Assembly: GCF_001687565.2 (NCBI RefSeq)
Contig: NZ_CP016534.2
Span: forward strand, 2,980,501-3,044,500
DNA: 64,000 nucleotides
Direction of reading: 5' to 3'
Origin: Planococcus antarcticus DSM 14505
GTDB taxonomy: Bacteria; Bacillota; Bacilli; Bacillales_A; Planococcaceae
Of the stretch, positions 1 through 64,000 are shown piece after piece; within the stretch, counting starts at the first letter, position 1; each line of letters opens with the position of its first letter. A program made the position numbers and the translations under genes. The notes under the pieces were generated by a model. It was not told where the DNA came from and did no database searches. It saw nothing but the letters and a program-made list of their open reading frames with translations.

Positions 1-265
1 GTGTCATCGGTAATTTCACTGTGATATTCGGAGCAAGATCAGCCAGTTCGCGGCCTTCTTTGATCATGTTTTCTGCATCAAGTGCGATAACTTCCCCACT
101 GATCGAACCATCAACAAGCGCGGCGATTTCTTTCAGGCGGTCGTGGAATGAAACATTTTTCTCTTTTGCAACCAGTGATGGATTGGTTGTAACACCTGAA
201 AGAATGCCCCAGGCGTGTGCTTCTTTGATTTCGTCAAAGTTTGCTGTATCGATGAAAAATTTCAT
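1..265 (-). CDS. tal: Transaldolase / fructose-6-phosphate aldolase family protein (N-terminal part)
   Basis: The gene runs off the left edge, so only the first 88 residues are present. Translation starts at the ATG read from 265 ([16 protein letters not shown]) after a GGAGGAGA Shine-Dalgarno. The sequence has the family's N-terminal TIM-barrel start, the TNPSL motif near residues 28-32, and an NITVKLPMT segment approaching the catalytic-lysine strand, where the window ends. The family transfers dihydroxyacetone units in the non-oxidative pentose phosphate pathway. It lies directly downstream of fbaA, as ywjH does in B. subtilis. Whether it acts as transaldolase or fructose-6-phosphate aldolase cannot be decided from this fragment. 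Confidence 0.9.
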
Positions 266-340
266 AGTATGTCTCCTCCAGTATGACGGGAAAAAGAGAA
301 GGCTCCATTTGGACGCTTCTCTCCCATCTTTTTTGTCTTC

Positions 341-1201
341 TTATTCTGCTTTTCCTGAACTTCCAAACTCACGCATTTTACCCATTACAGTTTTTTTGAT
401 AGCATCACGGGCTGGTCCCATGTATTTACGCGGATCATAGACATCCGGATCGTTGTTCAATGCATCACGAACTGCTTGAGCCGATGTAATCTGACTTTCT
501 GTGTTGACATTGATTTTCGATGTACCAAGAGAAACAGCACGTTGAATATCTTTTGTTGGAATTCCTGTCCCACCATGTAATACGAGTGGCACGTCACATT
601 GTTTAGAAATTCCTTCCATTTCTACAAATCCTAAATTTGGTTCGCCCTTATAAGGACCATGGACCGAACCAAGAGCAGGTGCCAGGCAATCGATGCCCGT
701 TTGCTCAACCAGCTGTCTGCATTCCTGCGGATCAGCATAAATAACCCCATCTGCAATGACATCATCTTCCTGTCCACCGACGATTCCCAATTCCGCTTCT
801 ACGGAAACATGATGTTGGCGTGCATATTCTACCACTTGTCTCGTGATTTCAATGTTTTCTTCAAACGAATGATGGGATGCATCAATCATAACTGAAGTAA
901 ATCCCGCATCAATCGCTTCCTTACATTTTTCAAAGCTAGAACCGTGATCTAAATGAATTGCCACAGGAACGGTAATTTTATAATCATGCATCAATCCTTT
1001 AACAATACTAACAACTGTTGTGAAGCCACCCATGTAACGGGCTGCGCCTTCAGAAACTCCGCAGATGACTGGAGAATTCTCTTCCTGCGCGGCTTGAAGA
1101 ATGGCCTGTGTGAACTCCAAGTTGTTTAAATTAAATTGACCGATTGCATATCCTTCTTGTTTTCCTTTTATCATCATTTCTTTCATTGAAACCAATGGCA
1201 T
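341..1201 (-). CDS. fbaA: Class II fructose-1,6-bisphosphate aldolase
   Basis: 286 residues, full length for the Bacillus class II enzyme. It cleaves fructose 1,6-bisphosphate to glyceraldehyde 3-phosphate and dihydroxyacetone phosphate in the cytosol, using zinc. Visible motifs are HLDHGSS (catalytic Asp and zinc His), the EAELG strand, [11 protein letters not shown] with a zinc-ligand His, LVLHGGTG with another, and the phosphate-binding KINVNTE. The ATG at 1201 follows GGAGGAAC. It lies between spo0F and tal in the conserved Bacillus order; 83 bp separate it from spo0F, enough for its own promoter. Confidence 0.97.
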
Positions 1202-1284
1202 TTAGTGTTCCTCCTCAGCAATGTGTAAAGCGAATATCTTTTATACTATATCAAAAACCCTGTATTTACGCTACTTCTTCGTCG

Positions 1285-1644
1285 TTACTCTTCTAATAGT
1301 TGCTTTACTGCATCACGCACTTCAAAAACATCAAAGGGCTTGGTGAAATAACGCTCTGCCCCCCAATTCATCGATTCTTTTATGAGATCGAGTTCGCCAT
1401 AAGCCGTCATCATAATGACATGTATAGCTGGGTTGCTTTTTTTTAAGCGCTTCAAGATTTCAATGCCATCCATTCCTGGGATTTTCATATCCAATAAAAC
1501 CAGTTCAGGACAAGCTTCCTGTACTTTTTCAAGCGCTTCTATTCCGCTACCCGCCGCAATCGCTCGGTAACCTTCTTTGCTGAATACTTCTTTTAATAAC
1601 AGCCGGATTCCTGGCTGATCGTCTACTATCAAAATGGTTTTCAA
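1285..1644 (-). CDS. spo0F: Response regulator Spo0F
   Basis: A 119-residue stand-alone receiver domain with no output domain. In the phosphorelay Spo0F takes phosphate from sensor kinases and passes it to Spo0B. Acidic pocket residues are in VDDQ (8-10), the phospho-acceptor is Asp52 in LLDMKIPG, and the MTAY and FTKPFD motifs supply the conserved Thr and Lys. The start is TTG at 1644, nine bases after AAGGAG; no ATG lies nearby. Its neighbours fbaA, ywjG and pyrG match the B. subtilis spo0F locus, which supports Spo0F over a generic CheY-like protein. The gene is divergent from ywjG with only 48 bp between starts. Its presence alone does not show that the host sporulates. Confidence 0.93.
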   Translation of the reverse strand: MKTILIVDDQPGIRLLLKEVFSKEGYRAIAAGSGIEALEKVQEACPELVLLDMKIPGMDGIEILKRLKKSNPAIHVIMMTAYGELDLIKESMNWGAERYFTKPFDVFEVRDAVKQLLEE

Positions 1645-1692
1645 GAAGAGTCACTCCTTTATCTGCTATACTTTTTTTACGAGGTGAATTTT

Positions 1693-2178
1693 ATGAATCC
1701 ATTAACTACACAGTTGACTCGCTTGTTTGAACGACTTTCGCAGCAGCAAACTGACATTGACAGCATTGCCGGCGTTTTGGCGCAGGCCTCTGCCGCGGGA
1801 GGAACCATTTTTATCGCAGCTTTCGGTGAAATGAAAGCCGTCGCTGCGGCCGCCATCTACAGTTCAGAACCCTTAACGGCTGCAGTAGAATGGTCGCCAT
1901 CCAGCGTCGTTACCAGTACCGACCGTGTCTGGATCTTATCGCCGAATAAAGAAGGAGATGAGCTTGCTGGTAGATTGTCGGATGCTGGTATTCCGTTCGC
2001 GTTTGTTTCTTCACAATCGGACGAACGTGAATTAGCTGACGCCTTTTTGCTCTTGGATGGCCAAGAGGACTCCTTGATGAAGGACGACAGCGAGCCCGTG
2101 TTAGTTCCGCACGCTATGGCAGCGCTGTATATATATTACGCTGTAAAGCTACGCATTGATGCACTGCTGGCTGAATAG
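1693..2178 (+). CDS. ywjG: YwjG-like protein (DUF2529 family)
   Basis: 161 residues from ATG 1693; an in-frame GTG at 1684 overlaps the GAGGTG ribosome-binding site, so the ATG is preferred. The protein begins MNPLTTQLTRLFERL and has a SIS-like look: an N-terminal helix, then a strand-turn stretch (GGTIFIAAFGEMKAVAA) and a second RVWILSPNKEGDELAGRLSD stretch. The biochemical function is unknown. The family is recognised by its position between spo0F and pyrG, as ywjG is in B. subtilis. It is convergent with pyrG and shares a bidirectional terminator with it. Confidence 0.85.
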   Translation: MNPLTTQLTRLFERLSQQQTDIDSIAGVLAQASAAGGTIFIAAFGEMKAVAAAAIYSSEPLTAAVEWSPSSVVTSTDRVWILSPNKEGDELAGRLSDAGIPFAFVSSQSDERELADAFLLLDGQEDSLMKDDSEPVLVPHAMAALYIYYAVKLRIDALLAE

Positions 2179-2192
2179 ATAGGTTTATGCAC

Positions 2193-2227
2193 AAAAGCCT
2201 TCCCTTTTTTCCAAGGGAAGGCTTTTG
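2193..2227. terminator. Bidirectional terminator between ywjG and pyrG
   Basis: A 13-bp inverted repeat (AAAAGCCTTCCCT / AGGGAAGGCTTTT) flanked by T-rich sequence in both directions. It serves the convergent genes ywjG and pyrG. Confidence 0.9.
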
Positions 2228-2235
2228 CCATTTGT

Positions 2236-3937
<1,702 letters not shown>

Positions 3938-3944
3938 AGATAAA

Positions 3945-3973
3945 ATCTTATCCAGTCTCGCCTCATAAGTCAA
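3945..3973 (-). promoter_or_regulatory. pyrG promoter (SigA type)
   Basis: On the minus strand: -35 TTGACT (3973-3968), exactly 17 bp, -10 TAAGAT (3950-3945), then 7 bp to the GGGCTCC start at 3937. The promoter lies just downstream of the rpoE stop codon. Confidence 0.85.
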
Positions 3974-3991
3974 GGTGAAAAAATGTTCAGA

Positions 3992-4558
3992 TTACTTCAA
4001 GTCATCTTCTTCTTCGTCGTCATCGTCGTCGTCATCATCTTCATCGATGATGTTGCCGTCTAGATCTTCGACCAAAACATCGCTGTCTTCTTCGTCGTCG
4101 TCTGCGTCAAAATCAAGCACTTCCACTTCGACAGGCGCTTTAACCACTTCGTCGTCCTCGTCTTCGTCGTCTTCACCGAAGTCCTCGAATTCCAATTCAT
4201 CTTCCAATGACAATTCATCCAGATCGTCAAAGCCTTCATCGTCAGCCACTTTGGCTTTCTTCTTGCGCGCTTTAACAGTCGGCGCCGACTCTTCTTCAAT
4301 CTGTTCAACTGGATACCATTCGCGAAGGCCCCAGCGATTTTCGCCTAAGATTAAAAAGCGGCCGTCGATATTCAAATCCGTATAGAATTGAACCAAACGG
4401 TCCTTCATATCTTCTTTCGATAAGTTCATCATTTTTTCGATTTCTGCGACAAGCTCTGCATATGTTTTCGTTTCGTGCGTTTCTTCCAACATTGCATATG
4501 TCAAGTCAACAAACGACTCTTCTATCAGTTCTTCTTTAGATAATTCACGAATTTTCAT
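3992..4558 (-). CDS. rpoE: DNA-directed RNA polymerase delta subunit
   Basis: 188 residues from ATG 4558 (MKIRELSKEELIEESFVDLTYAML). Residues 1-90 form the winged-helix HARE-HTH-type N-domain, including the conserved RFLILGENRWGLREWYP. After about residue 105 the protein becomes almost entirely Asp/Glu, the disordered acidic tail typical of delta. In Firmicutes delta helps release RNA and recycle polymerase and affects start-site selection by nucleotide level. The tail is encoded by runs of GAT/GAC/GAA triplets, a slippage-prone stretch. An in-frame GTG at 4567 is a possible alternative start. It precedes pyrG as in B. subtilis. Confidence 0.95.
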   Translation of the reverse strand: MKIRELSKEELIEESFVDLTYAMLEETHETKTYAELVAEIEKMMNLSKEDMKDRLVQFYTDLNIDGRFLILGENRWGLREWYPVEQIEEESAPTVKARKKKAKVADDEGFDDLDELSLEDELEFEDFGEDDEDEDDEVVKAPVEVEVLDFDADDDEEDSDVLVEDLDGNIIDEDDDDDDDDEEEDDLK

Positions 4559-4620
4559 TCCGTGCACGTCCCTTCTTCTTTCATAACTTAATCCATTATA
4601 TACAAACTAACTAGTCTCCG

Positions 4621-4782
4621 CTACCGTGTATTCTTTTTTCTTGGATCTATTTGTCTCCACCCAAAATAAAATAAATAAAGCGCCAGAACCATAAAAGGAA
4701 TTGACCCCAATGCCTTATTGTACAGGAAGAAAATCAGTATGACACAGATTATGATGATTATATAGTGACCAGCTTTGCGCAT
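4621..4782 (-). CDS. Small single-/double-span membrane protein (53 aa)
   Basis: A short reading frame, MRKAGHYIIIIICVILIFFL, then YNKALGSIPFMVLALYLFYFGWRQIDPRKKNTR. The ATG at 4782 has an AAGGATG Shine-Dalgarno about 8 bases upstream. Two hydrophobic stretches (about residues 7-21 and 27-41) are followed by a basic tail RKKNTR, which suggests two membrane passes or one re-entrant hairpin. The family was not recognised. It lies just upstream of rpoE on the same strand, after the 4954-5113 repeat array. Composition and the ribosome-binding site favour a real gene, but there is no homology evidence. Confidence 0.6.
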   Translation of the reverse strand: MRKAGHYIIIIICVILIFFLYNKALGSIPFMVLALYLFYFGWRQIDPRKKNTR

Positions 4783-4953
4783 GGGATCCATCCTTCTTAG
4801 TTTATGCGATACATATTCTTCTAGTATACAGAAAATGAGAGAGGATATCGACTTGGTAATGCGCTTGAAGGAAGTTGTGTGATTTGTATGGAATTTTTTT
4901 CTTTCTATTATTATATTAATGGGTCAAATTACTTTATATTTCTAATTTTTGCG

Positions 4954-5113
4954 CTAGTTTTACGCATTTTCTACTGAACGTACGTATTTTTTTCTAAACA
5001 CGCGTGTTTTATGCTGAGCGTGCATATCCTTTTCTGAGCGTGCGTATTTCCTGCTAAACGTGCGTATTCTTTGCTGAACGTGCACACCGTTTTTGAACGA
5101 CGAAAAACTCATC
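4954..5113. repeat. Degenerate 20-bp tandem array, about 8 units
   Basis: Units start at 4954, 4974, 4994, 5014, 5034, 5054, 5074 and 5094, exactly 20 bp apart. The middle units read close to CTGAACGTGCGTATTCTTTG; the left (CT.A.C) half is most conserved, and the outermost units are degraded. It lies between the icmF terminator (5153-5192) and the small membrane gene ending the rpoE side (4782). There is no open frame or hairpin. The rest of the 4783-4953 stretch is AT-rich with nothing recognised. Related arrays are at 39706-39898 and 54198-54281. Confidence 0.8.
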
Positions 5114-5152
5114 CTTTCCAAATTAATCCCTTTCCTGATTCCTCACAAAAGT

Positions 5153-5192
5153 AAAGACGCAAAATCCGTCTTCCAATGGATTTCGCGTCTTT
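5153..5192 (-). terminator. Terminator of the icmF transcript
   Basis: Inverted repeat AAAGACGCAAAATCC / GGATTTCGCGTCTTT with a single mismatch and a 10-base loop. On the minus strand it is followed by a T-rich run. It lies about 380 bp past the icmF stop codon, beyond the hairpin repeats. Confidence 0.8.
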
Positions 5193-5201
5193 ATCAATCT
5201 T

Positions 5202-5448
5202 TATTCAGCTCTTACACCCAGCCCCTCGGGTCGTAAGCTGTTTTGGCTGTCCAGTTGCAAGTGCCTAGCTCTTCGGATCATAAGTCAAACCGGCTGCGTG
5301 GCAAAGAACGCCATTTCTCCGGTTCGCCTTATGCCTATCAGAGCTAAACAGGCACTTTCACTTTTCTAGCTGTGCGGCTGAAGAAACGCCGCTTCGCCAA
5401 ACCCTCTCACGCCGGTCAGAGCAAAACGGTTGCTTCCGCTTTTCTACT
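5202..5448 (-). repeat. Family-1 hairpin repeat, split by a nested copy
   Basis: Read on the minus strand, 5448-5369 carries the 5' half of a repeat unit (GTAGAAAAGCGGAAGC ... CAGCCGCACAG). 5248-5202 carries the matching 3' half (CCAAAACAGCTTACGACC ... GAGGGGCTGGG). The two halves pair across the gap: CGTGAG with CTTACG, and GGTTTGG with CCAAAAC. A complete second unit (5249-5367) lies between them, so this is an older copy interrupted by a younger one. Confidence 0.7.
5249..5367 (-). repeat. Family-1 hairpin repeat, nested insertion
   Basis: Complete unit on the minus strand, from AGAAAAGTGAAAGTGCC to GGCACTTGCAACTGG. The outer stem pairs AGCTCTGATAGGCATAAG with CTTATGATCCGAAGAGCT, and the inner variable stem pairs AACCGG with CCGGTT. 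ACAG occurs at both edges, which may be a target duplication or part of the repeat's own end. Confidence 0.7.
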
Positions 5449-5572
5449 TATCCAGCTTCTCGCCCAGCCCCTCGGGGTCTTAAGGCAACTCGACTGTGCG
5501 GCTGAAGAAACGCCGCTTCGCCGAGTCACCTTAAGCTTGTCGGGCCTTTCGTGGGCGAATCCGCTTTTCTAC
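5449..5572 (-). repeat. Family-1 hairpin repeat abutting the icmF stop codon
   Basis: Read on the minus strand it begins directly after the icmF stop (GTAGAAAAGCGG). The outer stem pairs GACAAGCTTAAGG with CCTTAAGACCCCGAGG, and the inner stem pairs GACTCG with CGAGTT around GCGGCG...GCCGC. Compared with the nested copy, the stem hexamer has changed on both sides (CATAAG/CTTATG to CTTAAG/CTTAAG), so pairing is preserved. Confidence 0.75.
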
Positions 5573-8500
5573 TTACATATTCCGTCTATACTGCCCGCCT
5601 ACTTCATACAAAGCTGTGGTGATTTGGCCGAGGCTAGCGACTTTTACGGTTTCCATTAACTCTTCGAAGATGTTGCCGCCGGTCTTGGCTGCTTGCTTTA
5701 GGCGCTCCAAAGCTTCGGTTGAGTCATTGCGTTCCTGGAAGGCGCGCAGGTTGCCGATTTGTGTTTCTTTTTCTTCTGTTGTGGCGCGGGCGATTTCCAT
5801 CGCGTTGATGTCGTCGTCCGATTGCGGATTCGGGTTCAAGTAGGTGTTGACTCCGATGATTGGCAATTCGCCTGTGTGTTTTTTCATTTCGTAATGCATG
5901 GATTCTTCTTGGATTTTGCCGCGTTGGTATTGTGTTTCCATTGCGCCCAAGACGCCTCCACGGTCATTGATGCGATCAAATTCAGTCATTACCGCATCTT
6001 CTACCAATTGCGTCATTTCTTCAATGATAAATGCACCTTGAAGCGGGTTCTCATTTTTCGACAAGCCATGCTCTTTGGTGATAATCATCTGAATCGCCAT
6101 TGCGCGGCGGACTGATTCTTCCGTCGGTGTGGTGATTGCTTCATCGTAAGCGTTCGTATGCAGCGAGTTACAGTTATCCTGTAACGCCATCAACGCTTGC
6201 AAGGTTGTACGGATGTCGTTGAAGTCAATTTCCTGTGCATGCAAGCTGCGTCCCGAAGTTTGTACATGGTATTTCAGTTTCTGGCTGCGTTCATTAGCAC
6301 CGTATTTATCGCGCATCACGATTGCCCAAATGCGGCGTGCTACACGGCCGATAACCGTATACTCCGGATCTAGTCCGTTCGAGAAAAAGAACGATAGGTT
6401 CGGCGCAAAGTCATCGATGTTCATGCCGCGGCTCAAGTAATATTCCACATATGTGAAGCCATTAGAAAGCGTGAACGCCAGTTGTGAAATCGGATTCGCG
6501 CCCGCTTCCGCAATGTGGTAGCCCGAAATCGATACCGAGTAATAATTACGCACTTTGTGGTCGATAAAGTATTGCTGGATATCCCCCATCATGCGCAATG
6601 CAAATTCCGTCGAGAAGATACACGTATTTTGTCCTTGGTCTTCTTTCAAAATATCAGCTTGTACAGTTCCTCGTACAACTTGCAACGTGCTTTCGCGGAC
6701 TTCCGTAAATTCTTCGACCGTCAATGTGCGGCCCAGTTTTTCTTCGTTTATCTTAACTTGCTGATCGATAGCCGTGTTCATGAACATCGCCAAAATAATC
6801 GGTGCTGGTCCGTTGATGGTCATGGAAACAGAAGTGGTCGGTGCGCACAAATCAAACCCTTCATAAAGTTTCTTCATGTCATCGAGTGTACAAATGGATA
6901 CGCCTGATTCCCCGACTTTTCCGTAAATATCCGGACGGTGATCCGGATCTTCGCCGTAAAGCGTCACCGAGTCGAACGCAGTCGATAAGCGTTTTGCATC
7001 ATCGTCTTTTGATAAATAATGGAAACGGCGATTGGTCCGTTCAGGTGTTCCTTCGCCAGCAAACTGGCGCTTTGGATCTTCGCCTGCACGTTTGAACGGA
7101 AATACGCCTGCAGTATAAGGGAATGAACCTGGAGCGTTCTCCAAATAAACCCATGACAAAATTTCGCCGTAATCAACGAATTTCGGCAATACGACGCGAG
7201 GCACTTTAATGCCGGATAGACTTTCTGTACGCAAGATCGTACGGATTTCTTTATCGCGTACTGTTGTAACGAATTCGTCTCCAGCATACATTTCTTTCAA
7301 AGCATCCCAGTTAGCGAGAATGCGTTTAGATTCTGCAGTCAATTCATCGCGAACGCCGTCAGACAGCGACTCAAGTGAAGCGACCAATGCATCGTCTGGC
7401 GCTTTTTCTTTGACGGCTTCGATAGCGCCTTCTAATTGGAACAGACGACGCGCAAAAGCAGATTGCTCTTTTGTTTTTGCATGATAGCCGCGGATTGTAT
7501 CTGTCAACTCACGCAAATAATAACGGCGGTTGTTTGGAATGATGAGGTTCTCTTTTTGGGTTTTAACGAATTTATCGTAATCCGTTTCCCAATCAGTTCC
7601 ACATGTTTCATTGACCGTGCCCACTAATGCTGCAAATAGAGAGTTTGTTCCTTTATCGTTGAACTGGCTGGCAATCGTACCGTAAACCGGCATATCATCC
7701 AGTTCTTTTTCCCATAACAGGCGGCTGCGCTGATACTGTTTCTGCACTTGGCGAAGCGCATCCTGCGAGCCGCTCCGTTCGAATTTGTTGATGACGATTA
7801 AGTCTGCATAATCAATCATGTCGATTTTTTCAAGCTGAGACGGCGCACCAAATTCACTGGTCATGACGTACATCGAGACGTCTGAGAAATTAGCGATTTC
7901 TGCATCGCCTTGACCAATCCCGCTCGTTTCAACGATGATCAAGTCAAAATCTGCCGCTTTTACGACATCTAAAACGTCCCCGATTGCGCCTGACAATTCA
8001 GAACGCGAACCACGTGTTGCCAAACTTCTCATAAAGACGCGCTTGTTGAAAATTGCGTTCATGCGTATCCGGTCACCTAAAAGTGCACCGCCCGTTTTCT
8101 GCTTGGTCGGGTCGATCGACAGGATGGCGATTTTCTTGTCTGGAAGTTCAGACAGGAATCGACGAATCAATTCATCGGTTAACGAACTTTTACCGGCGCC
8201 GCCTGTTCCGGTGATTCCAAGGACAGGTGTGTTTTTTGTCTGTTCCCGGACCGCTCTCAGCAAGTCGTCGGTATCCGTATCCCGTGTGTGGGCTTCTTCT
8301 GCCGCTGTAATAATGTTCGACAGTACAACCGGTTTGTCAGCTGACAAGTTTTCGATTTTCTGATCTTTTTTCACCGTCGAGAAATCACATTCTTCGACAA
8401 TTTCCGTGATCATTCCTTGCAAACCTTTTTTGCGGCCGTCTTCAGGCGAAAAGATGCCAGCAATGCCGTATTCTTCAAGTTCTTTGATTTCACGAGGTAA

Positions 8501-8824
8501 AATAACGCCTCCGCCTCCGCCGTAAATACGGATCTGCGAAGCGCCTTTTTCCTCCAGTAAATCATGCATATACTTAAAGTATTCCATATGGCCGCCCTGA
8601 TAAGAAGAAATACAAATACCCTGAACATCTTCCTGGATTGCCGCATTGACTACTTCTTCAACAGAACGGTTGTGGCCCAAGTGAATGACTTCGGCGCCGC
8701 TCGATTGCAAAATCCGGCGCATGATATTGATGGACGCGTCATGACCGTCAAAAAGACTAGAAGCTGTGACAAAGCGAATATGGTTTTTCGGCTGATAGGT
8801 TTTCGTTTCTTCAATGATAGCCAT
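5573..8824 (-). CDS. icmF: Fused isobutyryl-CoA mutase IcmF (B12-binding, G-protein chaperone and mutase domains)
   Basis: 1083 residues from ATG 8824; the open frame extends upstream into the TetR gene, but this ATG follows the GGGGG-rich end of that gene. Domains in order: B12-binding domain (about 1-145) with the cobalt-ligand His28 in DGHDAS; MeaB-type GTPase (about 180-420) with P-loop GTGGAGKSS (206-214); an inter-domain linker; and the acyl-CoA mutase barrel with substrate region (about 560-1083). Where methylmalonyl-CoA mutase has Tyr and Arg for the carboxylate, this protein has Phe (FPFKR, 575-579) and Gln732 (DQGQNT), the IcmF pattern. It interconverts isobutyryl-CoA and n-butyryl-CoA with adenosylcobalamin; relatives can also take other branched acyl-CoAs. 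It is the last gene of the acyl-CoA operon. Confidence 0.96.
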
Positions 8825-8829
8825 TATGA

Positions 8830-9471
8830 TCAAGCCCCCTGTATTGAAATGTGTTCTCCTGCCATCCCCTGCAAGAGAAATTTGGTTTGCATATCGATAA
8901 ATTCCTGGATGGTGAAATCGTTCAACGCCCATCGTCTGAATGCCCACATCTGACCCTGTACAAATATATGATGGGCAGCCATGACCACTTCTTTTGGTGT
9001 CATCTTGATCTCATTGTTGTCGACGCATTGTGTCAATAAGCGTTCAAAAATCGCTACCATTTCAAGCTCTTTATCCAGCACATAACTTAATGCATCTTTT
9101 GGCAATGATTTGGATTCTTGGTACATGACCACGAACTCGTCCTGCATGTCGTCGATCAGTGTGTAATAATGTTCAATCGCCACCGCCAGAACGTTGATGG
9201 AGCCTTGTTCAATATCGAGTCGGTCGAGACGTGTATGCACTTCGTCATAAATCGAGTCACAGACGAGATATAGCACATCTTCCTTGGTCCGGATGTATTC
9301 ATATAAAGTGCCGATGCTAAAACCAGCCGCTTTGGCAATTTCCCGTGTTGTCGTCCGGTGAAAGCCTTTTTCTTTAAAAAGCGTGACAGCCCCGCGAATC
9401 ATTTGTTCGCGACGCTTTTCGATCAAGCTTTCATCTTTCACGGAAGACTCAATTTCACGCTTTTTGTTCAT
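8830..9471 (-). CDS. TetR/AcrR-family transcriptional regulator
   Basis: 213 residues. The N-terminal TetR helix-turn-helix spans about residues 20-66 ([44 protein letters not shown]); an all-helical ligand domain follows. ATG 9471 follows GGAGGGG. It lies in the operon, 15 bp after acdA and 5 bp before icmF, so it probably controls this acyl-CoA pathway in response to an acyl-CoA, as FadR/KstR2-type TetR proteins do. It is not a close match to B. subtilis FadR (YsiA) in the parts that can be compared from memory. Whether it binds the 16416-16433 operator is open. Confidence 0.9.
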
Positions 9472-9486
9472 AAGGCACCCCTCCGC

Positions 9487-10626
9487 TTATTTCGTAACCA
9501 TTCTGGAAATAACCAGACGCTGAACTTCCTGTGTGCCTTCATAAATTTGCGTAATTTTCGCGTCGCGCATAAAGCGTTCGACCGGATAATCTTTCGTGTA
9601 GCCGTAACCGCCAAAGACTTGAACCGCTTCAACTGTCACTTTCATTGCTGTGTCACCAGCCATCAATTTCGCCATTGCCGACTCTTTGCTGTAAGATAAT
9701 TTGTTCGACTCGAGCCAAGCTGCCTGGTATGTCAAAAGACGGGAAGCCTCGATTGACGTTGCCATATCTGCTAATTTAAAGGAAATTCCTTGATTGACTA
9801 AAATCGACTTACCGAATTGCTCACGCTCTTTGGCATAATCGATTGACGCGTCAAGCGCACCTTGTGCGATTCCGACAGCCTGAGCTGCAATGCCGTTGCG
9901 TCCGCCGTCAAGCGTCTGCATCGCAATTTTAAAGCCTTGGCCAAGTTCGCCCAAAACGTTTTCTTTTGGCACGCGGCAGTTGTCGAAAATGATTTCTGTT
10001 GTCGGGCTTGAACGAATGCCTAGCTTGCGCTCTTTTTTACCGACCGAGAAGCCTTCAAAGTCTTTTTCAATGATGAACGCCGTCGTCCCTTTATGCTTCG
10101 ATTCTGGATCGGTTACCGCAAAGACAACATAAATATCTGCAATACCACCATTAGTAATAAAGATTTTTGAGCCGTTCAAAATATAATGGTCGCCGTCCTC
10201 TTTAGCGGAAGTACGCATAGAACCTGCATCAGATCCTGCAGATGGTTCGGTTAAACCGTAAGCGCCAATTTTTGTGCCTTCAGCCATTGGGCGAAGGTAT
10301 TTTTGTTTTTGTTCTTCTGTTCCGAATGTATATACCGGCCAGCCGGCAAGTGACGTATGCGCCGAAAGTGTAACGCCTGTTGATGCACAAACGCGTGATA
10401 ATTCTTCAACCGCGATGCAGTAAGCCAAATAATCCGAGCCGATTCCGCCATATTCTTCTGGCCACGGAATTCCTGTAAGACCCAGTTCAGCCATTTTATC
10501 AAAAATCTCACGATCAAAACGTTCTTCCTCGTCGCGCTCTTCTGCTGTTGGTGCCACTTCTTTATTGGCGAAATCTCTTACCATTTTGCGGATCATTTCA
10601 TGTTCTTCAGACAATTGAAAGTTCAT
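9487..10626 (-). CDS. acdA: Acyl-CoA dehydrogenase AcdA
   Basis: 379 residues, very similar in sequence and length to B. subtilis AcdA ([19 protein letters not shown] start, [17 protein letters not shown]). FAD-dependent alpha,beta-dehydrogenation of acyl-CoA, with electrons passed to ETF. Motifs: [13 protein letters not shown] (FAD/substrate), KIFITNGG, and the catalytic glutamate in QIYEGTQE (Glu363). It is followed by the TetR gene after 15 bp. In B. subtilis acdA sits beside rpoE and fadF, so this is the syntenic copy; the adjacent paralog at 10642-11778 resembles MmgC instead. Confidence 0.95.
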
Positions 10627-10641
10627 TTTCGATTCCTCCGA

Positions 10642-11778
10642 TTACTTGATTAGTTGTTTGCTGATAACCATGCGTTGAATTTCACTGGTACCTTCGTAGA
10701 TTTCAGTCACTTTTGCATCACGGAACAAGCGCTCGACTGGATAGTCTTTCGTATAGCCGTAACCGCCAAACACTTGAATGGCTTCAATGGTGACGTCCAT
10801 TGCCGCTTTTGAAGCGAAAAGTTTCGCCATGGAAGCTTGTTTATTGCAATCCTTGCCTTGTGAATACAGGTCAGCTGCGTTGTAAACCAGCAGTTTTGCT
10901 GCTTCTACTTGCGTCGCCATGTCTGCCAGTTTAAAGCCGATGCCTTGTTGCTGCGCAATTGGCTTACCAAATTGCACGCGTTCTTTCGCATAAGCAACAG
11001 CGTATTCGTAAGCGGCTTCAGCGATGCCAAGCGCTTGTGCTGCAATACCAATACGTCCGACATTCAAATTCGCCATCGCAATGCTAAATCCTTTGTTTTC
11101 TTCGCCTAATAAGTTTTCAGCCGGTACGCGCATGTTTTCGAAAGTTAATTGAACAGTTTTCGAACCATGAAGCCCCATTTTCTTTTCGTTTTTGCCGATA
11201 ACTAAGCCAGGCGTCTCTTTTTCAACGATAAAAGCCGAAATCCCACGAGAACCTGCGGTAGGTTTTGTCGAAGCGAAAACGATATAAGTGTCGGCTGCCC
11301 CGCCGTTTGTAATAAAGACTTTCGAGCCGTTTAAGACATAGTCATCGCCGTCTAGAACCGCTTTTGTCTTGAGACTTCCTGCGTCAGATCCCGCTGCAGG
11401 CTCTGTTAAACAAAAGGCTCCGAGATATTCACCGCTCGCTAATTTGGGTACATATTTTTCAATTTGCTGTTGTGATCCGAAATTCAAGATTGGATTGGTT
11501 CCGACAGACGTATGGACTGATAAAATTACGCCAATTACGCCACTCGCTTTCGATAATTCATGAATGGCTGTGATATAGGAAGTAAAGTCCATTTCTGATC
11601 CGCCATATTTTTCTGGAGCAGTAATTCCCATCAAGCCCAGCTTGCCCATTTTCTTAATAATTTCTGTTGGAAATTCATCGTTTTCCATATTTTCAATAAA
11701 CGGTGCAATTTCTTCTTTGGCAAAATCTCGCACCATGTTGCGCATCATAAGCTGTTCATCTGTAAAGTGCAAATCCAT
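10642..11778 (-). CDS. Short-chain acyl-CoA dehydrogenase, MmgC-like
   Basis: 378 residues with the full acyl-CoA dehydrogenase fold: helical N-terminus (MDLHFTDEQLMMRNMVRDFAK), FCLTEPAAGSDAG, KVFITNGGAAD, and catalytic Glu362 in EIYEGTSE. Segments such as LSVHTSVGTNPILNFG and NLNVGRIGIAAQALG match MmgC/butyryl-CoA dehydrogenase types. Beside IcmF, a butyryl- or isobutyryl-CoA substrate is reasonable but inferred. ATG 11778 follows TAGGAGGAACC; it is 15 bp after hbd and 15 bp before acdA. The two dehydrogenase genes probably arose by duplication. Confidence 0.93.
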   Translation of the reverse strand: MDLHFTDEQLMMRNMVRDFAKEEIAPFIENMENDEFPTEIIKKMGKLGLMGITAPEKYGGSEMDFTSYITAIHELSKASGVIGVILSVHTSVGTNPILNFGSQQQIEKYVPKLASGEYLGAFCLTEPAAGSDAGSLKTKAVLDGDDYVLNGSKVFITNGGAADTYIVFASTKPTAGSRGISAFIVEKETPGLVIGKNEKKMGLHGSKTVQLTFENMRVPAENLLGEENKGFSIAMANLNVGRIGIAAQALGIAEAAYEYAVAYAKERVQFGKPIAQQQGIGFKLADMATQVEAAKLLVYNAADLYSQGKDCNKQASMAKLFASKAAMDVTIEAIQVFGGYGYTKDYPVERLFRDAKVTEIYEGTSEIQRMVISKQLIK

Positions 11779-11793
11779 AATGGTTCCTCCTAA

Positions 11794-12645
11794 TTATGCG
11801 TAGCTATAGAAACCACGCCCGGTTTTCTTACCAAGCCATCCTGCTTTTACGTATTGACGCAATAATGGACTCGGACGGTATTTGCTGTCGCCGAATCCTT
11901 CATGCAGCACTTCCATGATATAGAGGCACGTGTCCAATCCGATGAAATCAGCTAGTTCAAGTGGTCCCATCGGGTGGTTCATGCCCATTTTCATAATGTC
12001 GTCAATTGCTTCTTTTGTTGCGACTCCTTCTTGAAGCGTGAAAATCGCTTCATTGATCATCGGCATCAAAATACGATTTGAGACAAATCCTGGGAAATCA
12101 TTTACTTCTACAGGTGTTTTCGACAATTGCAAGGTCATTTCTTCGACTTTTTTATATACTTCATCTGAAGTTGCCAAGCCACGGATAATTTCCACTAACT
12201 TCATCACCGGCACTGGATTCATAAAGTGCATGCCGATTACTTGCTCTGGGCGATTGGTGACTGCAGCAATTTCTGTAATTGGCAAAGATGATGTATTTGT
12301 TGCTAAGATAGCATGTTTTGGCGTTACTTCGTCTAGTGTTTTAAAAATACTATGTTTAATCGCCATATTTTCAACAGCCGCTTCGATGACGATGTCGACA
12401 TCGTGTGCGTCTTTGAGATCTAGCGAAGATGTAATACGTCCAAGAATCGATATTTTTTCATCTTCAGTCATACGCTCTTTTTCAACGTTGCGGGATAAAT
12501 TTTTGGTGATAGTCGCAATTCCGCGGTCATATGCTTCTTGTTTCATATCATTCAATTTCACATTCAATCCTGCTTGTGCACAAACTTGTGCGATGCCGGA
12601 ACCCATTTGTCCGGCGCCAATAACCATTACGTTTTGAATCGACAT
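11794..12645 (-). CDS. hbd: 3-hydroxybutyryl-CoA dehydrogenase
   Basis: 283 residues. NAD(P)-dependent oxidation of 3-hydroxyacyl-CoA to the 3-keto form. The N-terminal Rossmann motif is [16 protein letters not shown] (6-21); [10 protein letters not shown] and the catalytic His of [15 protein letters not shown] follow; the C-terminal dimerisation domain carries [16 protein letters not shown]. It starts 2 bp after the thiolase stop codon, so translation is probably coupled. Together with the dehydrogenases and thiolase it makes most of a beta-oxidation round; no enoyl-CoA hydratase gene is present in the cluster. Confidence 0.95.
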
Positions 12646-12647
12646 AC

Positions 12648-13841
12648 TTATTTTGCCTCCTTAGGAACTTCGATCATAACCGCGTCGCCTTGTCCCCCGC
12701 CTGAGCAGATTGCTGCGATGCCGATGCCGCCTCCGCGGCGTTTTAATTCGTAAGCGAGTGTCAAGATAATGCGTGCTCCGCTTGCCCCAATCGGATGACC
12801 GAGTGCTACAGAACCTCCATTGACATTGACTTTTTTAGCGTCTAACCCAGCAATTTTCGAGCTGGCTAAAGCGACTGCTGCGAACGCTTCATTAATTTCG
12901 AACAAATCAATGTCATCCAGCGATTTGCCCGTTTTCTTTAATAGCTCGTTAATGACAATTCCAGGCGTTTCAGGGAAGCGATGCGGCTCAATCGCCACTT
13001 CTGTATGAGACAAAATATGTGCCAATATATTTTTCCCTTCGTTTTGTGCACGTTCTTCGCTCATTAAGACCAGTGCTGCTGCACCGTCATTAATGCCAGG
13101 TGCGTTTCCGGCAGTAATTGTACCGTCTTTACCGAATGCTGGCTTTAATTTTGCTAATGCTTCAATTGTTGAATTGGCGCGCGGAGCTTCATCCACATCA
13201 ACTGTGATGGGATCTCCTTTACGCTGAGGAATTTTAATTGCAACAATTTCTTCAGCGAATAAATCTTTCGCTTTAATCGCAAGTTCATGTGAACGAGCTG
13301 ACCATTTATCTTGCTCTTCACGCGTCAAGTCGAAATCTTCAGCAGTTGAGTTGCCGTAAGTTCCCATGTGGACCTTGTCCGGATGGAATGAACAAGACAA
13401 GCCATCATGGACCATGCCATCAATGACTTGAGCATCTCCCATACGAAGTCCCCAGCGTGCTTTTGGCAAATAATAAGGCGCATTCGACATGGATTCCATG
13501 CCACCCGCGACAATAACTTCTTCATCACCTAAACGAATGATTTGGTCTGCCAATGTGACACTGCGCATGCCAGATGCACAGACTTTATTGATGGTTTCAG
13601 ACTTTACGTTATAGGGAACTCCAGCTTTTGTCGCTGCCTGACGAGAAGGAATTTGCCCTTGCCCAGCCTGGAGGACGTTACCCATGATTACTTCTTGAAC
13701 ATCTTCAGGTTGAATAGCTGCGCGGCTCATCGCGGCTTTGATCGCTTCTGCACCAAGTTCACTTGCCGTCAATGTACTCAAGTTACCTCCGAATTTCCCG
13801 AATGCCGTACGTGCGCCATCAATAATAACTGTTTTTGCCAT
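12648..13841 (-). CDS. Acetyl-CoA C-acetyltransferase (thiolase)
   Basis: 397 residues, the first gene of the thiolase-hbd-acd-acdA-tetR-icmF run. It cleaves 3-ketoacyl-CoA to acetyl-CoA. Catalytic residues: Cys88 in NKVCASGM, His in the NEAFA region and GHPIGASGA, and Cys379 in CSGGGQGD. No targeting signal; cytosolic. ATG 13841 follows GGGGGAGGAAAA. A perfect cre site lies 30 bp upstream, so glucose repression by CcpA is likely. It resembles MmgA-type thiolases in B. subtilis. Confidence 0.95.
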
Positions 13842-13870
13842 AATAATTTTCCTCCCCCGTGATACTTTCT

Positions 13871-13884
13871 TGTAAACGGTTTCA
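13871..13884. promoter_or_regulatory. cre site (CcpA operator) upstream of the thiolase operon
   Basis: TGTAAACGGTTTCA matches the consensus TGWAANCGNTNWCA at every defined position on both strands. It lies 30 bp before the thiolase start codon, inside the likely promoter region. No confident -35/-10 pair was assigned. Confidence 0.8.
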
Positions 13885-13938
13885 ACTATTTCAAAAAAAA
13901 TTTAACTTCTTTTTTATTTTGCTCGGATCTTGTGCAAA

Positions 13939-13977
13939 CCAGCTACGCTTTCCTGTAGACCCAAAGCGTCCAGCTGG
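13939..13977. other. Hairpin in the fadF-thiolase gap; remainder of the gap
   Basis: CCAGCT-ACGCTTT pairs with AAAGCGT-CC-AGCTGG around an 11-base loop, a 13-bp stem with no T-run after it. The same DNA read on the minus strand (13999 to 13898) is a 34-codon open frame (GRFGSTGKRSWFAQDP within it) with no start codon and an in-frame TAA at its upstream edge. The 342-bp gap 13842-14183 otherwise holds the cre site and the fadF terminator. Confidence 0.4.
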
Positions 13978-14044
13978 AGCAATTTCTTCGTTAATTTACT
14001 TGGTTATTTTAGCGACTGAACGCTCGCTCGATTTTTATCCAAAA

Positions 14045-14077
14045 GAAAAGGGAGCACTTTACTCCCTTTCTTTTTAT
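14045..14077. terminator. Terminator after fadF
   Basis: AAAGGGAG / CTCCCTTT stem with a 7-base loop and T-rich flanks on both strands. On the minus strand it ends the fadF transcript and separates it from the thiolase operon. Confidence 0.75.
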
Positions 14078-14183
14078 TACTTATGCTGTTATTCTACTCA
14101 TTTTTCTGTGATAAATCAATTATTTATTGCTGGCCAATGAATTTCCTGATAAGAAACCGAGAAAATCTTTACCAATCTTTTGG

Positions 14184-16319
14184 TTATTGGACAATTGCTT
14201 CTGGTTCTGGTGTTGCGTTTCCAAGAACAGCCATTTCCAATAGTTCAGCTACATCGTAAGTTCCAACTTGCTCTTCAACTTCCTTCGCTTTTGTACCATC
14301 TGACAGCATGGTCAAGCAATACGGACAGCCGGAAGAAATCATCGTCGGGCTAACTTCAAGTGCTTGTTCGGTACGGGCAACGTTGACGCGATGTCCTACG
14401 TCTTCTTCCATCCACATCATTCCGCCACCAGCTCCACAGCACATGCCATCTTCTCGGTTGCGAACCATTTCAACTAATTCTACGCCTTCGATCGCTTTTA
14501 GTATTTCACGCGGTGCGTCGTAGACATCGTTGTAGCGGCCGAGATAACAGGAATCATGGAAAGTGATCCGTTCGTTCACCGGGAATTGCGGTTTCAACCG
14601 GCCATCTTGGACCAAGTCAAACAACATTTCAGTATGATGGTAGACTTCAGCTTCGAAACCAAAATCCGGATATTCGTTTTTAAAGATGTTATAAGCGTGC
14701 GGATCGATCGTCACGATCTTCTTGATTTCAGCTTTTTCGAATTCTTTGATATTGGCTGTCGCCAGTTCTTGGAACAAGAATTCGTTTCCAAGACGGCGTG
14801 GCGTATCACCCGAGTTTTTCTCTTTGTTTCCGAGAATCGCAAACTTCACGCCAGCTTCGTTCATTAGGCGTGCAAATGACAAAGCAATTTTTTGTGAACG
14901 ACTGTCGAATGACCCCATCGAGCCAACCCAGAATAGGAATTCGAACTCTTCGCCTGCTTTGTTCATTTCTTTTACTGTCGGAATATGGATATCTGGACGT
15001 GCATCTCTCCAGTTTTCTTTTTCTTTCCGGTTAAGGCCCCATGGATTTCCTTGGCGTTCGATATTCGTCATCGCGCGTTGAGCATCCGGGTTCATTTTCC
15101 CTTCTGTCATTACTAAGTAACGGCGGAGATCAATAATTTTATCTACGTGCTCGTTCATAACTGGACATTGATCTTCACAGTTACGGCAAGTCGTACACGC
15201 CCAAATTTCTTCTTCTGTAATGACGTCTCCGATTAAGCTCGGGCTGTAAAGATCGTCGATGCTAATACCTTCAGCACCAGCAGCCATTGCTAATTGATTT
15301 CCTTGCGTATTATTAAATGCCATTGCCGGCACCCAAGGTTTTTTCTGCGTCATGACTGCACCCGTATTTGTCAGGTTGTCACGAAGTTTTGTTATTAAGT
15401 CCATCGGAGACAGCATTTTCCCTGTTCCTGTTGCCGGACACATATTCGTACAGCGTCCACATTCTACACATGCGTAAAAATCGATCATTTGACCTTGAGT
15501 GAAATCAGTGATTTTCCCGACACCGAATGAAGGCATCGCATCTGGATCTTCTTCATCTTCCATTTCTTCAAAGTTGATCGGCTTCAAGCGACCTACATGA
15601 TCCACTCTGTGGAACCACGTGTTGACTGGGCCGAAGACCAAGTGTGCGTGCTTGGATTGCGGCACATACACTAAGAATGTCAGCAAGAACAAGAGATGAG
15701 CCCACCACATCACGTAGAAAATCGAAATTGTTGCAGCTTCAGGTAACCAAGCAAATGCGACAGCCACTAGAGAAGCAACTGGTTCAGTCCAGGCAGCTTC
15801 ATGCCCGTGCCAGATCATGTTCATTCCGTTACCAATTAGCACGGTCACCATCAATCCACCAATGAAAATGAGCACAAGTCCTGATTTCCATCCGCGCTTC
15901 AAGCGAACAAGCTTTTCAATGTAACGTCTGTAGAATGCCCAGATCACTGCAACCAGAATCGTTAATGTGACGATTTCTTGGAAAAAAGTGAAGGCCGGAT
16001 AAAGCGGACCTAGCGGCAAATGCGAATCCGGTGACAGGCCCTTGATAATAAAATCAATGGCGCTTGCCTGAACTAGCAGGAAGCCGTAGAAGAACATAAC
16101 GTGAATTGTCCCGCTCTTCTTATCCTTCAATAATTTCTTTTGGCCAAAAACATTGACCATGACTTTACGCAAACGCTCGCTAAAATTTTCTTCAAACTCG
16201 ACTTTTTTCCCGAGTTTGATGAAATCATATCTCGACTTCAACAAATAGATGAAGAGATAAACTGCGTAAGCGGTTACAGCTATGAATAAAACCCAGTTTG
16301 CAATTAACAATGGTTCCAT
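14184..16319 (-). CDS. fadF: Iron-sulfur oxidoreductase FadF
   Basis: 711 residues. The N-terminal third has several membrane helices (about 5-26, 75-95, 105-127, 145-165, 195-225). Two 4Fe-4S motifs follow: CVECGRCTNMCP and CTTCRNCEDQCP. The C-terminal half carries two CCG-type domains (HDSCYLGRYND and CCGAGGGMMW). B. subtilis FadF has this arrangement and probably moves electrons from acyl-CoA dehydrogenases/ETF to the membrane quinone pool; that role is inferred. It is transcribed alone from a promoter with a FadR-like operator and ends at 14045-14077. In B. subtilis it also neighbours acdA and rpoE. Confidence 0.93.
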   Translation of the reverse strand: MEPLLIANWVLFIAVTAYAVYLFIYLLKSRYDFIKLGKKVEFEENFSERLRKVMVNVFGQKKLLKDKKSGTIHVMFFYGFLLVQASAIDFIIKGLSPDSHLPLGPLYPAFTFFQEIVTLTILVAVIWAFYRRYIEKLVRLKRGWKSGLVLIFIGGLMVTVLIGNGMNMIWHGHEAAWTEPVASLVAVAFAWLPEAATISIFYVMWWAHLLFLLTFLVYVPQSKHAHLVFGPVNTWFHRVDHVGRLKPINFEEMEDEEDPDAMPSFGVGKITDFTQGQMIDFYACVECGRCTNMCPATGTGKMLSPMDLITKLRDNLTNTGAVMTQKKPWVPAMAFNNTQGNQLAMAAGAEGISIDDLYSPSLIGDVITEEEIWACTTCRNCEDQCPVMNEHVDKIIDLRRYLVMTEGKMNPDAQRAMTNIERQGNPWGLNRKEKENWRDARPDIHIPTVKEMNKAGEEFEFLFWVGSMGSFDSRSQKIALSFARLMNEAGVKFAILGNKEKNSGDTPRRLGNEFLFQELATANIKEFEKAEIKKIVTIDPHAYNIFKNEYPDFGFEAEVYHHTEMLFDLVQDGRLKPQFPVNERITFHDSCYLGRYNDVYDAPREILKAIEGVELVEMVRNREDGMCCGAGGGMMWMEEDVGHRVNVARTEQALEVSPTMISSGCPYCLTMLSDGTKAKEVEEQVGTYDVAELLEMAVLGNATPEPEAIVQ

Positions 16320-16404
16320 CGCGATATCCCCCTTGTGATTATATTCTAAAAATAACTTACTTAAAGTTTACGTGAATGACAGCAGCTTGTCGATACTATG
16401 TTCT

Positions 16405-16434
16405 ATATTAAAATATGAATGAGCATTCAGTCAA
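16405..16434 (-). promoter_or_regulatory. fadF promoter
   Basis: Minus strand: -35 TTGACT (16434-16429), 18 bp, -10 TAATAT (16410-16405). The FadR-like operator 16416-16433 covers the -35 and spacer. The rest of the 277-bp gap 16320-16596 holds only the cbl operon terminator. Confidence 0.7.
16416..16433. promoter_or_regulatory. FadR-like operator on the fadF promoter
   Basis: TGAATGAGCATTCAGTCA has the two half-sites TGAATGA and TCAGTCA of the B. subtilis FadR consensus (TGAATGA-4-TCATTCA), with one mismatch. Its position over the -35 box would block polymerase, consistent with relief by long-chain acyl-CoA. fadF is a FadR target in B. subtilis. The binding protein here is not established. 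Confidence 0.7.
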
Positions 16435-16556
16435 CTCATATTTCGAATAATTTTAAAATTAGTAAAGACTGCTTGCGCTGAAATGAGGAAAATTAGTTGA
16501 TTGAGTGCTGAAAGAAGCTGATTAAACAAGGATCTTAATTTTCTACTCTGCAAGCC

Positions 16557-16595
16557 AAAAAAAAGCATCATCCAAAAGAATGGATGATGCTTTTA
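16557..16595 (-). terminator. Terminator of the cobalamin salvage operon
   Basis: AAAGCATCATCC / GGATGATGCTTT stem with an 8-base loop and a T-run on the minus strand, directly after the cblS stop codon. Confidence 0.9.
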
Positions 16596-16596
16596 C

Positions 16597-17274
16597 CTAT
16601 TCAAACTCTATCGAAAAAAGACTTTCCCCAAAGTAACGCTGAGCGCGCTCAGCGTTACTTTGCTGCACACCGACCAAAACACAAGTCGCCGGACCGCCAG
16701 AAGTTTCTACGTCAAGAGCAGTGGACATTCCCACACGACGCTCCATCAATAACTCGAACTCTTGCGCAATTCCTTTTGAGCCGACTGGCCAGACGCGTTC
16801 GATTAACGCTATTTCCAATGCTTTTTTGATAGAACCAATATCCGCGATTTGATTCGCTTTAGTCCGTACTTCTTCCCCGACGAGTGGAACACCGTAAGCA
16901 AACCAACTTAGAGAGTCTGCTGGCACGAGATTTCTTTGTTGTTTGCCAATCATTGTAACGGCGATGCCCGATTGCAGCGTCGGCATATTGCTTTCTGTAC
17001 TTCCTGAAATTGATGGCAATACCGTTTCTGCTTCAGTGAATAGCTCGGTTAGACCAGCGACATAATCGTCCCATTGCGAAGCTCCACTAAAGTTATGTAG
17101 CAGCACTGCTTCTGGTTCGCTACCTGCAGCCCATTGTTCAAGTAACGCAACGCGGGCCGCAAACTTCGCAGTAGTGGTATTAGAAGCAAAGACGACGTCG
17201 TGTTGCTTTTCACCAATTCCTGCTGCATTGTCCGAGGTAATGACAAAGCCATCAATCCATATTTCGTGACGCAT
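16597..17274 (-). CDS. cblS: Alpha-ribazole kinase (CblS-like, PurM-like fold)
   Basis: 225 residues from ATG 17274, 9 bases after GGAGG; it overlaps the end of cblT by 23 bp. The sequence looks like an AIR-synthase/PurM-type ATP-binding protein: LQSGIAVTMIGKQ in the middle and VGSKGIAQEFELLMERRVG, then TSGGPATCVLVGV near the end. In Listeria and Geobacillus, CblS phosphorylates alpha-ribazole imported by CblT, so the lower ligand of cobalamin can be made without CobT. The call rests on the pairing with a CblT-like protein, the operon context and the absence of cobT here. Another PurM-like function is possible. Confidence 0.7.
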   Translation of the reverse strand: MRHEIWIDGFVITSDNAAGIGEKQHDVVFASNTTTAKFAARVALLEQWAAGSEPEAVLLHNFSGASQWDDYVAGLTELFTEAETVLPSISGSTESNMPTLQSGIAVTMIGKQQRNLVPADSLSWFAYGVPLVGEEVRTKANQIADIGSIKKALEIALIERVWPVGSKGIAQEFELLMERRVGMSTALDVETSGGPATCVLVGVQQSNAERAQRYFGESLFSIEFE

Positions 17275-17746
17275 GATGTGAACCTCCGCTAGTTTTTTGA
17301 ACATAAGGCATTAAAAGAGCAGCAACCGCTGCATTAATGGAAGCAGCAATTAACAGTCCTGGTACGGACGCATAAAAAAATGCGGGCGACAACAAGAAGT
17401 AAAACGGCACTGCCGCCACTACTCCGTTGCCGATAACAAATGCCAGCCATTTCAGCCAAAGCTTGCCTGCTTGATGGAGTTTTGCGAACAGCCAAACGAC
17501 AATCCACATTTCGACTGCAATAATCAGATGAAATGGCCCAAGTGGCATACCGCCGAACAGCGCAGAAATTAAGTGACCAAATGCTGCAATGGTCCCCGCA
17601 AGCGGTGCTGAGAAAAAGAGCACTGCAACTAATGCGGGCATCGCATCGAGCGCGATGGACGCGACGCCGAGTGGAATTTTAATCATTCCACCGATTGCCG
17701 ATAAACTAATAAATAACGCCGCAAGCGCTAATTTTTTTGTCGTCAT
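17252..17746 (-). CDS. cblT: ECF-type S component, probable alpha-ribazole transporter CblT
   Basis: 164 residues, almost entirely hydrophobic with about five to six membrane helices: MTTKKLALAALFISLSAIGG, then a glycine-rich PLGPFHLIIAVEMW. The N-terminus and GGMIKIPLG segment resemble ECF transporter S components. ATG 17746 begins 1 bp after the pduO stop. The pairing with cblS in a B12 operon makes alpha-ribazole the likely substrate; cobalt or another B12 precursor cannot be excluded. Confidence 0.72.
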   Translation of the reverse strand: MTTKKLALAALFISLSAIGGMIKIPLGVASIALDAMPALVAVLFFSAPLAGTIAAFGHLISALFGGMPLGPFHLIIAVEMWIVVWLFAKLHQAGKLWLKWLAFVIGNGVVAAVPFYFLLSPAFFYASVPGLLIAASINAAVAALLMPYVQKTSGGSHHASRNMD

Positions 17747-17747
17747 C

Positions 17748-18338
17748 TTACTCGGCCGATTTCTTGCCGCGTCCGCCGCCCTTAAAGACTTTAGCGCTAC
17801 GAACATACTCGTTATCTGGCACACCAGCACGTGAATTGACAACACGCGATGCCGCAAATAGATAATCCGACAGACGGTTCAAATAACGTTGAACTACTAG
17901 CGGAAATTCTTCTCCTGACTTCATCAACGTCACCGTTTGTCGCTCAGCACGACGTGTAATCGTACGTGCAATATGCAATGTTGCGGCGGCTGGTGATCCT
18001 CCAGGCAAAATAAAACGCTCAAGTAGTGGCGGTTCTTCCATTAGTTCATCGATGCGTTTTTCTAAAACTTCAACGGGTTCTTCCGTCATCTTAAAGTTAG
18101 GCTCTTTTCGAACGTCAGCTAAATCGCCTCCGCAATCGAATAATTCGTTTTGTATCGCTTCTAAATCTTCCAATAAATCAGCGTAAGTTTCAGGTGCCAA
18201 TTCAGTCATCGCTTTGCCAATAAACGAATTCACTTCGTCAATAGTGCCATATGCTTCTACGCGCGGTGCATCTTTATCCGTGCGTGCTCCGATTAAACTA
18301 GTTTGCCCTTTATCCCCTGTTTTCGTATAAATCTTCAT
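17748..18338 (-). CDS. Cob(I)alamin adenosyltransferase, PduO type
   Basis: 196 residues. Transfers the adenosyl group of ATP to cob(I)alamin or cob(I)inamide. It begins with the signature MKIYTKTGDKGQTSLIGART, with the ATP-binding lysines and TxTGDxG motif; later RTITRRAERQTV and YLNRLSDYLFAASRV are the C-terminal helical signature. The C-terminus is basic (GGGRGKKSAE). The gene overlaps the CobU-like gene by 29 bp upstream and abuts cblT downstream. It supplies the adenosyl form used by IcmF. Confidence 0.95.
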   Translation of the reverse strand: MKIYTKTGDKGQTSLIGARTDKDAPRVEAYGTIDEVNSFIGKAMTELAPETYADLLEDLEAIQNELFDCGGDLADVRKEPNFKMTEEPVEVLEKRIDELMEEPPLLERFILPGGSPAAATLHIARTITRRAERQTVTLMKSGEEFPLVVQRYLNRLSDYLFAASRVVNSRAGVPDNEYVRSAKVFKGGGRGKKSAE

Positions 18339-18738
18339 CTTGATCCGCCCCTTTTATTGTTTGTGGAATGCCGTACCAAATTCGTGTAATACTTTGTGCT
18401 TCATGAAATAAAAATTGATACAACCGGCCAAGAACGTCGCGCATTTCACGCTCGATCCGTTCAGTCGGCACGATGCCGCGATTCAAATCTGTTAGCACCC
18501 AAATTTGCTGCAGCTGTTTCTGACCAGCTATTTTTCTTACTTGCTCCATCATATACTGTTCTGAAAAACCTTGTTCGAGTTGCTGTCTCACCCAATTTTC
18601 TAAACCCGCAATAACCACGTTTTCTAAAGTTGCCATTTCAGGTAGCCGGGCTTCATTCCAGTCGACATTGTGGTTTTTCAATTGCTCTTTTACGTATTGC
18701 CGTTTGCCGTTAAAGGCTCCACCGAAAACGATGTGCAT
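18310..18738 (-). CDS. Short CobU-like protein (divergent paralog)
   Basis: 142 residues from ATG 18738, 7 bases after GAGGAGC. It starts MHIVFGGAFNGKRQYVKEQL, a P-loop-like GGAFNGKR in place of CobU's SGGVRSGKS, and later has VLTDLNRGIVPTERIER where CobU has its GIVP segment. It lacks the RHRxxR histidine motif that CobU uses as the guanylate carrier, and is about 40 residues shorter than CobU (21476-22024). It may be a cobinamide kinase only, a partner subunit or a repurposed paralog. It overlaps cobC by 49 bp and pduO by 29 bp. Confidence 0.65.
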   Translation of the reverse strand: MHIVFGGAFNGKRQYVKEQLKNHNVDWNEARLPEMATLENVVIAGLENWVRQQLEQGFSEQYMMEQVRKIAGQKQLQQIWVLTDLNRGIVPTERIEREMRDVLGRLYQFLFHEAQSITRIWYGIPQTIKGADQDEDLYENRG

Positions 18739-19274
18739 AATGCATGCTCCTCGAACGCTTGGCGGCTTTGCCACGTTAACATGTGGCAGCCACCATGCAG
18801 CGCAATTTGGTCTTGAAATTTTTCACCCAAAGCCACGGCAATCAAGTAGCGAATCGGTCCGCCGTGGAGAACGAGCGTAATCGCCTGGCCTTCTGGCAAT
18901 TTCCGTATACCTCGTTCGACCCGCTCCGCCATGTCAGCGAGACTTTCACCATCTGGCGGCCTGATCTGCCAAGGGTTATCTATCCAGTTACGATACAGTT
19001 GACTGTCCTTCAGCTCGTCGTAAGTTTTCATTTCCCATTGACCAAAATGACATTCCCGAAAATCTCTGTTCGCTCGGTAAACTGCATTTGGAAACAACAC
19101 AGCAGCTGTTTCTCGACACCGCTTTAAATCACTGCCCATAATTGTTTTCACCTGTAAATCAGGCGTGGCTCTAAAGGGCAAAATGGATTCATCGGTCCAC
19201 CCGATATAGCGTTTTTGCTGATTGCCTCGTGTAGCGGCATGGCGAATTAAACGAAGAACAAAAGACTGGTCCAT
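18690..19274 (-). CDS. cobC: Alpha-ribazole-5'-phosphate phosphatase / histidine phosphatase family (CobC)
   Basis: 194 residues. Histidine phosphatase fold with the catalytic motif LRLIRHAATRGN (His12), Arg and Glu in FRECHFGQWE, and the second catalytic His in LVLHGGPIRYL. In B12 assembly it removes the 5'-phosphate of alpha-ribazole phosphate or of adenosylcobalamin phosphate. It overlaps cobS by 28 bp, indicating translational coupling. The operon context argues for CobC rather than a generic phosphoglycerate mutase-like enzyme. Confidence 0.88.
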   Translation of the reverse strand: MDQSFVLRLIRHAATRGNQQKRYIGWTDESILPFRATPDLQVKTIMGSDLKRCRETAAVLFPNAVYRANRDFRECHFGQWEMKTYDELKDSQLYRNWIDNPWQIRPPDGESLADMAERVERGIRKLPEGQAITLVLHGGPIRYLIAVALGEKFQDQIALHGGCHMLTWQSRQAFEEHALCTSFSVEPLTANGNT

Positions 19275-20017
19275 ACTAAAATCTCCACTCCTTCCACATA
19301 AGCACCGAACAAATCACCTGTTACACCACCAAAATTCTTTAGACACCAAATACGGTACAGCCAAAGTGAACCAAATAACAGCACCAGCAGAATCAGCGCA
19401 GTCCAACTAGTTGTACTCCAAACGATCACAGCAAAACTGATAATCATCCATGCAATCGTGAGTAGCCATACGATCTTATGATTTGTCCGTCGCTGAAAGA
19501 ATGCTGCGAGTCCATCGGGTTTCGCTGACTTGGTTGAGCTAAACAATGCCAGCAAGCCAATTCTCGAAAAAACGGGGATGAATAAAACCACTACTAGAGA
19601 AACTGAGTCTATCGATTCTGCTACAAGAATAATTTTTCCGATAATCGCCAGTAGTAATACCATCGTACCAAAAGCACCAATCCGTGGATCACCCATGATA
19701 TCCAACCGTTTTTCCCGGTCCTGATAGGAAAAATAAGCATCACTCGTATCTGCCAGACCGTCCATATGCAATCCGCCGGTTAGCGCCATGCCGATTGCGA
19801 CAACTGCAAAGCCGATTAGCAATGAACTGACATCCGTCGCGTCACGTAACAACCAGACCGACACTGCTAGAATGCTGCCAAAAAGGATCCCTACTAGTGG
19901 CAGCATCGTGTACATCGTAGTAATATGAACTTTTTCCATTGGTAGTTGTTTTTTCACTGGGATCACTGAAAAAAATTGAAGCGCCAATAAAATGCCTGTT
20001 CTTACCTGCCGGCTCAT
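19247..20017 (-). CDS. cobS: Adenosylcobinamide-GDP ribazoletransferase (cobalamin synthase)
   Basis: 256 residues, polytopic. Joins adenosylcobinamide-GDP to alpha-ribazole (phosphate), in the membrane. It begins MSRQVRTGILLALQFFSVIP, followed by the conserved GGLHMDGLADTSDAYF with its acidic metal ligands and then GTMVLLLAIIGK; six or so membrane helices follow. The start codon overlaps the cbiP stop by 4 bp. Confidence 0.95.
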   Translation of the reverse strand: MSRQVRTGILLALQFFSVIPVKKQLPMEKVHITTMYTMLPLVGILFGSILAVSVWLLRDATDVSSLLIGFAVVAIGMALTGGLHMDGLADTSDAYFSYQDREKRLDIMGDPRIGAFGTMVLLLAIIGKIILVAESIDSVSLVVVLFIPVFSRIGLLALFSSTKSAKPDGLAAFFQRRTNHKIVWLLTIAWMIISFAVIVWSTTSWTALILLVLLFGSLWLYRIWCLKNFGGVTGDLFGAYVEGVEILVWTSLLFFV

Positions 20018-21471
20018 TGGTCGGTTCCCATTATTTCTGTGACTTTCTGCCAGTCGAGGTGACTTTTAACATGTTCGGCCCAGCGATCAAAAGGATCCTT
20101 TACTGCTTCAGGTGAAGGTGTTGATAGATTTTTCTGCTTCCGAATGGGTGCGAGAAACGCAGTTCGGCAGTGTAGATCCCGAAAAAATCCATGCAAATGT
20201 GTGCCTAATAGACGATTATGAAAATAACCTTCTCCCATATCTCCATAATGCATAAGCGGATAATCAGACCCTGTCACTTTGCCATGATGAATTTCGTAAC
20301 CTGACACTTCGACTTCTACATCTGCAAACTTCACTGTCCCCCTATGTCGTTGAACATTTTTTTGTTTTTCAAAATCGACGCGCATAGTTGGAATCATGCT
20401 AAATCCTTCTTCATTTTCTACTGCCGTGCCGTCGTGACCTTGTGGATCTGTTAAGGTTTCAGCAAACATTTGAAATCCTCCGCACAAACCGACGATCCAT
20501 GTATTGCCATGCAGTTCACTCAATTTAGTTCCAAGTCCTTGTTCTTTCCAGTACCGCAAATCGGCAATGGTGCTTTTTATGCCTGGCAGCAACAAGATAT
20601 CCGGCTGTCCAATTTTCTCAACCGTTTCTGCCCAGCGAACGGTGATATCCGGCTCACTCAGAAACGGTTCGACATCCGTGAAATTTGAAATATAGGGATG
20701 TCTGCAGATGACCAACTCAATGCCGCCTTTAACACTGGATAAACGCTGCACAGCTTCTACACCGAGCGAATCCTCCTGCTCGATTTCATGGCTGTCCATA
20801 TAAGGAATGACCCCGAGTACCGGGATGCCGGTATACAATTCTAGAAAACGGATACCCTCTTCAAAAAGCTGTACATCGCCTCTGAATTTATTAATAATTA
20901 GACCCTTTACGCGTTCTTTTTCTGGTATTAAGGTGAGTGTTCCGACAATTGATGCAAAGACGCCACCTCGTTCAATATCGGCAACTAAAATCACTGGAAC
21001 ATCTGCACGTTTAGCGACAGTCATATTGACCAGTTCCCGATCGTTCAAATTGACTTCGGCGGGACTGCCAGCTCCTTCAATGACCAAATGCGTAAAGTTT
21101 TTTTTCAGATTTGCCAAAGCGTGATCGATTGCCGCTAGTCCTTTTTCATAAAACTGCGCTCGGTAATCCATGCCATCCATCGTTTCGATTTTTTTGCCGA
21201 ACAAAATTACTTGAGACTTCATACCACTTTCAGGTTTCAGCAAAATTGGGTTCATGTCTACAGTTGCTAAAATACGTGCCGCTTCCGCCTGAACACCTTG
21301 CGCGCGGCCAATCTCTTCGCCAAGTACTGTGACATATGAGTTGTTCGACATGTTCTGCGATTTAAAAGGAGCCACTTCGAATCCTTTATCAGAAAGAATT
21401 CGACAAAAAGCTGTGCAAATCATGCTCTTCCCAACATCTGAAGCGGTTCCTTGAATCATTATTCCGCGCAT
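20014..21471 (-). CDS. cobQ: Adenosylcobyric acid synthase (CbiP/CobQ)
   Basis: 485 residues from ATG 21471, 5 bases after AAGGAAGTG. Glutamine-dependent amidation of four corrin side chains. The N-terminal P-loop-like domain is MRGIMIQGTASDVGKS, then FKSQNMSNNSYVT and VIEGAGSPAEVNL; the C-terminal amidotransferase domain has the nucleophile in WIVGLCGGFQM and His in THLHGFF. Its presence means the operon can also finish partly amidated corrinoids rather than only recycle complete ones. Confidence 0.95.
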   Translation of the reverse strand: MRGIMIQGTASDVGKSMICTAFCRILSDKGFEVAPFKSQNMSNNSYVTVLGEEIGRAQGVQAEAARILATVDMNPILLKPESGMKSQVILFGKKIETMDGMDYRAQFYEKGLAAIDHALANLKKNFTHLVIEGAGSPAEVNLNDRELVNMTVAKRADVPVILVADIERGGVFASIVGTLTLIPEKERVKGLIINKFRGDVQLFEEGIRFLELYTGIPVLGVIPYMDSHEIEQEDSLGVEAVQRLSSVKGGIELVICRHPYISNFTDVEPFLSEPDITVRWAETVEKIGQPDILLLPGIKSTIADLRYWKEQGLGTKLSELHGNTWIVGLCGGFQMFAETLTDPQGHDGTAVENEEGFSMIPTMRVDFEKQKNVQRHRGTVKFADVEVEVSGYEIHHGKVTGSDYPLMHYGDMGEGYFHNRLLGTHLHGFFRDLHCRTAFLAPIRKQKNLSTPSPEAVKDPFDRWAEHVKSHLDWQKVTEIMGTDQ

Positions 21472-21475
21472 TTTT

Positions 21476-22024
21476 TCACTTCCTTCTAAATGACAAACCG
21501 TTTTCCATCTCAAACGCTCGATCGGCTTGCTGAACGAGCCAAATGTGGATACGCCCGAGCCAGCTTTGGTACAGTTCATCCCGCACAAAGTCGTCCAACA
21601 CTTCATTTGAGACGATTGTCAACGAATGGACTGTGTTCATCATTTCCAGAATTGTCTCTTGCAACTTACTCCATTTCTGTTCCATGCAACCTACCGTGTT
21701 AGCACACGTTCCCCCTGTTTCCCAGCCTTCATAAAGTTCATTAGCAAGCCAAGTCGTCACGCAATCCCATAGTACCAAGTCGTCGGGCGTAAGCTTCTCT
21801 AAAACACTTTCCATACTGTAGGCTTGTTCAATTGTTAGCCACCCGTCTTGCTGACGATCTTTTCGGTGACGTTCAATCCGCTCTTTCATTTCTTCATCAT
21901 AGGCTTGTCCACTAGCCAAATAGACTTTCCGACCTTTTCCAGAAGCACGTGCAACACTTTCTGCGTAGGCGCTTTTGCCACTGCGGACACCGCCGCTAAT
22001 AAAAATTAATTCGCCTCGAGCCAT
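21476..22024 (-). CDS. cobU: Adenosylcobinamide kinase / adenosylcobinamide-phosphate guanylyltransferase
   Basis: 182 residues from ATG 22024, overlapping the cobD stop. P-loop FISGGVRSGKSAYAE (9-23), and RIERHRKDRQQDGW carrying the guanylylated histidine. The middle has DDLVLWDCVTTWLAN and the C-terminal QQADRAFEM segment. It phosphorylates adenosylcobinamide and then attaches GMP to give adenosylcobinamide-GDP for CobS. It is the complete CobU in this operon; compare the short paralog at 18310-18738. Confidence 0.93.
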   Translation of the reverse strand: MARGELIFISGGVRSGKSAYAESVARASGKGRKVYLASGQAYDEEMKERIERHRKDRQQDGWLTIEQAYSMESVLEKLTPDDLVLWDCVTTWLANELYEGWETGGTCANTVGCMEQKWSKLQETILEMMNTVHSLTIVSNEVLDDFVRDELYQSWLGRIHIWLVQQADRAFEMENGLSFRRK

Positions 22025-23085
22025 CCCGCAATCGCCTCCCGAAGTTTTTCCATCTTTTCTGGCGATTTCATGCCAATTCGAAACCATTTGCCGTCCATTC
22101 CTCTGAACGATTCAGTATGTCTCAAGACGATGCCTTTCTTTAACAGGTCTACGAAGAACGCTGGAGAGTCATTAGGATTTGGCAGCTGAAACGACAAAAA
22201 ATTAACTGCAGAATCACTTATCCGACAATGGTTAGCTGCGAAAAACTGCTGCATTTTCTGTCGTTCATTTGTAGCCGCCTCGATGACCTTTCGCCGATAA
22301 GCGCTGGCCATCAGGCAATCGGCACCAATGGCAGCGGATAAAGCATTAACGTTCCAGTGCGCCGCTCCTTGCTTTAATTGATGGATTTTTTCGGTCTGAC
22401 TAACCACATAGCCCAGTCGCAATCCCGGTATAGCATACATCTTGGTCATCGAGCGAACAACAATGACATTCGGATATTCTTCCAAAAACGGTATAAAAGA
22501 AGCCTGTTCTCCAACAAAATCGATAAAGGCTTCATCAAGCACCAGCTCGCAGTTTTTTTCTAGACAAGCTTGCGCCATTTCTTTGAGAGTTTTGATTTCT
22601 AACAAGATGCCTGTAGGATTCTGCGGGTTGCAGATATATAGTGCCGTGCAGTTCAGAATTGCAGGTTCAAGATTTTCTAGCGTTAATCGCCAGCCGTTTT
22701 CCGGTCCTAGCTGAATCGCTTCTATCTGGACATTTTCCGCTTCTAGCGTCTGACGATATTCAGAAAATGCAGGTTCGACCAATACCACTCTCTGATTTCG
22801 GTATCTTCTAGCCAACCAAGTGAAAACCTCGGCTCCGCCGTTTCCTACAGCCAATTGACTACCTGTGACCTGATGAAATTCTGCAGCCTTTGTACGAAAT
22901 GGCTCGCCGTCCGGATCTGGATAGGAGCCAACTTTTTTCAGCATTTCGGGCCATTGTTCCGCTAAAAATGCAGGTGCTCCGAATGGATGGACATTTTCAC
23001 TGAAATCCAAAATCTGTTGAGGCGGGATGATTCCGGCCTGTTTATATAGGCGCAGCGGATTAGCTCCGTGATTAGGCAATTCCAA
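22006..23085 (-). CDS. cobD: L-threonine-O-3-phosphate decarboxylase (CobD)
   Basis: 359 residues, class I/II PLP aminotransferase fold similar to HisC. Makes (R)-1-aminopropan-2-ol phosphate, which CbiB attaches to adenosylcobyric acid. It starts MELPNHGANPLRLYK and continues with DFSENVHPFG, LYICNPQNPTG, LVLDEAFIDFVG, and the PLP lysine in VVRSMTKMYAIPGLRLGY. The cobalamin operon position separates it from histidinol-phosphate aminotransferase. It overlaps cbiB by 14 bp. Confidence 0.9.
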   Translation of the reverse strand: MELPNHGANPLRLYKQAGIIPPQQILDFSENVHPFGAPAFLAEQWPEMLKKVGSYPDPDGEPFRTKAAEFHQVTGSQLAVGNGGAEVFTWLARRYRNQRVVLVEPAFSEYRQTLEAENVQIEAIQLGPENGWRLTLENLEPAILNCTALYICNPQNPTGILLEIKTLKEMAQACLEKNCELVLDEAFIDFVGEQASFIPFLEEYPNVIVVRSMTKMYAIPGLRLGYVVSQTEKIHQLKQGAAHWNVNALSAAIGADCLMASAYRRKVIEAATNERQKMQQFFAANHCRISDSAVNFLSFQLPNPNDSPAFFVDLLKKGIVLRHTESFRGMDGKWFRIGMKSPEKMEKLREAIAGWLEAN

Positions 23086-24025
23086 GCAAAACTCCTCCTA
23101 AAGCGAATAAAATAAAAAAACCGATAGTGACTCGTTGCATATGACTGACAGCCTCATGAATATGATGTGCTTCTAAAGGATAAACGGACGTCCCCATACG
23201 CGCACGATAGGACTCGACTCCACGGTAACGATTCACCCCGCCAAGCTCAATACCCAATTGCACGGCAGTTGCTGCTTCTAGCCAGCCACTGTTCGGGCTT
23301 GGGTGCTTTGGCGCATCCTGTAGCCACTTTGCAAAGCGCTGACGTAAGGAAAGTGTCTGTTTATTTTCTGTCATGACCAAAATCAAAAAGCCTGTTAAAC
23401 GGCTTGGAATGAAATTCAGCATATCATCGGCTTTTGCTGAAGCAAAGCCGAATTTCTCATATTCTTCATTCTGATAACCGACCATTGAATCGAGTGTATT
23501 GACCGCTTTATACAGCCATAACCCAGGTGCTCCAAGCAAAAATGCCCAAAATAATGGTGCTGTCACACCATCGCTGGTATTTTCAGAAACTGTTTCAACA
23601 ACGCCTCGCGTAATTTCACTTTCATTCAAATCAGCTGTATCTCTGCCGACGATCCATGACAATTTTTCACGTGCTAAGGCAATTTTTTTATTCATCAGCG
23701 GATTGTAAACATCCATGGCTGCATCTTTCAAACTTTTCTGGGCCAGTCCTGAAGCGATGAACAGGGCTTCCAGGGCAATTCCTGCAAAGATATTCACCGA
23801 ATAAGCCAGTGCGACAAATGCGTAAACGATTAGAAACACCGTAAAGGCAATAGTTCCTAGCAACAAAAAGCCATTTCGAAAATTGTTCGGTCCATGATTC
23901 CATCGATTGGTCAGCTTGCGAATTGCTGTACCGATCCAGCGAACCGGATGTGGCCAATTTGGTGGGTCTCCAACGATTCGGTCGATGGCTAAGCCCAAGG
24001 CAATTGCGATGAGGTGTGACATCAT
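23072..24025 (-). CDS. cbiB: Adenosylcobinamide-phosphate synthase CbiB
   Basis: 317 residues, polytopic membrane protein. Attaches aminopropanol phosphate to adenosylcobyric acid. The signature DRIVGDPPNWPHPVRWIG lies near the N-terminus, followed by ETVSENTSDGVTAPLFW and the C-terminal LAGVxRYRG-like GGVNRYRGVES. ATG 24025 overlaps the btuD-cbiZ stop as ATGA; a second ATG follows directly. Confidence 0.95.
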   Translation of the reverse strand: MMSHLIAIALGLAIDRIVGDPPNWPHPVRWIGTAIRKLTNRWNHGPNNFRNGFLLLGTIAFTVFLIVYAFVALAYSVNIFAGIALEALFIASGLAQKSLKDAAMDVYNPLMNKKIALAREKLSWIVGRDTADLNESEITRGVVETVSENTSDGVTAPLFWAFLLGAPGLWLYKAVNTLDSMVGYQNEEYEKFGFASAKADDMLNFIPSRLTGFLILVMTENKQTLSLRQRFAKWLQDAPKHPSPNSGWLEAATAVQLGIELGGVNRYRGVESYRARMGTSVYPLEAHHIHEAVSHMQRVTIGFFILFALGGVLLGIA

Positions 24026-25488
24026 AAGCTTTTCACTTTTGCGAGCTCGTATAATTTGAGCGCTTCGACGGTGCACTCAAAAACGCCCACGCCAATTAAT
24101 TTTCCAAGCTCGGTAATAGGACCGGCGTATGGCAATTTTTCGCCTTGCTGCGTTGCCGCAACCAAACAACTATCGGTCGATGTTCCGGTGGCAATTGTAC
24201 CGGTCAGTGGATCTTTAACTTGCTCTTGCTGAAGTGCTTTCGTTTTGGCTTCAGTCGCAGTAATCATGGCTTGGATAAATGCTTCATCCGATAAAATTCC
24301 GTTAACCAAGATCCATGTGTTGATCGTACCAACACGCAGCGTGCGTTCTACGGCTTTTGAGACATCCACGCCGTTACCAACGCCTGCTGTCACCGCAATG
24401 ACGATTGATCCGAAAAGACCTTCGTATTCTTTAACGATGACGTCCTGCGTTTGGACCGCTGTCATCATCCCTACTGTATCCGTGGTCTTTAACTCATTAC
24501 CTGCAATATAATCAGTCATTTCTTGAACGCTATCATCTACATTATAGAAAGCATCCACGTGTCGGTTCATGAAATTTCGGAACCATCCAGAACCTGCATT
24601 GACGACTGCCGAAGAAACCGTTTTTAACGGAATAGGACTTTGATACAACACCATTTCTTTAGAAATCTGAAATTCTTCTGCACGAATCAGGGCGATGGCT
24701 GAAGCGTTTTTGACGCCTGGCAATAAAGTAATTTGTGGCTTCGGCAATTCCGGATGCGGATGATTGCTGACTCGTGTATGATAAACTGCTCTGATGTCTT
24801 GTTCTCGAACCACTTCATGTGGTTCACCGATCCGGACAACTTGGCCCCGGTCGAGCAACAGCAATTGATCGCAATACATGGACGCTAAATTGATATCGTG
24901 AAAAATAGAAACAATGGTTAACTCTTTTTCAATGGCTTGCTTTTTAATGGTATCGAGCAATTCCTTTTGATGGTTGATATCTAAGTGGTTAGTTGGTTCA
25001 TCTAATAGTAAAATGCCAGCATCTTGCGCTAATGCTTGTGCCACAAAAACACGTTGTTGTTCGCCGCCAGACATTCGGTCGATTTGAGTTTGTTCGTAAT
25101 GATTGATATCCATCAAACGCATCGCTTCCATGACAGCATACTCATCTTTTTCCGACCAGGAAGAAAACCAGCCACCTTGATGAGGATATCTACCAAGTGA
25201 TACTGTTTCCCGGACGGTATGTGAAAAAGCGTGCGTATGTAATTGAGGCAATACGGCCATTTTTTTGGCCAGTTCTTTTGCTGAAAAATCTGCGATCGAC
25301 GTACCTCCGATTCGGACTTCTCCGCCTTCAGCTCGCAATACACCGCTAATTAATTTCATTAAGGTCGATTTGCCGCTACCGTTCGGCCCTAAAATACCGA
25401 GAATAGAGCCTTTCTTCACAGTAAAAGATACATCTCTTACGATATTTTTATCACCGTAGCCACCTGTTAGACCATTTATTTCAAGCAT
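24022..25488 (-). CDS. Fusion: cobalamin ABC ATPase (BtuD) + adenosylcobinamide amidohydrolase (CbiZ)
   Basis: 488 residues. Residues 1-250 are an ABC ATPase: Walker A GPNGSGKST (34-42), signature MSGGEQQ (139-145), Walker B LLLDEP (160-165). Residues about 255-488 are CbiZ: ITLLPGVKNASAIALIRAEE, then VSSAVVNAGSGW, ITAGVGN-like AVTAGVGNGVDVSK and GTSTDSCLVAA. BtuD drives corrinoid import with BtuC/BtuF. CbiZ hydrolyses adenosylcobinamide to adenosylcobyric acid, so imported cobinamides can be rebuilt through CbiB. The fusion ties import to remodelling and is known in some Bacillales. btuC ends 2 bp upstream. Confidence 0.93.
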   Translation of the reverse strand: MLEINGLTGGYGDKNIVRDVSFTVKKGSILGILGPNGSGKSTLMKLISGVLRAEGGEVRIGGTSIADFSAKELAKKMAVLPQLHTHAFSHTVRETVSLGRYPHQGGWFSSWSEKDEYAVMEAMRLMDINHYEQTQIDRMSGGEQQRVFVAQALAQDAGILLLDEPTNHLDINHQKELLDTIKKQAIEKELTIVSIFHDINLASMYCDQLLLLDRGQVVRIGEPHEVVREQDIRAVYHTRVSNHPHPELPKPQITLLPGVKNASAIALIRAEEFQISKEMVLYQSPIPLKTVSSAVVNAGSGWFRNFMNRHVDAFYNVDDSVQEMTDYIAGNELKTTDTVGMMTAVQTQDVIVKEYEGLFGSIVIAVTAGVGNGVDVSKAVERTLRVGTINTWILVNGILSDEAFIQAMITATEAKTKALQQEQVKDPLTGTIATGTSTDSCLVAATQQGEKLPYAGPITELGKLIGVGVFECTVEALKLYELAKVKSL

Positions 25489-25490
25489 TG

Positions 25491-26483
25491 TTAAACCCCT
25501 CCTTTGCGCTGCCGGAAAAAGATAAAGGCAAATACCGGTGCGCCGATAAACGCAGTAATGACACCAATTGGCAACTCTGTTGGCGAGATAATCGTTCGTG
25601 ATACTAAATCACAGACGATCAAAAGAGCGGCACCGTTAATAAATGACAAAGGCAAAACGTGGCGGTGATCCGATCCCCACAATAAACGGGTCATATGCGG
25701 AACTACCAATCCGACAAAGCCAATCGTCCCAGAAACTGAAACAGCTGCGCCTGTTAGTACTGACCCCCCAATCAAAATCGTCATTTTGCTCTTTTTGACA
25801 TCTACTCCCAGATGCTGAGCCCGTTCTTCGCCAAACAACATGGCATTCAGTTCACGGCGCTTCAGCCACAGAATGAATGACCCAATTAATACGAAAGGCA
25901 GTGCCATTCGCACATATGGCCATCCACGCATTGATACACTACCTAGAAGCCAGCCGATGATTTGGCGCAACTCTTCTCCAGTCAATGCAATCATCAGTGA
26001 AATGATCGAGCCGAGAAATGAACTAAAGATGATACCGGTCAAAATAACAGTCTCCATTTTCATAGAACGATCCACCATCTTTGCAAAACTCATGACGGCA
26101 AACATTGTCAACAAGGCACCGATCATACTCATAACCGGCAAAGTGAATGGGCCTAAAAACGGAATGGAAATCCCAAAAAAGAGCGTCATCACAGCGCCGA
26201 CTGAGGCACCGGAAGACACTCCCAGGGTGTAAGGATCGGCTAATGGATTTTTCAGAAGCCCTTGGAATGCGGCACCAGCAATTGCCAGTGCCGCACCGAC
26301 GAGTCCTGCCAAAATCACACGAGGCATACGGATATTCCATAAAATATTAGCCGCTGCTTCGTCCGATGAAGGATTCCATAGTACCACTGGGGAAATAGAT
26401 ACCGTTCCGACCGTTACCCCCAACAATACGGCACCTATTAAGATCAGCAGCGAGACGCTGTATGCCAGAACATTTTTACTCAT
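25491..26483 (-). CDS. btuC: Corrinoid ABC transporter permease BtuC (FecCD family)
   Basis: 330 residues, about ten membrane helices. FecCD-family signatures: IRMPRVILAGLVGAALAIAG, then GLLKNPLADPYTLGVSSGAS and FVGLVVPHMTRLLWGSDHR near the end. It overlaps the btuF stop by 8 bp. The B12 riboswitch and neighbours indicate corrinoid rather than siderophore transport. Confidence 0.92.
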   Translation of the reverse strand: MSKNVLAYSVSLLILIGAVLLGVTVGTVSISPVVLWNPSSDEAAANILWNIRMPRVILAGLVGAALAIAGAAFQGLLKNPLADPYTLGVSSGASVGAVMTLFFGISIPFLGPFTLPVMSMIGALLTMFAVMSFAKMVDRSMKMETVILTGIIFSSFLGSIISLMIALTGEELRQIIGWLLGSVSMRGWPYVRMALPFVLIGSFILWLKRRELNAMLFGEERAQHLGVDVKKSKMTILIGGSVLTGAAVSVSGTIGFVGLVVPHMTRLLWGSDHRHVLPLSFINGAALLIVCDLVSRTIISPTELPIGVITAFIGAPVFAFIFFRQRKGGV

Positions 26484-27453
26484 TAAAAACATCAGGATAA
26501 ACTGCTTGCGCCATTTCCATCAAACCTTCCGACAAGCGTGGACCTGAACGGGTGAGCATATCCGAATCCAAGCTGTAAACAGCGTCAGCTTTAACAGCAG
26601 CTACTTCCGCAAAACCGCTGCGTGACTTGATTTGACCGACTGCATCTTCAACATAGCCGCCTTCTGTTGTAATGATGACGTCAGGATCGGCCGCAACAAT
26701 GGCTTCCGGGTCCATACTGACCCAACCTTTTAAATCACCAGCTACATTCTCGGCATTGATGAGCGTCAGCATTTCATCCATGAAGGTTCCGCTCCCTGTT
26801 GTGAAAATATCCGGCTGGCTGCCGACTTCTAAAAAGACGGTTTTCGGCTCTTCAATTGTCGATGCAAGTTCTTCGATTTCAGCCACTTGGACTTCCATTT
26901 CTGATACTAAGCTGTCCGCTTCTTCCATACTACCTGTCGCTTGTGCGATTGTTGTAATCGAATCATAGACTTCTTCAAAACTAGCCGCATTTTGGACGAC
27001 GAATACTCCGACGCCGGCATCGCGTAATTGTTGCAATCCAGCATCGCCAACACCTAGACCAGATTCATGCGCCAGTACTAAGTCCGGCTGAAGGCTAATG
27101 ATTTTTTCCACATTGAATTCCTGACCGCCGATTTTTTCAATATCTGTGGTTTCTTCTGGATAATTGTCGAAATCTGAAACGCCAACTATTTTTTCACCCA
27201 GTCCTAATTCATAGGCGATTTCTGTATTTGATGGAATCATTGAGACAATTGCTTTAGGCTCTTCTTCAATAACAACTTCATCGCCAACTGCGTCCGTCAA
27301 TGTTACAGGAAATTCAACCTCCGCTACTTCTGTCGGTGGTTCTGCTGGCGTTTCGACATCTTGTGCTTCTTCTGGCGTTGCCGTCTCTCCGCATCCTGCC
27401 ATTAAAACTGCAGCCAATCCTGCTGTTGCACCAAACTTCCAAAAATTTTTCAT
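26476..27453 (-). CDS. btuF: Corrinoid ABC transporter substrate-binding lipoprotein BtuF
   Basis: 325 residues from ATG 27453 after AAAGGGGA. Lipoprotein signal with lipobox LMAGC (Cys21) and an acidic low-complexity linker (TATPEEAQDVETPAEPP). A periplasmic-binding-protein type III fold follows (AIVSMIPSNTEIAYELGLG, VGVSDFDNYPEE, DVIITTEGGY). It captures corrinoids outside the membrane and delivers them to BtuC. It is the first gene of the operon, about 415 bp past the riboswitch terminator. Confidence 0.92.
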   Translation of the reverse strand: MKNFWKFGATAGLAAVLMAGCGETATPEEAQDVETPAEPPTEVAEVEFPVTLTDAVGDEVVIEEEPKAIVSMIPSNTEIAYELGLGEKIVGVSDFDNYPEETTDIEKIGGQEFNVEKIISLQPDLVLAHESGLGVGDAGLQQLRDAGVGVFVVQNAASFEEVYDSITTIAQATGSMEEADSLVSEMEVQVAEIEELASTIEEPKTVFLEVGSQPDIFTTGSGTFMDEMLTLINAENVAGDLKGWVSMDPEAIVAADPDVIITTEGGYVEDAVGQIKSRSGFAEVAAVKADAVYSLDSDMLTRSGPRLSEGLMEMAQAVYPDVFNE

Positions 27454-27738
27454 CAATAAAATCCCCTTTAGTAGTAGTATCGTTATTTTGTTGCGGTAAG
27501 ATGAGCCGCTTCGCTATACTTCCTTATACTATTTTAGTGCTAGTTGAACCAGTAACTTAACTAAGAGTGAAAAAACGAAGAAATCACTCAAGGCGGATGC
27601 TTTAGGCCCACAGCATGTGGGTCATGCAACTGGATGCCAATTGCCAAGGACGCAGGAGTCGCCACCTTTCGTTCTTTTTGATAAAAAATCCTCAGCTTCT
27701 TTACCAAAAATCTACTTCTTTATTTGTCACATGTTGAA

Positions 27739-27857
27739 ATAGGGAACAAACCAGTGGAGACTCCCGCGGGACAGCGAGACAGACAAGACCCCGCAAGGAG
27801 CAAAGCGACTAAGGAGGCTTGTCGCTCGCCCGAAAGCGGAGCTGGTTGGTTCCCTAT
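27739..27857. repeat. Family-2 hairpin element bounded by 16-bp inverted repeats
   Basis: 119 bp with ends ATAGGGAACAAACCAG and CTGGTTGGTTCCCTAT (one mismatch). Inside are the palindrome CTCCCGCGGGA and the nested pair ACAAG / CTTGT. The interior (GTGGAGACTCCCGCGGGACA ... GACCCCGCAAGGAGC) resembles a dispersed repeat common in Bacillus-type genomes (recalled, not searched). It lies in the btuF leader. A second unexplained structured stretch, 27595-27665, contains the hairpin CCCACAGCATGTGGG. No transposase is present. Confidence 0.65.
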
Positions 27858-27868
27858 CCACAATTCAT

Positions 27869-27903
27869 AAAAACACAAAATCCCCCGCAACGTTCTGCGA
27901 GAG
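27869..27903 (-). terminator. Riboswitch expression-platform terminator
   Basis: Minus strand CTCGCA-GAACGT-TGCGGG followed by GGATTTTGTGTTTTT. It lies about 70 nt after the B12 box, as expected for a cobalamin riboswitch acting by transcription termination. Confidence 0.7.
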
Positions 27904-27968
27904 ATTGAAAGGACGCCATAAAAAAGCATGCGCATCCAGCCTTTCCTCGCAGGCATATGGGTGTGTTG

Positions 27969-28139
27969 TCATAAAGGCAGGTCTCCTGGCTTGTGATCAC
28001 CGGTTTCTGCACCTTCCCAAAGCGTTGCTTCAGTGGCATTTTGCAGATTCCTCTCACATACAGTGGCGGGACCGCGCCGGAGTTAAACCGGCTTCCCTTT
28101 TAACTCATGTTCTTAGACATAAGCACCTTTATGAATCAT
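27969..28139 (-). promoter_or_regulatory. Cobalamin (adenosylcobalamin) riboswitch
   Basis: Minus-strand leader with the conserved aptamer pieces in order: ATAAAGGTGC; AAAAGGGAAGCCGG; two GCCACTG copies (one in GTCCCGCCACTGTATG, one in AATGCCACTGAAG); GGTGCAGAAACCGG; and the B12 box AGCCAGGAGACCTGCC (27991-27976). Adenosylcobalamin binding should lower expression of the btuF-cblS operon, probably through the terminator at 27869-27903. Confidence 0.95.
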
Positions 28140-28163
28140 TATCATATTCTATTTCTTGTCTTC

Positions 28164-28191
28164 ATTATACACATAAATGATTGACTGTCTC
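28164..28191 (-). promoter_or_regulatory. Promoter of the riboswitch-led B12 operon
   Basis: Minus strand: -10 TATAAT (28169-28164), 16-bp spacer, weak -35 GAGACA (28191-28186) directly after the argS stop. The predicted start near 28157 leaves the whole aptamer in the transcript. Confidence 0.6.
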
Positions 28192-29853
28192 TTACATTTT
28201 TTCAGGAGCTTTGACACCGACTGTTTTCAATGCATTAGCTAAAGTTGTTTTCACAGCTGTGATTAACGCTAAACGAGCACTTGTCATTTCAGCGTTTGAT
28301 GCATCCAATACTTTATTGGCGTTATAGAAGCTATGGAAATGTGACGCCAATTCATGAATGTACGTAGTGATTCGGTGAGGTGCGCGCTGTTTGGCCGCAT
28401 CCGCGATTACTTGTGGGAAATCACCGATTTTCTTCAGGACATCAATTTCTTTTTCAGAAGTCAATAAATTCAAATACTCTTCTGATGCCAATAAGCCTTG
28501 CTCTTCTGCTTGGCGCAGAATTGAAGAGATCCGAGCGTGAGCATATTGCGAGTAGTAAACTGGATTTTCATTGGATTGTGAAACAGCCAAATCCAAATCG
28601 AAGTCCATATGAGAATCGCCAGAGCGCATTGCAAAAAAATAACGGACTGCATCCAAGCCGACTAATTCGACCAGTTCGCGCATCGTTACTGCTTTACCGG
28701 TACGTTTGCTCATTTTCATTTTTTCGCCGTCTTTGTACAATTGCACCATTTGGATAATGCTCACTTCAAGTGTGTCGCGGTCATAACCGAGTGCTTGGAT
28801 CGCTGCTTTCATGCGCGGAATATAGCCGTGGTGATCTGCCCCCCAGACATTGATGAGCTTACCAAAGCCGCGCTGCAACTTATCTTCGTGGTAAGCGACG
28901 TCAGGCATCAAGTATGTGTACGTGCCATCGTTCTTGATCAGCACACGGTCCTTGTCGTCTCCGAAAGTCGTCGAACGGAACCAAGTGGCGCCGTCTTCTT
29001 CATAGACATGGCCGTTTGCGCGCAGTTTAGCCAAGGCATCGTCGATCTTACCGTTTTTGTAAAGAGACGATTCAGGGTACCAGACGTCAAATTCCACACG
29101 AAAATCCGCAAGGTCCTGCTGCAATTTTGCCAATTCGACTTTCAAACCGTGCTGGCGGAATGCTTCAAAGCGCTCTTCATGAGTCATGCTGACAAATTTT
29201 TCGCCGTGTTCTTTGACTAGATCACTTGCGATATCTTTAATATCTTGTCCGCGGTAGCCATCTTCTGGCATACTGTCGCCTTTGCCGAGTGCTTCAAAAT
29301 AACGTGCTTCGATCGACAACGCCAAGTTGTTGATTTGGTTGCCAGCATCGTTGATGTAATATTCGCGAGAAACTTCGTATCCTGCAAGATTTAATACATT
29401 ACACAGTGAATCGCCAACTGAAGATCCGCGAGCGTGACCCAAATGCAGATCGCCGGTTGGGTTAGCCGATACGAATTCCACTTGAATGCGTTCGCCAGCA
29501 CCTGCTGTTGAACGGCCGTAATCAGCGCCTTGCTCCAGCACAGTTTGCACAACATCTTGCAAATAATCTTTTTTGATGGTGATATTGATAAATCCAGGTC
29601 CAGCAATTTCTACTGTTTGAATATTCGCCGCATTTTTGTCGAGATTTTCTACAATCGCTTCTGCAATTGCACGAGGTGGCTTTTTCGCCAAACGCGTTAA
29701 TTGCATGGCAATATTCGTAGCGTAATCGCCATTCGCTTTGTCTTTTGGCGATTCGAGGCGAACTTCAACCGGTTCGTTCGTCAATTCTGCTTTTTCAATC
29801 GCTTCCGCAAATGCTGTCTTGATCGCGTGCTGAACTTTTTCTACTGCATTCAT
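28192..29853 (-). CDS. argS: Arginyl-tRNA synthetase
   Basis: 553 residues. Charges tRNA-Arg with arginine. N-terminal Add1 domain (about 1-90), then the class I catalytic core with HIGH-type motif [30 protein letters not shown] as the KMSKS-like loop, and a C-terminal anticodon-binding domain (about 440-553) with [18 protein letters not shown]. Two adjacent ATG codons precede the gene; the second (29853) has the better 7-base spacing from GGAGG. It overlaps the ywiB stop, as in B. subtilis. Confidence 0.97.
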
Positions 29854-30260
29854 CATTTAGCCTCCATAAACTGTATTTCCATTTCGTATTCGCCGACATG
29901 TTCTGACCCTAACGCCATATCGTATCGGACCTTGAATCGTGTATCGCTGATCAACAGCTCATGCGCTTTCGTCGTCAGCATAAATGATCCTTGTCCATTC
30001 GTCAGATTGCCAGTTTGTTCTTTATGTAATAAAAAAGGTAGCCGCATCTGCAGGCCGCCGCTTCTCATGATCACTGCTTCATCTTCCTGAAGTTTGACGG
30101 TCGTCCGGATTTCAAGATCGTCCTGCTGCTCCATATATTGCAGATAGCGCAGCTTGTTTTTTTCCGTCAACGTTCCGTGAGATTCCAGCACCATCACTTG
30201 CTCTTCCATATCCGGCTGGCGGATCGTCGTCGTCAGTTTGATCGTCACTGTTTTTTGCAT
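29853..30260 (-). CDS. ywiB: DUF1934 family protein (YwiB-like)
   Basis: 135 residues from ATG 30260 after GGGGAGGCGGAGA. A beta-rich, calycin-like small protein ([55 protein letters not shown]). The function is not established. It is placed directly upstream of argS with overlapping stop/start, the same arrangement as ywiB-argS in B. subtilis. Confidence 0.88.
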
Positions 30261-30382
30261 GCTCTCCGCCTCCCCGTCAAATAATAACCTTTTCATTATA
30301 GCCCGATTCACCCGGCTTTTTCAATACGGCACAACATTGTTTGCTCCAGATCTTTTTACCGGAGCGCAGTGAGTTGCAGCTC

Positions 30383-30419
30383 TATTATAAAAGCCGATCC
30401 ACAAATTTCTGGATCGGCT
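30383..30419 (-). terminator. Terminator after the cation/proton antiporter gene
   Basis: AAGCCGATCCA / TGGATCGGCT stem with an 8-base loop and TTTTAT on the minus strand. Confidence 0.85.
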
Positions 30420-30463
30420 CGTTTACACATAATTCACTTTTTTCCCAAACAATCGATTGCCTC

Positions 30464-31669
30464 TTATTTTTCCTGCAGCCCCAGTTTTTTAATCAGCGGT
30501 TTGATTGTTAAGCCCTGGACTACCAAAGAAAAAAGGACGACAGCAAAAGTCAGCAGCAAAATCGTTTCACGTCCTTCGAAATCTGTTGGAAGACTTAAAG
30601 CCAAAGCAATCGACAAACTGCCTTTCAGTCCGCCCCAATTCAATAAAATCCGTTCTTTCTGATTCAAAGATTTGGCGGGCATTGTGCTGAAGAACAGAGC
30701 AATGACTCTCGCCGCAATAACGATAACAATGGCTAATAGAATAATCGGCCATTGGCCAGAAAAATCGATATTGCGAATTTCCAGTCCGATAATTAAAAAG
30801 ATGAGTGAATTTGCGATAAGGGTAATGACGTCCCAGAATGAATTAATATTGCGTTTCGTCGTCTCGGACATCCCGATTTTTCCTCCATAATCGTTAAAGA
30901 CAAATCCTCCTGCTACTACAGCGATTATTCCTGATATGTGAAGGTGTTCGGCGATAAAGTAACTGCCAAAAAACAATAATGTGGAAATCGCAATTTCAAA
31001 AGGATAATCGTCATAAAAGCGGATCACCTGTGAAAAGAGGAAACCAAGGATCACTCCGACCAGTATCCCCCCTACAGCAAAACGAAGAAACAGCCAGACT
31101 CCGCTCCCTAAACCTGCCCATCCCATTTCAATATAAGTCAGCAAATAGACAGACGAAATTTGAAAGAGAACAATGGCGATTCCATCATTGAAAAGAGATT
31201 CTCCTTCCATAATTGTTGAAATCTTTTCTGAAACCCCAGCTGATTTAAAGATGGATAATACACTGATTGGATCGGTTGCGCTCATTAAAGCAGCAAACGT
31301 AAAAGCTACTGCAAGAGGCAAGCCAATAAGCAGATGGGTCGAGAAACCGATCAAGACAAAAGATAGGAAGGTCCCACCCAGCGCAAGTCCAATAACTGTC
31401 CCTTTTCGCTTATACAAATGATGAAATGGAAGCTTTAACGTAGCATCTCCGAGCAGAATAGGTAAAAACAAGGAAATGATGATCACTTGAAAAACTTCCG
31501 ATTGGGTAATGAATTCTTCCGCCTGGTCAATGAAAGGAAATGGTAAGCTGGTGGTTCCCAAGAAAAGACCCACTAGAACCAGCGCGATTGTATCGGGTTG
31601 ATTGATTTTTCTTGCGATACCGACGACTGTTATCGCAATGGCCAATAAAATTAAAATTTGGATGAACAC
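30464..31669 (-). CDS. CPA1 family cation:proton antiporter (NhaP type)
   Basis: 401 residues with about twelve membrane helices. CPA1 features: MSATDPISVLSIFK and EGESLFNDGIAIVLFQ (the ND pair of the ion site), then GGLKGSLSIALALSLP near the end. It exchanges Na+ or K+ for protons across the cytoplasmic membrane; the cation cannot be read from the sequence. There is no C-terminal regulatory domain, so it is shorter than many NhaP proteins. It is a single-gene unit with its own terminator. Confidence 0.88.
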   Translation of the reverse strand: MFIQILILLAIAITVVGIARKINQPDTIALVLVGLFLGTTSLPFPFIDQAEEFITQSEVFQVIIISLFLPILLGDATLKLPFHHLYKRKGTVIGLALGGTFLSFVLIGFSTHLLIGLPLAVAFTFAALMSATDPISVLSIFKSAGVSEKISTIMEGESLFNDGIAIVLFQISSVYLLTYIEMGWAGLGSGVWLFLRFAVGGILVGVILGFLFSQVIRFYDDYPFEIAISTLLFFGSYFIAEHLHISGIIAVVAGGFVFNDYGGKIGMSETTKRNINSFWDVITLIANSLIFLIIGLEIRNIDFSGQWPIILLAIVIVIAARVIALFFSTMPAKSLNQKERILLNWGGLKGSLSIALALSLPTDFEGRETILLLTFAVVLFSLVVQGLTIKPLIKKLGLQEK

Positions 31670-31798
31670 CTCATCAAACTAATGCATAGGCCACTTTCCT
31701 CTCTGTTCGATTGTTTACTTTCTCTATATCTCCTATCACTCGTTACTAAACGTCTCCCTCTAAAAGTTCTGGCTTCAGGTTCGTTCAACGACTAAAAA

Positions 31799-31836
31799 AC
31801 AGTCTCCAATTGAGGAGACCGTTCATTTTTCTATTT
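31799..31836. terminator. Terminator in the 31670-31983 gap
   Basis: ACAGTCTCC / GGAGACCGT stem with loop AATTGA and T-runs on both sides. It probably ends the HmoB-like gene on the minus strand. Nothing else was recognised in this 314-bp gap. Confidence 0.75.
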
Positions 31837-31983
31837 TTTCTCATCAACCCCAATTTCTCACCAGTTTTCTCGTTAAGTTTGCTGTCTAGCTTGAACAATC
31901 CGACCCGATTAAAACAATGAGTATATCGAATAGGACTGATATACGCTCTGTTGATTTCCTCCATACAAAAAATTAAGATTTAC

Positions 31984-32481
31984 TTATCTCATATAGGTCG
32001 TTACAAAAGAAGGGCGCGGAAAAATATTCGGGCGTTTGTCGATGCCTTCCGCTGTACCACGCTTAGCATGTGCATGACCGTACGCCTGCGATTCCTGCCA
32101 ATCTTTGAACGATTGCTCGTCTTTCCATAACGTCAAAATGGCATAGGTGTCCGAATTCAACGGACGCAATACGCGGATGGCTGCAAAACCAGGTTCTTTC
32201 TCAACCATTCCCGCTCTATTCTGGAAGCGCGACTCGAAAAGCTCCCGCCCATCTTCTGTCACCGGAATATTATTGAACACCGCATAGTAGCCGTCGTTGA
32301 TATCCCCCACAGCATTCAGCACCTCATAGGATTCCGCTCCCTGTAGACCAGGCCCACCTTCAGCTTCATAGAGTAGTACCGCTTCATCATCATTCACCAG
32401 GTAAATCAGGCGTGCATTTGCCAGGTTCGCCATCAGCTTCACTGCCTGATCGCGATGGCCCGTCCATTTATAAAGTTCCAT
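31984..32481 (-). CDS. HmoB-like heme-degrading monooxygenase (ABM domain)
   Basis: 165 residues from ATG 32481, 6 bases after GAGGTG. The C-terminal half is an antibiotic-biosynthesis-monooxygenase (ABM) domain: NIPVTEDGRELFESRF, QNRAGMVEKEPGF, RVLRPLNSDTYAILTLW, then FKDWQESQAYGHAH with a candidate axial His. Length and two-part layout match HmoB of Bacillus, which opens heme to release iron. Substrate and activity are inferred. Confidence 0.75.
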   Translation of the reverse strand: MELYKWTGHRDQAVKLMANLANARLIYLVNDDEAVLLYEAEGGPGLQGAESYEVLNAVGDINDGYYAVFNNIPVTEDGRELFESRFQNRAGMVEKEPGFAAIRVLRPLNSDTYAILTLWKDEQSFKDWQESQAYGHAHAKRGTAEGIDKRPNIFPRPSFVTTYMR

Positions 32482-32604
32482 TGTTAGCACCTCTTCCAGA
32501 TAATTAGTCTTTCTTATCTTACCGTTTTCAAATGAAAGATTCTAATTTTGGAGCCTTTAAGTATTTACCTATTTCTCTGATCTCCCATAATTAAAAAGAA
32601 CAAA

Positions 32605-32636
32605 AAAGTCGACCCGGAACTTTCCAGGTCGACTTT
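32605..32636 (-). terminator. Terminator of the speE-speB transcript
   Basis: AAAGTCGACC / GGTCGACTTT stem with a 12-base loop and flanking T-runs; it lies after the family-1 repeat that follows speB. Confidence 0.85.
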
Positions 32637-32649
32637 CTATTAGCAATAT

Positions 32650-32756
32650 TCCAGCGTCTAGCTCTTTGGGGCATAAGTCAACCCACTTCGGAAATCAGGA
32701 TTTCCTGCGTGTTCTGCCTTAAGCCTGTCGGGACTGAACAGCCGCTTGCGCTTTTC
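32650..32756 (-). repeat. Family-1 hairpin repeat abutting the speB stop codon
   Basis: Read on the minus strand from the speB stop: GAAAAGCGCAAGCGGCTG, GTCCCGACAGGCTTAAGG, an inner stem-loop, then GACTTATGCCCCAAAGAGC and TAGACGCTGGAAT. The outer stem pairs GACAGGCTTAAG with the GACTTATGCCCC region imperfectly. It lies between stop codon and terminator, as do the copies after icmF and ywhB. Confidence 0.75.
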
Positions 32757-33629
32757 TTACTTAACCCAACCCAAAATCATTTCGCGCATCAGCTTGCTTG
32801 CTGTGTTGGCGGTTTGATCGGAGTGATCGTAGACAGGTGCTAGTTCTACCAAATCAAAACCGACGACGTTGACGCCTGATGCTGCAATGGCATGGATAGA
32901 AGCTAGTAATTCGCGAGACGTGATACCACCTGCGTCGACTGTGCCCGTGCCCGGTGCGTGCGCAGGATCTAATACGTCCATATCGATTGTGACATAAACG
33001 TTCCGTCCTTCGAGTGTTGGCAATATTTCTTTTAAAGGCTCGAGTACTTCAAATTTTGAAATGTGCATGCCTTGTTCTTTCGCCCAATCAAATTCTTCTT
33101 TCATTCCTGAACGGATGCCAAATGAATAAACATTCTTCGGTCCAATGCGATCCGCAATTTTACGGATTGGTGTTGAGTGCGAATATTCTTCGCCTTCGTA
33201 GTTTTCGCGAAGGTCTGTGTGCGCATCAAAATGAATGATTGCTAAGTCGTCGTATTTGCTGGCGACTGCTTTCATGACTGGCAATGACACTAAATGCTCG
33301 CCGCCCATACCCACTGGGATTTTATTATCAGCTAAAAGTGTGTGAACGTAAGTTTCGATTTCCGCTAAGCTTTTTTCCGGATTGCCGAATGGCAACGGAA
33401 TATCGCCCGCATCAAAAAACTTTACGTCTCCTAGTTCGCGGTCAAGATACGGGCTGTATTCTTCCAGACCGATTGACACTTCACGAATTTTGTTTGGGCC
33501 AAAACGAGACCCTGGACGGTAGCTGACCGTCCAGTCCATCGGCATGCCGTAAAGAACGGCTTTTGATTCTTCGTAATTCGGATGGCTTTTGATGAATACT
33601 TTTCCTGAATAGGTTTCGTCAAATCTCAT
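32757..33629 (-). CDS. speB: Agmatinase
   Basis: 290 residues, ureohydrolase fold. Converts agmatine to putrescine and urea with two Mn2+. Metal motifs: GGEHLVSLP, HFDAHTDLR, DMDVLDPAHAPGTG. It lies 3 bp downstream of speE, so putrescine formation and spermidine synthesis are co-transcribed, as in B. subtilis. Confidence 0.96.
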   Translation of the reverse strand: MRFDETYSGKVFIKSHPNYEESKAVLYGMPMDWTVSYRPGSRFGPNKIREVSIGLEEYSPYLDRELGDVKFFDAGDIPLPFGNPEKSLAEIETYVHTLLADNKIPVGMGGEHLVSLPVMKAVASKYDDLAIIHFDAHTDLRENYEGEEYSHSTPIRKIADRIGPKNVYSFGIRSGMKEEFDWAKEQGMHISKFEVLEPLKEILPTLEGRNVYVTIDMDVLDPAHAPGTGTVDAGGITSRELLASIHAIAASGVNVVGFDLVELAPVYDHSDQTANTASKLMREMILGWVK

Positions 33630-33632
33630 TGT

Positions 33633-34466
33633 TTATTCTCCTGTTAACTCTTTCACGAATTTCGGCAATACGAAAGCGGCATTATGCAACTCAGGAGTGT
33701 AGTACTTCGTGTCGATTTCATGGAAGCGTTCAGCTGGAACTTCTAACGGATTGTATTTTTTCGAACCGATTGTGAATGCCCATAAACCGCTTGGGTAAGT
33801 AGGGATATTCGCCAAATAAAGCTTCGTGATAGGGAAAATTTCTTGAACATCACGTTGAACTTGCTTGATCAAATCTGCTTTAAACCAAGGGTTATCGGAT
33901 TGCGCCACGAAAATACCATCTTCTTTCAAGGCTTTCGAAATACCCGCATAGAAGCCTTTCGAGAACAGATTCACTGCCGGTCCGACCGGTTCAGTTGAAT
34001 CAACCATGATAACGTCAAATTCGTTGTCAGATTCAGCGATATGCATAAAGCCGTCTCCGACGATCACTTCAACGCGTGAATCTTCCAAACCTGACGCAAT
34101 GCTTGGCAGGAATTTTTTCGAGTACTCGATGACTTTTCCGTCAATATCGACAAGTGTTGCTTTTTTGACAGACGGGTGTTTCAGGATCTCACGGATGACA
34201 CCGCCATCTCCCCCGCCAACTACTAATACGTTCTCCGGGTTCGGGTGCGTAAACAACGGAACATGCGCGACCATTTCGTGATAGACAAACTCGTCTTTTT
34301 CAGAAGTCATGACCATGCCGTCCAAGAACAGCATATTGCCCCATTCCGCTGTTTCTGCCATTTCAAGAAATTGAAATTCCGTTTGTTCCGTGTGAAGCGT
34401 CTTGTTGATCTTCATCGTAATCCCGAAATTCTCTGTTTGTTTTTCTGTATACCAAAATCCTGCCAT
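33633..34466 (-). CDS. speE: Spermidine synthase
   Basis: 277 residues. Transfers aminopropyl from decarboxylated SAM to putrescine. Rossmann-like methyltransferase fold with [16 protein letters not shown] as the SAM-binding motif and the catalytic Asp in [19 protein letters not shown]. It begins with the usual [16 protein letters not shown] beta-strand domain. ATG 34466 follows AAGGAG. It is the first gene of the speE-speB pair. Confidence 0.96.
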
Positions 34467-34591
34467 CTATAATCAAACTCCTTTTCATTCTGAATAAAAT
34501 CCACTTAAAAAAGTATAAGTGTTTTCGAAAAAAGTGCAATATTTTTTTCCTATTCCTCTTTACCCGATGAAATTACCGCTACACTAAAAAT

Positions 34592-34643
34592 AAAAAGGTT
34601 TCCTGTACAGGGAATTTTTTCCCTTCACAGAAAACCTTTTTAA
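34592..34643. terminator. Terminator between ywhD and speE
   Basis: Long interrupted stem: AAAAGGTTT-CCTGT and AGGGAA pair with TTCCCT and ACAG-AAAACCTTTT around a T-rich loop; T-runs lie on both sides. Confidence 0.75.
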
Positions 34644-34645
34644 AG

Positions 34646-34726
34646 CCTGATGGTGCAGAGAAAGAGACATGAGGCATTGGGCTTGGGTTTTATCGCAATG
34701 GCTCACAGCACTTGCTCGCTATCAGG
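34646..34726. other. Structured 81-bp stretch in the ywhD-speE gap
   Basis: Outer pair CCTGAT / ATCAGG, then GGTGC / GCAC, and an inner 10-bp pair TGAGGCATTG / CAATGGCTCA (one mismatch) around a 16-base loop. There is no open frame. It could be a small RNA or a decayed mobile hairpin. A short AGCTTT / AAAGCT hairpin follows near 34733-34753. The rest of the 430-bp gap holds the terminator and nothing else recognised. Confidence 0.35.
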
Positions 34727-34896
34727 TGTCCTAGCTTTCTATTGAAAAGCTATAGTTCTAGTGTACTGCCTTTTAAAGACAACTTCAACCATCCATTGGA
34801 AGCAAATTGAAATGTCATATTCTGTTCAAAAAACTGCATTTTTAATAGATATTCCACTTTTACACTTGAGCAATTTATTGGCCAAGTGGAATTCTC

Positions 34897-35415
34897 TTAT
34901 TTGCAACCCAGATCTTGATGAAGCTGTTCTGCGCTGCGCTGCCACATTTCAGGGTTATGAGACTCCAGATATTCAGCGAGCACTTTCTTCGATGAGTCAT
35001 CCATTTGATCGACAAGAATTTTGCGCTTCATCGACTTGTCCATGCGGTTGACGTGATCAGCTAAATTCTTATAGCCACGGCGTTTCTCACGGTTGACCAC
35101 CATTTCGCACGCAGCAATGCCTGCGTAATAAGGACCTTCTGGATTAAAATCGATGGTGATCCACACGAGCCAATAATCTTTTCCACCCGCCGAATCTTCC
35201 GGATTAGTAGTAAATTTGATGCCGCGCTCTACTTCACTGCGGGCATGCATCGCACCGATATCAATGAAAGCTTCCTGCTCTTCCACGTCGATGAACAGCG
35301 GAGAGACGTTTTCCAGGGATAAAGACCCGATGCCGTAGCCTTTATGGCCGCCCGTCGGATCGTTTTTTATAATGGTAAAGCCTACTTTTTGTTTTGGTTT
35401 TTCTTCGTTCGCCAT
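34897..35415 (-). CDS. ywhD: YwhD family protein
   Basis: 172 residues from ATG 35415 after GGAGG, the exact length of B. subtilis YwhD. Soluble, mixed alpha/beta, with no signal or membrane segment (GFTIIKNDPTGGHKGYGIGS near the start; YKNLADHVNRMDKSMKRKIL near the end). The function is unknown. The identification rests on sequence recall plus its position beside speE and divergent from the tautomerase ywhB. Confidence 0.85.
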   Translation of the reverse strand: MANEEKPKQKVGFTIIKNDPTGGHKGYGIGSLSLENVSPLFIDVEEQEAFIDIGAMHARSEVERGIKFTTNPEDSAGGKDYWLVWITIDFNPEGPYYAGIAACEMVVNREKRRGYKNLADHVNRMDKSMKRKILVDQMDDSSKKVLAEYLESHNPEMWQRSAEQLHQDLGCK

Positions 35416-35476
35416 TGTCTGAATCCTCCGTTCTGCTATGATGATAGTATTCTTAAGAAAAGGAGCTGTGTCCATT

Positions 35477-35662
35477 ATGCCATACGTAACTGTAAAAATG
35501 CTCGAAGGCCGCACAGAAGACCAAAAACGTGCACTTGTCGAAAAGGTATCCGAAGCTGTTTCTGAAACAACAGGCGCACCTATCGAAAATGTTACCGTCT
35601 TTATCGAAGACTTGAAAAAAACTGACTACGGAACAAAAGGCAAACTCTTTAGCGATCAATAG
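35477..35662 (+). CDS. ywhB: 4-oxalocrotonate tautomerase family protein (YwhB)
   Basis: 61 residues: MPYVTVKMLEGRTEDQKRAL and on to KTDYGTKGKLFSDQ. After removal of Met the N-terminal Pro is the catalytic base, and the Arg near position 11 is present in EGRTEDQ. ATG 35477 lies 10 bases after AAGGAG. The family interconverts keto and enol acids; the natural substrate is unknown. Its 3' UTR carries a string of family-1 repeats. Confidence 0.9.
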   Translation: MPYVTVKMLEGRTEDQKRALVEKVSEAVSETTGAPIENVTVFIEDLKKTDYGTKGKLFSDQ

Positions 35663-35751
35663 AGAGGCGGAAATGGCCAAAAGCTGAAGCTAACCTAAAA
35701 TCGCGACTTCCTGTCGCAACGGTTAGCTGACCCGCATCCTGCGGGCCCCCG
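35663..35751 (+). repeat. Two stem-loops heading the family-1 repeat string after ywhB
   Basis: GCTAACC / GGTTAGC encloses the perfect GCGAC-TTCCT-GTCGC hairpin (about 35689-35728), followed by CCCGCA-TCC-TGCGGG (35731-35745). They sit directly after the stop codon and run into the next repeat unit. Confidence 0.6.
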
Positions 35752-35844
35752 ACAGGCATAAGGCAGACCAGCAGTGTGGCGTTCTTTGCCACACAGTTGG
35801 GTTGACTTATGTCCCGAGGAGCTAGGCACTTGCAACTGGACAGT
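35752..35844 (+). repeat. Family-1 hairpin repeat, ywhB 3' UTR copy 1
   Basis: CCGACAGGCATAAGGC and GACTTATGTCCCGAGG form the outer stem. The inner stem is built on GTGTGGCG/TGCCACAC around TTCTT. It ends in GCTAGGCACTTGCAACTGG, almost identical to the end of the nested copy after icmF. Confidence 0.75.
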
Positions 35845-35990
35845 AGAAAAGTGAAAGCAGCCGTGTAGATTCGACGGGCATAAGACGCGCTGGCGAAGCG
35901 GCGTATTTTCAGCCGCACAGCCAGCGTGACTTATGACCCTAGAATCTGGCTGCTGGAACTAGACACCGAGAAAAGTGAAAGTGCCTGTTC
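35845..35990 (+). repeat. Family-1 hairpin repeat, copy 2 plus a partial copy 3
   Basis: Copy 2 begins AGAAAAGTGAAAGCAGCC, pairs GACGGGCATAAG with CTTATGACCCTAG and CGCGCTGGC with GCCAGCGTG around GCGGCG...GCCGC, and ends CTGGAACTAGACACC. A third start, GAGAAAAGTGAAAGTGCCTG, is cut off after about 24 bp. Confidence 0.75.
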
Positions 35991-36005
35991 TATTAATAAC
36001 TACTC

Positions 36006-36032
36006 AAAAACTTCCGTAACGGGAGTTTTTTT
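36006..36032 (+). terminator. Terminator after the ywhB 3' UTR repeats
   Basis: AAAAACTTCCG / CGGGAGTTTTT stem with loop TAA and a T-run on the plus strand; it may also serve ywgA on the other strand. Confidence 0.8.
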
Positions 36033-36047
36033 CGTTCGCCCCTTTTC

Positions 36048-36542
36048 CTACGAACTTAATTCCTCTATAAAAGCGAAAGCTTCATCTATTTCCTCTGCCG
36101 TAAAGTTCAGCTTTCCTTTGACAGCGTGAAGCTTGTCGATCTGTTCCTGACAGCTTAAATTGTCAAAATACAGGAGTGTTGCAGTCAATTCCAGAAATCG
36201 ACCGCTTCTGGCATTCAGTTTCCCGGCGGTCATTGGGGTATCCAAAATGGATTTGCCTAAAACCTTGCGGAACTCCATGCCCTCTTCCGTTACAGCGTAT
36301 TTATATTGGACGTAAGAGCCTTTATCTTCCAATGCCTCTGACAAAAAGCCCATATCGCATAATTCCTCTACACGAGCAGTCAATTCCTCCGAATACGGCC
36401 CATAAATATGGAACTCATATTTTTCTTGAAACGGCATGTCCATCTTTTTCATTATATAAATCATTTTTTGCAATTTCTTGCGGCCGGTTACACCTTCCGC
36501 GATGGCAATAAAGTCCACGATTTTTGCATGTTCCTGGAGCAA
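36048..36542 (-). CDS. ywgA: YwgA family protein
   Basis: 164 residues starting at TTG 36542, 7 bases after GGAGG; the next Met is at residue 27, so TTG is the credible start. The segment GRKKLQKMIYIMKKM and the following helices are the family's core, similar to DUF4065/winged-helix-like proteins. The function is unknown. The start is adjacent to the ywfO stop, so the two are co-translated, as ywfO and ywgA neighbour in B. subtilis. Confidence 0.85.
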   Translation of the reverse strand: MLQEHAKIVDFIAIAEGVTGRKKLQKMIYIMKKMDMPFQEKYEFHIYGPYSEELTARVEELCDMGFLSEALEDKGSYVQYKYAVTEEGMEFRKVLGKSILDTPMTAGKLNARSGRFLELTATLLYFDNLSCQEQIDKLHAVKGKLNFTAEEIDEAFAFIEELSS

Positions 36543-37847
36543 CTAGACCCCTCCTTCTCGAAGCATTTCCAAAATCTGCTGCTTGATGGCTTTTTTCTTG
36601 CCATCAATCAATAGCTCAGCTGGAAAATACAATTTATAATCGGTTCTGCGTTTGCCTGAAATGGCGTCCACAATTTGTGACAACCGCGATAATTCCTTGA
36701 TGTCGCCGTTCGGCATCAATAGATGAATCGGCAGGCGTTCTTCTTCCTCGCCCGGACGATAAAAATCGTAGGGCAGATCGGATGTCGAGTCATCAATCAA
36801 ATAATACTCTGGGTCGATACCGGCTGAACGAAATAGTTCCTCCAATTCGCCAAGCTTTTTGTAATTATTAGCGGGATCAAAATCGACATATTGGAACAAG
36901 CGCCGGTTGACGAATCGATCGCACAAGTCCGAAAGAATCGGATCGCGTTCGGTCATCCATAGTTGGAAATAAGTCATTAAGACACCTTCATCTAGCGCCA
37001 AATAATCTTTCAACGTAAAGCTGCGGTCAAAAAATGACAAGAAATGAGTTGGAGGCTGTTCAAATTTATAGCCGCTTTCGCTCAGTTCCTTCGCACGCTG
37101 TAAAATTTTGCGCAAAATGACTTCTGCGCTGCGGGCAACCGGATGGAAATAGACCTGCCAGTACATCTGGTAGCGACTCATGATGTAATCCTCGACAGCG
37201 TGCATGCCGCTCGATTTGATGACAACTTGATCATCCAGCGGGCGCATAACGCGCAGTATCCGTTCCATATCAAAATGGCCGTAGGAAACCCCTGTATAGT
37301 AAGCGTCACGCTGAAGATAATCCATGCGATCCGCATCGATCTGACTAGAAATCAATGACACAACTTGTTTATTCGAATAGGTTTTGGCGATAACTTCGGC
37401 CACTTTCGTTGGAAATTCTGGTGACACCTTCTGGAGAATTTCATTGACTTCGGTGTTTCCAAGCAAGATTTTTCGCGTAAATTCTTCGTGGTCGACAGCA
37501 AATACTTTTTCAAATGAATGCGAAAATGGACCATGCCCCAAATCATGAAGAAGTGCTGCGCACAAAACGACGAGGCGTTCACTTTCATCCCACTCAGGAC
37601 GGCCATGGAAAATATCATCCGAAATTCTGCGGACTATTTCGTAAACGCCAAGCGAATGGTTGAAACGGCTATGTTCCGCGCCGTGAAATACTAAATACGA
37701 GGTGCCCAATTGCTTGATCCTGCGCAAACGCTGAACTTCACGTGAATTGATCAGGTCCCAAATCACTTGGTCGCGCACGTGGATATACCGATGAACCGGA
37801 TCTTTGAAGACTTTTTCCTCAGCTAATTTTTGCGTTGCGTAGCTCAC
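36543..37847 (-). CDS. ywfO: HD-domain phosphohydrolase (YwfO)
   Basis: 434 residues from GTG 37847, 7 bases after GGAGG. SAMHD1/dGTPase-like HD domain: RRIKQLGTSYLVFHGAEHSRF, HSLGVYEI, LLHDLGHGPFSHSFE (metal HD), and SQIDADRMDYLQRDAYYTG with the last metal Asp. Enzymes of this fold cleave triphosphate from dNTPs. The C-terminal 130 residues are specific to this group. The substrate here is inferred from the family only. Confidence 0.9.
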   Translation of the reverse strand: MSYATQKLAEEKVFKDPVHRYIHVRDQVIWDLINSREVQRLRRIKQLGTSYLVFHGAEHSRFNHSLGVYEIVRRISDDIFHGRPEWDESERLVVLCAALLHDLGHGPFSHSFEKVFAVDHEEFTRKILLGNTEVNEILQKVSPEFPTKVAEVIAKTYSNKQVVSLISSQIDADRMDYLQRDAYYTGVSYGHFDMERILRVMRPLDDQVVIKSSGMHAVEDYIMSRYQMYWQVYFHPVARSAEVILRKILQRAKELSESGYKFEQPPTHFLSFFDRSFTLKDYLALDEGVLMTYFQLWMTERDPILSDLCDRFVNRRLFQYVDFDPANNYKKLGELEELFRSAGIDPEYYLIDDSTSDLPYDFYRPGEEEERLPIHLLMPNGDIKELSRLSQIVDAISGKRRTDYKLYFPAELLIDGKKKAIKQQILEMLREGGV

Positions 37848-37901
37848 CCGCGCACCTCCAAATTTTTCATGTAACAGTTATTCTACACCAGTGCCACGCT
37901 T

Positions 37902-38723
37902 CTATTCAAGAGAGCGTTCTAGCATTTTGCGGTTGCGTTCAACTACACGATCCAAATAAAATCCGTACAATTCCGTCTCATTGGGCTGCAGTGGCATCGG
38001 TGCCGGTGCGCCCATTAAAGCATGAAGGTCTATCACGACTTCTTGTACCGTAATATTTCTGCCCAGCAGCTCACTGAGTGACGCCATCGTTTCGGGTTTT
38101 ATTTCAGGATAGATGAATTTCGTTTCTTCACCCTGCAGCCCTGCTTTATAAAAGTCACGGATAACTTTTGCACGTTCTGAACCGCTGCCGTCTACGCATA
38201 GATAAACCTGAACAGCAATACCGCGGCGAATCCGGCGCTGTGAGATGCCAGCAAATTTCCGACCGCCAATGCTAAGGTCATAAGATCCCGGGCAGTATGA
38301 GCCAACGATTTCGTAGGCATCGATAGCGGCTTCCGGGAACAATTCTTCCACCAAATCAAGCATCAATTCGTAACCTGTCGAAATGTCGATAGCGTTATCT
38401 TTTTCCGACAGTACTAGCGAAATGTTCAGAACACCAGCATCCAACACTACCGCCAGTCCGCCTGAGTTCCGGACAATCGGCTTAAAGCCGTGTGCTTTCA
38501 GCGCGTCCATGCCTTCATCAATATGCGGCAGCCGGTGATCCTGGATGCCTAAGACAACTGTGTTATCGTGAACCCATGTGCGGACAGTTGGGGCGCTTTT
38601 CCCCGATCCCACCAATTCGCATAATGTATCATCCGCTGCAAACGACTCAAGCGCAGAACGGCTTTTGGCGCTCAGGGATTGGTCCCAGAAACGCCAGGAT
38701 GTTTCTTCAAAAAATAATGGCAT
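37902..38723 (-). CDS. lipL: Octanoyl-[GcvH]:protein N-octanoyltransferase (LipL)
   Basis: 273 residues from ATG 38723; a second ATG two codons earlier lies too close to GAGGAG. BPL/LPL fold. It moves octanoyl groups from GcvH to the E2 subunits of dehydrogenase complexes during lipoate assembly. Segments VLGIQDHRLPHIDEG, VRNSGGLAVVLDAGVLNISL and EIVGSYCPGSYDLSIGGRKF (active-site Cys) identify LipL rather than a lipoate ligase. It is divergent from hemQ with a 175-bp shared promoter region, as in the B. subtilis ywfL/ywfI area. Confidence 0.9.
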   Translation of the reverse strand: MPLFFEETSWRFWDQSLSAKSRSALESFAADDTLCELVGSGKSAPTVRTWVHDNTVVLGIQDHRLPHIDEGMDALKAHGFKPIVRNSGGLAVVLDAGVLNISLVLSEKDNAIDISTGYELMLDLVEELFPEAAIDAYEIVGSYCPGSYDLSIGGRKFAGISQRRIRRGIAVQVYLCVDGSGSERAKVIRDFYKAGLQGEETKFIYPEIKPETMASLSELLGRNITVQEVVIDLHALMGAPAPMPLQPNETELYGFYLDRVVERNRKMLERSLE

Positions 38724-38898
38724 ACCCATTTCTCCTCTTCTTGCAATTCCTTGTCTCCAGTTTACCCTTTTCAGCATCCGCTGAAAACCCGTATGCGCCA
38801 TGTCGAATTGGTGACAGCCAGTAGTTTTGAAGGAAGTTGGAGCAGCGTTGTGATAAACTGGTTGATGAGAGATTTACATTAAAAGGAGTGTTTGAGCA

Positions 38899-39648
38899 AT
38901 GAATGAAGCAGCAATTACATTAGACGGCTGGTACGTCCTTCACGATTTCCGTTCGATGGATTGGGTATCCTGGAAAATGCTTGAGGACGAAGAACGCCAA
39001 TTTGCGATCGACGAATTCCAAGCATTTATGGACAAAATAAACCAAGCTGATGAAAATAAAACCGGCGCGCACGCATTGTATTCAATTGTTGGCCAAAAAG
39101 CTGACTTGATGCTGATGATGCTGCGTGAAACAATGGACGAATTGAATGAACTTGAAACGGAATACAATAAGCTGACGCTGATCGCTTATACCGTTCCGAC
39201 GTATTCATACGTATCAGTTGTCGAGCTCTCCAACTACCTGGCTGGAAAATCCGATGAAGATCCTTACCAGAACCCGCATATCCGTGCGCGCCTGTATCCA
39301 GAACTTCAGCGTTCACAGTACATCTGCTTCTATCCAATGGACAAGCGCCGCGATGGCGACGACAACTGGTATATGCTTCCGATGGATACGCGTAAAGAGC
39401 TAATGTTGTCACACGGCAAGATTGGCCGCAGCTATGCTGGCAAAGTAAAACAGATTATCTCTGGATCTGTCGGCTTTGACGACTACGAATGGGGCGTTAC
39501 GCTTTTCGCAGACGACGTTCTTCAATTCAAAAAATTGATCTACGAAATGCGTTTTGATGAAGTCAGCGCACGTTACGCAGAATTCGGTTCATTTTATGTA
39601 GGTACACGCCTAGATGCTGAAAGAACTGTTAAATTCCTAGAAGTTTAA
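38899..39648 (+). CDS. hemQ: Coproheme decarboxylase (HemQ/ChdC)
   Basis: 249 residues. Last step of the coproporphyrin-dependent heme pathway of Gram-positives: oxidative decarboxylation of coproheme III to heme b. Dimeric ferredoxin-like fold of the chlorite-dismutase family. The catalytic Tyr lies in the [20 protein letters not shown] region and the proximal His in [28 protein letters not shown]. It ends with a clean terminator. Confidence 0.95.
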
Positions 39649-39659
39649 TACATGATGTG

Positions 39660-39685
39660 AAAAGCCGCCTTTTGGGCGGCTTTTT
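39660..39685 (+). terminator. hemQ terminator
   Basis: AAAAGCCGCC-TTTT-GGGCGGCTTTTT directly after the stop codon. Confidence 0.92.
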
Positions 39686-39705
39686 CTATTGGAATGGTGG
39701 TGACC

Positions 39706-39760
39706 GCACCTCGCGGACCCATTTTCGCACCTCAAACGTCCAAGACTGCACCTCGCCATG
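39706..39760. repeat. Short-core array, GCACCTC core, three units at 21 bp
   Basis: GCACCTC occurs at 39706, 39727 and 39748, exactly 21 bp apart, with unrelated 14-bp fillers. It lies between the hemQ and ywdK terminators and directly before a second array with a different core. Confidence 0.65.
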
Positions 39761-39804
39761 GAATCAGCGACGAATCTTCGCTCATTTTTCCCATTTATTT
39801 GGAT

Positions 39805-39898
39805 ATACTTTCTTATTTGGGTAAAATACTTTCCGTTTAAGGACAAATACTTCCTGAATCAGCATAGATACTTTCCAAATCACTCTAATTACTTTCCA
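39805..39898. repeat. Short-core array, ATACTTTCC core, five units at 21 bp
   Basis: Cores at 39805, 39826, 39847, 39868 and 39889 (ATACTTTCT, ATACTTTCC, ATACTTCCT, ATACTTTCC, TTACTTTCC), each exactly 21 bp from the next, with variable 12-bp fillers. Read on the minus strand the core is GGAAAGTAT, close to the GGACAGTAT core at 54198-54281. Confidence 0.8.
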
Positions 39899-39904
39899 CA
39901 ACTC

Positions 39905-39938
39905 CAAAAAGGACAATCCGCGTAAAGCGGATTGTCCT
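39905..39938 (-). terminator. ywdK terminator
   Basis: GGACAATCCGC / GCGGATTGTCC stem with a 5-base loop; TTTTTGG follows on the minus strand. Confidence 0.9.
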
Positions 39939-39949
39939 CCCACACTCTA

Positions 39950-40327
39950 TTACAATGCTTTTACTGCGGCAATGATGACCATTACCCAAGCGGCGATGAA
40001 CGCAACGCCGCCGATTGGCGTAACCGCACCAAGAACGCTGATGCCGGTTAAGCTCAATACATATAGGCTGCCTGAGAAAATGACGATTCCGGCAAGCATT
40101 AAATAGCCCGCCCAATTAAGAGCTCCAAGCGAACCAAGCAATGATGAGCTCATCAAAATCGCGACAACGATCAAGCCGATCGAGTGGAACATTTGATATT
40201 GTACGGCAGTTTGCCATGTATACAAATACTTATCTGCAACTCGACCTTCCAAGAGATGCGCGCCGAACGCGCCAAATGCGACAGACAGGAGGGCGTTAAC
40301 CGCTCCGGCAATCAAGAAAAACTTCAT
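39950..40327 (-). CDS. ywdK: DUF423 family membrane protein (YwdK)
   Basis: 125 residues with four membrane helices (about 5-25, 45-63, 70-90, 97-120). Family signature GAFGAHLLEG near the N-terminus and ALNWAGYLMLAGIVIFSGSL. The function is unknown. Co-directional with ywdI and ung, as in B. subtilis. Confidence 0.9.
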   Translation of the reverse strand: MKFFLIAGAVNALLSVAFGAFGAHLLEGRVADKYLYTWQTAVQYQMFHSIGLIVVAILMSSSLLGSLGALNWAGYLMLAGIVIFSGSLYVLSLTGISVLGAVTPIGGVAFIAAWVMVIIAAVKAL

Positions 40328-40347
40328 ATTCGACTTCCTCTTTTCAT

Positions 40348-40608
40348 TTAAAATTCAAACAGCGAATCGCCGTTTGCGTCTTCTTCTTTCAGCTTGTTGA
40401 CGGCAGTTACCGTCTGCGGTTGAGGGGAAGCAAGCGGCACGGCGCGCGGTACTTGCTTATCGATCGTCGGTTGATCATCCTCCAGCAGTAAATCGCATAA
40501 TGCGCGGATTGCCGCGACAGAGTCACGCACTTTCGCTGAATCGCCGCTTCGAGCGCGCGTTGTGTGCTTGTCGATTTCATTTAAAATACGCATGGTGTCG
40601 ATGGCCAT
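40348..40608 (-). CDS. ywdI: DUF5327 family protein (YwdI)
   Basis: 86 residues: an N-terminal helix MAIDTMRILNEIDKHTTRAR, SVAAIRALCDLLLED, a Pro/Gln-rich linker, and a C-terminal EEDANGDSLFEF that recalls short carboxy-terminal peptide motifs. The function is unknown. RBS GAGGGGG before ATG 40608. Position next to ung matches B. subtilis ywdI. Confidence 0.8.
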   Translation of the reverse strand: MAIDTMRILNEIDKHTTRARSGDSAKVRDSVAAIRALCDLLLEDDQPTIDKQVPRAVPLASPQPQTVTAVNKLKEEDANGDSLFEF

Positions 40609-40667
40609 GTAACAGCCCCCTCTCCGTTTCGAATTAATTTCATTTTAACACGTCTATCTGCTCTATT

Positions 40668-41348
40668 TCAGTCCAAACAGAAATCGATGGGTTGCTGTCC
40701 GCGGCTTTGTAACAGACTGTTCACTTTTGAGTATGGACGGCTGCCAAAAAATCCACGATGGGCGCTGAGCGGACTCGGATGAGGAGCTTCGAGAACATCA
40801 TGTGTTTCGAGATTGATGAGCCGTTTTTTCGTTTGGGCAGGTCTGCCCCATAACACAAAAACAATTGGCTCTTCGCGTTCGGACAATTTACGGATGACTC
40901 TGTCAGTAAACGTCTCCCAGCCTTTATTGCGATGCGAATGTGCATCCCCCGCTCTTACCGTCAGTACGGTGTTCATCAGTAAGACGCCCTGGTCGGCCCA
41001 CTTTGTTAAGGTGCCGTCTTTTGGTTTATCGCACCCAATATCTTCTTTCAACTCTTTGAACAGATTGCGCAAACTCGGTGGATGCGGCACTCCGGGCTGA
41101 ACCGAGAAGCTAAGCCCATGCGCCTGGTCTGGTCCGTGATACGGATCTTGTCCGAGAATGACAACTTTAACGTCTTGATATGAAGTGTGTTCAAAAGCCG
41201 ACCAAATGTTTCCCATTGTGGGAAAAATAGTTTTGATGGCATATTCTTCTTTTAAAAACGCGCGCAACTCCAAATAATAAGGTTTTTCGAATTCTTCACC
41301 GACGACCTGCTGCCAATCGTTGTGAAAAATCGGTTTCTGCAACTTCAT
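40668..41348 (-). CDS. ung: Uracil-DNA glycosylase
   Basis: 226 residues. Removes uracil from DNA to start base-excision repair. Motif [18 protein letters not shown] (general base Asp), [10 protein letters not shown] with the uracil-binding Asn upstream, and motif [17 protein letters not shown] 41348 overlaps the stop of the DUF4230 gene (TGATG), an unusually close coupling; the preceding GTG is an alternative start. Confidence 0.96.
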
Positions 41349-42067
41349 CACTCCTCGAACTCTACTGTGACATCATAATCGATTAGACCGAACATTTCCT
41401 GAACGGAACGTGCTGCATTATCTTCTGCCGTCTGCAGCACACCTTGGCCTTCTGTTTCTTGGAGCATCAGGTTTTTGGCCTCTTCCGCCAATTCATAAGC
41501 TTCAGAAATATCGGTACCGCTGTGGAACAGCCCTTCATACGAATAAACCTCTACCTGATCCATGAACAGTTCGGGTCCTCCTAGAAATTCTGCCGGCGGC
41601 AACGTCAATGTCGCTGTTTTGGCATCTTCGTCAAGCACAATATCTTCTTCAGACACTTTGGAAAAATCAATGCCAGCACGGACCGATCCTGGGATAACGA
41701 CGAGCAACTGCCGTTTCGTACCAGGCAAATCAAGTCCGATTTCCTGACCAAATACCGCATTGTCCTCGCGTTCAATAATGACTTTCGAAAAAGCTTCCGC
41801 TGTGGACAATTCATTCAAGTCCTGGACCTGCTCCAAAAAAGCGCCTTTGCTTTCCGTGAAGGTACTGCCTTGGATCATCCAAAAAGCACCCAATGGCAAT
41901 GCCACCAGCAACAGCAATAAAACCGCAATCAGTACGAGAAAAGAATTGCGCCAGACGCTCATTATCAATTTGGTGCTCTTCCAAAAGCCGGATTCTTTCG
42001 CATTTCCCTGCTCTTTCATTTCTTCCAACAAACGTTCGATCTCAGTCAATTTCGGATCTTTCGCCAA
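41348..42067 (-). CDS. DUF4230 domain-containing membrane-anchored protein
   Basis: 239 residues. A cytosolic N-terminus ([20 protein letters not shown]), one membrane helix (about 40-66, [19 protein letters not shown]), and an extracellular DUF4230 domain ([40 protein letters not shown]). The C-terminus is acidic. The function is unknown. It is co-transcribed with ung by stop/start overlap, although no functional link is evident. Confidence 0.8.
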
Positions 42068-42137
42068 GCAAACCCCTTCTTTCTTATATTCTATTCATCC
42101 CAGCTTCATGGTACGATTGCCCAAAGGAGCGATCAGG

Positions 42138-42392
42138 ATGGCCGATTGGCGCGAAAAAATCACCAGTATTTCTAAAACCAAAGGTACAAGTGCTCCAGAA
42201 GGCGCAAAGCGCGCTGGATTGGGCTGCCTTGGTCTAATTGTAGCTGTTGTTTCTATTCTAACATTACTTATAACGATTGGCCTTTTCAAAAGCGGCTATG
42301 CTTTAATGGGGATTTTTGCAGTTGCATTTCTGCTTGTTTGCATAGCAACAACCGTTCTACTGCTTGCACCAAATAAGCACAATCCGTTGTAA
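42138..42392 (+). CDS. Small two-helix membrane protein (84 aa)
   Basis: 84 residues from ATG 42138, 7 bases after AAAGGAG. A basic N-terminus (MADWREKITSISKTKGTSAP) is followed by two hydrophobic helices (about 28-49 and 53-74) and a short NKHNPL tail. No family was recognised. It is divergent from the DUF4230 gene and 60 bp upstream of pdxK. Confidence 0.65.
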   Translation: MADWREKITSISKTKGTSAPEGAKRAGLGCLGLIVAVVSILTLLITIGLFKSGYALMGIFAVAFLLVCIATTVLLLAPNKHNPL

Positions 42393-42452
42393 ATGTTCGA
42401 ATTTTTGTTAAAATGGTGACAATGACATATTTCAATTAAAGGAGATATTCGA

Positions 42453-43286
42453 ATGACACTCAAAAAAACGTTAACCATTGCTGGATCAGATACTTCTGGC
42501 GGTGCAGGTATACAAGCAGATCTTAAAACTTTCCAAGAACATGGAACATATGGCATGAACGCTTTGACCGTCATCGTGACCATGGATCCTGAAAATGGCT
42601 GGAGCCACGGCATTCACCCCATTGCATTGGATACGCTAGATGCTCAGTTAAAAACAGCGTTTTCCACAGGTATTGATGCCTTGAAGACAGGCATGCTTCC
42701 AACTGTCGATATTATTGAAATGGCAGGTAAAGCGATTGCCGACTCAGGAATTGAAGATGTCGTCATTGATCCCGTAATGGCGTGTAAAGGCGAAAACGAA
42801 GTTTTATTCCCTGAAAACGTCGATGCTATGATTAAGTATTTATTGCCAAACGCTAAAGTTGTTACACCAAACTTGGTGGAAGCAGGACAATTATCAGGGT
42901 TAGGTGCATTGCAAACGGTTGAAGACTTGCAGGCAGCTGCTGAAAAAATCCACGCGCATGGTGCCGAGTTTGTTGTCATCAAAGGCGGCAAGCAGCTGAA
43001 GCATGAAAAAGCAGCTGATTTACTGTTTGACGGCAAAACACATTATTTACTAACATCCGAAAAAACAGACACAACTTATAATCACGGGGCAGGTTGCACG
43101 TTCGCTGCTGCGATCACCGCTAACCTAGCAAACGGCCAATCCGTGAAAGACGCTGTTCTAAATGCTAAGATTTTTGTAGCTACAGCGATTCAACACGGCT
43201 GGAAGCTGAACGAATACGTCGGTCCGGTTATGCACGGGGCTGCTTCGAAATTCACGAAACCTGAAGTTAGAGTAACTGAGTTGTAA
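42453..43286 (+). CDS. pdxK: Pyridoxal/pyridoxine kinase (PdxK), ThiD-like
   Basis: 277 residues, ribokinase fold. TIAGSDTSGGAGIQADLKTF at the N-terminus (substrate and GGAG motifs), VIDPVMACKG, TPNLVEAGQLSG, and HGAGCTFAAAITANLA with the catalytic segment. The fold is shared by ThiD (HMP kinase) and Bacillus PdxK; proximity to ung and the extended C-terminus match B. subtilis pdxK (ywdB), so B6-vitamer salvage is the preferred call. ThiD activity cannot be excluded. Confidence 0.8.
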   Translation: MTLKKTLTIAGSDTSGGAGIQADLKTFQEHGTYGMNALTVIVTMDPENGWSHGIHPIALDTLDAQLKTAFSTGIDALKTGMLPTVDIIEMAGKAIADSGIEDVVIDPVMACKGENEVLFPENVDAMIKYLLPNAKVVTPNLVEAGQLSGLGALQTVEDLQAAAEKIHAHGAEFVVIKGGKQLKHEKAADLLFDGKTHYLLTSEKTDTTYNHGAGCTFAAAITANLANGQSVKDAVLNAKIFVATAIQHGWKLNEYVGPVMHGAASKFTKPEVRVTEL

Positions 43287-43298
43287 AATGAACAGGCA

Positions 43299-43328
43299 GA
43301 AGTCGCAAAAGCGGCTTCTTTTTTTTCA
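43299..43328 (+). terminator. pdxK terminator
   Basis: GAAGTCGC-AAAA-GCGGCTTC stem followed by a nine-base T-run on the plus strand. Confidence 0.85.
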
Positions 43329-43373
43329 GAAAAAACGAACCACCAGTAGAGAAATAACTAATGATGGCTCAGT

Positions 43374-44390
43374 TTATTTTTTTAGCGTGTTGTCACTCGC
43401 TTTTAACAGCACCATTTTTTCACGCAATTGCTCTTTATCCCACGCAACTACCCTGCTTTTCTCCTTAGCATTAGAACTCTTTTTCACTTTTGGATTTTTT
43501 GAACGCACATAGCCTTCTATCATGAACGATACTGACAGTATTGAAATCGAAATAAACAGGACCGATGTTAGCGGGAGCCACGGAGCTCCAAGCAAATAAC
43601 GGAAAGTAGAACCGAATAGCCCCGCCCATTCGTATGCAATAGACATTGGAGGATCACCGAACAATGGGTCGTAGCTAACTTTGGTACCTCCGAGAAATAA
43701 ATTCAGTAAGCCCAAATGCGCCAGTATAACAAACGTCTCAATCACTTGTTGACCGTACAAAACCGCAAGCTTTTCTCGCATCTGCGGAAACAAATGGCGC
43801 CAGATAATCCGAAACCGTCCAGCTCCTAACGTTCTGGAGGCTAACACATATTCTTTGTCATAAAGCAGCGCAGATTCATTAGCAATCAAAACGGAAACAA
43901 TGGGCATCGTCAAAAATGCCATAATGACAATTTGAATGGCGATGCGCTCCCACATGCCTGTCGAGAACCCATCTTCTGGCATCCATAAAACCGGTATGAG
44001 TACAAAATAAGCAAATAATGTCAATGGAATATAATGCAGCGAATCAATCAAGCCGCTAATCCAGGTTTGGTGACGCCGCAAATAGGTGCTTAAAATGAAT
44101 CCTAATGGAATTGCAATTAACATGCGAAGGGCTGCAATGGCTAACGCTGCAATGATAGTAAATTTAGCTCCGATAATAATTTTTCCGAGCATGTCATAAC
44201 CGAATTGATCGGTTCCGAACGGAAAAGCCCATTTTGGTGAAATCGGTAACCCTTCGACCACGTGACCATTTTCCTTAATGAAAAATAGTTGCCTTGGCAC
44301 ATTCCCGAAAATCCATTCATAGGCAAAACTTCCGAAAAGGAAGATCGCCAAAATGCTAAAGCCAATGATAAAAATAGGCTGTTTCCACAT
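43374..44390 (-). CDS. Peptide/nickel-type ABC transporter permease (DppC-like)
   Basis: 338 residues, BPD_transp_1 family. An N-terminal membrane anchor (about 6-26), then PFGTDQFGYDMLGKIIIGAK, the typical opening of DppC/OppC permeases, and five further helices. The EAA-loop-like segment ASRTLGAGRFRIIWRHLFPQ is the ATPase contact. The C-terminal 40 residues are basic (SKNPKVKKSSNAKEKSR). It starts directly after the stop of the broken partner permease. No substrate-binding protein or ATPase gene is nearby. Confidence 0.8.
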   Translation of the reverse strand: MWKQPIFIIGFSILAIFLFGSFAYEWIFGNVPRQLFFIKENGHVVEGLPISPKWAFPFGTDQFGYDMLGKIIIGAKFTIIAALAIAALRMLIAIPLGFILSTYLRRHQTWISGLIDSLHYIPLTLFAYFVLIPVLWMPEDGFSTGMWERIAIQIVIMAFLTMPIVSVLIANESALLYDKEYVLASRTLGAGRFRIIWRHLFPQMREKLAVLYGQQVIETFVILAHLGLLNLFLGGTKVSYDPLFGDPPMSIAYEWAGLFGSTFRYLLGAPWLPLTSVLFISISILSVSFMIEGYVRSKNPKVKKSSNAKEKSRVVAWDKEQLREKMVLLKASDNTLKK

Positions 44391-45263
44391 TTACAGCACT
44401 TCCTTTCCGCGTAAACGGCGAAGAAATAGCCACTCGCCCAAGCTGTAGAAAATGAACATCGGCAGAAAAAAGCTCAGGACTGTCAACAAAAAGATTGTTG
44501 GTGACAGGTTGTCTCGAAGAAATAGCATAATTCCTGGCAAGTTAAACATCAATTCCAGCACAAAAAGATTGGACAGCATGAACCACATCGTCTTTTTGGA
44601 CTGAAAAAACACACTGACGATGGCATTGCGAAACAGATGAACCAAGATAATGTAGACTTTTGAAAACCCAAGTGAACGTGCAAGTTCTACATACATTTGC
44701 CGCTCTTCTTCCTGGAAAGTTAGCATACATAAACGATATAGCTGGATCATCGGGAGGATCATCAAGCAAAGTATAGGCAACTAGTAAATCCGCTCTCCAC
44801 CGATAACCGCTATTTTGGAAATCAAGACGCCGCTCTTGTCAAAAATAAAAATAACAGTTAGTTGAGCTAACATGATGACTAACAAGTCGGGAACTGATTC
44901 AAGAAAATACAAGGCTACTTTGATTCGATCACGAACACGTTCCGGTAAAAGCATTGTCAGTATAGTACAGAAAATCGCGAGCACGACGGCTACTGCCAAG
45001 GCCAGAAAAAGGATTTCGAGAGAATAGCTTATGTATTCGAAAATCTGTGGAAATACCGGAACTTCACGTCCGATCTTATAGTTTTCTACGGATAGTTGCT
45101 GAAGCGGCCATAGGCTTCTTAGCGCATCCTGTATCGACCGGACATATTCTATTAGCCGCAGTTCTCCTACCATCAATCCGCCCATCAGTATTGGAAAACC
45201 ACTAATCAGTAAGATACCAATAATTGAAAAAACAAACTTCACTATGACTTTCACTAAATCCAT
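44391..45263 (-). pseudogene. DppB-like ABC permease split by an in-frame TAG
   Basis: One continuous frame of 290 codons is interrupted at codon 161 by TAG (44783-44781), in GERIY-TAG-LPILCL. The 160-residue front part has helices and FLESVPDLLVIMLAQL. The 129-residue back part starts exactly in frame and carries the EAA-type contact ELARSLGFSKVYIILVHLFR, so only together do they make a full permease. A single TGG-to-TAG or similar change explains it. Alternatives are a sequencing error, readthrough, or re-initiation at the TTG right after the stop. Its partner permease (43374-44390) looks intact. Confidence 0.8.
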
Positions 45264-45387
45264 CCTTTTTTGCGAACATTCTTACTTTCTATTTTAGCAT
45301 TATTTCGGTTCTCGTAAAACAAGCTAATCGCATTCTCTCGCATAATTCCCTATACTGTTAGAATACCGATTCTATAGGGGGAACATC

Positions 45388-45738
45388 ATGGAACTAGTAG
45401 AAGTAAAAAAATTGCAGGTTGAACTGGATGCATTCGCACGCAAGGATGTTTACCTTCATTTGGAAACAACGAATGGCTCATATGCATCACATTTTAACGA
45501 AAGCTTTTTCAACGCCGGTGCATTTATCCGAAACGTTGTCATCAATTACGAACTCGGAAAAGTGGTGGGTGATAGCCCACACCGTGTCGGACTGAAATTA
45601 CCACATGGCTGGGTCTACGCACAAGGCATCACGCATTACGAATTGGACGATCAGGGCCGACTGCTACTTGCAGGACACGATGGCGCTGGAAAACTGGCGG
45701 TGGCGCTGCAAATTAGCGAAACACCGTTTAGTTATTAA
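45388..45738 (+). CDS. yojF: YojF family protein (DUF1806)
   Basis: 116 residues. Small beta-rich protein: VYLHLETTNGSYASHF, AFIRNVVINYELGKV, YRVGLKLPHGWVYAQGITHY-like segment. The function is unknown. It sits 14 bp upstream of bshB2, the yojF-yojG arrangement of B. subtilis, so a role linked to bacillithiol is possible but only by association. ATG 45388 follows TAGGGGGAAC. Confidence 0.88.
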   Translation: MELVEVKKLQVELDAFARKDVYLHLETTNGSYASHFNESFFNAGAFIRNVVINYELGKVVGDSPHRVGLKLPHGWVYAQGITHYELDDQGRLLLAGHDGAGKLAVALQISETPFSY

Positions 45739-45752
45739 GGGAGGGACTCACT

Positions 45753-46442
45753 ATGACAATTCCACAAGAACGTCATGTGCTGGTCGTCTTCCCTCACCCG
45801 GACGATGAAGCGTTCGGTGTTTCTGGAACGATCACGACACATATTCAACAAGGCACCCCTGTTACATACGCGTGTCTGACACTTGGCGAAATGGGTCGTA
45901 ACTTAGGCAATCCGCCATTTGCGACAAGAGAATCATTGCCGGAAGTCCGCAAAAAGGAACTCCAGGCCTCTGCAGACGCAATGGGATTGACTGACCTTCG
46001 TATGATGGGCTTACGCGACAAGACCATTGAATTTGAAGACGACGAGAAAATGGTTAGCATGATGACTGATTTAATCGAAGAGTTGAACCCTTCGAAGATC
46101 ATCACGTTCTATCCTGACTTTGCTGTTCATCCAGATCACGAGGCGACTGCTCGCGCGGTTGTTCGTGCTGTCCGCCGGATGAAAGACCGTCCGACATTGC
46201 ATGGTGTTGCTTTTGCGAACAATACGGTAGAGGTGCTTGGTCAACCTGATGTCATTTTCGACATCCGTGAAGTTCGTGACCAAAAAATGAATTCGATGAA
46301 AGCTCATATCTCTCAAACTGCCTGGATGCTTGAGGAAATGGAACATAAGCTTCAACAAGGTGATACAGCTACAGAAAATTGGCTGACGAAAGAACGCTTC
46401 TACAATTATCGCTGGCATGAGGATTTCGAAAAAACCTTCTAA
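45753..46442 (+). CDS. bshB2: Bacillithiol biosynthesis deacetylase BshB2
   Basis: 229 residues, LmbE/GlcNAc-PI deacetylase fold. Removes the acetyl group of GlcNAc-malate (or the cysteine conjugate) in bacillithiol synthesis. Zinc motif FPHPDDEAFG near the N-terminus and the second His in FAVHPDHEATARAV. ATG follows GGGAGGGAC. It indicates that the host makes bacillithiol, a Bacillales trait. Terminator at 46446-46484. Confidence 0.92.
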   Translation: MTIPQERHVLVVFPHPDDEAFGVSGTITTHIQQGTPVTYACLTLGEMGRNLGNPPFATRESLPEVRKKELQASADAMGLTDLRMMGLRDKTIEFEDDEKMVSMMTDLIEELNPSKIITFYPDFAVHPDHEATARAVVRAVRRMKDRPTLHGVAFANNTVEVLGQPDVIFDIREVRDQKMNSMKAHISQTAWMLEEMEHKLQQGDTATENWLTKERFYNYRWHEDFEKTF

Positions 46443-46445
46443 ACT

Positions 46446-46484
46446 GACACCCTTCAACTTTTTCTCAGTTGGGGGGTGTTTTTT
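46446..46484 (+). terminator. yojF-bshB2 terminator
   Basis: ACACCC-TT-CAAC / GTTG-GGGGGTGT stem and a seven-base T-run. Confidence 0.85.
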
Positions 46485-46516
46485 TAGGACGTTTTCAGAT
46501 AATATAAACATTGGCT

Positions 46517-46551
46517 ATAAAGCGTTTACATAGAGAAAAACGTTGTATAAT
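46517..46551 (+). promoter_or_regulatory. Promoter with overlapping cre-like site before the yjiH-type gene
   Basis: ATAAAGCGTTTACA (46517-46530) matches the cre core AAGCGTTTAC with mismatches at the first two bases. Its right half is a possible -35 (TTTACA 46525-46530), followed by a -10 TATAAT at 46546-46551; the 15-bp spacer is short. CcpA binding here would repress. Confidence 0.5.
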
Positions 46552-46599
46552 CAGTTATTATTATGTGTATTCATGCACGGAGAAAAGGGGGAATTATTT

Positions 46600-47967
46600 G
46601 TGAAAAAGTTTTCTGCTTCAACCTGGCTATTATTCTTGATTCCTTCTTTACTGGGAATCCTGCTGTTTCTGGTGCCAATTCCAACAGTAGATGAAGATGG
46701 GCAAACAGTTTGGATGGTAACTATAGCAGTACTTGCTAACCTGATGGCTGGAGCTATCGAATCCATCGTACCGTGGATCATGATGGGCATTTTAATTGTA
46801 GCCGCTCTGGGTTCATTAATCTTTATTACGAAGAAAGTCAACGAAACCGACTATGTTTCATTTATCGACAAGCTCTTTAATGTCAATCTGTTCTGGACCA
46901 TCGTCCGGATTCTTGGCGCAGTTTTCGCTGTCATGGTCTTGTTCCAAGTTGGTCCCGAACCTATCTGGAATGAAAACACTGGTGGACTTCTTCTAGCTGG
47001 AGACGGTTTACTGTCTTTCCTTTTCACGATCTTCCTTTTTGCAGGACTATTCCTGCCGCTCTTGATGAATTTTGGCTTATTGGAATTTTTCGGTACGATA
47101 ATGGTGAAAATCATGCGGCCACTTTTCCGTCTGCCTGGACGTTCATCTATTGATGCTTTGGCGTCGTGGGTTGGAGACGGTACCATTGGTGTCTTATTGA
47201 CAAGCAAACAATACGAAGCAAACAGATACACGCAGCGTGAAGCAGCAATAATTGGAACTACCTTCTCAGTGGTTTCAATCACGTTTGCGATCGTCGTCAT
47301 TCAGGAAATCGGTCTAGCCAACTACTTCCTTCCTTACTATGCTACTGTAATTTTGGCTGGAATCATCTTGGCATTGATCATGCCACGTATTTATCCGCTG
47401 ACAAATAAACCAACTACATTCATAGATGGTTCGCCGCAGGAATCTCAATCAGAGGATGTTCCGAAAGGCTATAATGTCGCTTCTCATGGCATTGAAAATG
47501 CCTTAACAAAAGCAAAAGACAATCGTTCAATCGCCAAGTTCTTCGAAGACGGTTTCAAGAATGTTTTGGATATGTGGATTGGTGTTGCACCGGTTGTCAT
47601 GGCATTTGGTACTGTAGCATTGATCTTAGCTGAATATACGCCTGTTTTCTCTATTTTAGGTACTCCCTTTGTCCCTTATTTGAATTTACTGGGTGTTCCA
47701 GAAGCAGCTGAAGCTGCACAATTAATGGTCGTTGGTTTCGCCGATATGTTCTTACCGGCTATCCTTGGTGCAGACATCGAGTCTGAAATGACGCGCTTTG
47801 TCGTAGCTACAATGTCCGTGACGCAATTGATTTATATGTCTGAAGTCGGTGGATTACTGCTTGGGTCCAAAATTCCCGTCAACATTCTGGATTTGATCAT
47901 CATTTTCCTTCTTCGCACAATTATCGCTTTGCCGATTGTTGTAGGCGTTGCACACTTATTATTCTAA
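46600..47967 (+). CDS. YjiH family membrane protein (nucleoside-recognition/GATE domain)
   Basis: 455 residues from GTG 46600, 7 bases after AAAAGGGGGA; upstream ATG codons in the frame lie in or near the promoter. About ten membrane helices. The middle has PLFRLPGRSSIDALASWVGDG, a gate-motif segment, and later ADMFLPAILGADIESEMTRFV. The family includes probable nucleoside or small-molecule transporters; the substrate is unknown. It is a single-gene unit with its own promoter and terminator. Confidence 0.82.
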   Translation: MKKFSASTWLLFLIPSLLGILLFLVPIPTVDEDGQTVWMVTIAVLANLMAGAIESIVPWIMMGILIVAALGSLIFITKKVNETDYVSFIDKLFNVNLFWTIVRILGAVFAVMVLFQVGPEPIWNENTGGLLLAGDGLLSFLFTIFLFAGLFLPLLMNFGLLEFFGTIMVKIMRPLFRLPGRSSIDALASWVGDGTIGVLLTSKQYEANRYTQREAAIIGTTFSVVSITFAIVVIQEIGLANYFLPYYATVILAGIILALIMPRIYPLTNKPTTFIDGSPQESQSEDVPKGYNVASHGIENALTKAKDNRSIAKFFEDGFKNVLDMWIGVAPVVMAFGTVALILAEYTPVFSILGTPFVPYLNLLGVPEAAEAAQLMVVGFADMFLPAILGADIESEMTRFVVATMSVTQLIYMSEVGGLLLGSKIPVNILDLIIIFLLRTIIALPIVVGVAHLLF

Positions 47968-47973
47968 TCAACT

Positions 47974-48007
47974 AAAATGCCATCCGCAGTCTGCGGATGG
48001 CATTTTT
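47974..48007. terminator. Bidirectional terminator, yjiH-type gene / tdh
   Basis: AAAATGCCATCCGCAG / CTGCGGATGGCATTTT, almost perfect, between convergent genes. Confidence 0.92.
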
Positions 48008-48036
48008 GGGTTCATATCTTTTTTAACGAAGTTCAG

Positions 48037-48981
48037 TCAAACTAGTTGAAGTTTTTTTTTTAATTTTTCCAGCATATCAAGAGTCATCGCATCCAAATCG
48101 TATGACGCTTTAAAGCCCCACTCACATTTAGCCGCTGATGCATCAATATTGTCCGGCCAGCTGTCTGCGATTTCCTGTCTTGCTGGATCAACCGCATAAG
48201 ACATTTTAAAATCCGGAATGTGTTTGCGAATAGATGCAGCGATTTGCTCAGGTTCAAAGCTCATAGCCGTTACGTTAAATGCATTTCGGTGAACCAGTTT
48301 GGCAGGATCTGCTTCCATCAAGTCGACGATGGCCTGCAATGCATCCGGCATATACATCATGTCCATGTAAGTGCCTTCTGCAATGTACGACGTGTAGCTT
48401 CCCTGTTCAATCGCTTGGTAATAGATGTCCACCGCATAGTCAGTTGTTCCGCCGCCCGGCTGCGCTACATTTGAAATCAACCCTGGGAAACGAACGCCGC
48501 GTGTATCAACACCAAACTTTGTATGATAATAGTCACACAGCAATTCGCCAGAGACTTTATTGACACCGTACATAGTGGTCGGACGTTGCAAAGTATCTTG
48601 TGGCGTGTTTTTCTTAGGTGTTGAAGGACCGAATGCCCCTATGGAACTCGGTGTGAAAAATTGCATGCCCAGCTCACGAGATGCTTCGAGCGCATTTACC
48701 AGACCGCCCATATTTAGGTTCCAGGCAAGAAGAGGTTTTTCTTCAGCAGTCGCCGACAGCAAAGCCGCCATGTGGATCATAGTATCTGCTCCAAAATTCT
48801 TTGCCAAATCGTGCATTCTCTGTGCATCTGTCACATCTAAAATTTCAAAAGGACCCGATTGATCGGCAGTCTGTCGGATATCTGTTGCTAATACATTGTC
48901 ATTGCCATAAATGCTGCGCATTTTCCCGACTAGCTCAGCCCCTATCTGTCCCAAAGCACCTGTAATCATAATTCGTTCCAT
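48037..48981 (-). CDS. tdh: L-threonine 3-dehydrogenase, SDR/epimerase type
   Basis: 314 residues from ATG 48981 after AAAGGAG. Extended SDR fold: [20 protein letters not shown] (NAD motif), [14 protein letters not shown], catalytic Tyr in [17 protein letters not shown], and [10 protein letters not shown]. This SDR type oxidises threonine to 2-amino-3-ketobutyrate, which Kbl (54330-55520, 5 kb away) cleaves to glycine and acetyl-CoA. A generic NAD-dependent epimerase is the alternative; the presence of Kbl favours threonine dehydrogenase. Confidence 0.82.
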
Positions 48982-49226
48982 TTTCAACACTCCTTTTCTC
49001 CAAAACATTTGTCCTGTGTAAAAACACAAAACGAAACTTACAAACCTTGTCAATTAAACCTTTACTATTAAGCTATTATAAGATGTTCTCTTTAAAAACA
49101 CAAATAATTTATTAAAAAAAGAATGCCCTGTCGCTTTTTTTCATTTCTATACTCGCTCCAGATGTGTATAGTATTGTGGTTTGCTCGAGAGGCAATCACG
49201 TAAAAAACTTTTTCCGTTCACTTCAT

Positions 49227-49255
49227 TTGAGACTGCTGTAAAGGCGTGCTATAAT
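49227..49255 (+). promoter_or_regulatory. Promoter of the tcyABC-like operon; 48982-49445 gap
   Basis: TTGAGA (49227-49232), 17 bp, TATAAT (49250-49255). The predicted start near 49262 leaves a leader of about 185 nt with no T-box, SAM or other riboswitch motif recognised and no terminator hairpin. The rest of the 464-bp gap, which should hold the tdh promoter on the other strand, shows nothing else firm. Confidence 0.75.
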
Positions 49256-49445
49256 AAATCAGCTTCTGGATTCTGTTGGACTGATGAACAAACATTCCTT
49301 TTTTTAACCTTTAAACCTACTATTCCAGTTGGTCAAAAAGGCTTTAGAATTTGCATTCATTATTTATAGAATGAAATTAAGGGATATGGACACTCATAAC
49401 GGAATCACGGAACACAAAATCATAGAAGAATAGAGGAGATTTTTT

Positions 49446-50270
49446 ATGAAGAAATATAGTTTAGCATTTTTATTTTTGGTGGTATTGCTAGTATTGGCAG
49501 CTTGCAGCGGATCTCCTGAAGAAGACCCAACAACAGATGATGCGGTGGAGAGCGGCGGATCTGAAGAAGATGTATTGGCTAAGGTTCAGGAAGAAGGAAC
49601 ATTGGTTATCGGTACAGAAGGAACATACCCTCCTTTCACTTTCCATGATGCTTCAGGAGAATTGACTGGCTTCGACGTTGAAATCGCACGTGAAGTTGCA
49701 GATCGTCTTGGTGTTGAAGCTGAGTTTCTCGAAACACAATGGGATGCCATGTTCGCAGGATTGGATGCCGGCCGTTTTGATATGGTTGCCAACCAAGTCG
49801 GCATTAATCCAGAACGTCAAGAAAGCTACGAATTTTCAGATCCATATATTACTTCGACTGCAGTCCTCGTAGTCGCTGAAGATAATAGTGAAATTAAAAG
49901 CTTTGAAGATTTAGAAGGTCAGTTGTCTGCACAGTCGCTGACAAGCAACTACGCTGAAACGGCAACTTCATTTGGCGCTGAGCTTGAAGGCGTCGAAGGG
50001 TTCAACCAGGCAATCGAATTATTAAATTCGGGCCGCGTCGATGCGACAGTTAATGATAATTTGACCGTTTTGGATTTTCTGAAAGAGCGTCCCGATGCGC
50101 AAGTAAAAGTTGTTGATAAGTCTGAAGATGCTGCACAAAGCGCTTTGCTGTTCAGACAAGGCAGCGGTGCAATTGTAGAAGAAGCTAATCAGGCTTTGGC
50201 TGACATGATTGAAGACGGCACATACGATGAAATTTCAGAAAAATGGTTTGGTGAAAATGTACTTGAATAG
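49446..50270 (+). CDS. tcyA: Cystine-type ABC substrate-binding lipoprotein (TcyA-like)
   Basis: 274 residues. Lipoprotein signal with lipobox LAAC (Cys20) and an acidic linker. Family 3 solute-binding fold. Segments [37 protein letters not shown] and [15 protein letters not shown] parallel B. subtilis TcyA closely, which binds L-cystine. RBS GAGGAG. It is the first gene of a three-gene importer; the binding specificity is inferred from these similarities. Confidence 0.85.
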
Positions 50271-50958
50271 TATTTTCTCGAATCCGGTTAGAATGGAACG
50301 GCTTGTAGACATTGCACAATCCTCATTTCTTCCATTAATCGAGGCAACGATTCAATTCACTTTGCCTTTATCAATCATTTCTTTTATTTTCGGATTGATA
50401 CTGGCGATTTTGACAGCTTTAGCACGAATATCAACGGTTAAAACTTTCCAGATTATCGCACGAATTTACGTTTCTATTATTCGCGGAACGCCTTTATTGG
50501 TGCAGTTGTTCATCTTATTTTATGGATTGCCGACACTCGGTATCACGATCGATCCATTTCCAGCGGCAGTCATTGGCTTTTCACTGAACGTCGGAGCCTA
50601 TGCTTCTGAAGTGATTCGGGCAGCCATCCTGTCGATTCCGAAAGGCCAATGGGAGGCAGCCAATACAATCGGCATGTCCTACACTCAATCCTTGCGGCGC
50701 GTTATTTTACCACAGGCATCGCGTGTCTCTTTGCCGCCACTTTCGAATACGTTCATTAGCCTCATTAAAGATACGTCTCTTGCATCTCTAATCTTAGTTA
50801 CCGAGATGTTCCGAGTTGCCCAGCAAATTGCCGCGACCAATTACGAGTTTCTGCTGTTATATGGACAAGCGGCGTTGCTTTATTGGGTCATTTGCTTTGC
50901 CTTGTCATTGGTTCAAGGAAGACTCGAAAATCGCTTTGACCGCTACGTTTCCAGATAA
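50257..50958 (+). CDS. tcyB: Amino-acid ABC permease (TcyB-like)
   Basis: 233 residues from ATG 50257, overlapping the tcyA end by 14 bp; its Shine-Dalgarno is weak, so the start is less certain (a Met at 50293 is an alternative). Five membrane helices of the His/Glu/Gln/Cys permease family, with [20 protein letters not shown] and the EAA loop [20 protein letters not shown]. Confidence 0.85.
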
Positions 50959-50994
50959 TAAAAGCAGTTCACTGATTGCAGTAAGGAGCTTGAC

Positions 50995-51741
50995 ATGATT
51001 TCAATAAAAAATTTGCATAAAAAGTTCGGTGATCTTGAAGTATTGAAAGGCATTGACACAGATGTTCAAAAAGGACAGGCCATCGTAGTTATTGGCCCAT
51101 CCGGTTCCGGGAAAACGACGTTTCTGCGTTGCCTCAATACATTAGAGACTCCGACTTCAGGTTCGGTGACAATCGACGAACAAACTGTCGACTTCTCTAA
51201 ACCTTTGTCAAAAAAGCAGATTATGGCTTTTCGTAAACAATCAGCAATGGTTTTTCAACATTACAATCTATTTCCTCATATGACCGCTCTTGAAAACGTC
51301 ATGGAAGGTCCTATTACTGTCCAAAAACAAGATAAAAAGCTGGCTAGAAAAAAAGCCGAGCAGTTGCTGACAAAAGTTGGACTCGGCGAAAAAATGAGCG
51401 ACTACCCATTCCAGCTAAGTGGTGGTCAGCAGCAACGCGTCGGCATCGCCCGTGCGCTGGCACTTGAACCAAAAGTTATGTTGTTCGACGAACCGACATC
51501 CGCCCTCGATCCCGAGCTGGTCGGCGAAGTACTACAAGTCATGAAAGATTTAGCTGCTGAAGGCATGACGATGGTTGTGGTGACCCACGAAATGCGCTTT
51601 GCCAAAGGCGTCGCTGACGAAGTGCTGTTCATGGACGAAGGACGTATCGTCGAACGCGGCAAGCCTGAAGACATCTTCAACCACCCAACAGAAGAGCGGA
51701 CTAAGCGCTTTTTGAGTTTGATTCAGGATACTGATGTTTGA
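50995..51741 (+). CDS. tcyC: Amino-acid ABC ATPase (TcyC-like)
   Basis: 248 residues. Walker [10 protein letters not shown] (34-42), Q-loop [11 protein letters not shown], signature LSGGQQQR, Walker [13 protein letters not shown], and switch His in VVTHEM. RBS AAGGAG before ATG 50995. It drives import with TcyA and TcyB. Confidence 0.9.
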
Positions 51742-51770
51742 GGACAACTTGAAACTAGGTAGAGATAGCC

Positions 51771-51807
51771 AAAAAACTCGCATCCCCATTCAGGGATGCG
51801 AGTTTTT
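51771..51807. terminator. Bidirectional terminator, tcyC / dipeptide epimerase
   Basis: AAAAACTCGCATCCC / GGGATGCGAGTTTTT with a 5-base loop, between convergent genes. Confidence 0.92.
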
Positions 51808-51813
51808 CTGTTT

Positions 51814-52926
51814 CTATTCAATTACACATGATTTCTCAGTTAGCTTGTCTAGTTGTGCTTGACTTACTTCTACACCTAGACCCGGTTTGCCGGATAATAA
51901 TACGTACGGATGTTGATAGTTCAGATCGCCAATTTCTTCACTAAAGAGCAATGGGCCCGTCAATTCAGTGCTTTCAATATTGATGCGTGACATCGCGACG
52001 TGATAGCCTGCTGCTGAGCCGACAGACGATTCGACCATAGAACCAATTTGACACAGCATGCCAGCGGATTCAGCAGCCTTGGCCATTTGCCCAGCATGGA
52101 AAATGCCGGCACTTTTCATTAGCTTAATGTTAATAACGTCTGCTGCTTGTAAACGAATGATTTCCAACAAGTCTTCCATCGATTGGATACTTTCGTCAGC
52201 CATGATTGGGACGGCCGTCTTCGACCGGACCTCTGCTAACCCGCGAATATCCCCCATACGGATTGGCTGTTCAATCCAAGCAATGTTCGCGCCCTCGAGT
52301 TGTTTAATCGCTGCGACTGCAATGCCTGGCGTTTTCCATCCTTGATTGACGTCTACACGGATTGGCGTATCTCTGCCGACTGCTTCACGAACGGCCAAAA
52401 TCCGATCGACGTCTTCTTGTGCTTGTCCTTTGCCTACTTTCAGTTTAAGAGAAGCATAACCCATTTCAACCGCTTTCTTCGCTTTTTCTGCCATGATTTT
52501 AGGCGCTTCGATGCTCAGTACTTTCGGGTAATCCAAGTGTTCGGTCGCTTGTCCGCCCAATAAATTGTAAACTGGCTGTCCCACTGCTTTTCCCATCAAG
52601 TCGTAACAAGCAATATCTACAGCGGCTTTTGCAGCTGAATTGCCTGTCATTAAAGCATTCATTTTCGAATGGATCGCTTCGATATCAAATGGGCTCATTC
52701 CAATAATGGCTGGCAGGAATCGTTCTTTTAAGACTTCAAATGCTGAAGTGAAATATTCGCCAGTTACATGTTCATCTGGAACGCCTTCCCCATAACCGGT
52801 CAGTCCGGTATCTGTTTCCAGTACAATAATTAATGCCGGCATGTCCGGATAGGTCGCATAGGAAATAATAAATGGTTCGCTTAGAGGAAATCTGACCGCA
52901 TGTAATGTCGCTTTTGTGATTTTCAT
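51814..52926 (-). CDS. Dipeptide epimerase (enolase superfamily, MLE subgroup)
   Basis: 370 residues. The N-terminal capping domain MKITKATLHAVRFPLSEPF is followed by the TIM barrel with the KxK acid/base pair in SLKLKVGKG, metal ligands in RVDVNQGW, WIEQP and ADES, and the second base Lys in NIKLMKSAG. Enzymes of this type epimerise L-Ala-D/L-Glu and similar dipeptides from murein turnover. Substrate specificity is not readable here. Divergent from an M20 amidohydrolase, which may act in the same peptide salvage. Confidence 0.82.
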   Translation of the reverse strand: MKITKATLHAVRFPLSEPFIISYATYPDMPALIIVLETDTGLTGYGEGVPDEHVTGEYFTSAFEVLKERFLPAIIGMSPFDIEAIHSKMNALMTGNSAAKAAVDIACYDLMGKAVGQPVYNLLGGQATEHLDYPKVLSIEAPKIMAEKAKKAVEMGYASLKLKVGKGQAQEDVDRILAVREAVGRDTPIRVDVNQGWKTPGIAVAAIKQLEGANIAWIEQPIRMGDIRGLAEVRSKTAVPIMADESIQSMEDLLEIIRLQAADVINIKLMKSAGIFHAGQMAKAAESAGMLCQIGSMVESSVGSAAGYHVAMSRINIESTELTGPLLFSEEIGDLNYQHPYVLLSGKPGLGVEVSQAQLDKLTEKSCVIE

Positions 52927-53025
52927 TTGAGAGCCTCCAATGGATTTAACTTACTGTATACTTATACTATAGTAAACTTTATAGATGATTGGTAATTTAT
53001 TTTACACTTAAAGGAGTTTTGGAAT

Positions 53026-54231
53026 ATGACAATTACTGAACAGGTCGATGCCTTGTTCGAAGAAATGGTGGAAATAAGAAGACATCTCCATATGAACCCA
53101 GAATTGTCGCATCAAGAAATCACGACTCCTGCTTTTATTGCAGATCAATTAGAAGAAATGGGCGTTGAAGTTCGCCGTGGGGTTGGCGGACGCGGGGTTG
53201 TTGGTACAATCCGTGGCGGCAATCCCGGCAAGACGATTGCGTTCCGTGCAGATTTCGATGCTTTGCCGATTGACGATCAAAAAGATGTACTCTATAAATC
53301 CACGGTCCCCGGCGTTATGCACGCTTGTGGACACGACGGCCATACCGCTGCGTTACTTGGTTTTGCTAAAGCAATGATCGCCATTCAAGACGAATTGCCT
53401 GGAACGATTGTGTTAATCCATCAATTTGGTGAGGAACTATCGCCGGGCGGTGCACGTGCAATGATTGAAGACGGTTGTCTAGAAGGTGTTGATGCCGTTT
53501 ACGGTGCTCACTTGCAAAGCAAAATGGAAAGTGGTCGCATTTATTTGCGAGACGGCTTTTTGCAGGCTTCTGAAGATGCCATCAAAATTATTGTCCACGG
53601 CTTTGGAACTCACGGTGCAGAACCTCATCAAGGGGTCGATCCGATTTTAGCAGCGAGTCATATCATGGTCGCACTTCAATCGATTGTCAGCCGCAATGCG
53701 GATCCATTGAAAGAACTGGTCGTCTCTATCGGTAAATTCCATGCCGGTGACGCCGATAACGTTATTTCAAGCAACGCTGTTCTGGAAGGCACCATCCGTG
53801 TATTTGATCCCGAACTTCGCATACTTGCAGGACAGCGTTTGCGGACGATTGTGGAAAATGTCGCCATCGCTATGGGCGCCACTGCCGAATTGATTATCGA
53901 AACGGGATATGACTCACTTTGGAATCACCTCGCCGAAACGGATATTGTTCGTGCCGCTGCGCGCGGCGTGCTGGGGGACGAAAATGTAGTGGAAATTGAT
54001 CCGGTTATGCCAGTTGAAGATTTCACTTATTATACGCAGACAAAACCGGGCGCTTATTTCTTCGTCGGCGCAAAAATGGATGACGAGAGCGTTGTTTACC
54101 CACATCATCATGAAAACTTCGATTTTAATGAAAACGCCATGCTGGTGACAGCAAAAGTCTTCGCTGCGATTTATTTTGAGGCGCAAGAAACGGTTATGGA
54201 CAGTATTTTAGTTGATTTGGATAGTATTTGA
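53026..54231 (+). CDS. M20 family amidohydrolase (N-acyl-amino-acid/hippurate hydrolase type)
   Basis: 401 residues. Metal site motifs: GVMHACGHDGHTAALLG, HQFGEELSPGGARAMI and the late HHHENFDFNENAM; a lid/dimerisation domain lies in the middle (about 185-300). The family hydrolyses N-acyl or N-carbamoyl amino acids. The last residues (MDSILVDLDSI) and the stop codon are encoded by the first two units of a tandem repeat array that continues past the gene, so the C-terminal tail looks added. Divergent from the dipeptide epimerase; RBS AAAGGAG. Confidence 0.88.
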   Translation: MTITEQVDALFEEMVEIRRHLHMNPELSHQEITTPAFIADQLEEMGVEVRRGVGGRGVVGTIRGGNPGKTIAFRADFDALPIDDQKDVLYKSTVPGVMHACGHDGHTAALLGFAKAMIAIQDELPGTIVLIHQFGEELSPGGARAMIEDGCLEGVDAVYGAHLQSKMESGRIYLRDGFLQASEDAIKIIVHGFGTHGAEPHQGVDPILAASHIMVALQSIVSRNADPLKELVVSIGKFHAGDADNVISSNAVLEGTIRVFDPELRILAGQRLRTIVENVAIAMGATAELIIETGYDSLWNHLAETDIVRAAARGVLGDENVVEIDPVMPVEDFTYYTQTKPGAYFFVGAKMDDESVVYPHHHENFDFNENAMLVTAKVFAAIYFEAQETVMDSILVDLDSI

Positions 54232-54281
54232 AAAGTTCGGACAGTATTTCGTCCAATCTCGACAGTATCTCCTATATTTGG
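54198..54281. repeat. Short-core array, GGACAGTATTT core, four units, overlapping the M20 stop codon
   Basis: Cores at 54198 (GGACAGTATTTT), 54219 (GGATAGTATTTG), 54239 (GGACAGTATTTC) and 54260 (CGACAGTATCTC), spaced 21, 20 and 21 bp with variable fillers. The first two are coding, the last two untranslated. The core resembles GGAAAGTAT of the 39805-39898 array read on its minus strand. Confidence 0.75.
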
Positions 54282-54285
54282 AAAT

Positions 54286-54323
54286 AAAAACACGCCGAGC
54301 TGCATGCAGCTCGGCGTGTTTTT
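54286..54323. terminator. Bidirectional terminator, M20 gene / kbl
   Basis: AACACGCCGAGCTGCA / TGCAGCTCGGCGTGTT, a perfect palindrome with A- and T-runs on its flanks, between convergent genes. Confidence 0.93.
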
Positions 54324-54329
54324 CGATTT

Positions 54330-55520
54330 TTAGTTGATAACGCCTAATTCTTTGCCGACTTTTTCGTAAGTAGCAATGGCTTCATCCAACATTTGTTTTG
54401 TGTGGGCAGCTGTTGGCATATTGCGTACGCGTCCAGTGCCTTTTGGAACGGTTGGGAAGACGATTGATTTTGCATACACGCCTTCTTCAAACAAACGCTT
54501 CGAGAATTGTTGTGTTAACTTCTCGTCACCGATGATGCAAGGTGTAATTGGTGTTTCTGAATGACCAATATTAAAGCCTAATGCATCTAGACCTTTTTTC
54601 AAGTAGTCGCCGTTATCCCATAATTTATCGTGCAATTCCGTAGAGTCGATAATCATTTGAACCGCTGCTGTGATTGCTGCTACGTCCCCTGGAGTTACTG
54701 CTGTTGAGAATAGGAATGGACGTGAGCGAACTTTCAACCAGTCGATCAAGTTTTTCTTACCGGCTACATAGCCGCCGACAACGCCAACCGCTTTAGACAA
54801 AGTTCCCATTTGCATATCGATTTCTTTTTCAAGACCGAAATGCTTAACGGTTCCTTTTCCTTTTCCAGTAACACCTGATCCGTGTGCATCGTCAACGTAC
54901 GTAATCAAATCAAATTCTTTCGCAATTTCGACGATTTCAGGAAGTTTGGCAATGTCGCCATCCATCGAAAATACGCCATCTGTGATGACCATGACTTTAT
55001 TGTACTGGCCAGACTCTGTCGCTTCTTTTGCTTTCATGTGCAGGTCTTCCATGTCTGAATGTTTGAAGGCGATAATTTTTGCTTTTGACAAGCGACAGCC
55101 ATCGATAATTGAGGCATGGTTTAACTGATCCGAAAGAATCGCATCGTTTTTATCCATAACCGCTGAAATTGCTGCCATGTTGCAGTTAAAACCAGATTGA
55201 TAGGAAATCGCTGCTTCTGTTCCTTTGAATTCAGCAAGCTTTTCTTCTAACTTCACGTGCAAATCAAGCGTTCCGTTGATCGTACGAACTGCGCCTGCGC
55301 CAACGCCGTATTTATCGATTGCGTCTTTTGCTACTTGTTTCAAATCTTCATTTGTGGCAAGACCTAAATAGTTATTTGAAGAAAGGTTGATCAAGTCTTT
55401 ACCGCGCACTTTGATGATCGCGCCGTTTGGTCCTTCAACCGGGTCAATTTCATTGTAAAGACCTTGCTCTTTTAATTCTGTTAAGTTCTCATCTAAAAAT
55501 GCATCTAATTTTTTTGACAA
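54330..55520 (-). CDS. kbl: Glycine C-acetyltransferase (2-amino-3-ketobutyrate CoA ligase)
   Basis: 396 residues, alpha-oxoamine synthase family, PLP-dependent. [46 protein letters not shown], and the PLP Lys in [16 protein letters not shown]. With the SDR threonine dehydrogenase (48037-48981) it turns threonine into glycine and acetyl-CoA. The two genes are separated by the tcy, epimerase and amidohydrolase genes rather than being adjacent. 8-amino-7-oxononanoate synthase is the main alternative, but the Kbl-like sequence and lack of bio genes argue against it. Confidence 0.9.
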
Positions 55521-55583
55521 TGTCCTCTTCCTTTCAAAACAAATTCTTTATCTATCTTAACATAGGGTCATTTTTTCCAAAAG

Positions 55584-55607
55584 AAAAAGCGGACCGAGGT
55601 CCGCTTT
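55584..55607 (-). terminator. Terminator after the secreted metalloprotease gene
   Basis: AAAGCGGAC / GTCCGCTTT stem with a short loop and TTTTTCTTTT on the minus strand. Confidence 0.85.
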
Positions 55608-55611
55608 GGGC

Positions 55612-57708
55612 TTATTTTTTGCCTTTTCCTTTGTTTGGATTGTCTTTCTTATAGAGCACTTCATAAGTGAATTCTTTCGCTTCCCGCTGACCTTCTTCAG
55701 CAGCGTAAGAAGTAATCATTTTGACATTGCCTTCACGAAGAACTTGTTGAAGATCAAGCGCCTGCTTTTCCGTTACGTTATAAGGGTCTACGTGGAAGAC
55801 ACGTTCTTTGCCGTTTTTCTTCGTTTGGATAAATGTCGTAGTAAAGTTAACGTATTCACCTTTTAATTGCCCAAGTGATTGAAATGCATCCGTTGAAGTT
55901 CCATCAGCTGAGAAACCACCTAATTGAACATTTTTGATAAACCAGCCCGCATTGTTTGAGCCCCAGTCGGTCAAGTTGCGGAATGAAACCAAGACTTCTT
56001 GTCCTGCATAAGCTGATAAATTAAAGGCTTCAGTTGTCCAGTCTTCATTCGTACCAGTAAATCCAGGAACATTTTCCTTAATAGTCGGGTAGCCTTCTTC
56101 AACTGCATCACTGCGTGTATTGCTGTTTTCAAGAGAAGTCCATGTTTCGCCATTGTCGGTTGAAACCTGAACCATGCCAAAATCCCATTGTTCTTCAATA
56201 TCGTAGTAATGTTCGAACGTCAATGCCGCATTGGTAGCAGGAACAGTTGCTCCAAAAATCAAAGCCTGGTCTGCTTCGTCACCGTTATTTGCATGCAGCA
56301 CCTGCTCACCCGAACCTTTTGGATCTGCTATGGTTTCCCATTGCAGCGGAAGGAAATCGACGCCGTCAAATTCCAAGCCACGGACATCCTTGCCGAAGTT
56401 GAATTCCTTAAAGTCGCCGCCCCATGCTGGAACTCCCTCTTTTTCAAAGGTTTTCGCTTTTTCAAAGTCTACTGTTTTGCCTCGCACATCACCTGCAGTG
56501 CCGACCGGCAGACTGCGCAGATCGATGCTGTCAATATCGTAATCGCTGCTGACATCTGAACTATCCAAAGTCAAGGCCGTCATGAAATTCTGATAAACTT
56601 CAGTGAATGTCTTATTAGTGCCATAATCCTGCAGTACTTTGTTGACGCTCGTCATTCCCTGGCTTTCGCCATCTGTTGCCAATTCACGGATAAATTCCTG
56701 TCCGAACTTATCGTACATATAAAGAGTGAACAGGTAGACCTGGCCATAATCTGCAATTGTTTCAGGTCCAGTTGCTGCTGTCCCATGCTCATCCCAGTTT
56801 ACTAATGAGTTTTCCGGGTGATCCAAATAGAAATTAATCGATCCTTCTCCGTGGCCATAGCCGCCTAGGTATTCAGAGAATGTCGACATGCCTTCATTCA
56901 ACCATGTTTCTTCAGAACCGTCGTTATCAGCTTGGATCAAATGCTGCAATTCATGGATTGTCGTTCCGAAGAATGTGCTCTCCAAACGTGTTTCCCATGA
57001 ATTCGTATCGATTGTGATGATGTTGCGGTCTGTATAGTTCTCCAGTGTCTGCCAGAAGAAACCGGCAACAAAGAATGGATAGCTTGGGTTGTTCCAGCCT
57101 TCATCTTGTACATTATCGACCAGCATGATAACTTTGTCAGATCCTTCATAATAGTCATCAGGAAGACCTACCATGCCTGGTACGGTGGCGTTTGAACCAT
57201 CCAATTGATCCGGTGTGCCAAAGAAATCTGTCGCTACCGGGTAAATATTGCTGTCGAATTCGGCACGCAATTTATCCACTTGTTGCTGCGTCACCACATC
57301 AGCAGGCTTCGGATTGTCAGGTCCGTAGGCCAAATCATTGGCCACCCAGATTTCTACGTTGTCTCCAACACTACGAAGGGTATAATCTTTAAAAGCTAAG
57401 TTACGATTTAAAAACTTTTTTGTGCCGCCATCGTATGTAAACGTCTCATTGGCTTTTGCATCAGACTCTCCGTCTGATACTTCGTTAGCCTGTGCTTTGA
57501 TCTTTTTATCTGCTTCTTTTTTAAAATTTGCATCCTGTGTTAAATCGTTCAGGCTTTGATCAATATCGATCCGGTCCCCGTATCTTTCACTGTTCCAGTC
57601 GTTCATTGATGGTACTGCTTCGGTTGGTGCCGCTGCAGCTGCTGGCGCGAATAAAGACAGGGTTAACGCACTGGCTGATAAGATCGATACCCATTTGCTG
57701 TTCTTCAT
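55612..57708 (-). CDS. Secreted zinc metallopeptidase, immune-inhibitor-A-like C-terminal region
   Basis: 698 residues. Signal peptide at 1-27 (basic start, hydrophobic core, AAAAA cleavage region). A pro-region follows, then a catalytic domain with HELQH at 252-256 and the probable third zinc ligand Glu272 in WLNEGMS. The C-terminal half has beta-sandwich segments (FEHYYDIEEQWDFGMVQVS, TWTSLENSN, LVSFRNLTDWGSNNAGWFI) like the MAM/immune-inhibitor-A type domain, and a lysine-rich end. The peptidase family (M6 or M30-like) cannot be settled here. It is a single-gene unit. Confidence 0.82.
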   Translation of the reverse strand: MKNSKWVSILSASALTLSLFAPAAAAAPTEAVPSMNDWNSERYGDRIDIDQSLNDLTQDANFKKEADKKIKAQANEVSDGESDAKANETFTYDGGTKKFLNRNLAFKDYTLRSVGDNVEIWVANDLAYGPDNPKPADVVTQQQVDKLRAEFDSNIYPVATDFFGTPDQLDGSNATVPGMVGLPDDYYEGSDKVIMLVDNVQDEGWNNPSYPFFVAGFFWQTLENYTDRNIITIDTNSWETRLESTFFGTTIHELQHLIQADNDGSEETWLNEGMSTFSEYLGGYGHGEGSINFYLDHPENSLVNWDEHGTAATGPETIADYGQVYLFTLYMYDKFGQEFIRELATDGESQGMTSVNKVLQDYGTNKTFTEVYQNFMTALTLDSSDVSSDYDIDSIDLRSLPVGTAGDVRGKTVDFEKAKTFEKEGVPAWGGDFKEFNFGKDVRGLEFDGVDFLPLQWETIADPKGSGEQVLHANNGDEADQALIFGATVPATNAALTFEHYYDIEEQWDFGMVQVSTDNGETWTSLENSNTRSDAVEEGYPTIKENVPGFTGTNEDWTTEAFNLSAYAGQEVLVSFRNLTDWGSNNAGWFIKNVQLGGFSADGTSTDAFQSLGQLKGEYVNFTTTFIQTKKNGKERVFHVDPYNVTEKQALDLQQVLREGNVKMITSYAAEEGQREAKEFTYEVLYKKDNPNKGKGKK

Positions 57709-57883
57709 ATTGCATCCCCTTCCAAACTGTCAGAATATTATTTCTTTCAAAATCTTACCATGACAGAATAGTCAGAAGAATAGGAAATAAGATATATTTC
57801 GAGTGACGAAATTACAGGTAATAATATTCACTTTTTTATTATTACAACTAGTCTTAAGGAATTTAATAACAGTAGAAAAAATA

Positions 57884-57909
57884 AAAAAACCGCCATTATA
57901 GGCGGTTTT
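57884..57909 (-). terminator. mccB terminator
   Basis: AAAACCGCC / GGCGGTTTT stem with a T-run on the minus strand. The remaining bases up to the protease start at 57708 show nothing else. Confidence 0.88.
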
Positions 57910-57913
57910 CCAC

Positions 57914-59979
<2,066 letters not shown>

Positions 59980-59990
59980 CGATATTCTCC

Positions 59991-60464
59991 TTAAATCGCT
60001 TTGTCCGCGAATACTTGATGCCATTGGTCTTTTTTCTCGAGCATTTCACGCGCTAGTTCTTTTGCGCCTTCTAAGCTGTGGCTTGCAGCCCAGCCGCATT
60101 GGACTTCGTTGCAGGCCGGTACTTCGTCCGCTTCAATAACATCATTCAATGTATTTTCTAGAATGCGAAGAATATCTTCATAATCGTCATGGTTGATAAC
60201 GGATAGGTAATAGCCCGTCTGGCATCCCATCGGCCCGATGTCCACAATCGCATCCGAATGGTTGCGGCTATGTTCAGCCATCATATGCTCAAGAGAATGA
60301 AGTCCAGGCATATCCATATGCTCTTTGTTCGGCTGCTTGAAACGGATGTCGTATTTGCGAATCGTATCGCCTTTAGCACCCGTTTTTTCTCCTGCTAAAC
60401 GTACATACGGCGCTGCTACTTTCGTGTGGTCCAAGTTAAAGCTTTCTACATTCATTTTTTTCAT
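59991..60464 (-). CDS. luxS: S-ribosylhomocysteine lyase (LuxS)
   Basis: 157 residues from ATG 60464, 8 bases after AGGAG. Splits S-ribosylhomocysteine into homocysteine and the AI-2 precursor DPD. Metal motif HSLEH (56-60), [10 protein letters not shown] with the active Cys, and Cys123 in the ACNEVQCGW segment. It lies 12 bp before mccA, so homocysteine made by LuxS goes directly to the transsulfuration pair. In B. subtilis this operon position holds mtnN and luxS is elsewhere. Confidence 0.96.
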
Positions 60465-60476
60465 CCTAATCACTCC

Positions 60477-61112
60477 TTATTTTTTAGTTGCGTCAATCAG
60501 AAATACATAATTGTTCATCTTCGAAAATTCTACCGTAAACCCTGCATCTGTGATCAATTTTTCCATGACAGGAACCGTCGTATAGTACTCACGGTTCAAG
60601 TCTTCTACTAGATTAGCATGACCTCTCTTTTGTTCAAATGCAATTATTTCCTGTTTGGCCATTTCTGAATCAAACAAAGTATCTGCAAATATTACTTTTC
60701 CACCAGTCGGCAATTGCTCAGCATAAATTTGAAAAGCCCGCGCTTTTTCCACATCCGTCAAATGGTGGAAGGCATAAGAGCTGACAAAGCTTTGCGGTGT
60801 GATGCCCACTTTAAATTCCAGAAAATCCCCATCGATGAGAGTCAGATCGGCAATCTTTTCTGCTGTTACTTCCCGCATTGCCCGGTTCGGTTCGACTCCA
60901 ACAACTTTCAAGCCACGGCTGAGAAGTTTTTCTGTCAAGTTTCCCGTGCCCACACCGAATTCTACAACCGGTCCGGTCGCTACATCGGCCACTGCCTGCA
61001 GAATTTCATTATATTTCACAAATACATCTTTGTATTCCACGTCTTTTCCGTTAACTGAATCGTCATAAGTATGAACCCACTCGTCAAATATTTCTACAAA
61101 TTCCCGTCCCAT
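60477..61112 (-). CDS. yrrT: SAM-dependent methyltransferase (YrrT-like)
   Basis: 211 residues from ATG 61112 after AAGGAGG. Class I methyltransferase fold: SAM motif VVEFGVGTGNLTEKLL, VVGVEPNRAMREV, LIDGDFLEF, and FVSSYAFHHLTDVEKA. It is the first gene of the yrrT-luxS-mccA-mccB operon, the same place as in B. subtilis. The acceptor substrate is unknown. Confidence 0.88.
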   Translation of the reverse strand: MGREFVEIFDEWVHTYDDSVNGKDVEYKDVFVKYNEILQAVADVATGPVVEFGVGTGNLTEKLLSRGLKVVGVEPNRAMREVTAEKIADLTLIDGDFLEFKVGITPQSFVSSYAFHHLTDVEKARAFQIYAEQLPTGGKVIFADTLFDSEMAKQEIIAFEQKRGHANLVEDLNREYYTTVPVMEKLITDAGFTVEFSKMNNYVFLIDATKK

Positions 61113-61167
61113 AAAAATGCCTCCTTGTATCCACAATTAATAAAACCAATAGAATTACTAGGCTTTA

Positions 61168-61196
61168 TTTATATCATATCCTATTAGAGGTTTCAA
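61168..61196 (-). promoter_or_regulatory. Promoter of the yrrT operon; 61113-61437 gap
   Basis: Minus strand: TTGAAA (61196-61191), 17 bp, TATAAA (61173-61168). Transcription would start near 61161, about 50 nt before the start codon. The other half of the 325-bp gap holds the yczE-type gene's terminator and nothing else recognised. Confidence 0.65.
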
Positions 61197-61327
61197 CTAT
61201 TCAGTCGCTCATCTGATATGGACAGGCGGAGAACAAATTTCCCTCCACTTGCCCAGAAGAAGAAACTGGAAGAAATCGTTGCTTGTCATTACTCTCTTAA
61301 CTAATACTTGGCTACGTTTTTTCCAAA

Positions 61328-61368
61328 GAAAAGCCATTAACCGAAGAAGATTCGGCCAATGGCTGTTT
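61328..61368 (-). terminator. Terminator after the YczE-like gene
   Basis: AGCCATT / AATGGCT outer stem and CCGAA / TTCGG inner stem; on the minus strand it is followed by TTTTCTTT. Confidence 0.8.
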
Positions 61369-61437
61369 GAAGAATTTAACATACGACAAGCTTGAAGAGA
61401 ATCGATAACCCGAAAGAACTAGTTTTTCTTATCTGAC

Positions 61438-62079
61438 TCAAATCTTAAGAACCGGTGGAATTTCTTCTTTTTCACCAATGAGCGCCACCAGCAGTTTTTC
61501 AAACTGTGGCAGAGAGACTTGCACAATCCTGCCAGTCAACAAAGCAACTGCGATCGTACCGATTCCGACTGGTCCACCAAGCAGCCAGCCAAGCAAAGCA
61601 ACCCCCACTTCGATGCCTGCTCGAACGATACTGATGCTGAGTCCTGTCTTATCAACAAGCAACATCATCAGACTGTCCCGAGGTCCTGCGCCGATTTTAG
61701 GTGATACGTAGAGACCGACACCATAGCCAGAAATAATAATGCCGGCCGATAAAACCAGGATTTGTCCCACCAAGGTCTGGATATCAGGAATCAGGAAATT
61801 AAAAACATCGATGAATATACCGATCAACAGCATATTCAAAAAGGTACCGATTTGCGGGATTTTTCGCGTAAAAAAAGCGGTGCTCGCAATCAGCGCAAAC
61901 CCGGCGATGACAGACCAGGTACCAATGGTCAATCCAAAATTTAGGTACAATCCGACATGCAACACATCCCATGGCCCGATGCCCAGTTTGCTGCCTTTAA
62001 TGGTCATCGTAAAACCAAGAGCCAAGACAATCAATCCGACGATAAAAAACAGCCAACGGTAAAATAGCGAACGCTTCAT
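61438..62079 (-). CDS. YczE/YyaS-type membrane protein
   Basis: 213 residues from ATG 62079, 5 bases after AAGGA. Five membrane helices with the family motifs GSKLGIGPWDVLHVGL near residue 30 and VSPKIGAGPRDSLMMLL near residue 125, an internal repeat (GxGPWDxL / GAGPRDxL). B. subtilis YczE affects surfactin production; the molecular function is unknown. It precedes the yrrT operon on the same strand but ends with its own terminator. Confidence 0.8.
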   Translation of the reverse strand: MKRSLFYRWLFFIVGLIVLALGFTMTIKGSKLGIGPWDVLHVGLYLNFGLTIGTWSVIAGFALIASTAFFTRKIPQIGTFLNMLLIGIFIDVFNFLIPDIQTLVGQILVLSAGIIISGYGVGLYVSPKIGAGPRDSLMMLLVDKTGLSISIVRAGIEVGVALLGWLLGGPVGIGTIAVALLTGRIVQVSLPQFEKLLVALIGEKEEIPPVLKI

Positions 62080-62145
62080 CAACATCCTTCTTTCTTCTCT
62101 TGTGATATGAAAAATCCATCCATTCATTGCGAATGGATGGAAGCT

Positions 62146-62637
62146 TCATTGACTTGGCGCTGTCAATTCGGCAAACTGGCCATTTGTTACAGCCAGCAGT
62201 TCCATAGGATCTAGTTTTAGTTGCATGCCCATTTTACCGGCAGAAACGATCATCTCAGCTAATTGCTCGGCTTCAGCGGAAATAAAGGTTGGAAACGGTT
62301 TTTTCATTCCGACAGGCGAACAACCGCCCCGGACGTAGCCGGTTAGTGCCAGAATATCCTTGACGGGCGCCATCTCGATTTTCTTTTCGCCTGCCGCTTT
62401 TGCCGCTTTTTTCAAATCCAATTCTTCTGCAACCGGAATGACGAAGACATAACCCTGCTTTGACACCCCGATTGCGACCAGTGTTTTATAGACAAGCTCG
62501 GCAGCAAAACCGATTTTCGCAGCGACGGAAACACCATCCACTTTGCCATCTTCGGTATTGTAATGAAGCAGTTTGTAGTGAACTTTCTCTTTGTCGAGCA
62601 TGCGTGCTGCATTGGTCTTTGCGATCTTCTTAGCCAT
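62146..62637 (-). CDS. ybaK: Cys-tRNA(Pro)/Cys-tRNA(Cys) deacylase YbaK
   Basis: 163 residues. Editing domain that hydrolyses mischarged Cys-tRNA-Pro. The fold is marked by TNAARMLDKEKVHYKL, the catalytic Lys in LVYKTLVAIG, and GYVRGGCSPVGMKKPFPTFI. RBS AAGGAGAAG. Between topB and the YczE-like gene, all on the same strand. Confidence 0.92.
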   Translation of the reverse strand: MAKKIAKTNAARMLDKEKVHYKLLHYNTEDGKVDGVSVAAKIGFAAELVYKTLVAIGVSKQGYVFVIPVAEELDLKKAAKAAGEKKIEMAPVKDILALTGYVRGGCSPVGMKKPFPTFISAEAEQLAEMIVSAGKMGMQLKLDPMELLAVTNGQFAELTAPSQ

Positions 62638-62699
62638 GGCGTCTTCTCCTTGCCTTAAAGCTTCTTTGTTTACAGCATACCATCATCAGAAGCGGGATT

Positions 62700-64000
62700 C
62701 TATTCAGTTTGACCCAATAATTTTTTCAAGGCGTCGGCCATAGCCGTATTTTGCGGTGCTTCATCCTGCTGGTTCAAGTATTTATTGACGTCTTTCTTAT
62801 TGGCTTTTGATTGGCCGGATTTTTTGCGTTTTTCAAATGCCGACAGTTTCTCGCGATGACCGCATTTGCAGACAAAAATCTTGCCGTCTCCTTCGCCCTG
62901 CATCTCCAGCTTCTTATGGCAGTTTGGACAACGTGCATTGGTCTGCATCGCTACCTGTTTTTTGTAGCCACATTCGCGGTCTTGGCAGACATTCATCTTG
63001 CCACGCTTGCCATTGACTTCAAGAAGTGGTTTTCCACAATCTGGGCACATTTTGCCAGTGATGTTGTCGTGCTTGAATTTCCTATCACTCTTCTTAATAT
63101 CCGATACCGATTTTCCGGCAAAAGCGATCATTTCTTTTATGAACGTTTCCTTTTTCAGTTGGCCTTTGGCGATTTTAGTTAATTGCTGCTCCCAATCAGC
63201 TGTTAGTTTCGGTGACTTTAAGTCTTCCGGAACAAGCTCTAGCAGTTGGCGGCCTTTTGACGTAATCGTCAAGTCTTTGCCTTTTTTCTCGATCAAAAAC
63301 GTATTGAACAGTTTATCGATAACGTCGGCACGCGTTGCAACTGTTCCAAGCCCACCGGTTTCACCGATTGCCTGGATCAGTTCTTTCGATTCGCCGCTCA
63401 TAAACTGCGCTGGATTTTCCATTGCGCCGAGCAACGTCCCTTCATTGAAGAAAGCGGGCGGCTTGGTTTTGCCATCAGTCAGCGCAATTCCTTTAATAGT
63501 CAACTTTTGGCCATTTTCAAACGGCGGCAAGGTTGTATCATTGTCTTCGCCTTCGTCTTTATAAACGCGTTTCCAGCCTTCATTCTGTATCGTATTGCCT
63601 TTTGTCTGGAAGGTTTCCCCATCAGCCGTCAACTTAATAGTTGTTTGGTCGTATTCATAGTTTGGATAGAATACGGATAGGAAGCGTTTGACAATCATGT
63701 CATATAATTTATGTTCCTTTTCGGACAACTCATGCAGTGGCGGTGTTTCTTCTGTCGGGATGATGGCGTGGTGATCGGAAACTTTGGCGTCATCAATAAC
63801 ACCTTTTTGCGGTGCCACTGGATTTTTTAAAATCATTGCGGCTAAACTGCGGTAAGGACCCACCTGCACCGCTTTAACGCGATCTTTCAGCGTATCACGC
63901 ATATCGCTCGTCAAATGCTTCGAGTCAGTCCGCGGGTATGTGACGATTTTATAGCGTTCATATAAGCCTTGCAGCGTATTTAGCGTTTCTTTCGCCGACC
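62700..64000 (-). CDS. topB: DNA topoisomerase III, C-terminal part
   Basis: The frame is open through the right edge, so the start lies outside the window; 433 codons are present. The catalytic Tyr is in KIVTYPRTDSKHL (Tyr codon at 63938-63936). The type IA core follows (HHAIIPTEE, GLGTVATRADVIDKL, LIEKKGKDLTITSKGRQLLE). Two zinc-finger-like segments close the protein: CPDCGKPLLEVNGKRG and CPNCHKKLEMQGEGDG. It relaxes and decatenates DNA. A short basic tail (KKSGQSKANKKDVNK) precedes the end. Confidence 0.95.
   Translation of the reverse strand, partial: SAKETLNTLQGLYERYKIVTYPRTDSKHLTSDMRDTLKDRVKAVQVGPYRSLAAMILKNPVAPQKGVIDDAKVSDHHAIIPTEETPPLHELSEKEHKLYDMIVKRFLSVFYPNYEYDQTTIKLTADGETFQTKGNTIQNEGWKRVYKDEGEDNDTTLPPFENGQKLTIKGIALTDGKTKPPAFFNEGTLLGAMENPAQFMSGESKELIQAIGETGGLGTVATRADVIDKLFNTFLIEKKGKDLTITSKGRQLLELVPEDLKSPKLTADWEQQLTKIAKGQLKKETFIKEMIAFAGKSVSDIKKSDRKFKHDNITGKMCPDCGKPLLEVNGKRGKMNVCQDRECGYKKQVAMQTNARCPNCHKKLEMQGEGDGKIFVCKCGHREKLSAFEKRKKSGQSKANKKDVNKYLNQQDEAPQNTAMADALKKLLGQTE

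Follow-up and report, generated by a model that had tools for sequence, protein, structure and literature searches.

What holds a short core at exact 21-bp steps in the gap between two convergent genes of Planococcus antarcticus DSM 14505, and what might recognize it? The array that raises this question lies at positions 39805 to 39898 of the window, by which we mean the whole 64,000-nucleotide stretch of DNA that was analysed. The original prediction had described five cores at exact 21-bp steps between the terminators of convergent genes, and we obtained the same picture. The cores start at 39805, 39826, 39847, 39868 and 39889 and read, in order, ATACTTTCT, ATACTTTCC, ATACTTCCT, ATACTTTCC and TTACTTTCC; this is the sole site in the window with five copies of a 7-mer (at most one mismatch to the first) at any period from 12 to 39. 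The upstream gene, which we take to be hemQ-like, and the convergent downstream gene (39950 to 40327), presumably DUF423-like, enclose the following features.

39660 to 39685, plus strand: terminator-like hairpin of the upstream gene, read from the sequence and absent from the terminator-scan list
39706 to 39754, plus strand: type B array, three GCACCTC cores (39706, 39727, 39748) at 21 bp, sharing the gap with the type A array
39790 to 39805, plus strand: leader CCCATTTATTTGGATA of the type A array; the same leader precedes many type A arrays
39805 to 39898, plus strand: type A array, five units of 21 bp with the core TACTTTC[C/T], from reading of the sequence and period scans
39910 to 39938, minus strand: terminator-like hairpin of the downstream convergent gene, read from the sequence and absent from the terminator-scan list

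RESULTS

Arrays with 20- and 21-bp periods recur in the genome

We scanned the window and 20 evenly spaced 20-kb stretches of the same genome (464 kb together) without assuming a core, counting as an array four copies of an 8-mer with at least 7/8 matches between neighbours, diverged filler and a period between 12 and 40. Five arrays were found, four at period 21 and one at period 20, and none at other periods; five Markov shuffles of the scanned DNA gave one match in total and none at 20 to 22. A comparison of spaced words with shuffled DNA had been proposed as a check of the original prediction, and its outcome was favourable. The same scan detected six arrays, with mostly different cores, in 200 kb of the relative G209, and no arrays in 200 kb of G206. 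Two further arrays lie in the window.

5017 to 5096, plus strand: type E array, 20-bp period, core RCGTGCRTA, with degenerate copies immediately upstream, from the core-agnostic scan
54185 to 54267, minus strand: second type A array, four units, mostly of the TACTGTCC form; its flanks correspond to the site of a TACTGTCC array in G201 (L212)

The type E array sits upstream of two minus-strand genes. The array at 54185 to 54267 retains the TACTGTCC form though arrays of the own genome are mostly TACTTTCC.

Genome-wide, TACTTTCC-N13-TACTTTCC (up to two mismatches) occurs 58 times, against 13 for the reversed pattern, and falls in about 16 places when grouped by eye. As a single site the core is not scattered in the manner of a regulon, a reading that we rejected on a count of 21 for TACTTTCC versus 24 for the reversed control in the 464 kb. 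The type A element consists of a leader near TCCANTTANTTGGATA followed mostly by four to five units of TACT[T/G]TC[C/T/G], each unit being an 8-bp core plus a 13-bp filler. After the core come R, then three A/T-rich positions, some six that are free, and [A/G]AA. In 26 units of the own genome, position 9 was always A or G and positions 20 and 21 were A (100% and 96%), and in 100 units of G201 and G203, position 12 was T in 99%. The earlier statement that the fillers show no similarity was therefore too strong, since positions 9, 12 and 20-21 are constrained; only about positions 13 to 18 vary freely. All 26 spacings counted in the own genome are 21 bp, and those in G201 and G203 are 21 bp (100) or 20 bp (11).

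The arrays lie near gene ends. A gene 3' end was located 44 to 146 bp away in 10 of the 12 array gaps of the own genome, the other two gaps being divergent; in G201 and G203 this distance is between 6 and 1221 bp. Arrays of the own genome occupy convergent gaps more often than expected, in 5/12 cases compared with 14/146 gaps of 150 to 800 bp (Fisher 0.007, with a crude ORF caller), in agreement with the placement originally predicted; in relatives, 4/14 (G201) and 2/10 (G203) array gaps are convergent. We note that the terminus third of the chromosome holds one of the 16 type A loci of the own genome (the GC skew turns near 1.9 Mb), and that type E arrays of G209 show no avoidance of the terminus.

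The core is conserved between species and switches at base 5

Several arrays are orthologous between species, which allowed core and filler to be compared directly. In five orthologous arrays (24 units) of the sister species G201 and G203, core positions 1-4, 6 and 7 had 1/144 mismatches and the filler 39/190, and position 5 differed in 2/24 units. The core is thus nearly frozen and the filler drifts, in support of the predicted selection on core and spacing, for which an alignment of relatives had been suggested as a check.

Six orthologous arrays whose flanks match between G000 (the own genome) and G201 differ at 4/180 core positions and, at position 8, in 15/30 units. Position 5 differs in 26/30 units; in the five arrays with TTT in G000, 25/25 units differ there. 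One clade of six genomes contains TGT triples only (36, 33, 40, 27, 22 and 9), and five relatives contain almost only TTT (TTT/TGT 18/1, 36/0, 15/1, 12/2 and 15/1). Across the T/G switch, filler identity was 0.45 for orthologous and 0.37 for mismatched arrays, with 4/120 matchings as high. Because orthologous arrays show this slight excess, the core bases were perhaps changed in place, or may have been overwritten by conversion.

A NERD-domain protein is paired with the arrays

Among 20 proteins encoded near the arrays of G201 and G203, the only recurrent ones were aldo/keto reductases (3/20), plus one NERD protein, whose gene lies between two type A arrays. This single NERD led us to survey the family throughout the genus. 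For the array at 39805, the NERD gene lies 1 kb outside the window, between two TACTTTCC arrays. Pfam PF08378 (NERD) scored over its cut-off in all 10 proteins tested (46.9 to 70.5 bits versus 22.1). The family layout is a NERD nuclease-like domain, a zinc ribbon and a predicted winged helix, and the putative nuclease motif D..ExK is invariant in 23 NERDs.

The flanks of NERD genes were scanned with no core assumed at 70 loci, 30 of them the best matches and 40 chosen by hand from the match list; one duplicate was removed, leaving 69. A 20/21-bp array was present within 350 bp of the gene in 46/69 loci and on both sides in 24, as compared with 10/400 control ORFs of at least 250 aa (2/185 in G000, 8/103 in G209 and 0/112 in G206). 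The only periods in NERD flanks were 20, 21 and the double, 40. Because type A arrays had led us to the family and four of the 40 chosen loci were already known to have arrays beside them, we also made a stricter count that omits the 23 type A loci and those four; it gave arrays at 25/42 loci, 10 of them on both sides. The strict scan found no array at 23/69 loci, six of which are type A loci, and some of these six hold chained cores. Seven of the NERD loci came from array-poor genomes, and three of these had an array, on one side.

NERD subfamilies have different cores, including GCAAACAA, RCGTGCRTA (20 bp), GC[AG]TATTT, TTAC[AC][TC]GAACTTT, GATCATAGA, AATACGACCAG and others. The GCAAACAA array was first met as an orphan in an unbiased sample (L231) and lies 57 bp from its NERD gene (L348); in the own genome, the NERD gene at G000:C1:3327952-3328866 is adjoined by a type E array. 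No NERD partner was found for type B (GCACCTC) arrays, which have the same 21-bp format.

NERD and array types are distributed together in the genus

The genus set comprised 46 genomes, the own included. Exact triples of TACTTTCY occurred in 17, of TACTGTCS in 25 and of either in 30; GCACCTC (type B) triples occurred in 23 and those of the 20-bp type in 8, and reversed-pattern controls gave 0. The 30 genomes with type A triples have 2 to 11 NERD matches each, and 15 of the 16 without have 0 or 1; the remaining genome, G007, has 4. A type A NERD (at least 60% identical to that of G201) is present in 23/46 genomes, and 23/23 hold type A triples. Such triples also occur in 7/23 genomes without a type A NERD, among them G187, with 15 TTT triples and no NERD more than 39% identical to the query among the matches listed.

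Exact type A triples were confined to the genus in a class sample (10/398 genomes, own included), and the leader plus a triple was found in 25/261 genomes of an order sample (all one family), all 25 of them in the genus. In a wider locus scan, we examined 22 named loci of at least 80 listed. Type A-like arrays were present in five Planococcus/Planomicrobium loci and three loci of Neobacillus rhizophilus, the leader being clear in L032, L034 and the three Neobacillus loci; five Metabacillus/Bacillus loci had looser arrays, and nine were rejected as type A, being microsatellites or other repeats. Outside the genus, the N. rhizophilus loci (L036, L063 and L110) carry type A elements of six units behind the same leader, and elements with similar units in unchanged order occur in this species at the five places examined. 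The 8-kb loci surrounding Neobacillus and Bacillus arrays, eight in number, contained no NERD gene. A phage or plasmid origin was rejected: viral contigs with the strict triple pattern numbered 0, and BLAST gave chance-level matches only, in one plasmid record (E 0.3) and in 26 phage records (best listed E 0.4).

Two residues of the predicted winged helix covary with core base 5

We read core base 5 from the arrays flanking the gene in 23 type A NERD orthologues. It was mainly G in 13, mainly T in 9 and mixed in one (G214); exceptions within flanking arrays were one A in G203, one T in G208, and six T with four A in G194. A test of 222 alignment columns left out G214, and G112, a partial stretch, does not contribute to the C-terminal columns. 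Residue 307 is Y in 9/9 T-core and F in 12/12 G-core orthologues, and residue 290 is T, V or A in 9/9 T-core and S in 12/12 G-core orthologues, in tests that treat orthologues as independent, with kinship uncorrected. Residue 297 is K or R with T cores versus A, V, T or M with G cores, with one exception. Column 238 also separates the groups, solely through holding nine residue types. In a structure model (pLDDT 90.4), residues 290 and 297 fall in helix 289-298, the third helix of a C-terminal winged helix, and residue 307 falls in the wing, between its two strands. Without exception, orthologues that have TACTTTCC arrays in their flanks thus differ from those that have TACTGTCC arrays at one residue of the predicted recognition helix, 290, and one of the wing, 307.

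The T/G label changes four times on the NERD tree, all forced by supported branches, and five times on a hemQ tree, three of them forced. Close relatives are split, G105 having T and G097, G112, G197 and G026 having G. For triples counted genome-wide, flanking arrays included, the majority base is that of the resident type A allele in 16/23 genomes. The seven mismatch genomes (G197, G026, G097, G088, G204, G194 and G079) carry 7 to 11 NERD matches each, and another NERD paralogue may serve the other core form in them.

At the same distance from hemQ, six genomes (G209, G159, G200, G202, G183 and G187) have a NERD that is only 36 to 41% identical, and in G209, G159 and G200 this gene is adjoined by GC[AG]TATTT arrays. 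A diverged NERD with arrays of another core at the same distance from hemQ suggests that NERD alleles have been replaced at this site.

NERD-array pairs occur in other Bacilli

A profile of the 23 NERDs was run on 80 chosen genomes outside the genus and gave matches in 33 of them, in 27/54 genera. A 20/21-bp array was located within 450 bp of the gene at 16/30 loci (one per genome), for which the control rate is that of the genus, not of these genomes. Each array has its own core, for example AGACGGATAGAA, CGCTCTATC, TTATGAGC or CGCCGATAT. Arrays flank the gene on both sides at four loci and possibly at a fifth, L410, whose record is cut. Besides 40, the lone other period in these flanks was 33, seen once. 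The remaining 14/30 loci had no array, and five of these are weak partial matches.

An array has been copied between loci

The array at 1495k in G201 and 1550k in G203 matches that at 574k and 571k, respectively, terminator included. In G203 the copied module also takes about 75 bp of the end of the neighbouring gene, and the match stops right after the last core, the outcome expected of recombination or conversion at arrays. The terminator-plus-array module and its copies are contained in L206, L221, L208 and L223.

DISCUSSION

The phased arrays, the selection on their cores, their pairing with NERD genes, the subfamily-specific cores and the covariation of two residues with base 5 are best explained, and we think probably so, if the arrays are binding rows for cognate NERD - zinc-ribbon - winged-helix proteins. 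The winged helix would bind the core, and the 20/21-bp spacing, two helical turns, would line up several molecules along the same face of the helix. The original prediction, a binding array for a nucleoid or topology protein, is in part supported: the results favour a protein-binding array, now with a candidate protein, and this support does not extend to the nucleoid or topology role, the candidate being a nuclease-like winged-helix protein. If the NERD domain, with its invariant D..ExK, were an active nuclease or nickase, the enzyme could nick or cut at its arrays, leading to their copying by recombination and at times to replacement of its own gene in the same way. We put forward this outwardly RAYT-like activity tentatively, as possible though somewhat short of probable; the copying event fits it and is no proof.

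Several other readings were weighed against these. NERD proteins could bind the arrays as a chromosome or transcription device, forming roadblocks, insulators or nucleoid anchors at gene ends with no copying of DNA. This would suit a core that is under selection even in arrays far from the NERD gene, the position of arrays beside gene ends, in many cases within convergent gaps, and the low share of type A loci (1/16) in the terminus third. We regard it as rather unlikely, however, given that the nuclease motif is invariant in 23 NERDs, that most array-poor genomes of the genus manage without arrays, that G209 type E arrays are not excluded from the terminus, and that arrays in tandem gaps have no clear orientation to transcription (12 versus 9). 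A defence or conflict system, in which chromosomal arrays would retain a sequence-specific nuclease or the nuclease would attack invaders that bear the core, appears quite improbable, since no defence family scored over its cut-off (3 proteins), matching triple arrays in viral contigs numbered 0, and phage and plasmid matches were at chance level.

We give almost no credence to neutral repeats born by slippage whose core survived by chance. Slippage does expand some arrays, as shown by the roughly 18 near-identical type B units in G044 and the long alternating type E arrays in G168, but the difference between core and filler in sister species, the restriction of the unbiased scan to periods 20 and 21, and the pairing of arrays with NERD genes all speak against it. 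Readings as a coding heptad repeat, as structured RNA or as a CRISPR-like array are likewise barely credible. Twenty-one is a multiple of three, but none of the frames stays open across all 11 arrays tested (7/11 at best), and 11/111 spacings in G201 and G203 are 20 bp; the fold is no better than that of shuffles (z -0.78 and 0.64), and 10 Rfam matches all fell below the gathering score. A constant core with variable filler recalls the repeat and spacer of CRISPR arrays, from which these arrays differ in that their 13-bp fillers are inherited and change by point substitution at fixed places; no cas family was found among the 20 flanking proteins in a Pfam scan.

For the proposed binding of NERD proteins to cognate rows of sites, a close parallel is RAYT-REP, in which a transposase gene is flanked by a short extragenic repeat that is also dispersed, and the specificities of protein and repeat vary together. 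The NERD gene similarly has its repeats in the flanks, with further copies in trans. The partner differs, being NERD/PD-(D/E)XK-like with a predicted winged helix rather than a Y1 transposase, and the units are phased direct repeats rather than palindromic hairpins. We rejected a RAYT/Y1 transposase as the partner itself, as Y1_Tnp genes do not track the arrays: PF01797 is absent in array-rich G201, G044, G058 and G209, and array-poor genomes such as G206 have it. In plasmid iterons and par centromeres, too, a cognate protein binds rows of direct repeats, each roughly two helical turns long, and the arrays resemble them in both respects if the proposed binding is right; unlike them, the arrays are chromosomal, in many copies, with divergent filler and a NERD partner, and no plasmid relative was found.

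The STAR elements of staphylococci are interspersed intergenic direct repeats with a conserved motif, locus-specific spacers and unknown function; the motif is 14 bp and GC-rich, the spacers are at least 40 bp, and the loci are not common to the species (PMC3532100). The passages of that paper available to us name no partner protein. Our arrays are likewise interspersed intergenic direct repeats with a conserved motif, but have an 8-bp core and 13-bp filler, and several are orthologous between species. The NERD domain (PF08378) is shared with SmdA, a membrane-attached cell-morphology protein whose authors state that, to their knowledge, the function of bacterial NERD domains had never been studied; the parts of their paper that we could consult do not link NERD to arrays (PMC9040797). 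Part of a 2025 paper on pXO1 states that nuclease activity was demonstrated for the pXO1 NERD, so that printed accounts of NERD function disagree, and a figure legend in a paper on CRISPR clustering lists NERD as a putative CRISPR auxiliary gene. The accessible parts of the open-access literature, subscription papers being outside the scope of the search, yielded no description of the arrays or of NERD-array pairing, and the pairing looks undescribed.

The pairing would provide likely DNA targets for NERD proteins, which are common in bacteria and about whose function hardly anything is known, and account for a class of intergenic repeats overlooked by repeat finders because only a short core is kept. 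It would also offer a natural protein-DNA code open to direct test, as a core base and two recognition residues covary over at least four switches. In the broadest reading, NERD proteins and phased arrays may form a widespread, undescribed chromosomal system of Bacilli, in which multi-copy sequence-specific nucleases have private 20/21-bp codes, switch them via the winged helix and drive the spread, conversion or upkeep of arrays at gene ends, as a NERD counterpart of RAYT-REP and homing systems; for us, this proposal is evenly poised. With several private codes per genome, it raises the question of why rows of sites for several nuclease-like proteins should stand at gene ends.

Some array gaps have further features. 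Whole elements with their flanks are present in three tandem copies per gap in L218 (G203, 3025-3510) and L210 (G201, 2781-3220), with a tandem step of 186 bp in the G203 copies. The gap after hemQ in L178 (G105) contains an extra 21-bp core, CCGCAACTAA, near GCACCTC units and decayed TACTATCC elements. A palindrome, TTTCCCGGGAAA, which we take to resemble the Noc binding site, was observed near the downstream gene in three of the gaps seen after hemQ (L171-L174: G202, G200, G204 and G208).
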